Of a stretch of 57,895 nucleotides of DNA, positions 1 to 57,895 are shown in pieces. Within the stretch, counting starts at the first letter, position 1. Every line of letters begins with the position of its first letter. Source of the DNA: Streptococcaceae bacterium (GTDB lineage Bacteria; Bacillota; Bacilli; Lactobacillales; Streptococcaceae); assembly GCA_031254295.1 (NCBI GenBank), contig JAIRUS010000033.1, positions 1-57,895 of the forward strand, given 5' to 3'. The notes under the pieces were generated by a model. It did not search any database and was not told where the DNA came from. It saw only the letters and a list, made by a program, of their open reading frames with translations. A program made the position numbers and the translations under genes.

Positions 1-41
1 TGCTTTCCGCCTCCGTGAGATATTTGATTTTATACAAATAA

Positions 42-57
42 CTGTCAGCGCTGACAG
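42..57. repeat. 16-bp palindrome CTGTCAGCGCTGACAG
   Basis: Perfect inverted repeat lying 30 bp before the first gene. Related copies occur at 3778-3789 (core GTCAGTACTGAC), 4015-4030 (one mismatch), 4763-4774 (inside a gene) and 5347-5362. It resembles the CcpA cre pattern in having a central CG and TG/CA ends, but lacks the usual A-rich left arm. Function is not known. Confidence 0.7.
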
Positions 58-87
58 AAAGTTTATAGTTTATAGAAAGAAGCCTAG

Positions 88-579
88 ATGATAAAGCATA
101 TTGTTGAAGTTCATGTCGAAAACGTGATGCCACAAGACTTTTTTGATTTCATGACGAATCCAAATGATCATGCTTATCGGGCATGGTGGCCTGAACGACA
201 TCATGAATTTCATGTGACCAAGGCTGGAGAGGTAAGTCATCTGGGAGATGAGGTCTGGACTTTTGAAAATGTTGACGATAAGCATCAGCTTAAAATTCTT
301 GGTGTCATCACTGAAATTTCAGAACCCTCAAAGATTGTTTGGCAGTTTAAGAAGTTTGGAGTGATGTTGCCCAGTCGTTTAATCTTGACTATGGAAAAGA
401 GTTCAGCTGGCTTAGAGTTACGACACGAGACACAACTTGGCTTTAAAGGCTGGGGGAAAATCTTTGATCCTTTATTCAGGTTCTATTTCAATAAAAGTTA
501 TCGTGCAGCCTTGACGGAGCATTGTCAAATAGAATGGTCACGTTTAGCGCTATTTCTGGCTAACTATACAGAAAGATAA
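88..579 (+). CDS. SRPBCC/START-like fold protein
   Basis: A 163-residue soluble protein with the look of the SRPBCC (Bet v1/polyketide cyclase-like) superfamily: a beta-rich N-terminal half, a middle with WTF and IVWQFKKFG strands, an HETQLGFKGW segment, and a long C-terminal helix starting near the FNKSYRAALTEH motif. The family makes a deep pocket for hydrophobic ligands, but the ligand cannot be read from sequence. No signal peptide or membrane segment is visible. The ATG is preceded by a weak AGAAAG ribosome site. It lies upstream of the rhamnose genes with no evident functional link. Confidence 0.6.
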   Translation: MIKHIVEVHVENVMPQDFFDFMTNPNDHAYRAWWPERHHEFHVTKAGEVSHLGDEVWTFENVDDKHQLKILGVITEISEPSKIVWQFKKFGVMLPSRLILTMEKSSAGLELRHETQLGFKGWGKIFDPLFRFYFNKSYRAALTEHCQIEWSRLALFLANYTER

Positions 580-686
580 TCAGATGAAAAGTATATTGAC
601 TTCTTGTTGAGAGCAAAGAAAAACACCTATGCCAGTTCTAATAGAGGAAAAGTGTTAGATAAACATTTTGATTAAAGGAGGTAAGT

Positions 687-1451
687 ATGACTTATATTTA
701 TCAAATGATTTCTCGCGCTGAGGCGCTTGAAAAGGCTAAGCGATTGGAGATTGATAACATTTGGAAGTTGGCGAATGTTGAAATTCCGCGTGGTGTCACC
801 TTTCCAGAGACGGTTGAAATCTATGAGGGACGTGTACCCAAAGATGCTGACGTTAAAAAGGTTGTTGTCGTCAATAATATCAAGCATGCTTGGCAATTCC
901 TTTTTGAGAATATTGACTACGCGCTTGACTATCAGCTGGTTGCGGAATATAACAGAATTGTTGGAACAGGACTTGAAAAGGATCCAGGCAAACTACGGCA
1001 GGAGCTAGTAACGATTTCTGGAACAGAATTTATTCCAGATATGCCGACTTTTAAAGGAGTCAAAAGTCAGATAGAAATGCTCTCAGGACTAGAAAATCCT
1101 GTCAATCAGGCTCTCGAAGTTTTTGCTAAAATTGCGCGCGGTCAGTGGTTTGCAAATGGAAACAAGCGGACAGCTTATATGCTAGCTAATCACTTGCTTC
1201 TGCAGCACAATGTTGGACTTTTTGCCATTCCAGTTGAGGAAAATGAAAATTTTGTGAATCAGCTTATTGCTTATTATGAATCTGCTGAAAGCGAACTTCT
1301 GAAGGATTTTCTTTACGAAAGCTCAGTGCGGTTATTTCCTGAAGCCTTGACGCAGCAGCAGAGAAGAAAATTAACAGAAAAACAATCAATGGCACGCTCA
1401 GAATCTGATTTGAGGTCAGAAACTGAGGCTTTGAAGCAGTCAGAATTTTAG
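687..1451 (+). CDS. Fic/Doc-fold protein with degenerate active-site motif
   Basis: A 254-residue protein whose middle carries a Fic-like motif, QWFANGNKR, at residues 153-161. Canonical Fic enzymes use HxFx(D/E)GN(G/K)R, where the His deprotonates the target hydroxyl and the acidic residue binds Mg. Here the His position is Gln153 and the acidic position is Asn157, so classical AMP transfer looks unlikely. The GNKR anion-binding part is kept. The N-terminal 80 residues and the charged C-terminal tail (about 215-254) match no domain I recognise. The start is well supported by AAAGGAGG. It sits 9 bp before rmlC and may be co-transcribed. Fic fold is probable; function is uncertain. Confidence 0.6.
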   Translation: MTYIYQMISRAEALEKAKRLEIDNIWKLANVEIPRGVTFPETVEIYEGRVPKDADVKKVVVVNNIKHAWQFLFENIDYALDYQLVAEYNRIVGTGLEKDPGKLRQELVTISGTEFIPDMPTFKGVKSQIEMLSGLENPVNQALEVFAKIARGQWFANGNKRTAYMLANHLLLQHNVGLFAIPVEENENFVNQLIAYYESAESELLKDFLYESSVRLFPEALTQQQRRKLTEKQSMARSESDLRSETEALKQSEF

Positions 1452-1460
1452 AAAGAAAAT

Positions 1461-2057
1461 ATGAACGATACAGAATTTTTTGGTAAAACATTAGCTGCTC
1501 ACCCAATTGCTGAAATTCCAGGTGTGATCAAGTTTGACATTCCCGTACATGGCGACAATCGGGGCTGGTTCAAGGAGAATTTCCAGAAGAAAAAAATGCT
1601 TCCGCTTGGCTTTCCAGAAAGCTTTTTCGCCGAGGGTAAGCTGCAAAATAATGTCAGTTTTTCTAAGAAAAACGTCTTGCGTGGCCTGCACGCTGAGCCT
1701 TGGGACAAATACATCTCAGTGGCTGATGATGGCAAGGTTCTGGGCGCTTGGGTTGACCTGCGCGAAGGCGAAAGCTTCGGTCATGTCTATCAGACCGTGA
1801 TTGATGCCAGCGTCGGCATGTTCATTCCTCGCGGCGTAGCCAATGGCTTTCAAGTTCTGTCTGACAAGGTGGCTTACAGCTACCTCGTCAATGACTACTG
1901 GGCGCTTGAACTCAAACCAAAATATGCTTTCGTGAATTATGCCGATCCTGCTTTGAATATTACTTGGGAGAATCTGGCCGAGGCTGAAGTGAGTGAGGCC
2001 GATGAGAAACATCCTTTGTTGAAAGATGTAAAAGCGCTGAAGATAGAGGATTTATAA
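1461..2057 (+). CDS. rmlC: dTDP-4-dehydrorhamnose 3,5-epimerase
   Basis: RmlC makes the third dTDP-L-rhamnose precursor by epimerising dTDP-4-keto-6-deoxyglucose at C3 and C5 in the cytoplasm. The 198-residue length fits the family. The cupin core shows the VLRGLHAEPWDK motif (RGLH at 74-77, containing the catalytic His) followed by the GAWVDLREGESFG beta strands and IPRGVANGFQVL. The HAEPWDKY variant is the form I associate with streptococcal and lactococcal RmlC. The gene follows the Fic-like gene by 9 bp and precedes an orphan ORF, so the rml operon is not contiguous. rmlA is missing and is probably upstream of the window. Confidence 0.93.
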   Translation: MNDTEFFGKTLAAHPIAEIPGVIKFDIPVHGDNRGWFKENFQKKKMLPLGFPESFFAEGKLQNNVSFSKKNVLRGLHAEPWDKYISVADDGKVLGAWVDLREGESFGHVYQTVIDASVGMFIPRGVANGFQVLSDKVAYSYLVNDYWALELKPKYAFVNYADPALNITWENLAEAEVSEADEKHPLLKDVKALKIEDL

Positions 2058-2083
2058 GCCATTAAATTTATAAGGGGTAACGA

Positions 2084-3768
<1,685 letters not shown>

Positions 3769-3777
3769 TAAAATTTC

Positions 3778-3809
3778 GTCAGTACTGACAGACTTTACCT
3801 GTAAAGTCT
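3778..3809. other. two adjacent inverted repeats after rmlB
   Basis: GTCAGTACTGAC (3778-3789) is a perfect 12-bp palindrome. It is followed at once by AGACTTTAC-CT-GTAAAGTCT (3790-3809), which can fold as a stem. No T-run follows, so this is not a classical terminator. It may limit read-through or stabilise the rmlB mRNA. Confidence 0.5.
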
Positions 3810-3837
3810 AACTATTAAAAGTACGGAGGAAGTTGAA

Positions 3838-4014
3838 ATGAAAAAGATGAAAACAGGACAAATTTTGTGGCTTGTAGCTGGCGGCCTCTTCTTTATCACG
3901 GGAGTTATCTATTTTTTTGTTCTTCATCAGACAATGACGATGCTGTCGAACTTTGGGCTTACAGCTGTATTTGTCGCCCTTGCTTTTTACAAGGATGAGG
4001 GCAAGAAAAAATAA
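3838..4014 (+). CDS. small two-helix membrane protein
   Basis: A 58-residue protein with a basic start (MKKMKTGQ), a first hydrophobic helix at about 8-28 (ILWLVAGGLFFITGVIYFF), a second at about 37-51 and a charged tail ending DEGKKK. An excellent GGAGGAAG ribosome site lies 8 bp before the ATG. No family is recognised. Its GC-rich codon use matches the neighbours rmlB and the nitroreductase, so it belongs to the same cargo block. Confidence 0.6.
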   Translation: MKKMKTGQILWLVAGGLFFITGVIYFFVLHQTMTMLSNFGLTAVFVALAFYKDEGKKK

Positions 4015-4030
4015 CTGTCAGCGCTGGCAG
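4015..4030. repeat. palindrome copy CTGTCAGCGCTGGCAG
   Basis: Copy of the 16-bp palindrome with one G-T mismatch. It starts directly after the stop codon of the small membrane protein and lies 18 bp before the nitroreductase start. Confidence 0.65.
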
Positions 4031-4048
4031 GCATTAGAAAGAAAAATC

Positions 4049-4696
4049 ATGAATAAATCAGAAATTCTCGCGGCGACGACTTGGCGGCGCGCGATTAAGA
4101 AATACAACGGACAGCAGATCCCCGATGAGGATTGGCAGTTTTTGCTTGAAGTGGCACGGCTGGCGCCGAGCTCAATGGGGCTTGAACCTTGGCATATTTT
4201 GGAAATCAATGATTCTGACTTGCGCCAGAAAATCGCGGATGTGTCGTGGGGCGTGAAGGAAAAAATGCCCGATGTCGCGAAGTTCATTGTGTTCACGGTG
4301 ACGAAGGATCTTTCGCCAGAAAGCGCCTATTTTCGGGAAATCCGAGACATGCACGGTTACAGCGCGGAGCTTCAGGAATCGATGATTCAGCTGCATCGCG
4401 ATTTCGGGATTCGCGACGCCGATTTGAGCGATGCGCGTAAGTCCCATGATTGGGCAGCGAAACAGGCTTATATCGCGTTTGCCCAGATGATTTTTGCGGC
4501 CGCGGAAATTGGCGTGGACTCGACTCCAGTCGAAGGTTATTCTAAGCAGGCGCTTGAGCGAGTGCTCACAGAAGCAGGTGCGCTTGATCTCGAAAAGGAT
4601 TCTGTTGCCCTCTGCGCCGCTTTTGGCTACCGCGATGGCGAGGTCAAACACCCCAAATCGCGTCGGCCGCTGGACAAGATTATCAAAGTGATTTAA
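4049..4696 (+). CDS. NAD(P)H-dependent nitroreductase family protein
   Basis: A 215-residue flavoprotein of the nitroreductase superfamily, predicted to bind FMN as a dimer and reduce nitro or quinone-type substrates with NAD(P)H. The N-terminal RRAIKKYNGQQIP segment is the usual FMN-phosphate-binding start. The ARLAPSSMGLEPWHI stretch near residue 40 is the typical APSS motif, and the C-terminal CAAFGYRDG segment is also family-like. A longer reading frame extends upstream, but the ATG at 4049 follows a GAAAGAAAAA ribosome site and gives the family start. Codon use is GC-rich like rmlB. No functional link to polysaccharide synthesis is evident. Confidence 0.85.
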   Translation: MNKSEILAATTWRRAIKKYNGQQIPDEDWQFLLEVARLAPSSMGLEPWHILEINDSDLRQKIADVSWGVKEKMPDVAKFIVFTVTKDLSPESAYFREIRDMHGYSAELQESMIQLHRDFGIRDADLSDARKSHDWAAKQAYIAFAQMIFAAAEIGVDSTPVEGYSKQALERVLTEAGALDLEKDSVALCAAFGYRDGEVKHPKSRRPLDKIIKVI

Positions 4697-4711
4697 CGAA
4701 AGGAAACGAAA

Positions 4712-4915
4712 ATGAAAATTACCTACCAAATGCTGAACGGCACGGAAGGAACGCGAGACTTTGTCAGCGCTGACGAGTTTGTCATGCTGCAAATGCGCGA
4801 AGTTCCGGCACTTGAGGATAATTTCAGAGTGGTCAAACTTGAGATTGAGGGTGAAGTTGTCGACTTTACAGGCAGTATCATTGACCTCTTTAATAAATTT
4901 AACCAGGCAAATTAG
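4712..4915 (+). CDS. DUF4649-like small protein
   Basis: A 67-residue soluble protein that resembles the short DUF4649 proteins of streptococci and lactococci: an MKITYQ beta start, a central helix with FVMLQ, and a FTGSIIDLFNKF end. Function unknown. A GAAAGGAAAC ribosome site precedes the ATG 15 bp after the nitroreductase stop. A copy of the GTCAGCGCTGAC palindrome (4763-4774) lies inside the reading frame, encoding the VSAD residues. Confidence 0.6.
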   Translation: MKITYQMLNGTEGTRDFVSADEFVMLQMREVPALEDNFRVVKLEIEGEVVDFTGSIIDLFNKFNQAN

Positions 4916-4925
4916 AACGGAAAAA

Positions 4926-5339
4926 ATGACAGCAATTAAAGATTTACAGGCGGCGTTTCAGAAAGCCGAGACGATTCGGCCGAAAGTGGGCGGATTTCCT
5001 GTGCTTGCGGCGTGTTTGAAGGCGGCGGGCGCAAAGCGAAATATTTGGCAGCTGCCGAGTGGGCAAAGCATTTTTATCATGACTGACGGCGATGCAGTGG
5101 CGATGCCGGCGCTTCCACAGATTTCAGAGCTGACAGAAGTTCCGAGCTTTGATGAAGCCCGATTCATTGAATCTTTGCGGCGCGATCAAGCGGGCGAGAC
5201 AACCTTTCCCGAGTTTCTTGAAAATTGCTGGCAGGCGGGCATTGTCAGCTACACCGTGGACTTTGAGGCACGCACGTGCAGTTACCACGGCATTCATGGT
5301 GAGAGCTACGTCGAGGAATACCCAGGGATTGACGTTTGA
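4926..5339 (+). CDS. DUF1398 (YbcV-like) family protein
   Basis: A 137-residue protein matching the general pattern of DUF1398: KVGGFPVLAACLKAAG near 20, a QLPSG strand, a helical middle with TTFPEFLENCWQAGIVSYTVDF and a HGESYVEEYP end. Members are annotated as phage or prophage-derived proteins of unknown function. The open frame extends upstream into the previous gene, but the ATG at 4926 with AACGGAAAAA fits the family start. GC-rich codon use continues here. Confidence 0.65.
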   Translation: MTAIKDLQAAFQKAETIRPKVGGFPVLAACLKAAGAKRNIWQLPSGQSIFIMTDGDAVAMPALPQISELTEVPSFDEARFIESLRRDQAGETTFPEFLENCWQAGIVSYTVDFEARTCSYHGIHGESYVEEYPGIDV

Positions 5340-5346
5340 CGCGGTT

Positions 5347-5362
5347 CTGTCAGCGCTGACAA
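5347..5362. repeat. palindrome copy before arr
   Basis: CTGTCAGCGCTGACAA, with a perfect 14-bp core, lies in the 42-bp gap before the arr start codon. It is the same element as at 42-57. Confidence 0.65.
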
Positions 5363-5381
5363 CTTAGAAAAGGAAGCAAAA

Positions 5382-5780
5382 ATGACAGAAAACTTGGACA
5401 AAGGTCCTTTTTATCATGGCACGCAAGCGGTATTAAAAGCGGGCGACCTGCTTACTGCGGGTTATCCGTCAAATTACAAGCCAGACGTTATCATGAGACA
5501 CATTTATTTCACGGCGCTGGTGGACGGTGCAGGCTTTGCGGCCGATTTGCTCGGCGGGTGCGCCCATGTCTATCAGGTTGAGCCGACAGGCGACTGGGAG
5601 GACGATCCGAATGTCACAGACAAGAAATTTCCAGGCAATCCGACGCGCTCCTATCGCTCGGAGGCGCCACTGAGAATTATTGCGGAAGTTTTAGACTGGC
5701 AACATAAGCCAGAGACGGAGCTTGCGATTTGGCGAGAGCGACTGCTTAGTGATAAGTCAGCAGGAGAAATTATAAATTAG
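5382..5780 (+). CDS. arr: NAD+-rifampin ADP-ribosyltransferase (Arr family)
   Basis: Arr enzymes inactivate rifamycins by moving ADP-ribose from NAD to the C23 hydroxyl. The 132-residue length is close to the family norm. Family blocks are visible in order: FYHGTQAVLKAGDLL at the start, GYPSNY, HIYFTALVDGAGFAADL, HVYQVEPTGDWEDDPN near 63-78, and TDKKFPGNPTRSYRS followed by LRIIAEV. The arrangement of the catalytic His, Tyr and Asp residues looks intact. It sits between a DUF1398 gene and rmlD, which is an unusual place for a resistance gene. Actual rifampin resistance is not proven; many Arr homologues are chromosomal with unknown natural substrates. Confidence 0.85.
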   Translation: MTENLDKGPFYHGTQAVLKAGDLLTAGYPSNYKPDVIMRHIYFTALVDGAGFAADLLGGCAHVYQVEPTGDWEDDPNVTDKKFPGNPTRSYRSEAPLRIIAEVLDWQHKPETELAIWRERLLSDKSAGEIIN

Positions 5781-5795
5781 AATGAGAGAAATAAA

Positions 5796-6689
5796 ATGAT
5801 TTTAATTACAGGTGGAAATGGGCAACTTGGAACAGAATTGCGGCATTTATTGGACGAACGGGGTGTTGAATATTTTGCAGCAGACGTTCGTGAATTAGAT
5901 ATCACAGATAAAGTAGCTGTAGATTCATTTTTTGATAAAAATAAACCTGAGCTTGTCTATCATTGCGCGGCCTATACAGCAGTTGATAAGGCAGAGGATG
6001 AAGGAAAAACCTTAAATGAGCTAATTAATGTAGACGGAACACGGTATGTTTCAGAAGCTGCAGCGCGTGTAGGGGCAACGCTTGTTTACATTTCAACTGA
6101 TTATGTGTTCGGCGATCGCTTGCCAGTTGGTGGTGAGTGGGCAGTTGGCGCTCCCAAAGCTCCAGAGTCCGAATACGGCCGTACAAAGCATCTTGGCGAA
6201 GAAGCAGTTAAAGCAAGTGGTGTGAAGCATTATGTGATTCGTACCGCTTGGGTGTTTGGTGCATATGGACCAAACTTTGTCTTCGCGATGAAGAAGCTGG
6301 CAGAGACGCATCCAGAACTTACAGTTGTTGCAGATCAACACGGACGTCCAACATGGACACGTACTTTGGCTGAATTTATGGTTTATCTTGTAGATACAAA
6401 TCAAGCGCAGGGCCTCTATCACCTCACAAATGACGCTGCAGAGGGCGAAGACGTAACTTGGTTTGATTTCGCAAAGGAAATCTTGAAAGATACGGAGACG
6501 ATTGTAAAACCTGTTGATTCAAGTCAATTTCCAGCTAAAGCTAAACGTCCGTTTAACTCAACAATGAGCCTTGAAAAAGCTAAGGCTACAGGCTTTGAGA
6601 TTATCTCTTGGCAAAAAGCGCTTAAAGAGATGGAGGCTCTTGGAGATCGTCGCGAAAATCCAGATAAGATAAAAGGTGAATCAAAATAA
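5796..6689 (+). CDS. rmlD: dTDP-4-dehydrorhamnose reductase
   Basis: Performs the last step of dTDP-L-rhamnose synthesis, reducing the 4-keto group with NAD(P)H. The 297-residue SDR shows the GGNGQLG nucleotide motif at 6-12, the STDYVF segment around 100-105 and the Tyr127/Lys131 catalytic pair (YGRTKHLGE). Base composition returns to AT-rich compared with the five genes before it. The gene ends the first operon: a strong terminator follows its stop codon directly. The precursor feeds the rhamnosyl polymer made by the rgp genes about 20 kb downstream. Confidence 0.95.
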   Translation: MILITGGNGQLGTELRHLLDERGVEYFAADVRELDITDKVAVDSFFDKNKPELVYHCAAYTAVDKAEDEGKTLNELINVDGTRYVSEAAARVGATLVYISTDYVFGDRLPVGGEWAVGAPKAPESEYGRTKHLGEEAVKASGVKHYVIRTAWVFGAYGPNFVFAMKKLAETHPELTVVADQHGRPTWTRTLAEFMVYLVDTNQAQGLYHLTNDAAEGEDVTWFDFAKEILKDTETIVKPVDSSQFPAKAKRPFNSTMSLEKAKATGFEIISWQKALKEMEALGDRRENPDKIKGESK

Positions 6690-6690
6690 A

Positions 6691-6712
6691 GAAGTCCTAC
6701 AGGACTTTTTTT
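6691..6712 (+). terminator. rho-independent terminator after rmlD
   Basis: AAGTCCT and AGGACTT form a short stem followed by seven T residues, two bases after the rmlD stop codon. Confidence 0.85.
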
Positions 6713-6793
6713 GTGGATATTTTTATAGTTTGTAGAGAAATTAAACAGCTGCACACAATGAAAAGTAATGAGTTTATACCAAAAATATAGCTT

Positions 6794-6834
6794 TATTGTG
6801 GTATAATTAAAAGAATTTGAGTTATACCATAATA
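6794..6834. promoter_or_regulatory. extended -10 promoter inside an inverted repeat
   Basis: TGGTATAAT (extended -10, hexamer 6802-6807) drives the gacI-like gene. It lies in the left arm of a 13-bp inverted repeat with one mismatch (6794-6806 and 6822-6834), whose right arm covers the region just after the expected start of transcription. The geometry fits an operator or a weak divergent promoter. Confidence 0.55.
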
Positions 6835-6868
6835 AATTCATAAACAAAAGAGGGATAGTAAAAAATTA

Positions 6869-7603
6869 ATGGAAGCTGCAGGCAAATCAAAAATTTTACT
6901 GATAATTCCGGCATACAATGAGGCAGAAGGAATTGAAGCGCTTGTAAAGAAGGTTGATGCTTTTCGTGCCTCGTCTAAATATTCTCTTGACTATGTTGTC
7001 ATTAATGATGGTTCTAAAGATAATACAGAGGAAGTTTTAACTAAGAGCCAGATTATCCATGTGGAGTTATTGCAAAATCTTGGTATTGGAGGCGCAGTAC
7101 AAACGGGATATCGCTATGCGCTTGAGAATAATTATGATATTGCGGTTCAATTTGATGGAGACGGACAACATAATATCGAAGACCTCTCTGTTTTGATTGA
7201 TCCAATTATCGCAGGAGAACAAGATTTTACAGTCGGATCACGTTTTGTTGATGATAGTGAGTCAGAGTTTAAATCTTCAACCTTGAGACAGGTTGGGATT
7301 AGAGTTCTTTCATTCATTTTAAAACTTGTTTCGGGTGTAGAGATTTTAGATATTACAAGTGGCTATCGGGCAGGAAATAGGCAAGTAATTGAAGAATTTG
7401 CCAATAATTATCCTGTGAAATATCCAGAGCCAGAAACTTATATTACGCTTGCCCGAAAGAATCTGCGAATCAAAGAACTCGGTGTTAAAATGTTTGAAAG
7501 AGAATTTGGGAAATCAAGTATAAGCGTTCTTAAGGGGGGGGCTTATATGTTTAGCGTAAGTATGACCCTTATCTTTGTGGGATTATTTGAAAGGAGAAAA
7601 TGA
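6869..7603 (+). CDS. GacI-like polyprenyl-phosphate glycosyltransferase (GT2)
   Basis: A 244-residue GT2 enzyme of the dolichyl-phosphate-mannose-synthase type, predicted to move a sugar from a nucleotide donor to undecaprenyl phosphate on the inner membrane face. The start ILLIIPAYNEAEGIEALV, the DGSKDNT loop, the QFDGDGQH metal-binding motif near 92-99 and the SGYRAGNR acceptor-side motif are clear. The pairing with a DUF2304 protein matches streptococcal GacI/GacJ, which makes GlcNAc-P-undecaprenol for side-chain addition. A run of eight G residues (7534-7541) lies near codon 223. Slippage there would replace the hydrophobic C-terminus. Confidence 0.85.
   Translation: MEAAGKSKILLIIPAYNEAEGIEALVKKVDAFRASSKYSLDYVVINDGSKDNTEEVLTKSQIIHVELLQNLGIGGAVQTGYRYALENNYDIAVQFDGDGQHNIEDLSVLIDPIIAGEQDFTVGSRFVDDSESEFKSSTLRQVGIRVLSFILKLVSGVEILDITSGYRAGNRQVIEEFANNYPVKYPEPETYITLARKNLRIKELGVKMFEREFGKSSISVLKGGAYMFSVSMTLIFVGLFERRK
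7534..7541 (+). repeat. G8 homopolymer tract in gacI-like gene
   Basis: Eight consecutive G residues encoding part of a Lys-Gly-Gly-Ala stretch. It is a candidate slipped-strand phase-variation site. Confidence 0.6.
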
Positions 7604-7944
7604 TGCCAACTACGCTTAGAATTATTGCAATTATTATCAGTTTACTTTTCTCTCTCTATGTTTTTCAGCTTGTTAGAAAAAATAGAGCCGATGTTTTGCG
7701 TGTACGAAAATGGCTGTTTTTCTCGGTTCTTCTTATTATTGGTGCAGTATTTACTGACTTTGGTGCAAGTGTTGCAAAGTTGATTGGTTTTTCAACTTAT
7801 GTGTCTTTAGCTTTGTTTGCTCTTGTCATTATTGCGCTTGTGTTTTTATTTAGAGTTGAATTGTCTGTGATTACTGCAGAAAAACAGATAAAAAATCTGA
7901 CACAGGAACTTTCGATTTTGAAAGAAAAATTAGTAAAAAAATAA
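7600..7944 (+). CDS. DUF2304 membrane protein, GacJ-like
   Basis: A 114-residue membrane protein with hydrophobic helices at about 6-22, 36-56 and 66-84, followed by a charged coiled-coil-like tail (ITAEKQIKNLTQELSILKEKLVKK). This is the DUF2304 layout. In group A Streptococcus the DUF2304 protein GacJ binds GacI and raises its activity, and the same role is inferred here. The ATG overlaps the stop of the GT2 gene (ATGA), which implies translational coupling. A second ATG follows immediately at 7603. Confidence 0.85.
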   Translation: MMPTTLRIIAIIISLLFSLYVFQLVRKNRADVLRVRKWLFFSVLLIIGAVFTDFGASVAKLIGFSTYVSLALFALVIIALVFLFRVELSVITAEKQIKNLTQELSILKEKLVKK

Positions 7945-8449
7945 GTTAGAGTATTTTAAAGGGGTAAAATAGCTCAGCTTAAAGTTCGTAGTCAATGGAT
8001 TTTGATGATATGGAACCAATGTGAAAAATAGCAACATCAAAAACATATTCAAAGTGTAGATAAACTCCGTTTCCGTTATGGGAATTAAAAAAAGCAGCGT
8101 AAGAGAAGCTTTGCGTCCGTGGTTAATTTAAGTGGAAGTATCTTAGTTTGTTTAGCCGTTTATACAAAGTTTTTCTTCAAGTTTCTTTCAATTTAGAATG
8201 ACAAAAGAAGATCGATATTACAGTTTTGATTCTTTCGATGCACGAACTAGCTTAAAGCTATAACGAAAATAAAGTATAATTTTTTCTAAATTATACTTTA
8301 TTTTCACTCTGAAATATATTTCTAACAATTCCCTCAAAAGCTAATTGAGAGTAATGCTAGTCTTAGAGAAAAAATATTCTTGAACAACTTTTAGGTTGAA
8401 ACTTGGTAAATATTTTGCCATAAGAAAAGACCTCTGGAATTGTTATAAT
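7945..8449. other. 505-bp gene-free region with one perfect hairpin
   Basis: No open frame of convincing length or family similarity is present on either strand. The region is AT-rich and studded with stops, and it may be a decayed gene or old insertion. The only clear structure is the 18-bp perfect inverted repeat at 8265-8305. An extended -10 (TGTTATAAT, hexamer 8444-8449) abuts the following insertion element. Confidence 0.6.
8265..8305. terminator. perfect 18-bp inverted repeat, terminator-like
   Basis: GAAAATAAAGTATAATTT at 8265-8282 pairs exactly with 8288-8305 across a 5-base loop. The arms are AT-rich and could work as a bidirectional terminator, since each strand has a T-rich 3' arm. 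No intact gene adjoins it. Confidence 0.5.
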
Positions 8450-8497
8450 AAACTAGACAGGAAGTTAAGAGAAAGCGAGAAAGTGAGAAAGTTTATT

Positions 8498-8790
8498 ATG
8501 CCAAGAAGAAAATTTGATCAATAATTTAAGATGTTAGCCGTCAAGCTCATTAGAGAAGACGGTTATTCTGTAAAAGAAGTGAGTCAGGAGCTAGAAGTTC
8601 ATGAGAACAGCCTCTATCGCTGGGTTCAGGAAGTTAAGAATACGGGAATAAGGCTTTCTCGGGGAATGGTACAGAGCTCGCAAATGCTCAATATAAGATT
8701 CGCCTACTCGAAAAAGAAAACCAGCATTTGAGAGATGAGCCGGAGTTGTTAAAAAAATTCCGAGTCTTTTTGAAGTCAAACAGGAAATCC
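8498..8790 (+). pseudogene. IS3-family orfA remnant
   Basis: Starts MPRRKFDQ and then meets an in-frame TAA where a sense codon is expected. After the stop it continues as an HTH transposase N-terminal protein (FKMLAVKLIREDGYSV, ELEVHENSLYRWV). The reading frame shifts again around 8640-8690; LEKENQHLRDE and ELLKKFRVF appear in another frame. It is not expected to make a working product. Confidence 0.8.
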
Positions 8791-8809
8791 GATTCCAATT
8801 CCTCCTAGA

Positions 8810-9635
8810 GCATCGGAGCCAATTAATGATTCATCATGCCGTCTAAACTTTAAATGTCTCACGGTCAGGTTTTTACAAGTGTTCTCATCGTCAACCCAGT
8901 CAACGTCAAATTGAGCGAGAGGTATTTTCTGAACAAATTCGTCAGATTTTTAATGAGTACAAAGAGTGTTATGGGCGCCATTCGCATCATGAAAACATTA
9001 GGAGCTAATGGCATTTTAACAAATACAAAACGCGTGGGAAAACTGATACATCTTATGAGACTTTATGCGAGGGGAAGTCGCTATCGCTATAAATATTACA
9101 ACAAAAAATCTCCTTCTCTTTCAAGACCCAATCTTATCCATCAGGTTTTTAAATCGACGGAGAAAAATAAAATTTGGCTCGCAGACATGACGTATATTCT
9201 GACACGAGAAGGGACTTTGTATTTAGCTGTGAATATTGATGTCTACTCACGTAAAATTGTAGGCTGGCCAATGTCTGAAAAGACGTAGGATAAACTTGTC
9301 ATGGATTGTTTTCTCCAAGCTTATGGAAAAGAGCATCCAAAGGTTGGACTCGTGATTCATACTGATCAAGGTTCTCAATATACGAGTTCACGTTGTCAAG
9401 CGTTACTCCGCCAAAGTCCAGTATGAGCCGCAAAGGAAATCCTTATAACAATGCGATGATGGAATCCTTTTATAAAACATTGAAAAGAGAATTAATTAAT
9501 AGTGCCGACTATCAAACACGTGATTAAGCTGCGCAAGAGATATTTAAATATATTGAAACTTACTACAATACCAAACGTATGCACTCTGGATTGAATTATC
9601 AGTCCCCTAGAGATTTTGAAAGGAGAAGCTCTTAA
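8810..9635 (+). pseudogene. IS3-family orfB (DDE transposase) remnant
   Basis: Fragments of a DDE integrase occur in several frames. They include IFNEYKECYGRH, the first Asp block around IWLADMTYIL (9173-9205), AVNIDVYSRKIVGW, HTDQGSQYTS (9358-9387) and the final block GNPYNNAMMESFYKTLKRE with the ETYYNTKRMHSGLNYQSP end. Frameshifts and stops at about 9000, 9286, 9425 and 9525 break it. Confidence 0.85.
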
Positions 9636-9660
9636 TTTCTCTTAACTCATCGTCTAGTTT

Positions 9661-9832
9661 TTAGTGGACTTTCCACAAAACTGCTTGAGCATTTGTACAG
9701 ATTTATGGGTACACTATATGAAAATATATATTCTTGGGGCACATCAATATTAGATTCTTTTGATTTAACTTTTTTGAACATCAAAGGTATACATACTATA
9801 CTATAACCATACAGTTACAATCATGCTTAATG
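9661..9832. other. intergenic region with short hairpin
   Basis: GTGGA-CTT-TCCAC (9664-9676) forms a small hairpin next to the right end of the insertion element. No gene or clear terminator for the minus-strand gene is visible. Confidence 0.4.
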
Positions 9833-11314
9833 TTAGTAGGTAAGGGGGACTGCATAGACTCCTTGTCCGGCCTCAAGGGTCAAATTTAGTTTTCCCTCTT
9901 TAAGATCAATAATTTTCTTTTCACCAGAAATATAAATTAAAGCTCTTTTGGCATTTTTTAAAGTAATACTCAGATTATTAGCTGGTGAAAGGTTATCTTC
10001 TTCAAAATTTGTAATCATAAATGCATCTTTGTTATATTTATTATCATCATTTTTGAAAGTTCCAATAAGTATAGAACGGTCGGATGAGTAAGATTTAATT
10101 CTGGGAGTAGATTTTATTTGCCCTTTAAGTTGAGCAATGTTTTCAGTAATAGTATTTGCGGTTTGTGTTTTAGGGGAATATACCAGTGTTCCTTCCCACT
10201 TATAATTTAAGAATACTTTTTCAAAACTTCTTATTTCAGTATTTACATTTTTAGCAGCACTATATAATGGAGTTTGGTTGCGCTTAGAATCAATTAATCC
10301 ATACATACTTGCTCCAAAAGCTTGAGGTGAACCATAACTAAAATAAGAAATTCCTTGAACACCATAGGCTAAACTAGAGAATATTTGCCAACGAATATCC
10401 TCAGTATTAGGTTGTCTGAGGCTCCCTTCATTTCCAATAGCTTGTATAGTTATCCAAAGAGGGAGATTTTTCATTTTAGCTTCTGTTGCCATAAATTGTA
10501 TGTTTTGAAGATATCCTGTATTCACTCCTCCGTTTGATGGAAAAGGGTAATAATCATACGAAAGAACACTAGGCTTTACAATTTTGATGAAACTTCGCAC
10601 ATAGTCTTCATATTTCATTGTTCCTTCTTTGGGATCTTGGGCACCATAGAGTATGTTTTCAGCGGCATAATTTGGATATAAATTTACATAAAAGAATTTG
10701 TTTGGCACGTTTTGAAGATATTGATCTTTGATTTTGGCTAAATCTTTAAAATTTTTATAATTAGGTTCATCACTTATGAGGTTGCCATAAGTAGTATCCA
10801 CTGTTTTATAATAATCACTTTGGCTAAAACTTAAAGAAGAAGCTGTCAATGAAATATTTGGATCATGGAGCATCAGGCTAATGTTATTATTTTGAGCCGC
10901 AGTTAGTTCCAAATTTAGATTAGTAGAAGAGGTTGGATAAGTATCCATTATAATGTTGTTAAATCCAGCATTTCTGATAGCTTGAAAATAAATATTGTTT
11001 TGTACAGGATCTTGGGAAAGTGGACCATACCAAGCACTGATAAAAAAGCTTTTTAAGCTTGTAGACTCAATTTTACTAATCTCATTGATTTCATCTTCTT
11101 TAATCTCAGCAGTATTTTTCACTTTTTCACTACTTTTAGAAATTGTTTTAATCGTATTGTCAATGCTACTTGACTTATTTTTTTTCAAATTAAAGATAAA
11201 AAGTCCTATGGCAAATATGAGGATAAAAGAAGAAAGAAGAAAGAGGAACCTACTTTTTCTTTTAGTTTGTTTTTTTCTAATTGACGAGTGTTTGCTGTTT
11301 TTCTTTATTTTCAT
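9833..11314 (-). CDS. membrane-anchored glycoside-hydrolase-like protein
   Basis: A 493-residue protein with a very basic N-terminus, one membrane helix at about 24-43 (LFLLSSFILIFAIGLFIF), a low-complexity linker and then a large extracellular domain. The domain looks like a clan-A TIM barrel: FFISAWYGPLSQD, AIRNAGFNNIIMDTYP, LISDEPNY with a possible acid/base Glu, VLSYDYYPFPSNGG with a possible nucleophile Asp, and LAYGVQGISYFSYGSP. A small beta domain ends it. I cannot assign a GH family. The frame extends to a TTG at 11326, but GGAA upstream of the ATG at 11314 makes that start likelier. It is transcribed against all neighbours and may trim or remodel the surface polysaccharide. Confidence 0.6.
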   Translation of the reverse strand: MKIKKNSKHSSIRKKQTKRKSRFLFLLSSFILIFAIGLFIFNLKKNKSSSIDNTIKTISKSSEKVKNTAEIKEDEINEISKIESTSLKSFFISAWYGPLSQDPVQNNIYFQAIRNAGFNNIIMDTYPTSSTNLNLELTAAQNNNISLMLHDPNISLTASSLSFSQSDYYKTVDTTYGNLISDEPNYKNFKDLAKIKDQYLQNVPNKFFYVNLYPNYAAENILYGAQDPKEGTMKYEDYVRSFIKIVKPSVLSYDYYPFPSNGGVNTGYLQNIQFMATEAKMKNLPLWITIQAIGNEGSLRQPNTEDIRWQIFSSLAYGVQGISYFSYGSPQAFGASMYGLIDSKRNQTPLYSAAKNVNTEIRSFEKVFLNYKWEGTLVYSPKTQTANTITENIAQLKGQIKSTPRIKSYSSDRSILIGTFKNDDNKYNKDAFMITNFEEDNLSPANNLSITLKNAKRALIYISGEKKIIDLKEGKLNLTLEAGQGVYAVPLTY

Positions 11315-11403
11315 TTTAAGTTCCAATCAAATTACTTGAGAATAATTTAACATAAATTAAAAGCAAATTCAAATGGAAAAAGAAAGAAAATCTATGCTAA
11401 GAA

Positions 11404-11430
11404 TTGAACTTGTTATTTGTATGTTATAAT
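11404..11430 (+). promoter_or_regulatory. promoter of the capsule module
   Basis: TTGAAC (11404-11409), 15-bp spacer, then the extended -10 TGTTATAAT (hexamer 11425-11430). Transcription should start near 11437, which excludes a TTG at 11404 as translation start of the next gene. Confidence 0.65.
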
Positions 11431-11463
11431 AGCGCTAATAATTATAAGTTGGAGGATCCAAAA

Positions 11464-12684
11464 ATTAAAATTTTAGTTGTTTGCCAGCATTTTTACCCTG
11501 AAAATTTTCGAGTAAATGATATTTGTTTTGAATTGGCAAAAAAAGGGCATAAAGTTACAGTTCTCACAGGTCTTCCCAATTATCCTGAAGGGAAAGTTCT
11601 GAAAGAATATAAATGGTTTAAAAACCGCAGACAAGATATGAATGGCATAGAAATTCGAAGAAGTTCACTGGTCGGTCGTGGGACTTCTCTGCCTAGAATG
11701 TTCATTAATTATGCGTGGTTTGCTTTTTTTGCTAGCCTGAAAGCACTATTTATGAAAAAAGATTTTGATATAGTTTATGTTTTTCAGCTTTCTCCTATTA
11801 CGATGGTTTGGCCAGCCATTGTTGTAAAGAAATTAAAAAGAATTCCGCTAGTTATTCATACGTTGGATCAGTGGCCAGTCAGCTTGACGGTTGGTCCAAT
11901 ATCAAAGAAAAGTGTCGTTTATAAACTAGCGGAAAAAGTTTCAATATGGACTTATAAAAAAGCCAATCGAATAATTATTTCATCAAAATCTTTTAAGAAG
12001 TATTTTGAAGACGAATTGGGAATAAGTAGTCAGAAAAAAGGTCTGACCTATTACCCTTCATATGCAGAAAGTGTGTATGAAAATGTAGGAACTCTTAAAA
12101 ACGATACTTTCGATTTAGTGTTTGCGGGGAATATCGGACCAGCTCAAGATGTTGAGACAATTATTGAAACAGCTAATATTTTGAAAAATTATACAAATAT
12201 TGTGTTTCATCTCGTTGGAGATGGATTAAATAAAGAGTCTTGTGAAGCTTTAACTCAAAAATATAATCTTAAGAATGTTAAATTTTACGGCTATCATCCA
12301 GTTTCAGAGATGACCGAGTATTATAATTTGGCAGATGCTTTCATAATCACAATGGTAGATAATGAAGTTGTCAATTCAACCTTACCAGCTAAGATTCAGT
12401 CGTATATGTTAGCAGGAAAACCGATTTTTGGAGCAATCAACGGTGAAGTAAGGGCTGTAGTTGAAGAGGCAAAATGCGGTGAAGTAACTTCTTCGGGCAA
12501 CGCAAAAGAACTTGCTGAAATAATTCAAAAGGTGTATAATGTTGAAGTTATCTTGGGAGAATATGGGGAAAACTCATTAAAATATTATTTTGATCATTTC
12601 GAGAAGGAAAAATGTATACAATCTCTAGAAGATATTTTTAAAGAAGAAATAGGTAAAACAGTAGGAGAAATAAATGTTTACTGA
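11464..12684 (+). CDS. WbuB-like family 4 glycosyltransferase, probable ATT start
   Basis: A GT4 enzyme of about 406 residues resembling WbuB, the FucNAc transferase of E. coli O26-type clusters. The neighbouring capEFG genes supply that sugar, so an L-FucNAc transferase role is a good inference. The N-terminus KILVVCQHFYPENFRVND is the family start, followed by GHKVTVLTGLPNYP, the donor-site block FDLVFAGNIGPAQDVETIIE and LPAKIQSYMLAGKPIFG. No ATG, GTG or TTG lies at the family start: GGAGGA (11451-11456) is followed after 7 bp by ATT-AAA-ATT, so ATT is the likely initiation codon. The only in-frame TTG upstream is inside the promoter. Confidence 0.8.
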   Translation: MKILVVCQHFYPENFRVNDICFELAKKGHKVTVLTGLPNYPEGKVLKEYKWFKNRRQDMNGIEIRRSSLVGRGTSLPRMFINYAWFAFFASLKALFMKKDFDIVYVFQLSPITMVWPAIVVKKLKRIPLVIHTLDQWPVSLTVGPISKKSVVYKLAEKVSIWTYKKANRIIISSKSFKKYFEDELGISSQKKGLTYYPSYAESVYENVGTLKNDTFDLVFAGNIGPAQDVETIIETANILKNYTNIVFHLVGDGLNKESCEALTQKYNLKNVKFYGYHPVSEMTEYYNLADAFIITMVDNEVVNSTLPAKIQSYMLAGKPIFGAINGEVRAVVEEAKCGEVTSSGNAKELAEIIQKVYNVEVILGEYGENSLKYYFDHFEKEKCIQSLEDIFKEEIGKTVGEINVY

Positions 12685-13690
12685 TAAAGTATTATTAATT
12701 ACTGGCGGAACAGGGTCTTTTGGTAACGCTGTATTAGATCGTTTTTTGGATTCTGATTTACGTGAAATCAGAATTTTTTCGCGAGATGAAAAGAAACAAG
12801 ATGACATGCGTCATCTTTATCAAAGAATTTCAGCTGAGAATTTTAAAAAGTTAAAATTTTACATTGGAGATATTCGAGATTATTCATCAATTGAAAAGGC
12901 AATGCAGGGTGTAGATTTTGTTTTCCATGCTGCCGCGTTGAAAGAAGTTCCATCATGTGAATTCTTTCCAATGGAAGCAGTTAAGACGAATGTAATCGGA
13001 ACTCAAAATGTTTTAGAATCTGCAATCAAATGCAATGTTGCAAAAGTGATTGTTCTGAGCACTGATAAAGCCGCTTACCCAATAAATGCAATGGGGATGA
13101 CAAAAGCAATGATGGAGAAAGTTGCGGTTGCAGCGGGGCGCGATTTGATGAACAATCAGACAATTATCTGTCGGACACGCTATGGAAATGTTATGGCTTC
13201 TCGTGGGTCTGTAATCCCACTTTTTTGTGATCAGATTGATGCAGGTCAAGAGCTCACAGTTACAAATCCAGATATGACTCGCTTTATGATGACGCTTGAA
13301 GATGCAGTAGAACTTGTCGTTTATGCTTTTGAGCATGGAGAACAGGGGGATTTGTTTGTTCAGAAGGCTCCAGCCGCAACAATTGAAACCTTAGCTCAAG
13401 CTGTGAAAGAGTTAAAAGGTTCAGAGGTAAAGATTAGAAATATCGGGACTCGCCATAGTGAAAAGCTTTACGAAGTTTTAGTTACGACTGAAGAAATGGC
13501 AACAGCTGAAGATATGGGCGACTATTATCGTGTTCCTGCAGATAATCGTGATTTAAATTATGATAAGTATGTATCAGAAGGAAATACTGATTTAGAAAAA
13601 ATTACAGAATATAATTCTCACAATACACAACGTCTAGACGTTGAAGGGATGAAGAAGTTGCTTTTGAAGTTGCCGTTATTTCAGGATTAA
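12674..13690 (+). CDS. capE: UDP-GlcNAc 4,6-dehydratase/5-epimerase (CapE/FnlA/WbjB)
   Basis: First enzyme of UDP-N-acetyl-L-fucosamine synthesis, an NAD(P)-dependent extended SDR acting in the cytoplasm. The 338-residue protein shows GGTGSFGN at 11-18, FHAAALKEVPSCEF near 95, VLSTDKAAYPINAMGMTKAMMEK and MTRFMMTLEDAVELV. At the place of the usual SDR Tyr the sequence reads MGMTK, as expected for the CapE/WbjB group, where Met replaces Tyr. It overlaps the WbuB-like gene by 11 bp with a GGAGAAATA ribosome site, so the two are coupled. The order transferase, E, F, G is consistent with one operon. Confidence 0.9.
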   Translation: MFTDKVLLITGGTGSFGNAVLDRFLDSDLREIRIFSRDEKKQDDMRHLYQRISAENFKKLKFYIGDIRDYSSIEKAMQGVDFVFHAAALKEVPSCEFFPMEAVKTNVIGTQNVLESAIKCNVAKVIVLSTDKAAYPINAMGMTKAMMEKVAVAAGRDLMNNQTIICRTRYGNVMASRGSVIPLFCDQIDAGQELTVTNPDMTRFMMTLEDAVELVVYAFEHGEQGDLFVQKAPAATIETLAQAVKELKGSEVKIRNIGTRHSEKLYEVLVTTEEMATAEDMGDYYRVPADNRDLNYDKYVSEGNTDLEKITEYNSHNTQRLDVEGMKKLLLKLPLFQD

Positions 13691-13700
13691 GGAGCGAGAG

Positions 13701-14822
13701 GTGAAGATACTAATAACTGGGAGTAATGGATTTATTGGTAAAAATCTAGCTGCTCATCTTAAGGAAAAAGAGGATATAGAACTTGTTCTATACGATAGAG
13801 AAGATAATTTCTCAAAAATCGAAGAAAATATTTTAAGCACCGATTTCATCTTTCACTTTGCAGGAATTAATCGTCCAGAAAGCCCAGAAGAGTTCTATGC
13901 AGGAAATACAGACTTTACAAAAGCCTTAATCCAATTGCTTGGAGACAAGGCACTTAAAATCCCTATTGTGCTTACTTCAAGCATTCAAGCAAAGCTAGAT
14001 AATGACTATGGAAAAAGCAAAAAACTTGCGGAAGAAGTAGTTCTTGAATACGGAAAGTCAGCTCCAGTCTATATATATCGTCTTCATAATGTTTTTGGTA
14101 AGTGGGGGCGTCCAAATTATAACTCGGCCGTTGCTACGTTTTGCTATAACATCTCACACGACCTAGATATCAAAGTCAATGACGAGAGTACAGTTTTGGA
14201 ACTCGTCTACATTGATGATATTGTGTATGAATTTATAGGTCTCCTTGATGGAAATCAACCTTCCGAAAAAGAAGATTACTATTATCATGTGAGTCCGCAT
14301 TATCAGAAGACATTAGGGGAAATTGTAACGCTACTTTATTCGTTTAAAGAGAGTATGAAGTCAATTTATGTACCTGCAACAGGGCATGACTTTGAAAAAA
14401 AGCTTTATGCAACGTTTATTAGTTACTTGTCACCAGATGAGATGATTGTGAGTCCAGAGAGTCATACTGATGTTCGGGGGACATTTACTGAATTAGTTCG
14501 TACCTTTGACTCGGGTCAATTTGCAGTTTCGACGACAAAACCAGGCTATGTTCGAGGGAATCATTATCATCACACAAAGCTTGAGCGTTTTATGGTTGTA
14601 AAAGGTAAAGCCATGGTTGAATTTGAGTCTATCTTGGACGGGGTAAGGAAACAGTTTTTTGTTGATGATTCCGAAATAAAAATTATCACGATGCCAGTTG
14701 GTTATATTCATAGCATCAAGAATATTGGTGATGAAGATATGATTTTACTCATTTGGGGAAGCGAATTATTTAATCCTAAGCGTCCAGATACGATTTTTAA
14801 GGAGATTACAAAAAATGATTAA
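13701..14822 (+). CDS. capF: CapF/FnlB bifunctional reductase with cupin domain
   Basis: Second UDP-L-FucNAc enzyme. The N-terminal SDR domain (MKILITGSNGFIGKNL at 1-16, YGKSKKLAEE near 95) reduces the 4-keto intermediate, and the C-terminal cupin (about 245-373) performs an epimerisation. The cupin carries DVRGTFTELVRT and GYVRGNHYHHTKLERF, whose His residues fit the zinc site known in CapF. The length of 373 is normal. The gene starts with GTG after GGAGCGAGAG, 10 bp downstream of capE. Confidence 0.9.
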   Translation: MKILITGSNGFIGKNLAAHLKEKEDIELVLYDREDNFSKIEENILSTDFIFHFAGINRPESPEEFYAGNTDFTKALIQLLGDKALKIPIVLTSSIQAKLDNDYGKSKKLAEEVVLEYGKSAPVYIYRLHNVFGKWGRPNYNSAVATFCYNISHDLDIKVNDESTVLELVYIDDIVYEFIGLLDGNQPSEKEDYYYHVSPHYQKTLGEIVTLLYSFKESMKSIYVPATGHDFEKKLYATFISYLSPDEMIVSPESHTDVRGTFTELVRTFDSGQFAVSTTKPGYVRGNHYHHTKLERFMVVKGKAMVEFESILDGVRKQFFVDDSEIKIITMPVGYIHSIKNIGDEDMILLIWGSELFNPKRPDTIFKEITKND

Positions 14823-15948
14823 AAAGTTAAAACTGATGACGATTGTAGGAACACGTCCTGAAATCATTCGCCTATCTGAGGTTATTAAGAAATGTGACAC
14901 TTACTTTGAACAAGTTTTAGTACACACAGGACAAAATTATGACTATGAATTAAACCAAATTTTCTTTGAAGATTTGGAATTGCGTCAGCCAGATATTTAT
15001 CTTAATTCTGTTGGAGAAAATCTTGGTGAGACCATTGGGAATATCATTGCTGAGTCATATCGTGTGATGTCTGAAGTTAAACCAGATGCATTACTTGTTT
15101 TAGGGGACACAAACAGTGCACTTTCAGCAATTTCGGCTAAACGTTTAAAAATTCCGATTTTTCATATGGAGGCAGGGAATCGCTGCTTTGATGAAAATTT
15201 ACCAGAAGAAACAAACCGCCGTATTGTTGATCATATTGCAGATGTGAATCTTTGTTACTCAGAACATGCACGTCGATATTTAAATGCTGAGGGAACAGCC
15301 AAAGAGCGTACATATGTTACAGGTTCTCCAATGGCAGAGGTTCTGACAGCACATCTTGATAAAATCAATACGAGCAAAGTTCTTGAAACTCTAGACCTTG
15401 AAAAAGGTAAGTATATTCTTCTTTCAGCTCATAGAGAAGAAAATATTGATAATGAAAAAAATTTCTTTGAGTTGATGAATGCAGTAAATATAATGGCTGA
15501 AACTTATCAGGTGCCAATTATTTACTCAATGCACCCGCGAGCAAAACATATGGTTGAAGCACGCGATTTTAAGTTTCATCCTTTAGTGCAAACTTTGAAA
15601 CCGTTTGGCTTTAGTGATTATAACCATTTGCAAACTAATGCACTATGTGTCGTGTCAGATAGTGGAACACTACCCGAAGAAGCCTCTTTCTTCCATAATT
15701 TTGCGGCAGTATGTATTCGTACTTCTACTGAGCGTCCAGAAGCAATTGACAAAGGGAATTTTATCTTTGGTGCAATTAATGCTGATCAGGTTTTACAGGG
15801 AGTAGATATGGCTATCCAAATGCAAGCAGTAGGCGACGTAGGGCTTGATGTTCCTAATTATATTGACACAATTGTCTCAACAAAAGTAGTGAAGATTATC
15901 CAAAGTTACACGGGTATTGTGAATAAAATGGTCTGGAGAAAATTTTAG
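14815..15948 (+). CDS. capG: UDP-GlcNAc 2-epimerase family, CapG/FnlC
   Basis: Third and last enzyme of UDP-L-FucNAc synthesis, a 2-epimerase of the WecB superfamily with a GT-B-like fold. The 377-residue protein shows MTIVGTRPEIIRLSEVIK, HTGQNYDYELNQIFF, LGDTNSALSAISAK, HMEAGNRCFDENLPEE and ILLSAHREENID in the normal order, then VVSDSGTLPEEASF in the C-terminal half. It overlaps the capF stop by 8 bp. With capE and capF the pathway is complete, so the surface polymer very probably contains N-acetyl-L-fucosamine. Confidence 0.92.
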   Translation: MIKKLKLMTIVGTRPEIIRLSEVIKKCDTYFEQVLVHTGQNYDYELNQIFFEDLELRQPDIYLNSVGENLGETIGNIIAESYRVMSEVKPDALLVLGDTNSALSAISAKRLKIPIFHMEAGNRCFDENLPEETNRRIVDHIADVNLCYSEHARRYLNAEGTAKERTYVTGSPMAEVLTAHLDKINTSKVLETLDLEKGKYILLSAHREENIDNEKNFFELMNAVNIMAETYQVPIIYSMHPRAKHMVEARDFKFHPLVQTLKPFGFSDYNHLQTNALCVVSDSGTLPEEASFFHNFAAVCIRTSTERPEAIDKGNFIFGAINADQVLQGVDMAIQMQAVGDVGLDVPNYIDTIVSTKVVKIIQSYTGIVNKMVWRKF

Positions 15949-16764
15949 TTGAAGTATCTTAAAAACGTAGTTATTTTTTATGATAATTTACTTGTTATGA
16001 GTAGTTATCTCATTTCTGTAAATAATCAAGATTTAAAAAATGTAAAGCTATTGCTAGTTATTGTTATGAACAAATATAGCCAGAAAGATAGAGAACAGAT
16101 TGAAACGCTTATAAAAACATTAAGCATTCAAGTGGAAATTTATTATCCGGATAAGAATCTTGGCTATTTAAATGGTCTTCTAGCTGGATATAGGTTTTCT
16201 AATTCTAGCTCTATGAATGAGAGTTGGACTGTCTTTAGCAATGTTGACATTGAGTTTGGAGACAATCAGATTTTTCAAAAAATTGCAATGCTTGAAACTC
16301 CAGATGATGTCTATTGCGTAGCCCCATCGGTTTATGAGCCTAGAATGAGACGTTTTGTCAATCCACAATACTTGGAAAGGTATTCAAAAAAATCATTAGA
16401 ATTCAGAATTTGGGTTTTCAAAAAAAATTTTTTGGCTAACAGCTATATTCAACTTGGCGATTTTATCTCAAAATATCTAAATTCGAAAGAAAAACAAAGC
16501 CAATATGTTTATTCGGCTCATGGCTCATTTTTCATTTTAAAGAAAGATTTCTTAAAGAATTTGGGAAAAGATTACATGTCCCTTTTATACAGTGAAGAAG
16601 CATTTATTGCAGAAGAAGTAAGATTGGCAGCTGGAAGGGTTTACTATGATAATTCAATAAAAATAATTCATTTAGCGAATGAATCCACAGGAAAACTGTC
16701 TGCTAAGAGAAGAAATACTTATCTTGCTGAATCATTGGAAAAGATAATAAAAGAGTATTATTAA
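15949..16764 (+). CDS. family 2-type glycosyltransferase
   Basis: A 271-residue protein with features of GT2 enzymes: IYYPDKNLGYLNGLLAGYRF near 63-82 and a SWTVFSNVDIEF motif near 90-101, where Asp-Ile-Glu may replace DxD. A later AHGSFFILKKDFL and EEAFIAEEVRLA resemble the rhamnosyl or galactosyl transferase acceptor region. It starts with TTG immediately after the capG stop, using GGAGAAAA inside capG. No membrane helix is evident. The sugar transferred cannot be told. Confidence 0.7.
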   Translation: MKYLKNVVIFYDNLLVMSSYLISVNNQDLKNVKLLLVIVMNKYSQKDREQIETLIKTLSIQVEIYYPDKNLGYLNGLLAGYRFSNSSSMNESWTVFSNVDIEFGDNQIFQKIAMLETPDDVYCVAPSVYEPRMRRFVNPQYLERYSKKSLEFRIWVFKKNFLANSYIQLGDFISKYLNSKEKQSQYVYSAHGSFFILKKDFLKNLGKDYMSLLYSEEAFIAEEVRLAAGRVYYDNSIKIIHLANESTGKLSAKRRNTYLAESLEKIIKEYY

Positions 16765-16834
16765 AAAATATTTTCAGTATTAAGAATTTTGTATTTGAAA
16801 TAAAAGTATACAAAGAGTAAGGAGTATTATTTGT

Positions 16835-17710
16835 ATGAAACTTTCAATTGTGATTCCTACCTATAATAGACAGGGTACCATAGTTCGCTCTATTAATAGC
16901 GTATTAAAGCAAGAAGGTATGCCCTCTGATTTTGAATTGATAATTATAGATGATTGCTCGACGGATGACACAGTTCGGGTAGTTCAGGAAATTGGAAATC
17001 CCAATATTATGCTTTTTAAGTTGGAGAAAAATTCAGGTGCTAATATTGCTCGGAATGTTGGCTTTGAAAAAAGTCAGGGAGATATAATCGCTTTTCAGGA
17101 TAGTGATGATGTTTGGTTACAGGGGAAGTTGAAAAGACAACTTGAAATACTTAGAGATGGATATGATATTGTTGGTTCTAGTTTAATGCAATTTAAAAAA
17201 GAAAAAGACTTTTCGAATTTAAAAATTGGAAGAGAGGGGATTGAAATATCACCTGATAGACTTTTTCCTGTAAATATTGTGAGTACGCAAACTTTAGTGT
17301 TTAGACGTAAAGTTATGGAGGAGCTAATGTTTGATCCAATATATTCAAATCTTGAAGATTGGGATTTTGCAATAAGAGCATCACAAAATTTTAAATTTTT
17401 TTATCTATTGTCACCAACTTGTTTAAGATATTTAAGTAAGAATTCAATAACGAGAAATCACAAAGATACAGCTGAATCTTATAGCATATTATATAAAAAG
17501 TTTAACAACATTATAAATAACTTTGATGACAAAAGTAAAAAAGCAAATTTTTTGGTAGATTTTGCAGTTCAATGTCAGGCTTCAGGGTTACCTTCATGGA
17601 ATCTAAAAAAAGAAGCGTTAAAAACTTCTATCAACTTACGGGTTATTGGTTCGTTTTTTTTAACAAAAAAGATTATTAACTTTATTGCTAAACGATGGAA
17701 ATTCAATTGA
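16835..17710 (+). CDS. family 2 glycosyltransferase
   Basis: A 291-residue GT2 enzyme with a typical GT-A N-terminus: MKLSIVIPTYNRQGTIVRSI, IIIDDCSTDDT, SGANIARNVGFEKSQGD and the DSDDVW metal motif near residue 90-95. The C-terminal half is basic and would sit on the membrane surface. AAGGAG lies 10 bp before the ATG. It overlaps the frame of the flippase gene slightly, so the two are likely co-transcribed. It probably adds one sugar to the lipid-linked pellicle unit. Confidence 0.85.
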   Translation: MKLSIVIPTYNRQGTIVRSINSVLKQEGMPSDFELIIIDDCSTDDTVRVVQEIGNPNIMLFKLEKNSGANIARNVGFEKSQGDIIAFQDSDDVWLQGKLKRQLEILRDGYDIVGSSLMQFKKEKDFSNLKIGREGIEISPDRLFPVNIVSTQTLVFRRKVMEELMFDPIYSNLEDWDFAIRASQNFKFFYLLSPTCLRYLSKNSITRNHKDTAESYSILYKKFNNIINNFDDKSKKANFLVDFAVQCQASGLPSWNLKKEALKTSINLRVIGSFFLTKKIINFIAKRWKFN

Positions 17711-17730
17711 TGGAAAGTAGCGGTGAATAT

Positions 17731-19167
17731 ATGAGTAAATCAAGTCTCAAATCGAATTTTTTCTATCAAATCTTTTATCAATTGGTTCAGATGATTTCTC
17801 CCTTTATTACGATTCCTTTAATTTCACATGCGCTTGGCCCTAATAATGTGGGAAAGTATGGGTATATTCAATCAATTGTGACCTATTTTGTTTTTTTAGC
17901 AGGGCTTGGTATGAGATTATATGGTCAGCGAGAAATAGCACGAGTTAGAAATGATAGAATCAAATTAGTGAAAAAATTTTCAGAACTGTTTTCGCTACAA
18001 GTTATTTCCAGTACGATTGCGGTTTTTGGGTATGTTCTGTTGGCATTTATCATTGGTGGAGGAAATCTATTTTATTATCTTATACTTGTATTTATGATTT
18101 TTAGTATTTTCATTGACACATCGTGGTTCTTCATGGGAATGGAAAGGTTTAAAATCACTAGTTTGATTAATATTATTGTTATGGGCATAGTAGTCGCATT
18201 GGTAATTTTATTTATCCGTCATTCGACAGACTTATTACTATATTTTATGATAATGAGTTTTGCATCTTTTGCACCATCCTTATTTCTTATTCCTTTTATA
18301 ATGAGAGGTCATTATTTCAAGCTTCCTAAATTTAAAAATGTAATAAGCCATTTCTTTCCAGTAGTTCAGTATTTTTTTCCAATTATTACAGTTGTATTCT
18401 ATGCAACAATGAACAAAACGATGCTTGGAATTTTTAGTACTAACAGTGCGGTTGCATATTTTACAAATGCAATGTCAATTATGTCTATTCCAGTTGCGAT
18501 TACTGCTGCAATTGATACAATTTTATTATCAAGATTATCAAATCTACTTACTGAAGGGAAAAAAAATGACTTCTTTGCAATATTAAAAAAATCATTAAAT
18601 ATTGAATTTTATTTGACTTCGCTCATGTTCTTTGGAATAATCCTAATTGCTGAAAAATTCGTTCCATGGTTTTTTGGTAACTCTTTTGGAACGATTAAAT
18701 ACGTTCTACCAGCATTAGCACTACAGGCAATAGTTGTACCGATGGGCACTTCGATTGCGAGGCAATATCTGATTCCGATTGATAATATTAGGGTATATAA
18801 TAAGTCAGTTTTTGCTGGAGCAGCAGTAGGACTTGCAATTGCGTTAATATTTGTGCCATTAATTGGTGTGTGGGGTGCCGTTATTGCCATCAATTGTTCG
18901 GAAATATTTGTGACAGCTGTTAGAACAGTCTCATTCATAAAAGAAACAAATTTTAAATATGATGTTAAGGCAATTTTGAAATATTTTATTAGTGGATTAG
19001 TAATGTTCATTATAACGTGGTTTATGACCAGAGATATGTCAGCAAGTTTCGTAACAACTTTTACTCAGATTATATTAGGGGGGGGGATTTACTTCGTATG
19101 TACAATATTACTAAAGGAAAACCCCATTACTAAACTAAAAACATTAAATATAGAAAAGAGGGATTAA
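17731..19167 (+). CDS. wzx: Wzx-type oligosaccharide flippase
   Basis: A polytopic membrane protein of about 478 residues with some 12-14 helices, of the MOP/polysaccharide transporter family, predicted to flip undecaprenyl-linked oligosaccharide to the outer face. The N-terminus (NFFYQIFYQLVQMISPFITI, ISHALGPNNVGKYGYIQSI) is diagnostic. In-frame ATGs exist at 17695 and 17710; I choose 17731 because GGTGA precedes it and it gives the usual SLKSNFFYQ start. A G9 run (19078-19086) encodes Gly-Gly-Gly near codon 450, within the last helices. A slip there would alter the final 30 residues or so. Confidence 0.88.
   Translation: MSKSSLKSNFFYQIFYQLVQMISPFITIPLISHALGPNNVGKYGYIQSIVTYFVFLAGLGMRLYGQREIARVRNDRIKLVKKFSELFSLQVISSTIAVFGYVLLAFIIGGGNLFYYLILVFMIFSIFIDTSWFFMGMERFKITSLINIIVMGIVVALVILFIRHSTDLLLYFMIMSFASFAPSLFLIPFIMRGHYFKLPKFKNVISHFFPVVQYFFPIITVVFYATMNKTMLGIFSTNSAVAYFTNAMSIMSIPVAITAAIDTILLSRLSNLLTEGKKNDFFAILKKSLNIEFYLTSLMFFGIILIAEKFVPWFFGNSFGTIKYVLPALALQAIVVPMGTSIARQYLIPIDNIRVYNKSVFAGAAVGLAIALIFVPLIGVWGAVIAINCSEIFVTAVRTVSFIKETNFKYDVKAILKYFISGLVMFIITWFMTRDMSASFVTTFTQIILGGGIYFVCTILLKENPITKLKTLNIEKRD
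19078..19086 (+). repeat. G9 homopolymer tract in wzx
   Basis: Nine consecutive G residues encoding three glycines. This is the longest poly-G run I found and a candidate slipped-strand phase-variation site. Confidence 0.65.
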
Positions 19168-19169
19168 CT

Positions 19170-20342
19170 TTGGGGAACTTTGTTGAAGGCTTTTGGGAGA
19201 CAAACCTAGGTGACGATTTGTTCTTGAAAATTTTATGTGAAAGATATGCAAAGGAAAAGTTTTACATTATTTCAAGAGATTCACAAAAGGTTTTTCAAGG
19301 GATAAATAATTTAAAAAGATATCCTCGCGGAGACGAATTTGGTCTCCAGGCAATAGGAGCTTTAATATGGCTAGCTAGTCTTAAAATTGTGCAGAAAATT
19401 AGTGTAAAAAATAAAAGCTTTTCTCAGCTTGTCATGAAGCTCATTCCTAGAATTGAACTTCACATTATTATTGGCGGGAGCATTTTTATGTGCCCAAAGG
19501 ATGAACATGATTTAAATAAAACTGAGTATTTCAGTGATAAAAAAATCGGAGTTAATTTAGCAAAGCACACGTTTGTGTTAGGTGCAAATTTTGGTCCATA
19601 TTATTTTAGTGAGCAGGTAGAACAGTATGCTAGACTATTTGAAAAAATTGATGACGTATGTTTTCGAGACCAGTATTCGAGATCATTATTTCCTGATTCA
19701 TCAAATATAAGATTTGCGACAGATATTGTTATGTCGCTGGATACAGAAAAATACAATCACGAAAAAAATGAAAAAATTTTAGTAATATCTGTAGTTAATA
19801 TGGAGGAAAAGGGGGATATAGATTCCTCTGTATTCAGCAAAAATCAGGAAGAATATGAATCTAAATTGGCAGAAATTGCGAACAAATATATATCGGAAGA
19901 AAAAGGAAAAGTTATCCTAATGTCTTTTTGTGATGCGCAAAAGGATTATTTGGCTTCAAATAGAATTTTTAATAAACTTAAAGATGTTGAAGAGAATGTT
20001 TCCTTATTTTCTCATAGCAACATAGATGAATCATTAATGCTAATTGCAAAGGCAGATAAGATACTTGCGACTCGCTTTCATGGAATGATTTTAGGATGGA
20101 GATTCAAAAAGCCAACAATGGTTGTATCTTATAGCGAAAAAACAATTCAGGTCATCGAATCAAGTAATCCAGAACAGAAGTTCGTGAAATTTGAGGATGT
20201 GGGAAGAATTGACTCTGATTCTTATAAGGACTATTTTACAGAAATTTCTAGTAGTACTCAAGAAGCGTTGATAGAAGATGCAATAAAGCAGTTTTGGGGA
20301 CTAGATTTGTACTTTCAGAAAAAATCTAATTTTGAACGATAA
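19170..20342 (+). CDS. polysaccharide pyruvyl transferase family protein
   Basis: A 390-residue protein of the WcaK/CsaB polysaccharide pyruvyl transferase family, which adds pyruvate ketals to sugars from phosphoenolpyruvate. Visible family marks are FWETNLGDDLFLKILCERY at the start, HIIIGGSIFM near 93, FVLGANFGPYY near 135, VCFRDQYSRSLF, RFATDIVMSL and the C-terminal ADKILATRFHGMILGW with its conserved Arg-Phe-His. It begins with TTG after GAGGGATTAAC, 2 bp downstream of wzx. It would give the exported oligosaccharide a negative charge. Confidence 0.82.
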   Translation: MGNFVEGFWETNLGDDLFLKILCERYAKEKFYIISRDSQKVFQGINNLKRYPRGDEFGLQAIGALIWLASLKIVQKISVKNKSFSQLVMKLIPRIELHIIIGGSIFMCPKDEHDLNKTEYFSDKKIGVNLAKHTFVLGANFGPYYFSEQVEQYARLFEKIDDVCFRDQYSRSLFPDSSNIRFATDIVMSLDTEKYNHEKNEKILVISVVNMEEKGDIDSSVFSKNQEEYESKLAEIANKYISEEKGKVILMSFCDAQKDYLASNRIFNKLKDVEENVSLFSHSNIDESLMLIAKADKILATRFHGMILGWRFKKPTMVVSYSEKTIQVIESSNPEQKFVKFEDVGRIDSDSYKDYFTEISSSTQEALIEDAIKQFWGLDLYFQKKSNFER

Positions 20343-20395
20343 TTTTCCGAATTTATAAAATGGATGGGATATATCAGAAAGAAATTAACTAATTA

Positions 20396-21787
20396 ATGAC
20401 GATGAGAAAAAACAAATCAAAATATATAAAAAGAGTTGCTAGTGCGGATTTTGGGCGAATACCAACTAGAATAGAGAGTAGGCGTAAAGTAAAGTTAAGC
20501 GCCGAAAAACTTTTTCTGGTTATAACTTTGTTATTTGGGACAATTATGGTTTTTTTGGCCCCACTCTTCAGTACGGGTGATGAATCTGTCCATATTCAGA
20601 ATGCATATTACATGTTTTCATCTAAGCAACCTTCGACCATGCGCAGTCGTCCAGATTTGTTTAAATATGAGTTGGAAGCCATTTCTCCTACGGATACTTC
20701 ATTTTTGGATACCAAAGATTTATTATTAAATAAGGTTGATACAAAGGGCGATGGCTTTAAAATTAATTTGATTAATAAAGATGGAAGCACCTACACTTCG
20801 TATATTGCTTCTGGAATAGGAATTTTGGTTGCACGTATAGTTTATCCAAGCCTAGGGGTCATGATATACTTTTCAAGATTTGCTAACCTTTTACTCTTCG
20901 CTTTTTCGTTTTATTTTTTGATTAAACGTAGTACTAGGGGAAAATGGATTTTATTCATGCTTTTCACAATTCCATTTATGGCAAGAGTTTATTCTCCCAG
21001 CTATGATGTTGTCCAATATATTGCGATTACTGCTTTCGTACTTAATTTTTTTGAATTATATGGAATGAAATCTATTAGGGAGTTCACTAAAAAGAAAGCA
21101 TTCTACTTTACTTTTACTGTCATTTTGTTACTGTTAGTGAAGTCAAACTCAAAATTTGTTCTATTTATGTTGCTAGGATTACCGATGTTATATTTCCCTA
21201 TTTTTAATAAAATTAAAAAATTATCTTTCCGAAGTAAAAGTGTCCTATTGATTATGGGAGCACTCCTAACATCTGGCTTCTTTTTTATAGCAAATCTTAA
21301 ATTTAATCTTTTTCAAAATATTTCTCATTTTTTTAATGACTATTTGAATGTTGAATCATTTGGAAGAGCTCAGCGTATCCTTTTTCAGGTGACACCTACA
21401 ATTTTACCAAGTTTTGTAAATATTCTATGGGTATTTTGTCTCCTAGTGGTTGGAATTTTTGAAGTGAATAGAAAATGGAGCATGTGGACTGTAACTGTTT
21501 CTGTGGCAACATATTTTACTAATTGGTTTGGCATATATTTAGGTTTTTGGATTATTGGTATGGTACCAGCTGTAGAGCTAAGTGGTCGCTATTTTTATCC
21601 TTTTATGGTATTATTTATTCCACTTTATCAAAGAATGGGCTATCATTTGAATATTGAAATTTCAGAGAGGAAAATTAAACAAATTGCTGTTATATCTACG
21701 GTATTAGTTTATCTTGCGTTTATTATTACTGTTCTGTATCGAGTAGTAGTTTTAAATGTTACTCCACTTTGGAGTAACAAAGTATAA
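20396..21787 (+). CDS. DUF2142-like polytopic membrane protein (GT-C-like)
   Basis: A 463-residue membrane protein with a basic cytoplasmic N-terminus (residues 1-38) and about 10 helices. The first loop carries GDESVHIQNAYYMF (Asp62-Glu63 and His66), the acidic loop pattern used by lipid-sugar-dependent GT-C enzymes, and it fits DUF2142. A paralogue with the same layout is encoded at 35699-37081 (acidic loop EPDGQYHF), and each is followed by a homologous anchored protein. It may polymerise or decorate a glycan outside the membrane; no activity is proven. The start codon could also be the ATG at 20402. Confidence 0.7.
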   Translation: MTMRKNKSKYIKRVASADFGRIPTRIESRRKVKLSAEKLFLVITLLFGTIMVFLAPLFSTGDESVHIQNAYYMFSSKQPSTMRSRPDLFKYELEAISPTDTSFLDTKDLLLNKVDTKGDGFKINLINKDGSTYTSYIASGIGILVARIVYPSLGVMIYFSRFANLLLFAFSFYFLIKRSTRGKWILFMLFTIPFMARVYSPSYDVVQYIAITAFVLNFFELYGMKSIREFTKKKAFYFTFTVILLLLVKSNSKFVLFMLLGLPMLYFPIFNKIKKLSFRSKSVLLIMGALLTSGFFFIANLKFNLFQNISHFFNDYLNVESFGRAQRILFQVTPTILPSFVNILWVFCLLVVGIFEVNRKWSMWTVTVSVATYFTNWFGIYLGFWIIGMVPAVELSGRYFYPFMVLFIPLYQRMGYHLNIEISERKIKQIAVISTVLVYLAFIITVLYRVVVLNVTPLWSNKV

Positions 21788-21839
21788 AATATTGAACGTG
21801 TTGAAGGATATTCAGGATAGAATTTTATAGGTAAAAATT

Positions 21840-23693
21840 TTGAAGAAAATTAGAATTATTCAGTTTATAGCATTAGTGATTTTTTCACTTACTATTCAGG
21901 GAATTAAAGCTTACGCAGGGACTGTCGAAGTTTCACTCACTAAGAATAAAATTCCACTCTCTTCTGGAAATATAACTGCAGAAAATTTCCAGATTGCATA
22001 TGAAAAGATAAAAAGTGGTGATTTTTCGTCGGATGAGTATAATTCTGATGAGTGGAAAAGCCTGAGTGTATCACAAACGTGGAATGATGACCATTGGGAT
22101 TTAAATCAAAAAAACCATATCATAGCAGTTACAAGAACAGAAAAATTTGGTTTAGGTGTTAAGAATTCGGATTATAATGCTTTGAAGATTTTAAATATTT
22201 TGCCTACAACTTTTTTAGAAGTGATTAATAAAAATACTAAAACTGTTGGATCTCAAGTCAGTTTTCAACCTACTAACATACAGGGAAATACTCAGGGAAA
22301 GTTAATCAATGGCTGGACAGGATTTTTCTTAGCAGATAAACTTATTAAATATGTAAATATTACAAGTAAAACACAAAAAATAAATCTTGATACGGTTAAT
22401 AGCTCTGATGCAGTCTCTTCTTCTATATCTAATTTAAATACTGGGACGAAAAATGGGGCGTTTTACGGTGTTGAATATGATCAAAAAGTTACTTATAATG
22501 TAACAATTAAAGGAGACTTCTTAAGGCACGAAGGGGCCACATTGCAATTATTATGTCCAGCTAACTTAGTAATTGATGACGTTTCAATCCCATATCAAAC
22601 GGTTGATCAATTTGCTTTCCCACTTAATTTAAATGATAATTCACAGTTCTTTATGACGCAAAATCAAAAAGGGCTTTCAGCCAAAAACATGATTTATTCA
22701 GCTCAAAGTACAATACATGCGAGAAGAATTGATGTAAAAATACCTGCGCAAAGTACAGACTTAACTTTCACAATAACTGCCCACATCGCTGCGAGCGTAG
22801 TTAATACGCAACAGGCTGTGATTGGCGGTGGAGATAATCCTATTGTAGTTGATGCTCAAAGTATCAAGAAAGCTGGTGATAGTCCTAACGATACATATAC
22901 CGTAACGGATACTCAAAAGAGTCTTGATGTGTATCGCCCAGGATACTTGTTCCAAGATACTGAGTACAGTATAAACATTTTAGGATTTAATGCTGATAAT
23001 GAATCTTTCAATTATTTTTCTGATTCTGTGCATGTGAGCGGTATAAATTTTGCGCAAATACTAAAAAATGGAAAAAGCACAAAAGGGGGACAATATGTAC
23101 TTGGCAAAGTCGTAAAAGGGGAAAATTATATCTGGACAGGAACGGGAAATTGGGTAAAGGTAGGACAAGCGTTAGATAAACAAGATTTTTCTTCGGTGCA
23201 CAATAGAATTCTGTCTGGTGGAAATGGCTACGTATTTGGAGATTTGAAGGAAATTAAACTCTCAGATAATACTTTTTTCTTAAACGGTCTAAATACGGAT
23301 AAAGAACGGAGTGAATTGGAGTCAATCATCACAATAAATGGCCTTTCAATAGGTAGTGAATATTTCTTGTATCCAATTAAACTTGCAGATGGAAATAATG
23401 GTATAAAGAAAAAGATTAACTTTAAAGTTAGTGCAGATGTTAAGGTAAAAGAAAACGGTAGTTTTGTTATCTTAACTAGTATGAATATAGCACCTAATAC
23501 ACCCAGTCAGATTGAGAAAGCACTTCCAGCTTACTCAGCAGGGAATATTGAATATCATCTTATTGAAGTAAATGGAAAAATTGATTCATTAAAAACTACT
23601 TTTTCATGGGTAGGAATTATTCCAGCTATAATAACGTTCTTGGTTATTATGGGAATAACGTTACTTGTAATTATCAAGATTGTAAGAAACTAA
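21840..23693 (+). CDS. secreted, C-terminally membrane-anchored pilin-like protein, copy 1
   Basis: A 617-residue protein with a signal peptide (about 1-26, ending AYAG), a long beta-rich outside region and a C-terminal membrane helix (about 590-612) followed by KIVRN. It has no LPXTG motif. The middle resembles pilin D2-type domains (VTYNVTIKGDF, DLTFTITAHI), and the segment around 415-450 (SGINF, YVLGKVVKGENYIWTG, NWVK) resembles SpaA/Cna-B-like domains. It starts with TTG. A homologue lies at 37087-38835 sharing EVSLT at the start, DLTFTITAHI, SGINF, YVLGK and the LPxYxAG-EYxL end. It pairs with the DUF2142-like gene 52 bp upstream. Role unknown. Confidence 0.65.
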   Translation: MKKIRIIQFIALVIFSLTIQGIKAYAGTVEVSLTKNKIPLSSGNITAENFQIAYEKIKSGDFSSDEYNSDEWKSLSVSQTWNDDHWDLNQKNHIIAVTRTEKFGLGVKNSDYNALKILNILPTTFLEVINKNTKTVGSQVSFQPTNIQGNTQGKLINGWTGFFLADKLIKYVNITSKTQKINLDTVNSSDAVSSSISNLNTGTKNGAFYGVEYDQKVTYNVTIKGDFLRHEGATLQLLCPANLVIDDVSIPYQTVDQFAFPLNLNDNSQFFMTQNQKGLSAKNMIYSAQSTIHARRIDVKIPAQSTDLTFTITAHIAASVVNTQQAVIGGGDNPIVVDAQSIKKAGDSPNDTYTVTDTQKSLDVYRPGYLFQDTEYSINILGFNADNESFNYFSDSVHVSGINFAQILKNGKSTKGGQYVLGKVVKGENYIWTGTGNWVKVGQALDKQDFSSVHNRILSGGNGYVFGDLKEIKLSDNTFFLNGLNTDKERSELESIITINGLSIGSEYFLYPIKLADGNNGIKKKINFKVSADVKVKENGSFVILTSMNIAPNTPSQIEKALPAYSAGNIEYHLIEVNGKIDSLKTTFSWVGIIPAIITFLVIMGITLLVIIKIVRN

Positions 23694-23724
23694 TTTAAAT
23701 AGAAGGTACGTAGAGGAGAAATTT

Positions 23725-24234
23725 ATGTTCATTATTTACAAAATCAAATTATTTATCTTTCTATGGAAAAGAGGTCTGAAAAGTAAATATGTGCATATAG
23801 GACCCAGATTTGATATATCTAGTTCTATTAATTTTGAAGGGGTAACCTATATTGGTCCTGATGCAAAAATCAATGGAAAAGGAAAAGTTAATTTTGGGGA
23901 CAATACGATAGTAGGACCAGGTCTAAAAATTATGACAAGTGTACATAATTATGAAACAAACCTACTTCCGTATGATGGTAAAAATGACATAAGTGGAGAT
24001 GTTCAAATCTGTGAGAATGTTTGGATTGGTATGGATGTTATCATAATGCCTAATATAAAAATTGGAGAGGGAAGTATAATTGGAGCAAGATCCTTTATTA
24101 ATAAAGACGTCCCAGCGTTTTCGATTATGGGAGGTACTCCAGCAAAAGTATTAAAATATAGAGATAAAGCCGATTATTCAACAAAAGTGAAAGAGAAAAG
24201 ACTTTATTTGCATGAAAAGTACGGAATCAAATAA
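23725..24234 (+). CDS. left-handed beta-helix acyltransferase
   Basis: A 169-residue hexapeptide-repeat acetyltransferase of the WcaF/NodL/maltose O-acetyltransferase type. Repeated I/V-G-x steps run from about residue 27 to 145 (YIGPDAKING, GDNTIVGPGLK, ENVWIGMDVIIMPNIKIGEGSIIGARSFINKDVP, GGTPAKVLK). The His in TSVHNYE near 73-79 is the likely catalytic base. A good GGAGAAAT site precedes the ATG. It probably O-acetylates a sugar of the polysaccharide. Confidence 0.85.
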   Translation: MFIIYKIKLFIFLWKRGLKSKYVHIGPRFDISSSINFEGVTYIGPDAKINGKGKVNFGDNTIVGPGLKIMTSVHNYETNLLPYDGKNDISGDVQICENVWIGMDVIIMPNIKIGEGSIIGARSFINKDVPAFSIMGGTPAKVLKYRDKADYSTKVKEKRLYLHEKYGIK

Positions 24235-24371
24235 GTATGCTTTTTAAATGCAAGAAACAGAAAGAGTAAAGAAATTCTTGAGGAGCAGAAAATTTAAGAG
24301 ATTATCTGCGCACAAGGAGACTTACAAGTACCCATTACGATTATAATCTAAGAGGACTGTTAAACAAATAA

Positions 24372-25502
24372 ATGGAATTCAACACAAAAAATTACGACTA
24401 TCTCATCGTGGGGGCAGGTCCTTACGGCTCTATCTTCGCCTATGAAGCAGCCAAACGTGGCAAACGTAGTCTCATTATTGAGCGTCGTGCACATATCGGC
24501 GGCAATATGTATACGCACAAAGAGCATGGAATCAATATACATGATTTTGGCGCACATATTTTTCATACTGACAATAAAGAAGTCTGGGATTATGTTAATC
24601 AATTTACGGAGTTCAATGGTTATATCAATCAGGTGCTAGCAGATTACAAAGGTGAACTCTATAACCTGCCGTTTAACATGAACACTTTCTATCAGATGTG
24701 GGGGGTTAAAACGCCTGAAGAGGCAGTCGCTAAGATTGAAGAACAAAAGCTCGCAGCAGGACTGACAGGGACACCGAGGAACTTAGAAGAGCAAGCTATC
24801 AGTCTGATCGGAACGGATATTTATACGAAGCTAATCAAAGGCTATACAGAGAAGCAGTGGGGACGTAAGGCAACTGAGTTGCCAAGCTTCATCATTCGTC
24901 GTCTACCTGTGCGTTATACCTTTGATAATAATTACTTCAACCATCGTTATCAAGGTGTACCAGTTGATGGTTATACAGCGATTTTTGAAAAGATGTTAGA
25001 GTCTGAGTTAATAGATGTTCAGACGAGTGTTGACTTTTTTGAGCATAAGGACGATTATCTGGCAGAATTTCCAAAGGTTGTTTATACTGGTATGATTGAC
25101 CAGTTCTTCGATTACAAGTTTGGTGAGCTGGAATACCGTTCAGTACGCTTTGAGTCAGAGACTTTTGAGTCAGATAATAAACAAGGAAATGCGGTGATTA
25201 ACTACACGGATGCGGAAACGCCATTTACGCGCGTGATGGAGTGGCGCCACTTTGATCAGAAGGCTGATGAAGGCTACACAGTCGTGACGAAAGAGTATCC
25301 TCAAGATTGGGAGCGGACAAAGGAAGCCTATTATCCAGTCAATGACGAAAGAAATTCTGAACTCTTCAGAAAATATCGTAAAGAAGCTGATAATGTCCAA
25401 AATGTTATCTTTGGTGGGCGGCTTGGGAACTATCAATATTACGATATGGATCAGGTTTTCAATGCAGCCTTGAAAGCAGTAGAACGAGAGTTTAATAAAT
25501 AA
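24372..25502 (+). CDS. glf: UDP-galactopyranose mutase
   Basis: Converts UDP-galactopyranose to UDP-galactofuranose with reduced FAD. The 376-residue protein shows the FAD-binding YLIVGAGPYGSIFA start (about 10-23), ERRAHIGGNMYT, HDFGAHIFHTDN with the active-site His, GYTEKQWGR near 157-165, and the C-terminal GRLGNYQYYDMDQV. Its presence means galactofuranose is a building block. The next two GT2 genes, one with GlfT-like features, are the natural users. A G6 run (24700-24705) lies in the gene. A terminator overlaps its stop codon. Confidence 0.95.
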   Translation: MEFNTKNYDYLIVGAGPYGSIFAYEAAKRGKRSLIIERRAHIGGNMYTHKEHGINIHDFGAHIFHTDNKEVWDYVNQFTEFNGYINQVLADYKGELYNLPFNMNTFYQMWGVKTPEEAVAKIEEQKLAAGLTGTPRNLEEQAISLIGTDIYTKLIKGYTEKQWGRKATELPSFIIRRLPVRYTFDNNYFNHRYQGVPVDGYTAIFEKMLESELIDVQTSVDFFEHKDDYLAEFPKVVYTGMIDQFFDYKFGELEYRSVRFESETFESDNKQGNAVINYTDAETPFTRVMEWRHFDQKADEGYTVVTKEYPQDWERTKEAYYPVNDERNSELFRKYRKEADNVQNVIFGGRLGNYQYYDMDQVFNAALKAVEREFNK

Positions 25503-25538
25503 CTAAAAAGGGATGGCTTCCATCTCTTTTTAGTTATT
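25501..25538 (+). terminator. terminator after glf
   Basis: A 16-bp stem with one G-U pair (AACTAAAAAGGGATGG pairing with CCATCTCTTTTTAGTT) begins at the last bases of the glf stop codon. It ends the capsule/glf transcript. Confidence 0.85.
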
Positions 25539-25540
25539 TA

Positions 25541-25569
25541 TTGTTATAAAATTTAAGAAGTGCTATAAT
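25541..25569 (+). promoter_or_regulatory. promoter giving a leaderless mRNA
   Basis: TTGTTA (25541-25546), exactly 17 bp, and TGCTATAAT (hexamer 25564-25569). The expected start of transcription is about 25576, only some 3 nt before the ATG at 25579. No ribosome site fits in between. Confidence 0.75.
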
Positions 25570-25578
25570 AAACCTATT

Positions 25579-26307
25579 ATGTTTGAGCGGAGCAAGCAAA
25601 CAGATAAATCTAAGCAACCCAATCAAAGTAATCAGAACAATAGGCTTGATGCAACTGAAAAAAAATTAGAATCTTTTTACGATGCAGCTTCTAAGGTACT
25701 TTCGGTTTCTTTAAATTTAAGTGATATTGCTGTAGAATTTTCAGAGAATTCAGAAAGTCAGAGGAGCTCAGAAAGTTATAGCTTGATTGAATCAGAATCG
25801 AAATCAGTCAAAAAAATAGAATTACAAAGTGAAATCGCCTCTACTTCGAGTTTTTTATCTGATTCAGATTCAGAATCTATGTCAGTAATATTTAAAGAGT
25901 TTGACTTAATGGCAAAAACTCTCAAACAATATGGGTCAAACTCGAAGGAGTTATCAAGCTATTTAGTCGCTTCAGAGCAGAGCTCAATGATGCAAAGTCA
26001 ACAAACTGACAAAATAAATGAGTATCACTCTGTTATTGCGTCAAACGAAATGAGAATAGCAGAGTTAGAATCTTTGGCAGAAGTAAATGAACACAATATT
26101 GTTCAATTTACAAAAAACAATCAAACTTTAGCAAAGACAGCTATAAACTCTGAAAGTATGCAGAGGATTCACTCTCTTTCAGATCCAGAGCGTGTTTCTG
26201 AGTCGGAATCAGGATCCCTCTCTCACATGTCAAGCACTAGCCAATCTGTATACGAATGGTATTCATTAATAGAATCGGAAGAACTTAAATATTCGCAAGG
26301 TCTATAG
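25579..26307 (+). CDS. Ser/Glu-rich low-complexity protein
   Basis: A 242-residue protein rich in Ser, Glu, Asn and Gln with repeated SES, SESQ and SDSDSES patches. There is no signal peptide or membrane helix, so it is probably cytoplasmic and largely disordered, with helical stretches (about 25-50 and 145-190). It stands alone between two terminators with its own strong promoter and appears leaderless. A similar Ser/Glu-rich tail is found in the protein at 38873-39583. I recognise no family. A role in scaffolding or regulating the polysaccharide machinery is speculation. Confidence 0.55.
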   Translation: MFERSKQTDKSKQPNQSNQNNRLDATEKKLESFYDAASKVLSVSLNLSDIAVEFSENSESQRSSESYSLIESESKSVKKIELQSEIASTSSFLSDSDSESMSVIFKEFDLMAKTLKQYGSNSKELSSYLVASEQSSMMQSQQTDKINEYHSVIASNEMRIAELESLAEVNEHNIVQFTKNNQTLAKTAINSESMQRIHSLSDPERVSESESGSLSHMSSTSQSVYEWYSLIESEELKYSQGL

Positions 26308-26338
26308 AATTTATTAGCTAGATATCGCCTAAAAACAT

Positions 26339-26366
26339 GAAGCCCTAGAATTCTAGGCTTTTTTCT
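26339..26366 (+). terminator. terminator after the Ser/Glu-rich gene
   Basis: Hairpin AGCCCTAGAA / TTCTAGGCTT with a one-base bulge followed by a T-run. Confidence 0.8.
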
Positions 26367-26378
26367 TAGTTGAAATTA

Positions 26379-26387
26379 TGCTATAAT
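26379..26387 (+). promoter_or_regulatory. extended -10 promoter, leaderless GT2 gene
   Basis: TGCTATAAT with the hexamer at 26382-26387 ends 8 bp before the ATG at 26396, so the mRNA leader should be about 2 nt. No convincing -35 is seen. Confidence 0.65.
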
Positions 26388-26395
26388 TTCATGAT

Positions 26396-27394
26396 ATGCA
26401 ATTAAATAGCACACATTTGAATCAAGCAAATCTGGCAATTGTCGTGGTAACTTTTAAGCGCCAAGAACTTCTTCAGGTCTTGATGGATTCAATCAAAAAT
26501 TTAACTATTCATCCCACTTATCTAGTCGTGGTGGATAATGAAAATTCACAAGATACAAAAGTAATTGTAGAAAATACCCAGTCAGAGCTCAGTGATGTCA
26601 ATGTAAATTATGTCCCGATGACTGAAAATACAGGCGGAGCTGGAGGCTTCTCAAAGGGAGTTGAAGTTGCCTATAATCTAGGAGCCGAATGGATCTGGGT
26701 GATGGATGATGATGTTAAAGTCTTTCCTGAAGCGATTGAAAAGTTAGAAGCTTGGATTGAGAGGGCAGTGGAAAATGACACACGTGCAATTCAAGTTTGC
26801 CGAAAGAATTTTGACGGTAGCGATTTTTATTGGCAGTATGATTTTAAAAATCACCTCGGTATTCCTAATCCGATATCACCGTCTGGTTTTGCAGACGGTG
26901 AGACCTTTAAGAAAATCAATACGATGTGTTTTGAAGGCGGGCTTTTTCATCGTAGTATAGTGGCTGAAAATGGACTTCCAGACTCTCGTTTTTTCATTTA
27001 TTGGGATGATACGATGTATGGCTATCTAGCGAGTAAGATAACTCAGCCCATTTTAATCAACGAGACTTTAATGGCGAGGACGCGTACGCTAGATAATGTA
27101 AAAATTGGCAAAGTACGTCGTTTAAATTCGACAAGTGACATGACACGTTACTATATTATGCGTAACCGTGGTTATATGACGCATTACTTTAAGCTTCATG
27201 GGGATTACCGCCCATTGACCTTTACTTTTGGCACTTTCTTGACTTTAGTCAAGGAAACGATTCGTCTGGGCTTTTCTGAAAACTTCTTTAAGAGTCTTAA
27301 AATCTTGCTGAATGGTATGAAAGATGGTAAAAAAGCCCGTAAAGATAAGTCTTGGACACCAATGCCTAAGCTAGAAGAAATAGGAACAAAATAG
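26396..27394 (+). CDS. family 2 glycosyltransferase, GlfT/rhamnosyltransferase-like
   Basis: A 332-residue GT2 enzyme with the features of galactofuranosyl and rhamnosyl transferases: LAIVVVTFKRQELLQVLMDSI, VVVDNENSQDT, NTGGAGGFSKGVEVAYNLGAEWIWVMDDDV with a DDD metal motif near 102-104, FEGGLFHRSIV, FFIYWDDTMYGYLAS and a long basic C-terminal part. It lies 0.9 kb downstream of glf, so UDP-Galf or dTDP-Rha is the likely donor. It heads the operon that continues through the ABC exporter, and its promoter predicts a leaderless mRNA. Confidence 0.82.
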   Translation: MQLNSTHLNQANLAIVVVTFKRQELLQVLMDSIKNLTIHPTYLVVVDNENSQDTKVIVENTQSELSDVNVNYVPMTENTGGAGGFSKGVEVAYNLGAEWIWVMDDDVKVFPEAIEKLEAWIERAVENDTRAIQVCRKNFDGSDFYWQYDFKNHLGIPNPISPSGFADGETFKKINTMCFEGGLFHRSIVAENGLPDSRFFIYWDDTMYGYLASKITQPILINETLMARTRTLDNVKIGKVRRLNSTSDMTRYYIMRNRGYMTHYFKLHGDYRPLTFTFGTFLTLVKETIRLGFSENFFKSLKILLNGMKDGKKARKDKSWTPMPKLEEIGTK

Positions 27395-27397
27395 ATA

Positions 27398-28381
27398 ATG
27401 ACTGAAAAGTTAATTTCCATCATCATTCCAGTCTATAATTCTGAAAAGTTTTTAAGACGGACACTACAGTCTGTTTTAGAACAAAGTTATCAAAATTTTG
27501 AGCTTTTATTGATTGATGACGGCTCAACAGATGGTTCTGGTCAGATATGTGATGACTTCGCCAGTAAAGATCTGCGCGTGAAGGTTTTCCATATGGAAAA
27601 CTCAGGAATTTCCTCAGCTCAAAACAAAGGTCTAGATGAAGCCAAAGGGGCTTATATTACCTTTTGTGATAATGATGATATCTATCACCCTCAATATCTA
27701 GAAGTGCTTGCTTATGCGCTTGAAAATACAGAGGCGGATATAGCGAAAGGCCGAACAGCCAGTATCGGAATAAGTGAGCTAGAAAATCTTGCCTATTCAT
27801 CTTTTCAAGTAAATAAACTGAACTTAACAAGCTTTTCAAATCCACTGAAAAAATATCATGATATTTTTATCAAGTCAGTCAAAATGTGGGGCAAAACAGC
27901 TTATTATTTCAACGAAGCAAACTGGTGTAAGCTTTACAAACGAGAACTGTTTGATAAAATTAGATTTCCACTTGATAAATATGCTCAAGATGTGGCAATT
28001 GTCGGGGATTTGTTAATTCGAGCAGAAAAAGTAGTAGACGTAGACGCGGTGATTTATTATTGGATTCAGCATTCAAACTCTGTAACCCATGATAAAGCTA
28101 AGCGTCGCGACTACAAGTTTTTGGAAGACAATATCTATGCTGGAACTCAGGGCTTTGATGTTGCGCTAAAAAATGGTATTGCGCCGTTTAGAAGTTATTT
28201 CATTCTTGAGACGACTTTACGAGATATCAAACGTTTGGATGAAAATCATGAGGCTTTGGTTCAGCAGATTGAACGAGATTATCTCAAGAAAATGCCACAT
28301 AAGTTTAAGGCTAAGCTTTTAAATTTAGTCGGACGCTTTGAATATATTTTTTATGAAAAACTCGTGCATAATAAAAAATGA
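27398..28381 (+). CDS. family 2 glycosyltransferase
   Basis: A 327-residue GT2 enzyme: LISIIIPVYNSEKFLRRTLQSVLEQSYQNFELLLIDDGSTDGS at the N-terminus, SGISSAQNKGLDEAKG and the FCDNDD metal motif near 88-93. The C-terminal 120 residues are helical and basic. It begins 3 bp after the preceding GT2 gene. Similar enzymes (GacC/RgpB type) extend the rhamnan backbone; the exact linkage is unknown. Confidence 0.82.
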   Translation: MTEKLISIIIPVYNSEKFLRRTLQSVLEQSYQNFELLLIDDGSTDGSGQICDDFASKDLRVKVFHMENSGISSAQNKGLDEAKGAYITFCDNDDIYHPQYLEVLAYALENTEADIAKGRTASIGISELENLAYSSFQVNKLNLTSFSNPLKKYHDIFIKSVKMWGKTAYYFNEANWCKLYKRELFDKIRFPLDKYAQDVAIVGDLLIRAEKVVDVDAVIYYWIQHSNSVTHDKAKRRDYKFLEDNIYAGTQGFDVALKNGIAPFRSYFILETTLRDIKRLDENHEALVQQIERDYLKKMPHKFKAKLLNLVGRFEYIFYEKLVHNKK

Positions 28382-28383
28382 TA

Positions 28384-28461
28384 CAATTGAAAGGGTAATG
28401 TCTTTCAAAGCTATTATGTAAAACTATTACGTAAAATCATAGCTAAATTATTACCCAATTT
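28384..28461 (+). promoter_or_regulatory. structured leader before the ABC exporter
   Basis: GGGTAAT (28394-28400) pairs with ATTACCC downstream. Inside it AGCTAT pairs with ATAGCT, and a 13-nt tandem repeat (CTATTATGTAAAA, then CTATTACGTAAAA) forms the centre. This could be an RNA structure or an intra-operon processing site. No T-run follows. Confidence 0.45.
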
Positions 28462-28482
28462 ATAGGAAAATTTGAAAATTTA

Positions 28483-29304
28483 ATGAATATTTTTGAAAAG
28501 AAAAATCGTATTTTACTGCGAGAACTGATTAAAACAGATTTTAAACTTCGCTATCAAGGAAGTGCAATTGGCTATCTTTGGTCAATTTTGAAGCCCATCA
28601 TGCTTTTCATCGTGATGTATTTGGTCTTTGTAAAGTTTTTAAAATTTGGATCAGCCGTACCTCACTTTGCAGTGGCGCTACTTTTAGGTATCACAGTTTG
28701 GAATTTCTTTGCAGAGTCCACAATGGTAGGAATGCAGGCGATTGTCAATCGTGGCGATTTGCTTCGTAAGATAAACTTTTCTAAAGTAATTATCGTTCTC
28801 TCGGTTGTTGCAAATGCCTTTATCAATCTTTTAATCTCGACAGTTGTTGTGATTATCTTCTCTTTGATTAATGGCGTGCATATGAGCTGGAATGTGATTT
28901 TTGTTCTTCCGCTCTTATTTGAGTTATTGTTGTTTACAATCGGGATTGTTTTACTTCTCTCAACCGCCTATGTTTATTTTCGTGACTTGAGTCCTGTCTG
29001 GGAAGTTGCGATGCAAGCGGGAATGTATGCAACACCAATCATCTACCCGATCACTGAGGTTGCACTTCGTGGTGGATATTTAGGGCAAATCATAGCGGAT
29101 CTTATGATGCTTAATCCAATGGCACAGATTATTCAGGATTTGCGCTACATCTTAACTTTTAGCAACAATACAAACCCGACGGTTTGGCAGATGATTCACC
29201 ATCCATTTTATTTGGTGGTGCCCTATATCTTACCGTTCTTCATTTTTGCATTTGGTTCATGGGTTTTCAATAGAAATGCCAATAAATTTGCGGAGGTAAT
29301 CTGA
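28483..29304 (+). CDS. rgpC: polysaccharide ABC exporter permease (RgpC/Wzm/TagG type)
   Basis: A 273-residue ABC-2 permease with six membrane helices. The KTDFKLRYQGSAIGYLWSILKPIMLF start is the classic polysaccharide/teichoate exporter signature. With the ATPase that overlaps its stop codon, it would carry a completed lipid-linked chain across the membrane. The ribosome site AGGAAAA is weak and distant. The presence of both this exporter and a Wzx flippase means two separate export routes operate in one locus. Confidence 0.92.
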   Translation: MNIFEKKNRILLRELIKTDFKLRYQGSAIGYLWSILKPIMLFIVMYLVFVKFLKFGSAVPHFAVALLLGITVWNFFAESTMVGMQAIVNRGDLLRKINFSKVIIVLSVVANAFINLLISTVVVIIFSLINGVHMSWNVIFVLPLLFELLLFTIGIVLLLSTAYVYFRDLSPVWEVAMQAGMYATPIIYPITEVALRGGYLGQIIADLMMLNPMAQIIQDLRYILTFSNNTNPTVWQMIHHPFYLVVPYILPFFIFAFGSWVFNRNANKFAEVI

Positions 29305-30548
29305 TGGCTAAGGAAATGACAGAAGAAGTTGCAGTAAAGATTAGTCAAGTGAGCAAAAGCTTTCGCCTCCCGACTGAAGCAACAAATAGTCTTCGGACAA
29401 AGTTAGTAAATGCAACACGTGGTATCAAGGGCTATAAAGAACAGCACGTACTTCGAGATATAAATTTTACTGTAAACAAAGGAGATTTCTTTGGTATCGT
29501 TGGACGAAATGGTTCAGGAAAATCAACTCTGCTCAAGATAATTTCACAGATTTACGTTCCAGAGACAGGAACTGTTGAGGTCAATGGGAAGCTTGTTTCT
29601 TTCATTGAACTCGGAGTAGGGTTCAATCCTGAGCTGACAGGACGTGAAAATGTCTATCTAAATGGTGCGATGCTTGGTTTTTCAACTCAAGAAATCGATG
29701 CAATGTATGATGAAATTGTAGAATTTGCAGAGCTTGCAGACTTTATGAATCAAAAGCTGAAAAACTATTCATCTGGTATGCAGGTTCGTCTGGCCTTTTC
29801 AGTTGCAATCAAAGCAAAAGGTGATGTACTGGTACTAGACGAAGTTTTGGCGGTTGGTGATGAAGCATTTCAACGAAAATGTAATGATTACTTTTTGGAG
29901 CGCAAACGTACAGGGCTGACAACTATTTTGGTCACACATGACATGGGAGCAGTCAAAAAATACTGTAATCGTGCGCTTTACATAAAAGACGGGCTTGTAG
30001 AAGGCTATGGCAGCCCGAACGAAATTGCTGCAATGTACTCAACAGCCAATTTACAGTCTGTAAAAATCGGTGAGACTGAAGTTGCAGATGGCGGATATGC
30101 GCGTGGTTTGTCAAAACTTGTTCCACAGCTTGATCTTGAAAATATATCAGGACAAAGTGTATCAAGTGATGGAGAACTTGTTTTCAACTTGAACTATGAA
30201 GTAACAGAAGACATTCCGACAGCTTTTGGTATTTCATTGATTGATACAGTAGCTGTAGCGGGGAGCGTCATCGACTCAGGCCTCTTTGATGAAAACTATG
30301 AGATTATCCAAAGAGCGGATAAGGCTGGTAAATATAGTTATCAATTTCGTTTGCCACTTTCTCTTTTTAACACACGTGTCATCAAAGTTGAAGCGACTCT
30401 CTTTAAGGTAAAACATAAAGAGAATCAAGAGTTTGATACAATAGCTACGACTGCTGAACTCCGTGGATTCCAATTTGTTGTATCTACGGACAACTCGAAT
30501 AATGCACTTTTACAGGAGACAGGAACATGGACACAACTCGGCTCCTAA
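29304..30548 (+). CDS. rgpD: polysaccharide ABC exporter ATPase with C-terminal Wzt-like domain
   Basis: A 414-residue ATPase: Walker A GRNGSGKST at 67-75, NPELTGRENVYLNG, ABC signature YSSGMQ near 155, Walker B VLVLDEVLAVGD and the switch His in VTHDMG. Beyond residue about 250 comes a beta-rich domain (VFNLNYEVTEDIPTAFGISLIDT) like the carbohydrate-binding Wzt C-terminus, which recognises the chain end. The start codon overlaps the permease stop (TGATG) after GGAGGTAATC. Confidence 0.92.
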   Translation: MAKEMTEEVAVKISQVSKSFRLPTEATNSLRTKLVNATRGIKGYKEQHVLRDINFTVNKGDFFGIVGRNGSGKSTLLKIISQIYVPETGTVEVNGKLVSFIELGVGFNPELTGRENVYLNGAMLGFSTQEIDAMYDEIVEFAELADFMNQKLKNYSSGMQVRLAFSVAIKAKGDVLVLDEVLAVGDEAFQRKCNDYFLERKRTGLTTILVTHDMGAVKKYCNRALYIKDGLVEGYGSPNEIAAMYSTANLQSVKIGETEVADGGYARGLSKLVPQLDLENISGQSVSSDGELVFNLNYEVTEDIPTAFGISLIDTVAVAGSVIDSGLFDENYEIIQRADKAGKYSYQFRLPLSLFNTRVIKVEATLFKVKHKENQEFDTIATTAELRGFQFVVSTDNSNNALLQETGTWTQLGS

Positions 30549-31939
30549 TTCTTGCGCCATCAGGTGGCTTCACTAATGGTGCAGATATCGCAATGAATCA
30601 TCAAGTTCTTTATCTTCAAAAACTTGGCTACGAGATACACTTTGCTCGGCCAGGCCATGAAGATAAAGAATTCGATGAATTTTTGCGTTCGCATGACATT
30701 GAGCCGCTATTATTAGAATATTCCTATTGGGATAATTTTAAGCTCAATCCAGCCTACTCGGCTCATCATGACTTAGAAGCAACGATGGAACTTGTAAAAT
30801 ATATCCAAGACAAAAAAATTGATTTGGTGATTAGCAACACCTTGAATATTCCATGGGGAGCTCTAGCCTCTGCTTTTGCGAACATTCCGCATATTTGGCT
30901 TGCACACGAGTTCCCTGAGAATGAGTTTTCATACTTGCAGGGAAGATTTTCCTTTCTCGCAAGAGGGACAAACTCTGTTATGGCGGCGAGCCCTTTGCTT
31001 CAAAAGCTACTTCAGGCTAGACTTGGGGAACATAATCCCGATCTAAAAGTTGGACAATTTTATCCTTACACAGAGGTCTCTAGAATTCAACTTTCAAAGG
31101 AAGTCGGAAGCCCAAGATTTATTTGCGTTAATGCTATCAATCCTCGTAAGAATCAATTAGAGATTTTACAAGCTGCTCAAATCTTGAAAGCAACTAACAT
31201 TGATTTCAAAATTGTCTTCACAGGTTATGTTGCCGATAAAACATATTATGAAACGATGTTAGATTACATAGAAAAGAATAATTTATGTCAACAAATTAGT
31301 TTTGAAAATGATGGTCTTGATAATTGGAGCCATGTACGGCCAACAGATATCTTTGTTAATCCATCAAAAATGGAAACATTTAGTTTGACAATGGTTGAAG
31401 GGCTTAAGTTGGGGCTCCCGATGATAGTTGCAAATAATCAAGCTACTCAGGCAATGGAGGAATTGAAATACATTGATTCAATTTCGGTCTATGAAGTTGA
31501 TAATATTAAAAAATTGGCTGAAAAGATGAAATATTTTCTTTTAAATTTTTCTACAATACAGAATCTTTCAGTTCAAAAATCAGAACTGGTGCGTGTAGAG
31601 CAAGACCTTGCGCACTGCACAGAACCTTTACTTATAGAAATCGAGAAACTCAGAGGAACGAATCACCCTCTTTATGAGCTTCAAAACCTATCTGATTATT
31701 TTGTAAATGGTATCTCTGAGTATTCCGATTTTGTGAGAACTATTATCCCAGAACTTCAGAAGAATTTTAAAATTGTTGAAGATCTTGCACTTGCACGGCA
31801 AGAAGTTATTCTGGGCTATGAGAGGCAAATTAAGCTACAGACAGAAAAACTAGAAATGATAGAAAATTCTAGAAGTTACAAAATCGGTCTGACACTTACG
31901 TCCCCTATTAGAAAGATGAGGAAATTATTCAAAAAATGA
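30527..31939 (+). CDS. family 4 glycosyltransferase with C-terminal coiled coil
   Basis: A 470-residue GT4 protein: LLILAPSGGFTNGADIAMNHQV, IWLAHEFPENEFSYLQGR, the second Rossmann half with NAINPRKNQLEILQAAQIL and FVNPSKMETFSLTMVEGLKLGLP (donor-binding Glu region). A helical tail from about 400 ends in ENSRSYKIGLTLTSPIRKMRKLFKK-type residues, a motif common to rhamnan transferases. It overlaps rgpD by 22 bp with AGGAGACAGG as ribosome site. It probably adds rhamnose or a modifying sugar to the ABC-exported chain. Confidence 0.82.
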   Translation: MDTTRLLILAPSGGFTNGADIAMNHQVLYLQKLGYEIHFARPGHEDKEFDEFLRSHDIEPLLLEYSYWDNFKLNPAYSAHHDLEATMELVKYIQDKKIDLVISNTLNIPWGALASAFANIPHIWLAHEFPENEFSYLQGRFSFLARGTNSVMAASPLLQKLLQARLGEHNPDLKVGQFYPYTEVSRIQLSKEVGSPRFICVNAINPRKNQLEILQAAQILKATNIDFKIVFTGYVADKTYYETMLDYIEKNNLCQQISFENDGLDNWSHVRPTDIFVNPSKMETFSLTMVEGLKLGLPMIVANNQATQAMEELKYIDSISVYEVDNIKKLAEKMKYFLLNFSTIQNLSVQKSELVRVEQDLAHCTEPLLIEIEKLRGTNHPLYELQNLSDYFVNGISEYSDFVRTIIPELQKNFKIVEDLALARQEVILGYERQIKLQTEKLEMIENSRSYKIGLTLTSPIRKMRKLFKK

Positions 31940-33729
31940 GAAATCGAATTCTTTTATATCTGCATTACAATCGCTTCGGGGAACTAGCTGATTATGTTCC
32001 TTACCAACTCGAAAAAATTCGTCCGATTTTTGATCGTGTCTTTTTTATCACAAATTCAGAACTGAGCCCAGAAAATATTGCACGTTTGAAAAATAATCAG
32101 CTAATAGATGATTTTTTAATACATGAAAATGATGGCGGTTATGACTTTAAGGCTTGGTCAGACACGATGAATATGATTGGCTTTGATAAACTGGCTGAAT
32201 ATGACTCTGTTACCATCATGAATGATACCTGTTTTGGACCAGTCTATGATTTTGCTCCTACATTTGAGGAATTTGACAAGAATGCAGAAGTTGATTTCTG
32301 GGGGCTTACAAATAATCGAGCACAAGACATTCGGGCGCATTGGGATCCCTCTACACCAATTCATCTTCCGAATCATATACAGTCTTATTTTGTAAGCTAT
32401 AAGCAAAATATGGTGAAATCAGAGGCTTTTAAAAACTTCTGGAAAGAAATTAAAATTTTTGATCATGTGCTACATATTATCGTTGAATATGAAACTAAGA
32501 TGACAAAGTATTTTGAAGATGCAGGCTTTAAGTCTGACTGTGTCTTTAATACATTGGAAACACCTTGGAGTCCTCTGGAAATGCCAACGCATGATTTTTC
32601 AGTATTTGCTTTACCAGAACTTATGCGCCGTAAATTTCCATTTTTGAAGATTCGTGCCTTTACAAATCTGGCTAAAAATATCTTTACGCCAGCTGTTATA
32701 GATGTTCTTGAGCGCAATACTGACTATCCAGTTCAGTATATCGTTGATCACATGACTTTTGCGGATTATCCAGACCGTGAATACATGCTTCCGCGTAAGA
32801 CAATTGCGATCAAAGGACTGCCAGAGACTGAACCTATTTTAAAAGCTAAAGTAGGTATTCATTTGCACGTTTTCTATGAAGATTTACTCGAAGAATTTGT
32901 CGCAAAATTTGACAAATATGTTGGGGACTATGACCTCTATTTGACTACGGATACAGAAGAGAAGAAAGCTAAGATTCTGGAGCTTTCTTCTGGAAATACA
33001 CATCTGAAAGAAGTTTTAGTCACTGGAAACGTTGGCCGCGATGTGCTACCTTGGCAGCTGATTCATGATCGACTTGATCAATATGACTATGCTGGCCATT
33101 TTCATACTAAGAAGTCTGCCTTTAGTGCGTGGATTATTGGTGAAACGTGGCGTGAGCATATCATGGATAGTTTGATTGCGCCCGCCAAGCATCTTTTTGA
33201 AGTCATGGATAAAACCCCCAAAGTTGGGCTGATAATCCCAGATGTACCAGTCTTCTTTAACTCGCATCATGGACCTACATATTATTCAGAAAAGGAACTC
33301 TGGAAGTATATGGTTGACCTCTGGGAAGCAATGGGCTTTGGAGGTTCGGGAGACTATCGAAGCTTTCAGGAGCAGGAAAGCTATGTGATGTCTTATGGAA
33401 CGATGTTATGGTACCGTCCAGCGGCATTAAAGAGCTTATTGGCACTGGATATTAAAGATCAAATTCCAGCAGAGCCATTACCGTTTACAAGTATTCTGCA
33501 CGCCTTTGAGCGCATCATTGTTTATACAGCATGGGCGAATGGCTTTGATTTTCGTATTGCAGAAAATAATCCTCAGACAGGTTTTATCGTCAATCGTTCC
33601 TCAAATCGAATGTTGATGGAGGCCAGCTCCGATTTGAATTTTTATTCTACTAAAGGAGCATTTGTGATTTTCTTGAAGACATTAAGACGTTTGGTCAAAA
33701 AGAAACTAGGGCTGAAAATAGAAGACTAA
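31936..33729 (+). CDS. rgpF: rhamnan synthesis protein F
   Basis: A 597-residue protein of the RgpF family: RNRILLYLHYNRFGELADYVPYQLEKIRP at the N-terminus, NDGGYDFKAWSDTMN, IMNDTCFGP (a GT-like acceptor loop), then the second half with VGIHLHVFYEDLLEEF, VTGNVGRDVLPW and GHFHTKKS. RgpF-like proteins are needed for rhamnan synthesis and carry predicted GT modules. Its ATG overlaps the stop of the GT4 gene (ATGA). It is the last gene of the ABC-exporter operon, followed by a bidirectional terminator. Confidence 0.93.
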   Translation: MRNRILLYLHYNRFGELADYVPYQLEKIRPIFDRVFFITNSELSPENIARLKNNQLIDDFLIHENDGGYDFKAWSDTMNMIGFDKLAEYDSVTIMNDTCFGPVYDFAPTFEEFDKNAEVDFWGLTNNRAQDIRAHWDPSTPIHLPNHIQSYFVSYKQNMVKSEAFKNFWKEIKIFDHVLHIIVEYETKMTKYFEDAGFKSDCVFNTLETPWSPLEMPTHDFSVFALPELMRRKFPFLKIRAFTNLAKNIFTPAVIDVLERNTDYPVQYIVDHMTFADYPDREYMLPRKTIAIKGLPETEPILKAKVGIHLHVFYEDLLEEFVAKFDKYVGDYDLYLTTDTEEKKAKILELSSGNTHLKEVLVTGNVGRDVLPWQLIHDRLDQYDYAGHFHTKKSAFSAWIIGETWREHIMDSLIAPAKHLFEVMDKTPKVGLIIPDVPVFFNSHHGPTYYSEKELWKYMVDLWEAMGFGGSGDYRSFQEQESYVMSYGTMLWYRPAALKSLLALDIKDQIPAEPLPFTSILHAFERIIVYTAWANGFDFRIAENNPQTGFIVNRSSNRMLMEASSDLNFYSTKGAFVIFLKTLRRLVKKKLGLKIED

Positions 33730-33756
33730 TGTATCATTAATGATATGGGAGACACA

Positions 33757-33806
33757 AAAAAGTTATAAAAATAGGAAATTTAATTTCCTATTTTTATAAC
33801 TTTTTT
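33757..33806. terminator. bidirectional terminator between convergent genes
   Basis: A near-perfect inverted repeat of about 24 bp per arm (AAGTTATAAAAATAGGAAATT and its complement), with A-runs before and T-runs after. It serves rgpF on the plus strand and the gene at 33824-35533 on the minus strand. Confidence 0.88.
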
Positions 33807-33823
33807 AATTTAGACAGAATATC

Positions 33824-35533
33824 TTATTTCAATACTCTTTTTCTTTTGTTGATAAAGTCAAGATTAAAGAGTAGAGCTATGGGAATTAATATTCCGCAGA
33901 TAAGTAAGGGGCTTGCATCAACACCGTAAAACATGGTTAAGGATCTTACACCGAAATCAGCACCACGATTGACTATTAGGAAGTAAATAAACCATGAAAG
34001 TGCGAATGAGAGAACAACTCCACCTGCTAAGAGGGTAAAGGAAGTAATTCCGTAAAGGCTAAATTGCCTTTTTCTGATAGACTTAATGAAGTCTAAAACA
34101 AGACTCAGAAAGGCAATAACTAATAAGATTGGATTGATAAGCTGATAAAGTTTTATAAGGTGATTATACAAAGGGACATTTTTTCCAGACATATCTCCGT
34201 TATTCAGTGGTTTCACATTTAGAATATTGGCAACATTTCCAGGAAAAACGTTAGGAGCCACATCGCCAAGTGAATTTGTATATTTATAGCCATACATAAA
34301 GAAATCATTTCGGAGAACAGCTAAGGTGATGGGGGGGAGTTTCTTTATTTCATTAATTGTATAACCGCCTGTTGATGAAACAATTTGATATCTCCCTTTT
34401 GGTCTTTGAAGCTCATTTGTTCTAAATGCAACATCAATCTCATTATTGACTTTTTTGAAAAAAGCTTCCTCTTTTGCCTCATTCCAATTTCCAGTTGACT
34501 TTACTACGGCTATACGAAGAATCCACGTTAAAAAGTCGCCAGCCGTCATTCCATCATAGGTTTCTCCGCTCCAATCTGCATGAAGAATATTATTTTTCAG
34601 CGTTGGGATAGAGCGTAAAGTTGGCGATACCGCAAAAGCTTTTTCAACTGCAGCAGGAGGAGCCCAAACAGAGGCGCTGCGATTGTTTGCATCAATTTTA
34701 TAAAGATTATTGACAAATTTGCCAACTTCGCCTTCAGTACGTGTATTGATTTCATAAACTCCAAAATAATGGTCATTAATTGTCTTGTAGGCCTCAGTAC
34801 CTGCTTGATAAATTCCGAGAGGAAGTAATAAAACTATTAAAGAAAAGACTAGAGAAGATATTCTATTTTTTTGCTTATTTCTTAGAAATAGAAAAATCTC
34901 TCGAGCTAACAAAATAAAAGAAACAAGGAGGCAAAGTAGAAGCATCCATAGTCCACTTTCCTTTATATAAAAAGCAAAAAGAAGACTGAAGCCTGTGAAG
35001 AAGGACCAAATTAAGAGCTTTAAAGTTCCTTTCTCTTCTTTTGAAAAACTTATAAATATGAGATTGAGTAAGCCAAAAATAAGAAAAAATACTGCAGGAA
35101 TGATAATCATTTCGCGGTAGATACGGACACCGAGAAAATCATCAAAAGCAGACGGAAAAAAAGCAAGATAGCCGAACAAACAAATTAAGAAAAATTTGTT
35201 TGTGCTTATTTTTTTTAAAGTAAGATAACCAACTATTGCAACTGCTATCCAAATAAGGGACATTGTGAGGGAAATCGGGAGATGAGACTTCCCATTAAGC
35301 CATAAAAAGAAAGAGTAGCTCATATTTTTGACAAGGCTATTGTCATTTGGTGATGTGAAATGATATTTTAGAAAGGCATATCTAATTAAAAGTTGATCGT
35401 CATAATATTGGGAAGAATACACAGTATAGTGTATCCCGTTTCCTATAATAAGTCGGATAGATGAAAGGATCATAAAAATCAAATAAATGTAATATTTTTT
35501 GATACGCTCCGTTACTCTTTTTAAGTAATTCAT
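33824..35533 (-). CDS. GT-C-like polytopic membrane protein, paralogue 1
   Basis: A 569-residue membrane protein with about 11 helices and a large outside domain between residues about 250 and 460. The first outside loop has SQYYDDQLL (Asp45-Asp46), the acidic pair expected of lipid-sugar-dependent GT-C enzymes. It is clearly homologous to the protein at 39605-41347 (shared FFPSAFDD or YFPSAFDD, GVRxYRxMIIxP, NTRTEGE, SPTL, AGDF). GGAG lies 7 bp before the ATG. It is likely a side-chain or linkage transferase of the CWPS. A run of seven C in the coding strand (34331-34337) lies near codon 400. Confidence 0.7.
   Translation of the reverse strand: MNYLKRVTERIKKYYIYLIFMILSSIRLIIGNGIHYTVYSSQYYDDQLLIRYAFLKYHFTSPNDNSLVKNMSYSFFLWLNGKSHLPISLTMSLIWIAVAIVGYLTLKKISTNKFFLICLFGYLAFFPSAFDDFLGVRIYREMIIIPAVFFLIFGLLNLIFISFSKEEKGTLKLLIWSFFTGFSLLFAFYIKESGLWMLLLCLLVSFILLAREIFLFLRNKQKNRISSLVFSLIVLLLPLGIYQAGTEAYKTINDHYFGVYEINTRTEGEVGKFVNNLYKIDANNRSASVWAPPAAVEKAFAVSPTLRSIPTLKNNILHADWSGETYDGMTAGDFLTWILRIAVVKSTGNWNEAKEEAFFKKVNNEIDVAFRTNELQRPKGRYQIVSSTGGYTINEIKKLPPITLAVLRNDFFMYGYKYTNSLGDVAPNVFPGNVANILNVKPLNNGDMSGKNVPLYNHLIKLYQLINPILLVIAFLSLVLDFIKSIRKRQFSLYGITSFTLLAGGVVLSFALSWFIYFLIVNRGADFGVRSLTMFYGVDASPLLICGILIPIALLFNLDFINKRKRVLK
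34331..34337 (-). repeat. C7 tract in GT-C paralogue 1
   Basis: Seven G on the plus strand, C7 in the coding strand, encoding Leu-Pro-Pro-Ile. Candidate slippage site. Confidence 0.5.
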
Positions 35534-35561
35534 AAATAACTCCTACGTTATATTTAGCTAC

Positions 35562-35590
35562 ATTATATAATAAAACAATAAAATAGACAA
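35562..35590 (-). promoter_or_regulatory. promoter of GT-C paralogue 1
   Basis: Minus-strand TTGTCT (35585-35590), 17-bp spacer, TATAAT (35562-35567). The leader is about 20-25 nt with a GGAG site. Confidence 0.7.
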
Positions 35591-35623
35591 CAAATGGCGC
35601 AATAATGAGGTAAAATCTACGAG

Positions 35624-35668
35624 AGACTTTTCTAATAATTTTAATTATTTAGAAAAGTCTGGTATAAT
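35624..35668 (+). promoter_or_regulatory. extended -10 promoter preceded by a 17-bp inverted repeat
   Basis: AGACTTTTCTAATAATT (35624-35640) pairs with the arm ending at 35660, with one bulged base. Directly after it comes TGGTATAAT (hexamer 35663-35668). The repeat occupies the -35 region, so it may be an operator or an old terminator reused as promoter context. Confidence 0.55.
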
Positions 35669-35677
35669 AAACTATCT

Positions 35678-35698
35678 ATGTCCGAAGTGAGAGTGTGA
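35678..35698 (+). other. six-codon upstream ORF (MSEVRV)
   Basis: ATG at 35678 lies about 3 nt from the expected start of transcription. The frame ends in TGA directly before the ATG of the DUF2142-like gene (TGAATG). A leaderless mini-ORF could couple translation to the main gene, which has only a weak GAGAG site. Confidence 0.35.
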
Positions 35699-37081
35699 AT
35701 GGAAAATCTTGTTAAACAGACTATAAAACCCAGTATGAAAATTCATAAGTTTTATTTGATACTTGCGATATTTTTTGGTATCCTTATGTCTGTTTTTATG
35801 CCTTTTTATAGTGAGCCAGATGGTCAATATCATTTTATGAAAAGTACAGCCATGGTAGGAGTGGCTCCAGATTTATCTCGTTATGGTGAAGTAACTATTG
35901 GAACAGGAGTGGATTCTCAAAAAGATTTTTATAAAAATGGAGAAGTCATTCAAGAGTATTTCCAAAATAAGGTTGTTCTAGTGAATCCAGAACTCCTTCC
36001 ACGTGGAATGGATTTAACTAATTTTACTTCTTATACTTTCTCAGGTCATATTATCCCAGCTATTGGTGCTTGGGTTGGCTATCACATTTCTCCGACTTTG
36101 GGAATGATGAATATAATTGGACGACTATTTAGCACATTTATATATTCAATTGGGATGTACTTTATCATTAAGTTCTTGAAATATGGAAAACTTTTTTTTG
36201 CCACAGTTGCCCTGAGTCCCGTTATCTTAGGCTCATTTGCGAGTTTTTCTTACGATTCCTTAGGCTTTATACTTGTTGCATTACTTTCTATGATTTGTAT
36301 TAATGCAATTTCAGAAAAGAGAATTACGGGAAAACAGGTTCTCTCAATAATTCTTCTTGCTCCAATTTTCTATGTAGCAGTAAAGCCAAATTTATTCACT
36401 ATTTTCCTTTTTGCTATTTTATCTATAATTTACTGTTATATTCAAGAGCATCGAGCTTCTCAAAGCGCATATGCTCAAGGAAGAGCTCGGAAAGCACGTA
36501 AGATTGACCGCTCAATTATCTTTATACTTTTAGTTGCCTTTGGTGTAGGGGCAATATCACTTTGGATTATCACTTCTAATTATGGAGGGGTTCTTGCTGT
36601 AATTAATCGCCTAGTATTTAGTCTGGGCTTTAGATTTTATTTTACAAATAGCCCAGGAGACGTTATTAATGTTCTGGCGTCACTTTATCCAACAATAAAT
36701 TACATTCCTACTGCAATGGTAGCTGTTTGGGGGGGGCTAGTTCTACTTATTTTGCTACAAGAGAAGAAATTTCATGATTCATCACTTTTGAGTTTAGGAG
36801 CCTTTTTAGTTATTTTACTTGGCGTTCTGAGTACCTATATTGGCTTTTTAGGCTATGGGGATCCACAGCAGGCGGGGTTACAAAGTGTTATTCAAGGAGT
36901 TCAAGGACGTTATTTGACCCCGTTTTTGCTTCTACTTGTTCCACTTGCATTAAATAAAAAATTTGATTTTACTTTTAAGAGTTTAAATCAAAATAGACTA
37001 TTGATTATAATTGCATTGGTAGTTAGCTTTTCACATGTACAAGTCTTACTCAATACTCTTTACGCTTTACTAAACTTATAG
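35699..37081 (+). CDS. DUF2142-like polytopic membrane protein, copy 2
   Basis: A 460-residue membrane protein with about 10-11 helices. The first outside loop has YSEPDGQYHFMKSTAMV (Asp41 and His45), matching the acidic loop of the copy at 20396-21787. The second helix region (GMMNIIGRLFSTFIYSIGMYFIIK) and SYDSLGF also align with the other copy (SPSYDVVQ). A G8 run (36729-36736) near codon 345 lies in a Trp-Gly-Gly stretch of a membrane helix, and slippage would truncate the protein. It is followed after 5 bp by the pilin-like gene. Confidence 0.7.
   Translation: MENLVKQTIKPSMKIHKFYLILAIFFGILMSVFMPFYSEPDGQYHFMKSTAMVGVAPDLSRYGEVTIGTGVDSQKDFYKNGEVIQEYFQNKVVLVNPELLPRGMDLTNFTSYTFSGHIIPAIGAWVGYHISPTLGMMNIIGRLFSTFIYSIGMYFIIKFLKYGKLFFATVALSPVILGSFASFSYDSLGFILVALLSMICINAISEKRITGKQVLSIILLAPIFYVAVKPNLFTIFLFAILSIIYCYIQEHRASQSAYAQGRARKARKIDRSIIFILLVAFGVGAISLWIITSNYGGVLAVINRLVFSLGFRFYFTNSPGDVINVLASLYPTINYIPTAMVAVWGGLVLLILLQEKKFHDSSLLSLGAFLVILLGVLSTYIGFLGYGDPQQAGLQSVIQGVQGRYLTPFLLLLVPLALNKKFDFTFKSLNQNRLLIIIALVVSFSHVQVLLNTLYALLNL
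36729..36736 (+). repeat. G8 homopolymer tract in DUF2142-like copy 2
   Basis: Eight consecutive G residues in TGG-GGG-GGG codons. Candidate slipped-strand phase-variation site. Confidence 0.6.
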
Positions 37082-37086
37082 GATCT

Positions 37087-38835
37087 ATGAAAAAAATAAT
37101 ATATATTTTCTCTACCATTTTTATTATTATCTGTGTAGCACTTTCAATTACAAGTTTGACTTCAGGGACATCGTCTGAGGTCAGTTTGACTACTTTAAAA
37201 CTTGGAATTCCTATCTCGCATACGCGCTTTTATGCCCAAAATATTCAAGAAGCCTTTGAAAAGGTAGAATCAGGTAATTTTGATGAAAAAGATTTTTCAT
37301 CACCTGCATGGGAGTATGCTTATGCAAATCTTGATCCAACCACCGATAATAAGGAATTGATTCATTTACCTAATGGAATAAGTTTTGGAAAAGGAATCAA
37401 GAACTCTGAAGAAAATACGGCAAAGATTATGCCGCTTCTTCCTACTCAGTTATTGCAGGAATTGTCGGGAATTGAACTTTCAAGATATGAAGAGTTTGCC
37501 TTACATACTCCAGGAAATAAGGGATTAAAATATTCTAATAGCCAAGGAGTATCAGTAGGAAGAATTCAAACAGGGTGGAATGCAATTTTTGAAGGAAATA
37601 ACTTTGTCAAACTTGTTAATTTAGATCATGGTGTTAAATCAATTGTCATAGATACGGTAAATACAAACACAGAAATTAGTTCTAAGATAAGTAATATTTC
37701 AGAAGCTGCAAAGGATAAAAATGGTGTTTACACAATTGAGTACGGAGAAAAAGTCAAATATCAGATTAGAGTAAGTAAGAATCTTCTTTCTAATGGCTTG
37801 AGCTTGAATGTAGATATACCATTAAATGTGGTGATTGATGAAATTTCGCTTCCTTCTACCCAAGTTCTAAAAGATACAGCTATTGATACAACTGGACTTC
37901 AAAATGCCAACTATACAATTCCAGATAAACTCGCAAAATCTTCTCAGTATTTAAATAAACTATTTGATAGTAGTTCACAAAGCTACTATAGGATAGATTT
38001 GCCCGCAACAAGTGAGGATTTAACCTTTACTATAACGGCACATATTGAGCCAGTTGTTCAAGTTATCCAAAATGTATTGGTTGATCAAACTAGTGGTCCT
38101 CAAGGGGTTTTTATCGAAAAAAAAGCTTTTGTCTCAAGTCAAGGGGTATTGAAAAATTTTCGGTTAACAATAAGTGGTGAGGCTCAAAGTGGAGAGCAAA
38201 TAACGAATCAAACTCCAGCAATCGGGAGTTCTGGAATTAATTTTTTAACAGTTAATACAAAAACGAAAAAAGCAACTACAGGCTCTCGTTACGTTCTTGG
38301 AAAAAAAGTCGGGAATGATAATTATTATTGGGTTGGAAAAGATCAATGGATAAAAATGCAAGGAGATGCATACTTGTCTTATCCAGGTATTCGACAACTT
38401 AGTGGAAATCAGATTTACGTTATCGGTGCCGAGGATTCAGAGGCCATATATGGTAGTAACAGTTTTTGGTCCCAGACTCTTAAAGATGAAGAGCTGAGTC
38501 AATCATGTATCCGAATTTTGGGTCTGAAACAGGGAAGTAACTATTTTTTTATGGAAGTTCAGACAAGCAATGGTAACGCCGAAAACAAGAATGTGAGTAC
38601 TTTCAAAGTCTATCGTGACGGAAATAAAACGAGCCTTGGTAATGCTGGAAATCAAGATTTTGAGCTGAATACATATCTTCCAGATTATCGTGCGGGTTCT
38701 AATGAATATAATCTGCTTTCGGAGAGTAGAGTAACCCCGAGTATTGGAGGGGAAAGAGTTTTACTGATAGGACAAATTATTCTTACGGTAGTTTTGATGT
38801 TAGGTGCTGTACTGTTGATCCTCAAACGTTTTTAG
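37087..38835 (+). CDS. secreted, C-terminally membrane-anchored pilin-like protein, copy 2
   Basis: A 582-residue protein with an N-terminal signal or anchor helix (about 4-22), beta-rich outside domains and a C-terminal helix (about 558-578) ending LKRF. The segments VKYQIRVSKNLL, DLTFTITAHI, SGINFLTVNTKTKKATTGSRYVLGKKV, YYWVGKDQWIK and LPDYRAGSNEYNL match copy 1 at 21840-23693 in order. It lacks LPXTG. D2-type and SpaA-like pilin folds are suggested but not certain. AGGATCT precedes the ATG. It probably works with the DUF2142-like partner at the outer membrane face. Confidence 0.65.
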   Translation: MKKIIYIFSTIFIIICVALSITSLTSGTSSEVSLTTLKLGIPISHTRFYAQNIQEAFEKVESGNFDEKDFSSPAWEYAYANLDPTTDNKELIHLPNGISFGKGIKNSEENTAKIMPLLPTQLLQELSGIELSRYEEFALHTPGNKGLKYSNSQGVSVGRIQTGWNAIFEGNNFVKLVNLDHGVKSIVIDTVNTNTEISSKISNISEAAKDKNGVYTIEYGEKVKYQIRVSKNLLSNGLSLNVDIPLNVVIDEISLPSTQVLKDTAIDTTGLQNANYTIPDKLAKSSQYLNKLFDSSSQSYYRIDLPATSEDLTFTITAHIEPVVQVIQNVLVDQTSGPQGVFIEKKAFVSSQGVLKNFRLTISGEAQSGEQITNQTPAIGSSGINFLTVNTKTKKATTGSRYVLGKKVGNDNYYWVGKDQWIKMQGDAYLSYPGIRQLSGNQIYVIGAEDSEAIYGSNSFWSQTLKDEELSQSCIRILGLKQGSNYFFMEVQTSNGNAENKNVSTFKVYRDGNKTSLGNAGNQDFELNTYLPDYRAGSNEYNLLSESRVTPSIGGERVLLIGQIILTVVLMLGAVLLILKRF

Positions 38836-38872
38836 TAACAATGAAAAATTTTTAGAATGGAGGTGAGGAACT

Positions 38873-39583
38873 ATAAAAAATAAGCTTAAAATAAAAAATA
38901 TATTAACTACGATGCAGTGGGTCTATATGGGGGCGCTTTTAATAACAGCAATTGTAGTCATTTCTTATATCATGAAAATGTTTAATTTGTATTTTAATCA
39001 ACAGAAGACAAATTTTGATTCTGAACTCAGAGGTATTTCAATTACTTTATCTACCTTTTTGATTTTTGTTTTTATCTGGCGATTAATATCAGTACTTACG
39101 AGATATAGGAAGCTAAATACTATGAAGTTAAAGAGCGGTAGAGAATCTAGCCGAGCGAAAAATAAGGTTGATATTATATCTGAGGAGAGAAGTAGGAAAA
39201 TTGAAAACTTTTTAAATCTTCCACAGCAAACTAATCAGAAAAATTTAAATTCAACAAAATTTTTGAGCGAGCATAATATCTCTATAAAGTCTGAGAAAAT
39301 TTCAGAAAGTCTTGGGGAAAGTGAAAGTCTGCAAAGTTTATCAGACTCTCAATCAATTTATACAAATGAAAGTTTGTCAAATTTTGAGAGTGAGAGTATA
39401 TTTGAGAGCGAGAATTTTTATAGTTATCAAAATAGTCAGACTATCTATAGTCTAAGTCAAGAAATGTTAAAAACTTCTGAGATGGTCATAAAGTCAGAAC
39501 CAGTTGAAATTGAGGAAAATAGTAAAAATCACGATTATGATGATCTCATTGAGAAGTTAGAGGAGTTATTTAAGAAATTTTAA
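38873..39583 (+). CDS. two-helix membrane protein with Ser/Glu-rich tail, probable ATA start
   Basis: A protein of about 236 residues with two membrane helices (about 14-35 and 57-77 from the proposed start) and a cytoplasmic tail rich in Ser and Glu with SES, SESES and FESE repeats, ending in a short Glu/Lys helix. The first ATG in frame is at 38912, inside the first helix and 44 bp from any ribosome site. An excellent GGAGGTGAGG (38859-38868) is followed after a few bases by ATA-AAA-AAT-AAG, which gives the usual basic start KNKLKIK. I therefore propose ATA at 38873. The tail resembles the protein at 25579-26307. Confidence 0.55.
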   Translation: MKNKLKIKNILTTMQWVYMGALLITAIVVISYIMKMFNLYFNQQKTNFDSELRGISITLSTFLIFVFIWRLISVLTRYRKLNTMKLKSGRESSRAKNKVDIISEERSRKIENFLNLPQQTNQKNLNSTKFLSEHNISIKSEKISESLGESESLQSLSDSQSIYTNESLSNFESESIFESENFYSYQNSQTIYSLSQEMLKTSEMVIKSEPVEIEENSKNHDYDDLIEKLEELFKKF

Positions 39584-39604
39584 TTTGTTAATTTTGGAGT
39601 AGAA

Positions 39605-41347
39605 ATGATAAGAGTTGGAAAAAAAATAAATATCTATTATCTTATAAAAAACCTAATTCTAATTACGGTTTGTTTTGTGATGAGTCTTAATAGAATTAAG
39701 TTTGGAAGTTTGATTCACTATCAGATACAATCAAAGTCAAATTCAGATGACAGATTATTGATTTTATATTCTTCTCTAGGAACCAAAAAGCTATTACCGC
39801 CAGGTGATGCTTTGGTGAAAAATATGGCTTTTTCAAAATTTCTTGAATTTAACCGAGCTATAGGATGGAATTTTGCTTTTACAATAAGTTTACTCTGGAT
39901 TTTAGTAGCAATTGTCGCGGTTATTATATTTAGAAAAATTAATAGTAGTGTAATTTTTAATATTTTAGTTTTTGCCTTTTTCTTATATTTTCCAAGTGCC
40001 TTTGATGATGCAGTAGGAGTTCGAGTTTATCGAAACATGATAATTGTGCCAACTCAGTTTTTATTCATATTTGGGCTTTTGGGAATTTTTATTACCGTAT
40101 TTTTTGAAAAGTCTTTTAGTCAGATTAAGCTGCTAATCTGGTCTATATTTTTAAGCTTTAATCTTTTTTTCTCTTATTATTTGAAGGAAGATGGTCTTTG
40201 GACTTTATTACTTGCATTGGGTGTGATTGGAGTCTGTATAGGCTATGTTCTAGTCAGAGTAGTTCATAAACTAATTATCAAACAATTTAGAGGGAAATTT
40301 TCCCTACTCAACTCACTTTTGATGATTATAGTAATGCTATTTCCCCTAATCACTTATAAAGTTGGGACGGATAATTATAAAGCTCAAAATTTAAAAAACT
40401 TTGGTGTAGCCGAAATCAATACGAGAACCGAAGGTGAAGCAGGCAGGTTTTTAACTTACCTCTATAAGGTAAAAGTATCAGATAGAAGTTCAGTTGTCTG
40501 GGCACCGCGCTCTGCAATTAAAAAGGTTATTGAAGCATCACCCACTTTAAAAAACGATAAAGCCTTTGGAGATCGTCTTCTCTCTTCAGAGTTTGGTCCT
40601 AAAACATCAGCTGGTATAGCTGGAGATTTCATGAGTTGGAATCTTAGAGGTGCATGGAACGATTCAAAAGGAGCTTGGAATGATAAAGAAGCTGAACGTT
40701 ATTTTTCCAAAGTCAATGCAGAGTTGGAGAAAGCCTTCGAAACAGGAACCTTAAAAAAAGATTCAAATAGAATTCAAATCAGCTCATCAATGGGGGGGGA
40801 TACCCAATCTGAGATTGAAAAATTATATCCACAAACACAGGCAATTTTAAGAAATAATATTATGTTCGATAAATATGCTTATACAGCCCCAGCAAGTATG
40901 GATTCTGATGCGAAATTTATCAAATTTTCGGATAATACCTTTCATTTTGATATCTTCAATAATGGTAAGAAGAGTCCTCAGGAATTAAAAAAAGTAAACA
41001 ATGTGATTAATTTTTATAAAATTATTGCACCAGTAGTTGTTATGTTTGCGATTTTTGGTATGCTATTAGTAGCTGTAGATTTAATTTTTAGGATAATTAA
41101 TTTTAAAGACTTGATTCTTGCCCTTGTTTCCTTAGTTATTTTTGGAGGAGGATTGGGGGTCTCATTTGCAATTGCTTGGTTTGTAAATTTCTTGAACGTT
41201 GTAGGTGGGGAAAATCTTTCAAAGGGATCCTATTTTACGCAGTTTTACGGAGTAGAGGGGACAGGTTTGCTTTACGTAGGCTTACTTATCGCTGTTGCCA
41301 TATTTTTTAAACTTGTTTTTGCTCCGCTCAAGCCAAAACATAAGTAA
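39605..41347 (+). CDS. GT-C-like polytopic membrane protein, paralogue 2
   Basis: A 580-residue membrane protein homologous to the minus-strand gene at 33824-35533. The first outside loop has SNSDDRLLI (Asp48-Asp49), then YFPSAFDDAVGVRVYRNMIIVP near 123-144, NTRTEGEAGRFLTYLYK, VVWAPRSA and a C-terminal membrane part. GGAGTAG precedes the ATG. The next gene encodes a GtrB-like enzyme, and the pair looks like a GtrB/GT-C set in which GtrB makes the undecaprenyl-linked sugar and this protein transfers it outside. A G8 run (40792-40799) near codon 397 may allow on/off switching. Confidence 0.7.
   Translation: MIRVGKKINIYYLIKNLILITVCFVMSLNRIKFGSLIHYQIQSKSNSDDRLLILYSSLGTKKLLPPGDALVKNMAFSKFLEFNRAIGWNFAFTISLLWILVAIVAVIIFRKINSSVIFNILVFAFFLYFPSAFDDAVGVRVYRNMIIVPTQFLFIFGLLGIFITVFFEKSFSQIKLLIWSIFLSFNLFFSYYLKEDGLWTLLLALGVIGVCIGYVLVRVVHKLIIKQFRGKFSLLNSLLMIIVMLFPLITYKVGTDNYKAQNLKNFGVAEINTRTEGEAGRFLTYLYKVKVSDRSSVVWAPRSAIKKVIEASPTLKNDKAFGDRLLSSEFGPKTSAGIAGDFMSWNLRGAWNDSKGAWNDKEAERYFSKVNAELEKAFETGTLKKDSNRIQISSSMGGDTQSEIEKLYPQTQAILRNNIMFDKYAYTAPASMDSDAKFIKFSDNTFHFDIFNNGKKSPQELKKVNNVINFYKIIAPVVVMFAIFGMLLVAVDLIFRIINFKDLILALVSLVIFGGGLGVSFAIAWFVNFLNVVGGENLSKGSYFTQFYGVEGTGLLYVGLLIAVAIFFKLVFAPLKPKHK
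40792..40799 (+). repeat. G8 homopolymer tract in GT-C paralogue 2
   Basis: Eight consecutive G residues in ATG-GGG-GGG-GAT. It is located about a dozen codons from the position of the C7 tract in the paralogue, so the two tracts arose separately. Confidence 0.6.
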
Positions 41348-41357
41348 GTATCAGATA

Positions 41358-42323
41358 ATGAAAGAGACTATGAAAAAAGAAAATGAAAAAATCGCAGTTT
41401 TAATCCCAGCATACAATGAAGAAATTACTATTGAAAAAGTTGTAAAAGACTTTCAGGCAGCGCTTCCCAAAGCCGAAATTTATGTCTATGATAACAACTC
41501 TAAAGATAAAACAAGTGAACTTGCTAAATCTACAGGAGCTCATGTTGTATTTGAATGTCGTCAAGGTAAAGGAAATGTAGTTCGTTCAATGTTTAAGAAT
41601 ATTTACGCTGATTACTATATCATGGTAGACGCTGATGATACCTATCCAGCAAATGAAGTTGAAAAACTTCTGGAACCCATGCGTAATGGTTTTGCTGATA
41701 TGGTTATTGGGGATAGACTTTCCAATGGCACTTATTCAAATGAAAATAAACGTGTCTTTCATGGCTTAGGAAATAATATTGTAAAGAACCTTATAAATAA
41801 GATTTACGATGGTCATTTTGAAGATATCATGACAGGTTATCGTGGATTCACACAAGAGTTTGTAAAAACTTTCCCGGTAACATCAGCTGGTTTTGAAATT
41901 GAAACTGAGATGTCAATTCATGCAATGGATAAGCATTTTAGATTAGTAGAAGTTCCAATCACATACCGAGATAGACCAGAAGGATCTGAGTCTAAACTCA
42001 ACACTTATGCAGATGGTTTTCGGGTTTTAAAGACAATCTTCCAATTTTTTAAAAGCTATCGTCCTATGTTTTTCTTTGGTATAATTAGTTTGTTTTTCTT
42101 CATACTTTCATTTGTGGTTGGAATCCCAGTGATAGCTGAGTATTTTGAAACTGGTTTTATACATAAGGTTCCATCATCAATTTTAGCAACGGGCTTAATG
42201 TTATTAGGAGCAATTTCCTTGATGTTAGGTTTGGCTCTAGATTCAATTGCTAAAACAGAACGTAAGGAATATGAACTCTTTTCAAATCTGATAAAAATTC
42301 AACTGGATAAAAATAAGAAGTAA
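41358..42323 (+). CDS. GtrB-like polyprenyl-phosphate glycosyltransferase (GT2)
   Basis: A GT2 protein of about 321 residues: IAVLIPAYNEEITIEKVV, YDNNSKDKTSELA, GKGNVVRSMF, the VDADDTYP metal motif near 92-99, MTGYRGFTQEF and YRDRPEGSESKLNTY. Two C-terminal membrane helices (about 234-255 and 272-293) give the GtrB/DPM2 layout. It loads a sugar on undecaprenyl phosphate for the adjacent GT-C protein. The open frame overlaps the previous gene, but that part is not family-like. ATGs at 41358 and 41370 are both possible starts. Confidence 0.85.
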   Translation: MKETMKKENEKIAVLIPAYNEEITIEKVVKDFQAALPKAEIYVYDNNSKDKTSELAKSTGAHVVFECRQGKGNVVRSMFKNIYADYYIMVDADDTYPANEVEKLLEPMRNGFADMVIGDRLSNGTYSNENKRVFHGLGNNIVKNLINKIYDGHFEDIMTGYRGFTQEFVKTFPVTSAGFEIETEMSIHAMDKHFRLVEVPITYRDRPEGSESKLNTYADGFRVLKTIFQFFKSYRPMFFFGIISLFFFILSFVVGIPVIAEYFETGFIHKVPSSILATGLMLLGAISLMLGLALDSIAKTERKEYELFSNLIKIQLDKNKK

Positions 42324-42428
42324 AAGAGTAGCACGAATAAGTGAATTTTTGTGAATGATCTATAGATATAAATATCAAATTTTATAAGATTAGGCTTCTT
42401 ATGGAATTTGGTATTTTTGCAATTTTCT

Positions 42429-42456
42429 TGACCTAGCTCAGTCTAAATGTTATCCT
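42429..42456 (+). promoter_or_regulatory. promoter of GH25 gene, predicted leaderless
   Basis: TTGACC, 17-bp spacer and TGTTATCCT (hexamer 42451-42456). The expected start of transcription is near 42463, about 3 nt before the ATG at 42466. Confidence 0.7.
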
Positions 42457-42465
42457 AAAGTCATC

Positions 42466-43935
42466 ATGAGTAAATTTAGAAAAATAAAATCTATTGGGTT
42501 TATTTCACTAGCGACGCTTACATTATCAAGCGCAATAAATGCGGATAATCTATTGAGCTCAAGTTCTACAGCAAGTCAATCAACATCGCATTCAACATCT
42601 GCTAGTAGTGTAGGTACGCAAGCGAGTAGTTCAACAGCTTCGAGTAGTACCAAATCATCGTCTATCCCTGCATCATCTACGACAATTGATACCACTACGA
42701 CAAAGCAAGTAGTGGCTGGGAATTATCCAATGGGCTACTTTGCAGATGCAAGCAATACGCCCACAAGCAAGGTTAGCTCAAAATCAATTTCTCTTTCCTC
42801 ATCTACACCAGCTCCAGATAATCTGTATTCTAACAATACCTCTCTTCCAAGTCGTGACGTAGTAGATGTAGCAAGTTATGAATCTTGGATGACTCAAGCA
42901 GATTATAATAACTTGAAAAATCAGGGTGTTAAGACAGTTGTGGTCAAGTTAACTGAGGGGACAAGCTATACAAATCCATACGCAGCAAAGGAAATCCAAT
43001 ATGCAAAAGCGGCGGGACTTAATGTGGCCGTGTATCATTTTGCAGATTTGGGAAATGCTCAGAATCAAGCAACGGCAAACAGTCAAGCAGTGGCGGAAGC
43101 TCAATATTTTGTATCTGTGGCAAAGAGTATTGGGATTTCTTCGAACACAGCGATGATTTTAGATTGTGAGAGTCCTTATGTTAACAGTGCGGTAGTAGAT
43201 TGGACAGCAGCTTCACTGACTTGGGCAAGTACGATGAAAACCTTAGGCTATTCAAATGTTAAGTACTACACGAGTGAGAGTTGGACAACAATTGGTGGAA
43301 ACAACATAATGGAAGAAGCTAAACTTGGAGCCAAGAACATGTGGGTTGCTCAATATCTCTATGGGACACCAAGTTCTTCTAACCTGAAAAATACGCAATT
43401 TGGTGCTTGGCAATACTCGAGTCAGATGTATTTCACTGGAGCATCAAAAAATAGTCCTGTTGATATCACGATTGATTATGCCAATATGTTTATAGCAACT
43501 GCAACCACCACCACTCCTGACACGACTAAAATAATAACTTATCGTTTGTATAATTCGAAAACGGGAGAACATCTTTATACTCAAGGTATAACGGAGAGAA
43601 ATTATCTGATTAGTAATGGATGGAATGACGAAGGGATTGGCTGGTATGCCCCAGCCAATGGGCAGCCAGTCTACCGATTATTTAATCGTACAACAGGTGA
43701 GCACCTTTATACTACTGGTATTTCAGAAAAGAATTACTTAGTAACTACTGACTGGAATTATGAAGGGATTGCTTGGTATTCTGGTGGTTCCTATCCAATT
43801 TATCGAGCTTATAACGGGCGTAATGACCCTCGAGGCTCTCATAATTGGACTTCAAGCTTGTTAGAGCAGAATTATATCACCTCGCATGAAGGGTGGAATG
43901 ATGAGGGGATTGCTTGGTATGCAGTTGCTAAATAA
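42466..43935 (+). CDS. secreted GH25 lysozyme-like protein with C-terminal DUF5648-type repeats
   Basis: A 489-residue secreted protein: signal peptide (about 1-26), a Ser/Thr-rich linker (about 27-125), a GH25 muramidase domain (about 128-345) with VVDVASYESWM, VVKLTEGTSYTNPYA, GLNVAVYHFADLG and the catalytic MILDCES motif, then three repeats (YRLYNSKTGEHLYT, YRLFNRTTGEHLYT, YRAYNGRNDPRGSHNWT, each followed by a W-x-x-EGI-WY block). GH25 enzymes cut peptidoglycan between MurNAc and GlcNAc. The repeats probably bind the wall. Placement at the end of the CWPS locus suggests a role in wall turnover near polysaccharide attachment. Confidence 0.9.
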   Translation: MSKFRKIKSIGFISLATLTLSSAINADNLLSSSSTASQSTSHSTSASSVGTQASSSTASSSTKSSSIPASSTTIDTTTTKQVVAGNYPMGYFADASNTPTSKVSSKSISLSSSTPAPDNLYSNNTSLPSRDVVDVASYESWMTQADYNNLKNQGVKTVVVKLTEGTSYTNPYAAKEIQYAKAAGLNVAVYHFADLGNAQNQATANSQAVAEAQYFVSVAKSIGISSNTAMILDCESPYVNSAVVDWTAASLTWASTMKTLGYSNVKYYTSESWTTIGGNNIMEEAKLGAKNMWVAQYLYGTPSSSNLKNTQFGAWQYSSQMYFTGASKNSPVDITIDYANMFIATATTTTPDTTKIITYRLYNSKTGEHLYTQGITERNYLISNGWNDEGIGWYAPANGQPVYRLFNRTTGEHLYTTGISEKNYLVTTDWNYEGIAWYSGGSYPIYRAYNGRNDPRGSHNWTSSLLEQNYITSHEGWNDEGIAWYAVAK

Positions 43936-44007
43936 CTAAAAAAGTCATGTCAATATAAATCTAACGATTTCTTATTCTAGACTTATAATTTGGAGATTTT
44001 AAAGGAT

Positions 44008-44045
44008 AATAAAAGGGTGCACATCAGTGTTTATGTTCCCTTTTT
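44008..44045 (+). terminator. terminator after GH25 gene
   Basis: AAAAGGG pairs with CCCTTTT and an inner ACAT with ATGT, followed by a T-rich stretch. Confidence 0.65.
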
Positions 44046-44172
44046 ATTTTTTATCAAAATTTTCAAATATGATAAAATGAGTTGCACGTGATTCCAAAGT
44101 TTCTATGCTTTTTATCAAATATAGGTTCGTAATATTGATTATAAAAAAATTATAGCAGAGAAATCTAGGGAG

Positions 44173-44193
44173 ATAGCACATTTGTGCTATAAT
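44173..44193 (+). promoter_or_regulatory. extended -10 overlapped by an 18-bp palindrome
   Basis: ATAGCACATTTGTGCTAT (44173-44190) is a perfect inverted repeat whose right arm runs into TGCTATAAT (hexamer 44188-44193). A repressor dimer bound here would block the polymerase. Confidence 0.65.
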
Positions 44194-44236
44194 ATTTTGG
44201 AGAGTAATTCATAAGAAATGAGTTAGTGGGAGTAAA

Positions 44237-45706
44237 ATGAAAAATCGAAATAATTTTATGAAATTTTTAATAGAAAAAAAGAAACCTATTGGGCTCATTT
44301 TTTTTATTTACAGTATTGCGTTTTGTTCAATAGGGCTTGCAAATTATCCTTATATTGATGATACAGCTCGGCGGATAACGGGTGAAAATAACTTTGGTCT
44401 TCATTATTCAAGATGGGGAAGTGAAATTTTTTCTTGGATAATTCAGGGAAGTAAGCATTTGTCGGATCGAGGGCTAACATCATTTTTGCTAACAGCGGTT
44501 ATCTTAACCGCAACGAGTACTATTATGTTATACGTATTGCTTGGCGAACGAACAAATTATATTTCAGCAACTGCTTCAGTCATCATTGGACTTAATCCAT
44601 GGTATCTAAATGCTGCTGCTTTTAGAATTGATGGCCCATTGATTTCAATGAGCCTTTTGTTGAGTGTACTTCCTTTTATCTTTTGGAGAAAAAAACTTTA
44701 TTATCTGGTATGTTCGATTATTAGTATCTTTTTGATGTATAATTTTTATCAGGCTTCATCAGGAATTTATTGGATTTTAGTTTTGACTTTGGCTCTTATT
44801 GAGATTCTTCGTAATGAGCACTTCAAAAGAACAGTTATTCAACTTATCTTTTCTATTTTTTCATTTATTATTGGAACTATATTCTATCTGATTCAGTTGA
44901 AGTTTCTCCCCGCGACAGATAATTCGAATTCAAAAATCGTATCGGGAAGATTTTTTGAGAAAATTTTAGCAAATATCAATGCCTATGGTCAAGAAATTTT
45001 TCAGTATAGTTTGAAATCATGGTTAATTTTAGGCGCCTTGATTGTTTTATTTTTTATCGTAGTTCTCATTATTCAATGTCGAATTCGCCCGATTTTGGTA
45101 ATCGCTTATAGCTTAATTTATCTTGTTTTATCGTTTATAGCAGGCTTTGGTTTGTATAGTTTTTTGAATTTTCCAGTTGCACACGAAGCGGCTCGTTATT
45201 CCTACGGTTTTGGCTTTTGGATAGCTGCAATTGCTATTTTGACATCGCAGAAGATAAATAATAGGCTACTAACTATTGTCAAAAATACAGTGATTCTTGC
45301 GCTAACTTATTATTTTATTATGTTTGTTTTTACGTTTAGCAATATGCTTCAGGTGCAAAAGGATTCTTTTACCAGTCAAAGTATACTATTACAAAGTAGT
45401 TTAGTTAGCAAGGATATATATCAAAAAGGCGATGAAGTCTTTATTGATAAAATGTTTAATGATTCTCCCATTTTCATAAATACGACTAAAAATTTTGAAA
45501 TAATGAAACAGATCATTCCGAGTAATTCTATACAATACTGGCCAAATTGGTATTGGTTTCAAGAAATCACAGGAATTACTTTGCAGGATGCGAGTTCTCC
45601 AAAAGCTCAGGCAATCTTAGTTCCTGAACATTTAGTTGAGAGTAATTATCGATGGGATATTTATAAATCAGGTAATGTTATCCTGATCATTTCAAAAGCG
45701 AATTAA
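44237..45706 (+). CDS. GtrII-like glucosyltransferase membrane protein
   Basis: A 489-residue membrane protein with about 11 helices that resembles the glucosyl transferase GtrII family, which adds glucose from undecaprenyl phosphate to surface polymers. The first outside loop has YPYIDDTARRITGENNFGLHYSRWG with the Asp-Asp pair near 41-42, followed by IIQGSKHLSDRGLTS and LNPWYLNAAAFRIDGP. The C-terminal 110 residues form an outside domain. It has its own promoter with an operator-like palindrome, so it is probably regulated separately. It ends the CWPS locus before a bidirectional terminator. Confidence 0.75.
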   Translation: MKNRNNFMKFLIEKKKPIGLIFFIYSIAFCSIGLANYPYIDDTARRITGENNFGLHYSRWGSEIFSWIIQGSKHLSDRGLTSFLLTAVILTATSTIMLYVLLGERTNYISATASVIIGLNPWYLNAAAFRIDGPLISMSLLLSVLPFIFWRKKLYYLVCSIISIFLMYNFYQASSGIYWILVLTLALIEILRNEHFKRTVIQLIFSIFSFIIGTIFYLIQLKFLPATDNSNSKIVSGRFFEKILANINAYGQEIFQYSLKSWLILGALIVLFFIVVLIIQCRIRPILVIAYSLIYLVLSFIAGFGLYSFLNFPVAHEAARYSYGFGFWIAAIAILTSQKINNRLLTIVKNTVILALTYYFIMFVFTFSNMLQVQKDSFTSQSILLQSSLVSKDIYQKGDEVFIDKMFNDSPIFINTTKNFEIMKQIIPSNSIQYWPNWYWFQEITGITLQDASSPKAQAILVPEHLVESNYRWDIYKSGNVILIISKAN

Positions 45707-45709
45707 ATT

Positions 45710-45741
45710 AAAAAGCAAACTTCATATGAAGTTTGCTTTTT
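45710..45741. terminator. bidirectional terminator
   Basis: A perfect palindrome (AAAAAGCAAACTTCAT and its complement) with T-runs on both strands, between the GtrII-like gene and walJ. Confidence 0.92.
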
Positions 45742-46543
45742 ATATATCAAACAACCGACTCGCATGCTCATGGCTGGTGTCGAGGATTTGTACCCGATTT
45801 GTGTCAACATCGTGCTGTTGGAGGTCGGCCGTCATTGTCAGATGAGCTAGGTCGACTGTATTGTTATGCTGGCTTCTATGCCCTAGAAAGATTTTCTTGG
45901 TATGACGCCCAATTACTGTGAGGGCAGCCGTTGCGCCGTCTTCATTTGACAAATGACCTTTGTCAGATAAGATGCGTTGCTTTGTACGCCATGGATAAGG
46001 ACCATAGCGAAGCATTTCGACATCGTGGTTGGATTCCATAATATAGGCATCTGCGTCTGAAATTGTACCCGCTATTCGATCAGATACATAGCCAGTGTCT
46101 GTTAAAATGACGAATGACTTGTTATCTTTCATGAAGCGATAGAATTGAGGGGAAACTGCATCATGACTGACACCAAAGCTTTCAACATCAATATCATCAA
46201 AGGTCAGCAGTTTTCCCATCTCAAAGGTTCTGACAAGTTCGGGATCAATTTTCCCCAGCATATTGTCAGCAAGTAATTTATGCCAAGTCAGTTCGTTGGC
46301 ATAGAGATTAATGTGATATTTGCGTGCAAGAACGCCAATGCCTTTGATATGGTCGCTATGTTCGTGGGTGATAAGAATACTATCAAGATCATGAGCAGAA
46401 CGTCCAATACTTTCAAGTCCCTCTTCGATTTTTTTTGCAGTCAAGCCTGCATCAACTAAAATTTTTCGCTTGTCTGTTTCAATATAAGTAGAGTTACCTG
46501 TTGAGCCAGAGGCGATAATAGAATATTTAAAACCTTCAGTCAT
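45740..46543 (-). CDS. walJ: MBL-fold hydrolase WalJ/VicX (YycJ)
   Basis: A 267-residue metallo-beta-lactamase-fold protein encoded downstream of walK, as in streptococci and lactococci. It shows YSIIASGSTGNSTYIETD at the start, the metal site THEHSDH near 59-65, GVSHDAV, FVILTDTGYVSD and ESNHDVEMLRYG. VicX/WalJ proteins are linked to cell division and replication control and to WalRK output; the substrate is not settled. It lies 41 bp after walK on the same strand. Confidence 0.92.
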   Translation of the reverse strand: MTEGFKYSIIASGSTGNSTYIETDKRKILVDAGLTAKKIEEGLESIGRSAHDLDSILITHEHSDHIKGIGVLARKYHINLYANELTWHKLLADNMLGKIDPELVRTFEMGKLLTFDDIDVESFGVSHDAVSPQFYRFMKDNKSFVILTDTGYVSDRIAGTISDADAYIMESNHDVEMLRYGPYPWRTKQRILSDKGHLSNEDGATAALTVIGRHTKKIFLGHRSQHNNTVDLAHLTMTADLQQHDVDTNRVQILDTSHEHASRLFDI

Positions 46544-46584
46544 AATTCACTTTCTTTATTTGAGGCATTGCTTTATAGTTTAGA

Positions 46585-48183
46585 TCAAAGATCGTTAGTT
46601 TCGTCAGGCTTTATATTTGTCAATGAGACATCTTTGAAATAATTATCCTCGAAAACCTCAATATGTTCAACTCTATCAACTGTTGTCTCTGGAACAGAAT
46701 TTACATCATTTTCGTCAGGTAAGATTTCTGTAGTGTTAAAGTCTAGATCGTCCATGTCCAAGTCATCAAAATCAGCATCGAAATCGTCCTCATCAGTATA
46801 AGGCATATAAGGCATATAAGGCAGAACAATGGCAAACTCTGTGCCAAGGCCTTCAACAGACTTAACTCCCACTGTGCCACCATGAAGCTTGATGATATCG
46901 TAGGCAATTGCAAGACCTAGTCCAGTACCTCCAGCATCATGGGTTCGGGCTTTATCTACACGATAAAAGCGATCAAAAATTTTAGGAAGGTCTTTAGCAG
47001 GGATTCCCATTCCCTGATCGCTAATCTTGATAATCAACTGAGCAGGAGTAACTGAGAGTGTCACGGTGACAGTTCCACCATTTGGTGAATATTTAACAGC
47101 ATTTGACAGAATATTATCTACCACTTGACTCATCTTGGAAATGTCAATTTCTGTCCATATTTGCTCATCAGGGAAGTCAGTTTGATATTGAATAGGCAAT
47201 GTATCGTCATTATCCGCCACTTGTTTAAAGCGTCCGACAAGATGAGTGAGAAAGGCTACGATATTGACCATTTCTTTTTGGAGTTCGGTTCTTCCAAGAT
47301 CCATACGAGACAAATCAAGGATATCAGATACCATTTGTATCATATGATTAGCTTCGTTTAGTGTAGTGCTGACAAAATCTCGTGCTAAATCTGGGCGATT
47401 GAGCGCGCCATCTTGAAGAGTTTCAAGATAAGATTTGATGGTGGTCAATGGAGTGCGTAATTCGTGAGAAACATTTGAAACAAAGGCGCGCTGCTCACGC
47501 TCAAGTTTTTCTGATTCTGTGACATCGTGTATGACAGCGACAATACCGGAAATATTGCCTTTTTCTCGACGAAAGATAGAGAAATTAACTCTGAGACGCA
47601 CATACTCGCCATAAGAATTTTCTGAGTCAATCGAGATATCAGGGGTACGTTCAAGTAAATCACGAAACGCGAAATAGTTGTCAATTTTTAAGGCTTCCGC
47701 AATGGTCTGAGTGAGGATAATATCAGTACTTGTAGAGAGGAGATGAAGGGCGGCAGTATTGGCGAGTATCACTCGACCTGCTCGGTCTGTGGCAATCACG
47801 CCATCGGTCATGTAGGCGAGAATTCCATTGAGCTGATTCCGTTGATTTTCAAGATTTTCTTGAGAGAGCTGTAGGTTCTCACCAAGTTTCATTACCATTT
47901 CAGATAGATTATTTATCTCCGCTGAGTTAGTTTCGTAAGGCTGAATAGAAAAGTCTCCTCGGGAAATTCGATCAACAGCATGGCTAGCTTCTTTTATGGA
48001 ACGGACAAGGTCAAAGGCAAAGAAAGTTGAGATAGCCAAACTTATTACAAAAAGAGCTAGGACAATCTGAACGAGAGTAAGTTGATGGTGGATAAGGTTG
48101 ATCGCAGCAAGAAGAAGCGCAAAAAGTAGTAGGACAAAAACTACTACTTTTGTAATCAAACTTGAAATTTGCTTATTATTCAT
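46585..48183 (-). CDS. walK: sensor histidine kinase WalK/VicK with acidic C-terminal tail
   Basis: A 532-residue kinase: two membrane helices close together (about 11-31 and 36-56), giving almost no outside domain, then HAMP (about 57-108), PAS (about 115-220), HisKA with SHELRTP (His240), and HATPase_c with DNILSNAVKYSPNGG, DQGMGIP and GTGLGLAI. WalK controls wall hydrolase genes through WalR. The core ends near residue 455. A 77-residue Asp/Glu-rich tail follows, beginning YMPYMPY from a 12-bp DNA duplication, which is not typical of streptococcal VicK as I know it. It lies 34 bp after walR. Confidence 0.93.
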   Translation of the reverse strand: MNNKQISSLITKVVVFVLLLFALLLAAINLIHHQLTLVQIVLALFVISLAISTFFAFDLVRSIKEASHAVDRISRGDFSIQPYETNSAEINNLSEMVMKLGENLQLSQENLENQRNQLNGILAYMTDGVIATDRAGRVILANTAALHLLSTSTDIILTQTIAEALKIDNYFAFRDLLERTPDISIDSENSYGEYVRLRVNFSIFRREKGNISGIVAVIHDVTESEKLEREQRAFVSNVSHELRTPLTTIKSYLETLQDGALNRPDLARDFVSTTLNEANHMIQMVSDILDLSRMDLGRTELQKEMVNIVAFLTHLVGRFKQVADNDDTLPIQYQTDFPDEQIWTEIDISKMSQVVDNILSNAVKYSPNGGTVTVTLSVTPAQLIIKISDQGMGIPAKDLPKIFDRFYRVDKARTHDAGGTGLGLAIAYDIIKLHGGTVGVKSVEGLGTEFAIVLPYMPYMPYTDEDDFDADFDDLDMDDLDFNTTEILPDENDVNSVPETTVDRVEHIEVFEDNYFKDVSLTNIKPDETNDL

Positions 48184-48217
48184 TTTTTCTATGCTTCTTT
48201 ATTATCGATTATTGCCT

Positions 48218-48925
48218 TTATTGCTCTGTTCCAACATTCATGTAATAGCCTACTCCGCGGCGGGTACAGATATATTCTGGACGACTTGGATTTTCCTCAA
48301 CCTTCTCACGAAGTCTGCGAACTGTGACATCAACAGTGCGGACATCGCCAAAATAGTCGTAACCCCAAACTTCTTCAAGAAGTACCTCGCGTGTAATGAC
48401 TTCTCCTTGATGTACTGTAAGATAGAGAATTAACTCGAACTCTCGATGTGACAAATCAAGAGCTTTGTCATTTTTATAGACAAGATAAGTTTCGGTATTA
48501 ATTCGGAGTTCTCTGACAATAAGTTCTTTTTTCTCAGCTTCATTTGACTTCGCGTTCGTCTCTGCAACTGCGCGTCGAAGATTTGCCTTGATGCGTGCTA
48601 AAAGTTCAGCATTACTAAAAGGCTTAGTAACATAGTCGTCAGCCCCGACATTGAGCCCAACCACTTTGTCAATCTCGCTGTCCTTAGCTGAAACCATGAT
48701 AATTGGAACATCGGAAGTTTTACGAATTTCACGGGCGACTTCAATCCCGTCTTTTTTAGGTAACATCAGATCAAGTAAGATTAAATCAGGCTGTTCCGCC
48801 TCAAAAACTTCAATGGCTTCTTCACCGTCAAAAGCGGTCACAACATCATAGTGTTCTTTTTCAAGATTAAATTTGATGATATTAGAAATAGGCTTTTCAT
48901 CATCTACTACAAGTATCTTTGACAT
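48218..48925 (-). CDS. walR: response regulator WalR/VicR
   Basis: A 235-residue OmpR-family regulator with a receiver domain (KILVVDDEKPIS, phosphoacceptor Asp in LILLDLMLPKKDG near residue 52, VSAKDSE, GADDYVTKPF) and a C-terminal winged helix (about 135-230: HREFELILYL, VDVTVRRLREKVE, RRGVGYYM). It controls wall metabolism with WalK. The minus-strand extended -10 TGATATAAT ends 6 bp before the ATG, so its mRNA should start at the A of the start codon. Confidence 0.96.
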   Translation of the reverse strand: MSKILVVDDEKPISNIIKFNLEKEHYDVVTAFDGEEAIEVFEAEQPDLILLDLMLPKKDGIEVAREIRKTSDVPIIMVSAKDSEIDKVVGLNVGADDYVTKPFSNAELLARIKANLRRAVAETNAKSNEAEKKELIVRELRINTETYLVYKNDKALDLSHREFELILYLTVHQGEVITREVLLEEVWGYDYFGDVRTVDVTVRRLREKVEENPSRPEYICTRRGVGYYMNVGTEQ

Positions 48926-48931
48926 AGCTCT

Positions 48932-48940
48932 ATTATATCA
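48932..48940 (-). promoter_or_regulatory. walR extended -10 promoter (leaderless)
   Basis: Minus-strand TGATATAAT (hexamer 48932-48937). Counting 7 bases from its end puts transcription start at 48925, the A of the walR ATG. Confidence 0.7.
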
Positions 48941-48944
48941 AAAA

Positions 48945-49085
48945 GTGAGCTTGGCTGCATAGCACCGTAGGAATTTAGGAAACGAGTTTCTGGGCGTGTA
49001 GCCCATGGCTCTTGCTTATCTAACTCCCTAGGAGCTATAGGCTGAACTGGATTAGCCAAAAGTGAGTCTGATTGCTTTGATATAT
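48945..49085. other. structured intergenic segment between walR and mvaS
   Basis: Several short hairpins in a row: GAAACGAGTTTC, GGGCGTGTAGCCC, CTCCCTAGGAG and GGCT...AGCC. It is more GC-rich than its surroundings. It may be a repeat family or a small RNA; no known RNA family is recognised. Confidence 0.4.
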
Positions 49086-49164
49086 TTACTATAACAGAGA
49101 TTTAAAAAAGCTTTCTAGCCTTGTTCGGGCATTAGCATTTTGAATAATTATCAAATTAACAATG

Positions 49165-49173
49165 TGATATAAT
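49165..49173 (+). promoter_or_regulatory. mvaS extended -10 promoter (leaderless)
   Basis: TGATATAAT (hexamer 49168-49173) ends 6 bp before the ATG at 49180, so transcription should begin at the start codon. Confidence 0.7.
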
Positions 49174-49179
49174 CAATTT

Positions 49180-50298
49180 ATGGAAGTAGGAATTGATAAA
49201 ATTAGTTTTTATGTGCCAAAGCGTTATGTTGACATGACTGACCTTGCAGAGGCACGTGGTGTAGATCCAAATAAATTTCATATAGGTCTTGGACAAGATC
49301 AAATGGCAGTGACAACTGCTGATGAGGATATTGTGACATTAGGCGCAAATGCAGCAACGCAAATTCTAACAGATGAAGACAAAGCAACAATTGATCTTGT
49401 GATTGTAGGAACTGAGTCAAGCTTGGACGAGTCAAAGGCTACGGCGGTTGTTTTGCATGATTTGCTTGAAATCCAACCTTTTGCGCGTGCTTATGAAATC
49501 AAAGAGGCCTGTTATGGGGCTACGGCAGCTCTAATGTTAGCTAAACGACATGTCCTAGCTAATCCTGAGCGTAAAGCTTTGGTGATTGCAAGTGATATTG
49601 CACGCTATGGTTTGAATTCTGCTGGTGAGCCTACACAGGGGGCAGGTGCAGTTGCCATATTAGTTACGGCCAATCCAAGAATTTTAGCTCTAGAGAATGA
49701 TTCTGTCCCCTTAACACAGAATATTTATGACTTCTGGCGACCAACAGGCGAAGAATTTCCGCGTGTAGACGGTAAGTTGTCTAACCAGACTTATATTGAC
49801 AGTTTTGCAAAGGTATGGGAAGAATATAAAAAGCGTACAGGCCTTAATTTTGATGACTTTACAGCCCTGACTTTTCATAGCCCTTATACTAAGATGGGGA
49901 AAAAAGCCTTACTTCCTTTGAGCGATAATGCACATTTATTAGAAGAATTTGAAAAGGCAATTGTCTATAACCGTCGGGTGGGTAATCTTTATACAGGTTC
50001 ACTTTATTTGAGTTTGATTTCTTTATTAGAGAACTCAACAGATCTAGTGGCAGGTAATCGCTTGGGCTTATTTAGCTATGGATCAGGTACTGTAGCAGAA
50101 TTTTTTAGTGCCAAGCTCGTAGAAGGCTTTGAGAAAAATCTTCAAACAGAATATCATCGTCATCTGTTGGACGCACGACAGAGGCTTTCTATTTCCGAGT
50201 ATGAAAAAATCTTCAACTCGAAAGGACTAGGACAGGCAGGCGTAAAGTTTAGCTTACGTGAAGTCTTAGATGGAATACCTTTTTATAATAAAAATTAG
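49180..50298 (+). CDS. mvaS: hydroxymethylglutaryl-CoA synthase
   Basis: Condenses acetyl-CoA and acetoacetyl-CoA to HMG-CoA in the mevalonate route, which provides isoprenoids including the undecaprenyl carrier used by the polysaccharide genes. The 372-residue protein has the catalytic Glu79 in [11 protein letters not shown], Cys111 in [13 protein letters not shown], the [10 protein letters not shown] strand and the active-site His in [14 protein letters not shown]. It is slightly shorter than the usual 383-390 residues. A possible terminator is shared with rlmA downstream. Confidence 0.94.
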
Positions 50299-50311
50299 TA
50301 ATCTAAAAAGG

Positions 50312-50378
50312 AAAAGCCATAATTCATTGCTGACTCTAGTTAGAAATTAGAAGCTGCATATGAATTGTGGCTTTTTTT
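50312..50378. terminator. bidirectional terminator between mvaS and rlmA
   Basis: AAAAGCCATAATTCAT (50312-50327) pairs with 50360-50375 over a 32-base loop with one G-U pair, with T-runs on both sides. It overlaps the 3' end of rlmA. Confidence 0.75.
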
Positions 50379-51154
50379 GGTGAGTTCAGAACTGCTTTGG
50401 ATTTTACTTCTTCAGAAGCAGACCATTCAAGTGGACTCATAGCTAGAAAATCCAATCGTAAATCTTCAGGAAGAGTAAATTTGTAGAAAAGTTCAGTTTG
50501 CTTAAAATCTGGAAATTCTTTAGCAAAATTAGCAATTACGGCTGAATTATCATGCTCAACTGGCATCTCGTAGGCTTCCCTCAATTCTCGCAAATAGAAT
50601 TTATCAGGTAAAACTTTGATTAGTCGCCCGTTAGGCATGAGCACGCGCTTAAATTCTGCGTAATTCGATGGCGTTAAAATATTCAAAATCGTAGACATAC
50701 TCTGGTCTGCGAAAGGTAAATTTGTCAAGTCTGCTAGGGCAAGGAAGGCAGAAACATCGAGATCAGTTGCCATTTCAATCCCATCATTTGCAATATCAAA
50801 AGCAAATTTTGAGCCATTAAAAGGTAAAAGCTGTAAAAAGCTTCCCTCACCAGTCCCAACATCAAGCAAGCTGGAACCAGTCAAATTTGGCTGAATTGCA
50901 GCGAGCAGACCACCATACATCCCTGCTTGGATTAATCGTCGACGTGGTTCAAACATTTTTCTTGTGTAATGCTCAGTATCCGCAGTTTTTTTCAAGAAAT
51001 TGATAGAGCCTTTTTTATTAAGGTTATAGGTATGCTTTTTTTCACAGATCAAAGAATTTCCAGATAAGGAAAAAGCGTCATGACAGATGGGACAACGTAG
51101 GCTGACAATATTTTCTTCTAAGAAAATTCGTGATTTTTCAATCTTTTTTAACAT
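50336..51154 (-). CDS. rlmA: 23S rRNA (guanine-N1) methyltransferase RlmA
   Basis: A SAM-dependent methyltransferase of about 272 residues, of the RlmA/TlrB family, which methylates G745 or G748 of 23S rRNA; in Gram-positives usually G748. A zinc knuckle (CPICHDAF and CEKKHTYN, Cys/His near 24-42) precedes the Rossmann domain with SLLDVGTGEGSFL, LALADLTNLPFADQS and LMPNGRLIKVLP. The open frame reaches 51178, but the ATG at 51154 gives the family start MLKKIEKSRIF and sits exactly 6 bp from a -10 (TATCAT), implying a leaderless mRNA. Confidence 0.88.
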   Translation of the reverse strand: MLKKIEKSRIFLEENIVSLRCPICHDAFSLSGNSLICEKKHTYNLNKKGSINFLKKTADTEHYTRKMFEPRRRLIQAGMYGGLLAAIQPNLTGSSLLDVGTGEGSFLQLLPFNGSKFAFDIANDGIEMATDLDVSAFLALADLTNLPFADQSMSTILNILTPSNYAEFKRVLMPNGRLIKVLPDKFYLRELREAYEMPVEHDNSAVIANFAKEFPDFKQTELFYKFTLPEDLRLDFLAMSPLEWSASEEVKSKAVLNSPKKATIHMQLLISN

Positions 51155-51180
51155 GCTTCTATGATACAATAAAAGCATGT
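51151..51180. promoter_or_regulatory. symmetric bidirectional promoter of rlmA and cutC
   Basis: A 30-bp near-palindrome with perfect 8-bp ends (ACATGCTT / AAGCATGT) that contain both start codons. The plus-strand -10 is TGATACAAT (hexamer 51165-51170) and the minus-strand -10 is TATCAT (51161-51166). The two overlap, and both predict transcription starting at the A of ATG. Confidence 0.65.
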
Positions 51181-51797
51181 TAATTAGAGAATTTTGTGTA
51201 GAAAATTTTACAGATATTCCACGTGCCGTATCGGCAGGTGTTGAGCGTATCGAACTTTGTGATAATCTGGCAGTTGGTGGGACGACTCCGTCTTATGGCG
51301 TGATTGCCCAAGCTGCGGAATATTTGAAAGATTATCAAACTTTACTTTCAGTCATGATTCGTCCACGAGGTGGAGACTTTGTCTATAACTCACATGAGTT
51401 GAAAATCATGGAAACGGATATTCTAAAAGCTGTCGAGGCAGGCGCTCAATCACTAGTCTTTGGTGCATTGACAGAAAATAATGAGATTGATGCAGAAGCT
51501 ATGAATACGCTTGTGATTGCAAGTCAAGGTCTTCCGATTACTTTTCATATGGCCTTTGATGCTTTGGCGAATCCTTTTAAAGCCATTGATATGCTGGCTG
51601 ATGCAGGCATTGAAAAAGTCCTCACTCATGGGAGTCTGCTGACAAAAGCCCTGAATGTCGAAAAAATTTCACGCTATGTCCAATATGCAGTAGATCGTTT
51701 GGATTTTATTATTGGAGGTGGTGTGACATCTGAAAATATGGAAGAATTAGCTAAAGCAACTGGGACGAGCTTTGTTCATGGCACAAAAATTGTGTAA
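51177..51797 (+). CDS. cutC: CutC family protein
   Basis: A 206-residue TIM-barrel protein of the CutC family, once linked to copper homeostasis, with the true role still unclear. It shows REFCVENFTDIPRAVSAGVERIELCDNLAVGGTTPSYGV at the N-terminus, VMIRPRGGDFVY near 58-69, ITFHMAFDALANPFKAID and the end motif DFIIGGGVTSENMEELAKATGTSFVHG. It is shorter than E. coli CutC (about 248) but has the main motifs. It is transcribed divergently from rlmA over 22 bp. Confidence 0.9.
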   Translation: MLIREFCVENFTDIPRAVSAGVERIELCDNLAVGGTTPSYGVIAQAAEYLKDYQTLLSVMIRPRGGDFVYNSHELKIMETDILKAVEAGAQSLVFGALTENNEIDAEAMNTLVIASQGLPITFHMAFDALANPFKAIDMLADAGIEKVLTHGSLLTKALNVEKISRYVQYAVDRLDFIIGGGVTSENMEELAKATGTSFVHGTKIV

Positions 51798-51826
51798 GTC
51801 CATATAAGTCAATTTTGTGCTATAAT
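51781..51826 (+). promoter_or_regulatory. inverted repeat and extended -10 before ezrA
   Basis: GCACAAAAATTG (51781-51792) pairs with CAATTTTGTGC (51810-51820), one bulge. The right arm ends in TGCTATAAT (hexamer 51821-51826). The left arm lies in the cutC 3' end. The leader is about 35 nt with GGAGAGAG as ribosome site. Confidence 0.55.
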
Positions 51827-51867
51827 AAAGCAATATTTATATTCCTATTTGGAGAGAGAATTAATAC

Positions 51868-53607
51868 ATGTCAACTACTATAATTATCATTCTTGTCGTC
51901 GTATTCGTCTTGATTGTCGGTGTTTATATTTTTTCAATGCTGATGCGTCGTCGCACAGAAAGCCAGATCATTGCGCTCGAGGAACGCAAGGAAGAACTTT
52001 TTGACTTGCCTATTCAAGAAGAGTTTGACAAGGTCAAGGCTATGCATTTGGTTGGTCAATCTCAAAAAGTTTATCGTGAATGGCATCAAAAATGGGTTGA
52101 TTTATCACAAAACTCATTTGCAGAGCTTGAAAATTCTATCTTTGAAGCGGAGCAGTTAAATGATAGCTTCCGTTGGGGAAAGGCTAAAGATTCAGCATTA
52201 GAGGCTGAAAGTTTGATTAAGATGATGGAGACTGATGCTGATGCGATTCGCAAAGGTCTGTCAGAGCTGATGGAGCAGGAACGATACAATTCAACTAAGA
52301 TTCAAGATGCGCTTGATATGTATGATCAACTCCGTAACCATATTGCAGATAATGCTGAGCATTATGGGTCAACTATTGGAATGATTGAAGAATCACTAAG
52401 CAATATTGAAACTGAATTTAATCAATTTGTTGAGTTAAATTCAAAGGGTGATCCAGTCGAAGCGGCTGAAATTCTAGAAATCGCAGAAGAACATACCATT
52501 GCTTTGAATAATATTACGGATCGTATCCCTGAAATTATTCGTTTGGTTGACGATGAGTATGAGAAGCAGTTGACAGAGCTTGAGGATAACTATCAAGACT
52601 TCACAAAGAAAAATTATAAGTTCCCTGAAACTTTTAATCTTGAGCAATCTATCAAGAATGTTCGTAGTCGTCTAAAAGAGACAAAGGAAAATCTTGAGCG
52701 CTTTGAGCTTGACCGTGCTGAAAATCTTTTACAAGATGTCAAGCAACAAATTGATTCACTTTATGAAATCTTTGCCAAAGAATATAATGGCCGTCGTCAA
52801 TTTGAAAAAAATGCACCAATTTTAAAGAATTATATTGAGCATACACGTGAAAATAATCGTACTTTGTTGCTTGAAATTGACCATGCGTTGCAGTCTTATC
52901 TCCTGCCAGATAACGAGAAAGCTTCTGTTCGTGCCTTTGGACTTCGTTTAGATGATTTGGAAATTGAAGCAGATAATATCTTGAAGTTGAAAGATATGCA
53001 AGTTCAAGACCAGCCATACTCAATGAATAATCGTCGTGTCAATGCAGTTATTACAGCTCTTCATGAGATTGAACAAAGCCAAGTTCAGATTAATGATAAA
53101 ATCGCTTCCCTGTCGATTGACGAAAAGAAGGCGCGTAAAACAGCCCAAGAATTTGATACGCGCGTACGCATGATTAAACGTTTTGTTGAAAAGCGCAATC
53201 TTCCAGGACTTCCAACAGCTTATCTTGATTTATTCTTTACAGTATCAGGTCAGATTGAAAAACTCTTTAAAGAAATGAATAAGATTCGTATTAATATGGA
53301 CCAAATCAAACATATGATTGATTTATCTCAGGAACAACTCGAGCGATTGATGAATGAGACCGATAAATTGCTTGATAATGCCTCGTTAGCAGAGCAATTG
53401 ATGCAGTATGCGAATCGCTTTAAGTCATCAAATGCGATGGTGGCAGATGCCATGCAACGCTCGCTTATCTTGTTTGAACGTGAGCGTGACTATACGGCTT
53501 CATTTAATACAATTTCAACTGCTATTGAAACAGTAGATCCAGGAGCGACCGATCGTATTGTGAATGTCTATGAAAATACGAAGTCACTTCCGGAATATCG
53601 TTTGTAA
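51868..53607 (+). CDS. ezrA: septation ring formation regulator EzrA
   Basis: A 579-residue protein with one N-terminal membrane helix (about 4-25, IIIILVVVFVLIVGVYIFSM) and a long cytoplasmic region of spectrin-like coiled-coil repeats. EzrA binds FtsZ and coordinates division and wall synthesis in low-GC Gram-positives. The length is normal (about 560-580). The family-conserved C-terminus DRIVNVYENTKSLPEYRL is present and is then repeated, as DNA, three more times after the stop codon. Confidence 0.94.
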   Translation: MSTTIIIILVVVFVLIVGVYIFSMLMRRRTESQIIALEERKEELFDLPIQEEFDKVKAMHLVGQSQKVYREWHQKWVDLSQNSFAELENSIFEAEQLNDSFRWGKAKDSALEAESLIKMMETDADAIRKGLSELMEQERYNSTKIQDALDMYDQLRNHIADNAEHYGSTIGMIEESLSNIETEFNQFVELNSKGDPVEAAEILEIAEEHTIALNNITDRIPEIIRLVDDEYEKQLTELEDNYQDFTKKNYKFPETFNLEQSIKNVRSRLKETKENLERFELDRAENLLQDVKQQIDSLYEIFAKEYNGRRQFEKNAPILKNYIEHTRENNRTLLLEIDHALQSYLLPDNEKASVRAFGLRLDDLEIEADNILKLKDMQVQDQPYSMNNRRVNAVITALHEIEQSQVQINDKIASLSIDEKKARKTAQEFDTRVRMIKRFVEKRNLPGLPTAYLDLFFTVSGQIEKLFKEMNKIRINMDQIKHMIDLSQEQLERLMNETDKLLDNASLAEQLMQYANRFKSSNAMVADAMQRSLILFERERDYTASFNTISTAIETVDPGATDRIVNVYENTKSLPEYRL

Positions 53608-53966
53608 TAGGAATTGAGTAAGAGAGGATAGAAACTCTAAGCGCTAAAGCGCCAAGATTTTCTAATCCCGACCGCATTGTGAATGTCTATGAGAATACGA
53701 AGTCATTACCCGAGTATCGTTTGTGATAGAATTTGAGTAAGAGAGGATAGAAACTCTAAGCGCTAAAGCGCCAAGATTTTCTAATCCCGATCGTATTGTG
53801 AACGTCTATGAGAATACGAAGTCACTTCCAGAATATCGTTTGTGATAGGAATTGAGTAAGAGAGGATAGAGTCTCTAAGCGCTGAAGCGCCAAGATTTTC
53901 TAATCCAGATCGTATTGTGAATGTCTATGAGAATATGAAGTCAGTTCTAGAATATCGTTTGTAATT
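53551..53966 (+). repeat. 119-bp tandem repeats made from the ezrA 3' end
   Basis: The last 57 bp of ezrA (from 53551) and a 62-bp spacer recur at exact 119-bp steps, with copies beginning at 53670, 53789 and 53908. The ezrA-derived parts would all encode forms of DRIVNVYENTKSLPEYRL and stop. Copies 2 and 3 differ from ezrA only by synonymous changes; copy 4 has three amino-acid changes. Each spacer has an AGAG/CTCT stem and a GCGCT/AGCGC stem. Confidence 0.85.
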
Positions 53967-53991
53967 AAAAACCGCTTTGTGCGGTTTTTTT
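53967..53991 (+). terminator. terminator after ezrA repeats
   Basis: AAAAACCGC and GCGGTTTTT form a stem with a TTTGT loop and a T7 run. Confidence 0.9.
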
Positions 53992-54023
53992 GTAAATAAA
54001 AAGCCCAGATATCTGAGCTGATT

Positions 54024-54095
<72 letters not shown>

Positions 54096-54205
54096 GATGA
54101 ATACTTTTCTATTGTATCAAAATATCCTTTTAAGTCAAATATTTATAGTGTGTTCTTATTTTATCTAAAGAAGATAAAATTTATAAGGGTAAATTTTATA
54201 AGTTC

Positions 54206-54236
54206 TTGAAACAAATTGAGAAATTTTACGTATAAT
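54206..54236 (+). promoter_or_regulatory. radA promoter
   Basis: TTGAAA (54206-54211), 19-bp spacer and TATAAT (54231-54236), followed by a leader of about 20 nt with AAAGGAAA before the ATG. Confidence 0.55.
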
Positions 54237-54261
54237 AGTATAAGAAAGTTTAAAGGAAATT

Positions 54262-55623
54262 ATGGCAAAATCAAAATCTACGTTTATCTGTCAAAATTGT
54301 GGTTATAAGTCAGCAAAAGAATTAGGACGCTGTCCACACTGTGGTGAGTGGGCTTCTTTTGTTGAGGAAGTTGAAGTCAAAGAAGTCGCACATGCACGAA
54401 CGACATTATCGGGAGAGAAATCTCGTCCGATTAAGCTGGGTGAAGTTAATCGAGAAGATGTTCCGCGTGTTCTTACCGATATTGATGAGTTTAATCGTGT
54501 CCTTGGAGGAGGAGTTGTCCCAGGATCATTAGTTCTCATTGGAGGAGATCCAGGAATCGGGAAGTCGACCTTGCTCCTTCAAGTTTCGGCACAACTGGCG
54601 AATAAGGGAAACGTCTTGTATGTGTCTGGAGAAGAATCGGCTCAGCAAATCAAGCTAAGAGCAGAACGACTGGCAGATAAAGAAGCTGATTTTTATGTTT
54701 ATGCCGAGACAAATATGACGTCGATTCGTAATGAAATCGAGCGTTTAAAGCCAGATTTTCTAATCATTGACTCTATTCAAACTGTGATGTCTCCAGAGAT
54801 TGAGTCAACCCAAGGTTCTGTAAGTCAAGTACGACAAGTTACAAACGAACTCATGCAGATTGCGAAAATGAATAATATCGCCGTCTTTATTGTGGGACAC
54901 GTCACAAAAGAAGGAACTTTAGCAGGACCACGAACACTTGAGCATATGGTGGATACTGTTTTGTATTTTGAAGGTGAGCGACAAAATTCTTTTCGTATTT
55001 TACGAGCAGTGAAAAATCGTTTTGGTTCAACAAACGAAATCGGAATTTTTGAAATGCAGACAAGCGGGCTAAATCAAGTTTTGAACCCATCTGAAGTTTT
55101 CCTGAGTGAACGCTTGGAAGGAGCAACTGGATCAGCAATCGTGGCTGCACTTGAAGGAACTCGTCCAATCCTTGTAGAAATTCAGTCTTTAACTACGCCT
55201 ACAATGTTCGGAAATGCCAAAAGAACAGTTTCAGGTGTTGACTATAATCGAGTAGGATTGATTTTGGCCGTCTTAGAGAAGCGGGCGAATTTGTTGATGC
55301 AAAATCAAGATGTCTTTCTAAAATCTGCTGGTGGTGTGAAAATAGACGAGCCAGCAATTGATTTAGCTATTGCGGTCGCAATTAGCTCAAGCTATAAAGA
55401 TCAACCAACAAGTGCGACAGAAGCGTTTATTGGTGAAATTGGCTTGACAGGCGAAATTCGACGCGTGGTTCGGATGGAGCAACGTATTGCAGAAGCAGCG
55501 AAACTTGGCTTCAAGAAAGTCTATGCGCCTAAGTCTGCTTTGGTAAACTTAGATATTCCCAAAAATGTGAAAGTTATCGGAGTTGAAACAATTTCGGAAG
55601 TTTTAAAACTTGTATTTGGATAG
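54262..55623 (+). CDS. radA: DNA repair protein RadA (Sms)
   Basis: A 453-residue RecA-like ATPase that promotes branch migration in recombination, repair and transformation. It has a C4 zinc finger (Cys10, Cys13, Cys24, Cys27), Walker [11 protein letters not shown] near 93-102, the RadA-specific KNRFGS motif near 252, and a C-terminal Lon-like domain ([32 protein letters not shown]). Full length with a normal start. Confidence 0.96.
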
Positions 55624-55668
55624 TTTGGCTAGCTCTGGATTTGAGTGCAAATCGTGTATGATTTCTTG

Positions 55669-55677
55669 TGATATAAT
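55669..55677 (+). promoter_or_regulatory. extended -10 promoter of the PIN/TRAM gene
   Basis: TGATATAAT (hexamer 55672-55677), with a normal leader of about 50 nt and AAAGGG before the ATG at 55731. Confidence 0.6.
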
Positions 55678-55730
55678 GGGTAAAAAGACATAGGGGTATT
55701 TTACTCTTTGAAAAGAGAAAGGGATTTGAT

Positions 55731-56804
55731 ATGAGACGTATCATTTTATACGTCCTAGCAGCAATTGTTGGAGCCTCAGTTGGTATCACAGTAATTCCTG
55801 CATTTTGGGCGCTAGTCATTAAAACGAAAACAAATATTTGGTGGGATCAGGCTTGGATAAATGGCATTATTGGTGCACTTATTCTTCTGGTGATTATTTC
55901 TATCTTTATGAATTCCCTCCTTCAAGGGCTTGAAAAGATTGACGAAAGTATAGCAAGAATCAATCTTGCTAAAGGAATTTTTAGAGTAGTTGGCATAATC
56001 CTTGGTTTGCTTATCGGGCTACTGCTCTCTCTTCCGATAAGTATGTTGCATATTCCGATTTTATCAAATGTGCTGTCTGCTTTAACTATTATTTTCCTTG
56101 GTTATCTTGGCTATGCAGTTTTTAGTCGTCGTGGTGAAGACGTTTTAAGAACTTTATTTCGCCAAGGTAGAAAAATAAATGAAGTAGAGGAAGCTGGAAT
56201 TCAGAAGGTAGAAAAGCTGAAACTTCTGGATACAAGCGTGATTATTGATGGACGTGTCTTTGATATCATCAAAACGGGCTTTTTGGACGGAAAAATTGTG
56301 ATTCCAAACTTTGTCTTACTGGAACTTCAAACTTTATCTGACTCGGCTGATAATCTTAAGCGAGGTAAGGGGCGCCGTGGTTTAGACTTTGTGAATGAGC
56401 TCCGCCAAAACGCGGAGGTTAAAATTACAATTTCGGATAAAGATTATAAAGACTTGAAAGAAGTGGATACAAAACTACTTCGTTATGCTACAGAAGCATC
56501 GGCAGATCTCGTGACAAACGATTATAATTTGAATAAGCTGGCTGAGATTCAGGGAGTTAAAGTCCTAAATATTAATGATCTTGCAAATGCAGTGAAACAA
56601 CAGATTATGGTTGGTGAAGAACTGCAAATTATCATCGTAAAAGAAGGAACAGAGCGACATCAAGGAATTGGCTATCTACCAGATGGCACGATGGTTGTTA
56701 CAGAAGATGCAGATAAAATGATTGGGAAGCCAGTTATTTCATCTGTAACGAAAGTTTTGCAAACAAGTGCAGGTCGGATGATTTTTGCAGAAATTAAAAA
56801 ATAA
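55731..56804 (+). CDS. PIN/TRAM domain membrane protein (YacL-like)
   Basis: A 357-residue protein with four membrane helices in the first 140 residues, a PIN nuclease-like domain (about 160-280: KLLDTSVIIDGRVFDI, FVLLELQTLSDS, LRYATEASADLVTNDYNL with the acidic residues of the metal site) and a C-terminal TRAM domain (about 290-355: EGTERHQGIGYLPDGTMVV) that binds RNA. YacL-type proteins are next to radA in many Firmicutes. The precise RNA target is unknown. Confidence 0.9.
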   Translation: MRRIILYVLAAIVGASVGITVIPAFWALVIKTKTNIWWDQAWINGIIGALILLVIISIFMNSLLQGLEKIDESIARINLAKGIFRVVGIILGLLIGLLLSLPISMLHIPILSNVLSALTIIFLGYLGYAVFSRRGEDVLRTLFRQGRKINEVEEAGIQKVEKLKLLDTSVIIDGRVFDIIKTGFLDGKIVIPNFVLLELQTLSDSADNLKRGKGRRGLDFVNELRQNAEVKITISDKDYKDLKEVDTKLLRYATEASADLVTNDYNLNKLAEIQGVKVLNINDLANAVKQQIMVGEELQIIIVKEGTERHQGIGYLPDGTMVVTEDADKMIGKPVISSVTKVLQTSAGRMIFAEIKK

Positions 56805-56819
56805 GCTAACTTTCGAGCT

Positions 56820-56845
56820 AAAAGCCATGAGAAATGGCTTTTTTT
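56820..56845 (+). terminator. terminator after the PIN/TRAM gene
   Basis: AAAAGCCAT and ATGGCTTTT form a stem around a short loop, followed by a T-run. Confidence 0.85.
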
Positions 56846-56885
56846 GTTAAAATATAGTGAAGGTTTCATAAAGAAAGTGGGTAGT

Positions 56886-57521
56886 ATGTATTTTAAACGT
56901 TTTGCACAACTTTTCATCATATTTTTAATTGCTCTGGCGGTTTTTGCGATCATTTTTTTAGCTGATTTTGGAAATGTCTGGTTAAGATTTTTCATTGGTC
57001 TGGTGCTTTCTTATATAGTTCTTGTCTTACCATTAGTAATACTGACGCTTGTGAAAACGCGAAAAAAAGCCAATATTGTGGGAAGCCAGACTGAAACGGG
57101 AGAGTTAGCAAAGCATCTAAGTAATTTACCTGGCTTTATTGCGCTTGCGGTGACAGGTGAAAATGGGATGACAAGTACAACGATTATGAGTTTTACTCAG
57201 TCAGTAATAAATGACAATGTTTTTTGGATGGTTGCGGAAAAAGATACGTCAAAAGTAGGGGACCTTAAAAAGAATTCACAAGTGAGTTTCACAAGTTGGT
57301 TTGATAGCTTTGAAAATGGAGCACGCTTGTCATCGAATCGTGTTAAGGCAGAGGTGTTTGACGAGCCAAAAGAAAACAAAAATATCATTGAAGCTGAACC
57401 AAATATTTTAGATGTCAATGAGAACGCGGTTAACTTGGCGATTATAAAATTGACAATTCAATCTGTGCTCTATGAGGATTTTAAAGATGGTATAAAGGTA
57501 CTGAATTTAGAAAATAACTGA
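56886..57521 (+). CDS. membrane protein with flavin-split-barrel-like domain
   Basis: A 211-residue protein with two N-terminal membrane helices (about 5-27 and 33-53) followed by a domain (about 75-205) like the pyridoxamine-phosphate-oxidase/flavin reductase split barrel: LPGFIALAVTGENGMTSTTIMSF, FWMVAEKDTSKVGDLKKNSQVSFTSW. Cofactor and substrate are unknown. The open frame starts earlier with a TTG, but the ATG at 56886 with AAAGTGGG gives a sensible membrane start. A membrane anchor on this fold is uncommon. Confidence 0.65.
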   Translation: MYFKRFAQLFIIFLIALAVFAIIFLADFGNVWLRFFIGLVLSYIVLVLPLVILTLVKTRKKANIVGSQTETGELAKHLSNLPGFIALAVTGENGMTSTTIMSFTQSVINDNVFWMVAEKDTSKVGDLKKNSQVSFTSWFDSFENGARLSSNRVKAEVFDEPKENKNIIEAEPNILDVNENAVNLAIIKLTIQSVLYEDFKDGIKVLNLENN

Positions 57522-57558
57522 TAAATAATATAAATTACTATAATGTAATACAAAATAG

Positions 57559-57587
57559 TTGACAAATTGAATACTACGTGTTACGAT
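57559..57587 (+). promoter_or_regulatory. promoter of the PadR gene
   Basis: TTGACA (57559-57564), 17-bp spacer and TACGAT (57582-57587). Confidence 0.6.
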
Positions 57588-57630
57588 ATACTAGTAATCA
57601 GCGATACGAAATAGAGGAAATAGAGGAAAT

Positions 57631-57701
57631 AGAAGTAGAGAAATCTACTTCTAAAAAATAATTCACTAATCGGTAATGCAAAATATCGGTGGTGCAAAAT
57701 A
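57631..57701 (+). promoter_or_regulatory. leader hairpin and tandem 16-nt repeat before the PadR gene
   Basis: AGAAGTAGA-GAAA-TCTACTTCT (57631-57652) is a perfect 9-bp stem with a GAAA loop. It is followed by two direct repeats TCGGTAATGCAAAATA (57670-57685) and TCGGTGGTGCAAAATA (57686-57701) just before the ribosome site. They may be operator or RNA control sites. Confidence 0.5.
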
Positions 57702-57719
57702 CTAAAGGAGAAAGACGAG

Positions 57720-57895
57720 ATGCAAGACATCACAGAAATGCTAAAAGGATCATTGGAAGGCTGTGTGCTTGAGATTATCGGTCGGGGCGAGACTTACGGC
57801 TATGAAATCACGCAAACCCTGCGGGAACTTGGCTTCACAGACGTCGTTGAAGGAACAGTCTATACCATTACAATGCGTTTGGAAAAAAATGGCTT
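57720..57895 (+). CDS. PadR family transcriptional regulator (partial, 5' part)
   Basis: The first 58 codons run to the window end. The winged-helix start of PadR regulators is clear: MLKGSLEGCVLEIIGRGETYGYEI, then LRELGF, EGTVYTITMRLEKNG. PadR proteins repress genes for stress, efflux or membrane functions and often their own gene. AAAGGAGAAAG precedes the ATG. The second half of the gene is outside the window. Confidence 0.9.
   Translation, partial: MQDITEMLKGSLEGCVLEIIGRGETYGYEITQTLRELGFTDVVEGTVYTITMRLEKNG

Follow-up and report, generated by a model that had tools for sequence, protein, structure and literature searches.

A dispersed hairpin repeat with fixed-length copies of gene boundaries in a Streptococcaceae bacterium

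Background

Why should a conserved gene be followed by three more copies of its own last codons, each in frame and closed by a stop codon? The ezrA gene of a Streptococcaceae bacterium raises this question in the stretch of DNA analysed here (the window, 57,895 nucleotides, which is contig 26 of a draft genome, G000, of 2.12 Mb in 181 contigs). The original prediction, made from the sequence of the window, was that each copy had once been a real gene end, either because an element inserts at this site and restores the end each time or because different ezrA alleles were added by recombination. We examined the array, its own genome, its congeners and a neighbouring genus (g8).

Results

Displaced ezrA ends in a 119-bp array

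The ezrA reading frame matches Pfam EzrA (E 8e-170), and its stop codon (53605-53607) lies within the first copy of the repeated stretch. TRF reports a single tandem array 3' of the gene (53549-53962; period 119, 3.5 copies, 0% indels), as expected from the exact 119-bp steps that had been predicted. The coordinates and the 62-bp spacer given at that time are also correct, and folding confirms the hairpin proposed for the spacer, which is bulged (DNA minimum free energy -9.7 kcal/mol, z -2.9). The parts of the array are as follows.

51868-53607, forward strand: ezrA coding sequence (open reading frame with Pfam EzrA match), the last 58 bp of which are copy 1 (T1)
53550-53608, forward strand: T1, the live ezrA gene-end copy, beginning after a C of a CC
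53626-53668, forward strand: hairpin 1, GGATAGAAACTCTAAGCGCTAAAGCGCCAAGATTTTCTAATCC
53669-53727, forward strand: T2, displaced ezrA end that differs from T1 at 8 silent positions and at 0 replacement positions
53745-53787, forward strand: hairpin 2, identical in sequence to hairpin 1
53788-53846, forward strand: T3, displaced ezrA end that differs from T1 at 4 silent positions and at 0 replacement positions
53864-53906, forward strand: hairpin 3, slightly diverged
53907-53965, forward strand: T4, the oldest ezrA copy, relaxed (1 silent, 4 replacement), directly before the original terminator
53966-53992, forward strand: terminator-like hairpin and T run behind the last copy, from AAAACCGC to GCGGTTTTTTT

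All four copies are in frame with a stop codon: copies 1 to 3 translate identically as DRIVNVYENTKSLPEYRL, and copy 4 as DRIVNVYENMKSVLEYRL. Copies 2 and 3 together carry 12 silent and no replacement differences from the gene (the predicted example, CTT-CCG against TTA-CCC, is correct), where random change predicts about 9 replacements, and a count of zero was reached in 0 of 4,000 simulations. The clearest single case is copy 2, whose six private changes are all silent. The near absence of non-silent change in these two copies, and the loss of this constraint in the last one, are thus as originally described. We argue against an assembly error as the source of the copies, because the four ezrA copies differ from one another and because further examples occur in better assembled genomes (G019, 2 contigs; G049, 3 contigs). 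Elsewhere in the window (46797-46823), a perfect 9-bp tandem repeat of three copies lies in a sensor-kinase-like gene and gives a short repeated amino acid motif.

One hairpin family at seven loci

When the ezrA array was compared with its own genome by BLAST, two other contigs were matched, in the spacer part only. The shared hairpin has the form GGATAGA…TCTaATCC with covarying arms, and the pattern GGATAGA-N10..34-TCTAATCC has eight exact matches in G000 as against none for a reversed-pattern control. The exact pattern has no match in the other four genomes of the genus, and elsewhere in the family it gives scattered single matches that resemble chance. With a covariance model of the hairpin, seven loci were detected in G000 (E <= 6e-6), with 12 hairpin matches in total, distributed as follows.

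ezrA: three hairpins, gene end duplicated
tRNA-Arg CCT: three hairpins, gene end duplicated
murG: two hairpins, gene start duplicated
hydrolase gene: one hairpin, gene end duplicated
copY: one hairpin, gene start duplicated
metallo-hydrolase gene: one hairpin, gene start duplicated
upstream of a membrane-protein gene with a THF riboswitch: one hairpin, riboswitch half duplicated

In the eight hairpins that were aligned, the outer arms show no variation and contain one bulged A, and the inner stem varies with paired changes (both partners are changed in five pairs, and 94% of cells are paired; pairing as high was reached in 0 of 500 shuffles). The element consists of the hairpin (42-43 bp) and about 10-15 conserved bases at its left, the arm being preceded in the aligned copies by a conserved GAGG, not GTAG, and relative to genes it occurs in either orientation. 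A comparison with Rfam, which included the ezrA region, gave no RNA family for the repeat, and the phage, plasmid and viral collections gave no match.

Two further ideas were rejected. Solo left half-sites (GAAATGAGGATAGA), considered as pre-existing targets, are absent outside the known loci, the remaining two-mismatch matches being at about the control level; the hairpin tip CTAAGCGCTNAAGCGCC, considered as a marker of the phenomenon, is also present in unrelated Bacillota, where duplicated flanks are missing in most cases. Several other palindromes were seen. The tip CTAAGCGCTNAAGCGCCNAGA recurs within different palindromes of unrelated Bacillota (L044-L063), about 10 times as often as a rough, composition-free estimate. 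The congener G004 has about 58 model matches for same-tip hairpins, many of them nested in larger palindromes (L015 1200-1640, L012, L014, L016) that often begin right at stop codons (AATAAGATGTGA...), with three in tandem behind an rpmA-like gene. A different, GC-rich palindromic element that shares its tip, CTAAGTGGCTAAAGCCACAAG, with the neighbouring genus lies immediately upstream of the tRNA-Arg array (on L004, reverse strand, about 1770-1935), and G053 (L142, L145-L147) has nested palindromes, one in the loop of another, at several sites.

A copied left flank of fixed length

At all seven loci the sequence to the right of the first hairpin repeats the left flank of that hairpin, with scores above those of shuffles and with alignments that start 73-80 bp upstream of the hairpin. 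At these seven unrelated loci the first copied base lies 76, 75, 73, 77, 77, 73 and 76 bp from the hairpin foot (mean 75.3, SD 1.7). The copied stretch starts at a CC within the gene (or riboswitch) and extends beyond the gene boundary; the direct copies span 59-84 bp of adjoining sequence, and a short CC match is present at the junction of every locus. A link of the copied stretch to stop codons was dropped, because it also covers gene starts, a tRNA end and a riboswitch.

Boundary copies number one more than hairpins, the third murG copy having shrunk to a few bases. Among the seven loci of G000 we found no complete hairpin that lacks a following flank copy, and no intact hairpin was seen after a last copy. 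In some arrays (metallo-hydrolase locus, G048, G050) the last unit terminates in a piece from the left side of the element; at the metallo-hydrolase gene (L095, reverse strand, 640-680) the left half, GAAATGAGGATAGACC, stands without a right half behind the last copy.

Empty sites and a related architecture in a neighbouring genus

Congeners have empty sites wherever this was checked. In G001 and G004 a terminator-like hairpin directly follows ezrA, and at the murG, metallo-hydrolase and hydrolase genes the congeners have empty sites with no hairpin. The original prediction took a copy number that is invariant among relatives as the mark of a simple old duplication; copy number varies (no extra ezrA copies in G001 or G004), so this is not what is observed.

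Arrays of the same build occur in the neighbouring genus, at gnd and metK, but their units, again of fixed length, are longer (168-173 bp across the two genes and six species), all copies of both genes beginning at ACTTCGG. At gnd there are three units in G019 and one each in G048, G050 and G051, G046 and G052 have a left remnant only, and the other g8 genomes inspected have none; at metK there is one unit in G047 and two in G049. In G047 the element lies between two metK ends that are identical over 82 bp, the pattern expected of a fresh insertion. Behind the last metK copy of G049 comes the terminator region that stands immediately after metK in G044 and G054, which identifies that copy as the original end.

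Silent bias and the origin of the displaced ends

Over the nine array loci with coding parts (the coding frames of the short copied stretches were assigned by hand), the displaced copies differ at 42 silent and 18 replacement positions, as against about 46 replacements expected under a null that treats all differences as random, and the observed count was never reached in 4,000 runs. A fair expectation is lower, since differences that arise on a live copy are silent anyway; we estimate it at roughly 60% replacements, and the observed 30% is still well below this. For the three 5' loci, the copies differ at 4 of 91 positions within the coding part as against 22 of 127 in the non-coding part (P 0.005). 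The displaced copies thus bear the signature of former gene ends, in support of what had been proposed for ezrA. Copy 3 of metK in G049 has three silent and eight replacement differences, mostly in its last third, and the simplest reading is that older copies relax, as in this case and in ezrA copy 4.

Displaced gnd copies of g8 are closest to the gene end of their own species in five of six cases, so other species are not the usual source, and no donor species was found for them. Of the two origins first proposed, the second, recombination of alleles, is the best fit to the silent differences if it takes place within the species. On the simplest reading, the live end has been swapped by recombination among the alleles of the species, with older ends left behind a hairpin and units restacked by unequal exchange. 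With G000 a draft in 181 contigs and no close strain to set beside it, we infer this stacking of alleles.

Discussion

A candidate mechanism

The reading that we favour, to which we would give an even chance, is that a REP/MITE-like hairpin element makes a fixed and unusually long target duplication, and that later allelic recombination stacks the units and leaves the displaced copies as fossil alleles. A small palindromic mobile repeat would land near a gene boundary (its anatomy is described above), and its insertion would leave direct copies of the adjoining 59-84 bp on either side, from a CC about 75 bp off the hairpin foot, so that the gene would retain an intact end or start while the original one is displaced behind the hairpin. 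The repeated gene end could then serve as homology for unequal recombination, with a sister chromosome or with the DNA of other strains, which would alter the number of units and overwrite or restack the live end; each displaced copy would in that case be the frozen end of an earlier functional allele, and the oldest, most distal copy would decay afterwards.

The idea that an element restores the gene end holds insofar as an element does lie at the boundary and the copy keeps the gene whole, but an ezrA-specific island or attachment site is not supported: this hairpin stands at six other loci as well, three of them gene starts, and ezrA adjoins no integrase and no larger island and gives no match in phages, plasmids or viral contigs. 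No integrase reading frame was found in the window flank or in the sampled loci, and the seven targets are unrelated. Movement of the element was not observed, and no cognate transposase or other enzyme was found. The only Y1 transposase of G000 belongs to an IS200-type element and sits with other palindromes, and G019 has no Y1 gene, for which reasons a link to IS200/RAYT was rejected; nor did the IS families searched include an autonomous partner sharing the hairpin arms as its inverted repeat. Two further observations count against the favoured reading: a target duplication of 59-84 bp is far above what is usual for bacterial elements, and the left element fragment after some last units is unexplained by a single clean insertion.

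Alternative explanations

The excess of one gene end over the hairpins, the distal position of the oldest copy and the silent differences are in keeping with site-specific mini-cassettes, each bringing a replacement gene end (like the attP of some integrative elements) that is added on the gene-proximal side and displaces the old end, as is the start word ACTTCGG shared by gnd and metK. We consider this unlikely, though the strongest of the alternatives, in view of one hairpin family at seven unrelated targets that include gene starts, and of the lack of an integrase or donor among the loci and genomes searched; furthermore, the identity of the two G047 metK ends and the closeness of gnd copies to the gene of their own species indicate local duplication. 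Somewhat less probable again is that replication slippage or template switching at a pre-existing hairpin gave the tandem duplications, in which case the unit would have been immobile at the time. The CC match at all seven junctions and the left fragments of the element after some last copies resemble such events, but random slippage does not account for a distance as uniform as 75.3 ± 1.7 bp at seven loci, an intact hairpin should stand after the last copy if the duplication were a simple tandem one, where none is seen, and congeners lack any hairpin at these sites.

Conservation of the copies for a function of their own, such as that of an RNA structure in a 3' UTR or leader (hairpins combined with small open frames), would account for the covarying arms and for copies that retain their sense and stop codons; the relaxed ezrA copy 4, the occurrence of the hairpin in both orientations relative to genes, the lack of an Rfam match for the repeat and the missing arrays in congeners make it improbable. 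Least credible, and in our view very improbable, is a plain old tandem duplication with neutral decay: the exact 119-bp period speaks for it, but the purely silent differences of copies 2 and 3 (0 of 4,000 simulations) and the same hairpin and spacing at six other loci speak against it.

Comparison with known systems

Several known systems share features with the arrays described here. MIRU of Mycobacterium tuberculosis are small units between genes that occur in tandem at some loci and have ends which leave the neighbouring genes translatable; they retain only an overlapping stop and start, whereas dozens of gene bases are copied here. The tyrT (RtT) repeats of E. coli are tandem units behind a tRNA gene, each with a copy of the tRNA 3' end, and the tRNA-Arg locus resembles them, but here one hairpin family also serves protein genes, gene starts and a riboswitch. 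At the attL and attR sites of integrative elements in gene 3' ends, the gene end is likewise restored and the original displaced, with silent differences; unlike these, our loci have no integrase or cargo, and one hairpin has many unrelated targets. The likeness to CRISPR and integron arrays is limited to the n+1 count and the older-distal order.

REP/BIME sequences and REPINs with their RAYT (TnpA-REP) enzymes are likewise short, bulged, dispersed intergenic hairpins (PMC8266576, PMC3733652, PMC3116915); REP clusters can be reiterated in tandem together with flanking DNA (PMC3733652), and bulges in some REP hairpins are required for TnpA-REP activity (PMC8266576). Unlike REP, the repeat described here has 12 hairpin matches at seven loci only, its copied flank is of fixed length and crosses a gene or riboswitch boundary, and no cognate RAYT was found; where REP have GTAG or a similar tetranucleotide at the foot, the aligned copies have a conserved GAGG, not GTAG. 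The MITE-like repeats RUP and YPAL (reviewed in PMC2229807) are likewise small non-coding palindromes, and they have target duplications; that of YPAL is 3-26 bp (PMC2229807), as against 59-84 bp with constant spacing here, and our element has no terminal TA and no matching IS was found. None of REP, TnpA-REP hairpins and YPAL joins one hairpin family to a fixed 75-bp copy across gene boundaries, and we found no earlier description in the open literature (subscription papers were outside the scope of the search).

Significance

We tentatively suggest, with rather more doubt than confidence, that these tiny hairpin elements may form an undescribed class in the Streptococcaceae, entering gene ends and starts by way of machinery that measures out the DNA it duplicates (in one subfamily about 75 bp up to the hairpin foot, in the other about 140 bp up to the hairpin tip), such that insertion into conserved genes would be harmless and past boundary alleles archived. 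On the favoured reading, the fixed 75-bp duplication would also point to a putative enzyme with a measurable ruler. Conserved genes (ezrA, murG, metK, gnd, tRNA) would then admit a non-coding hairpin element of about 45-90 bp harmlessly, because it duplicates a fixed length of the boundary, and the displaced copies could be used, as fossils of earlier gene ends, to read past recombination.
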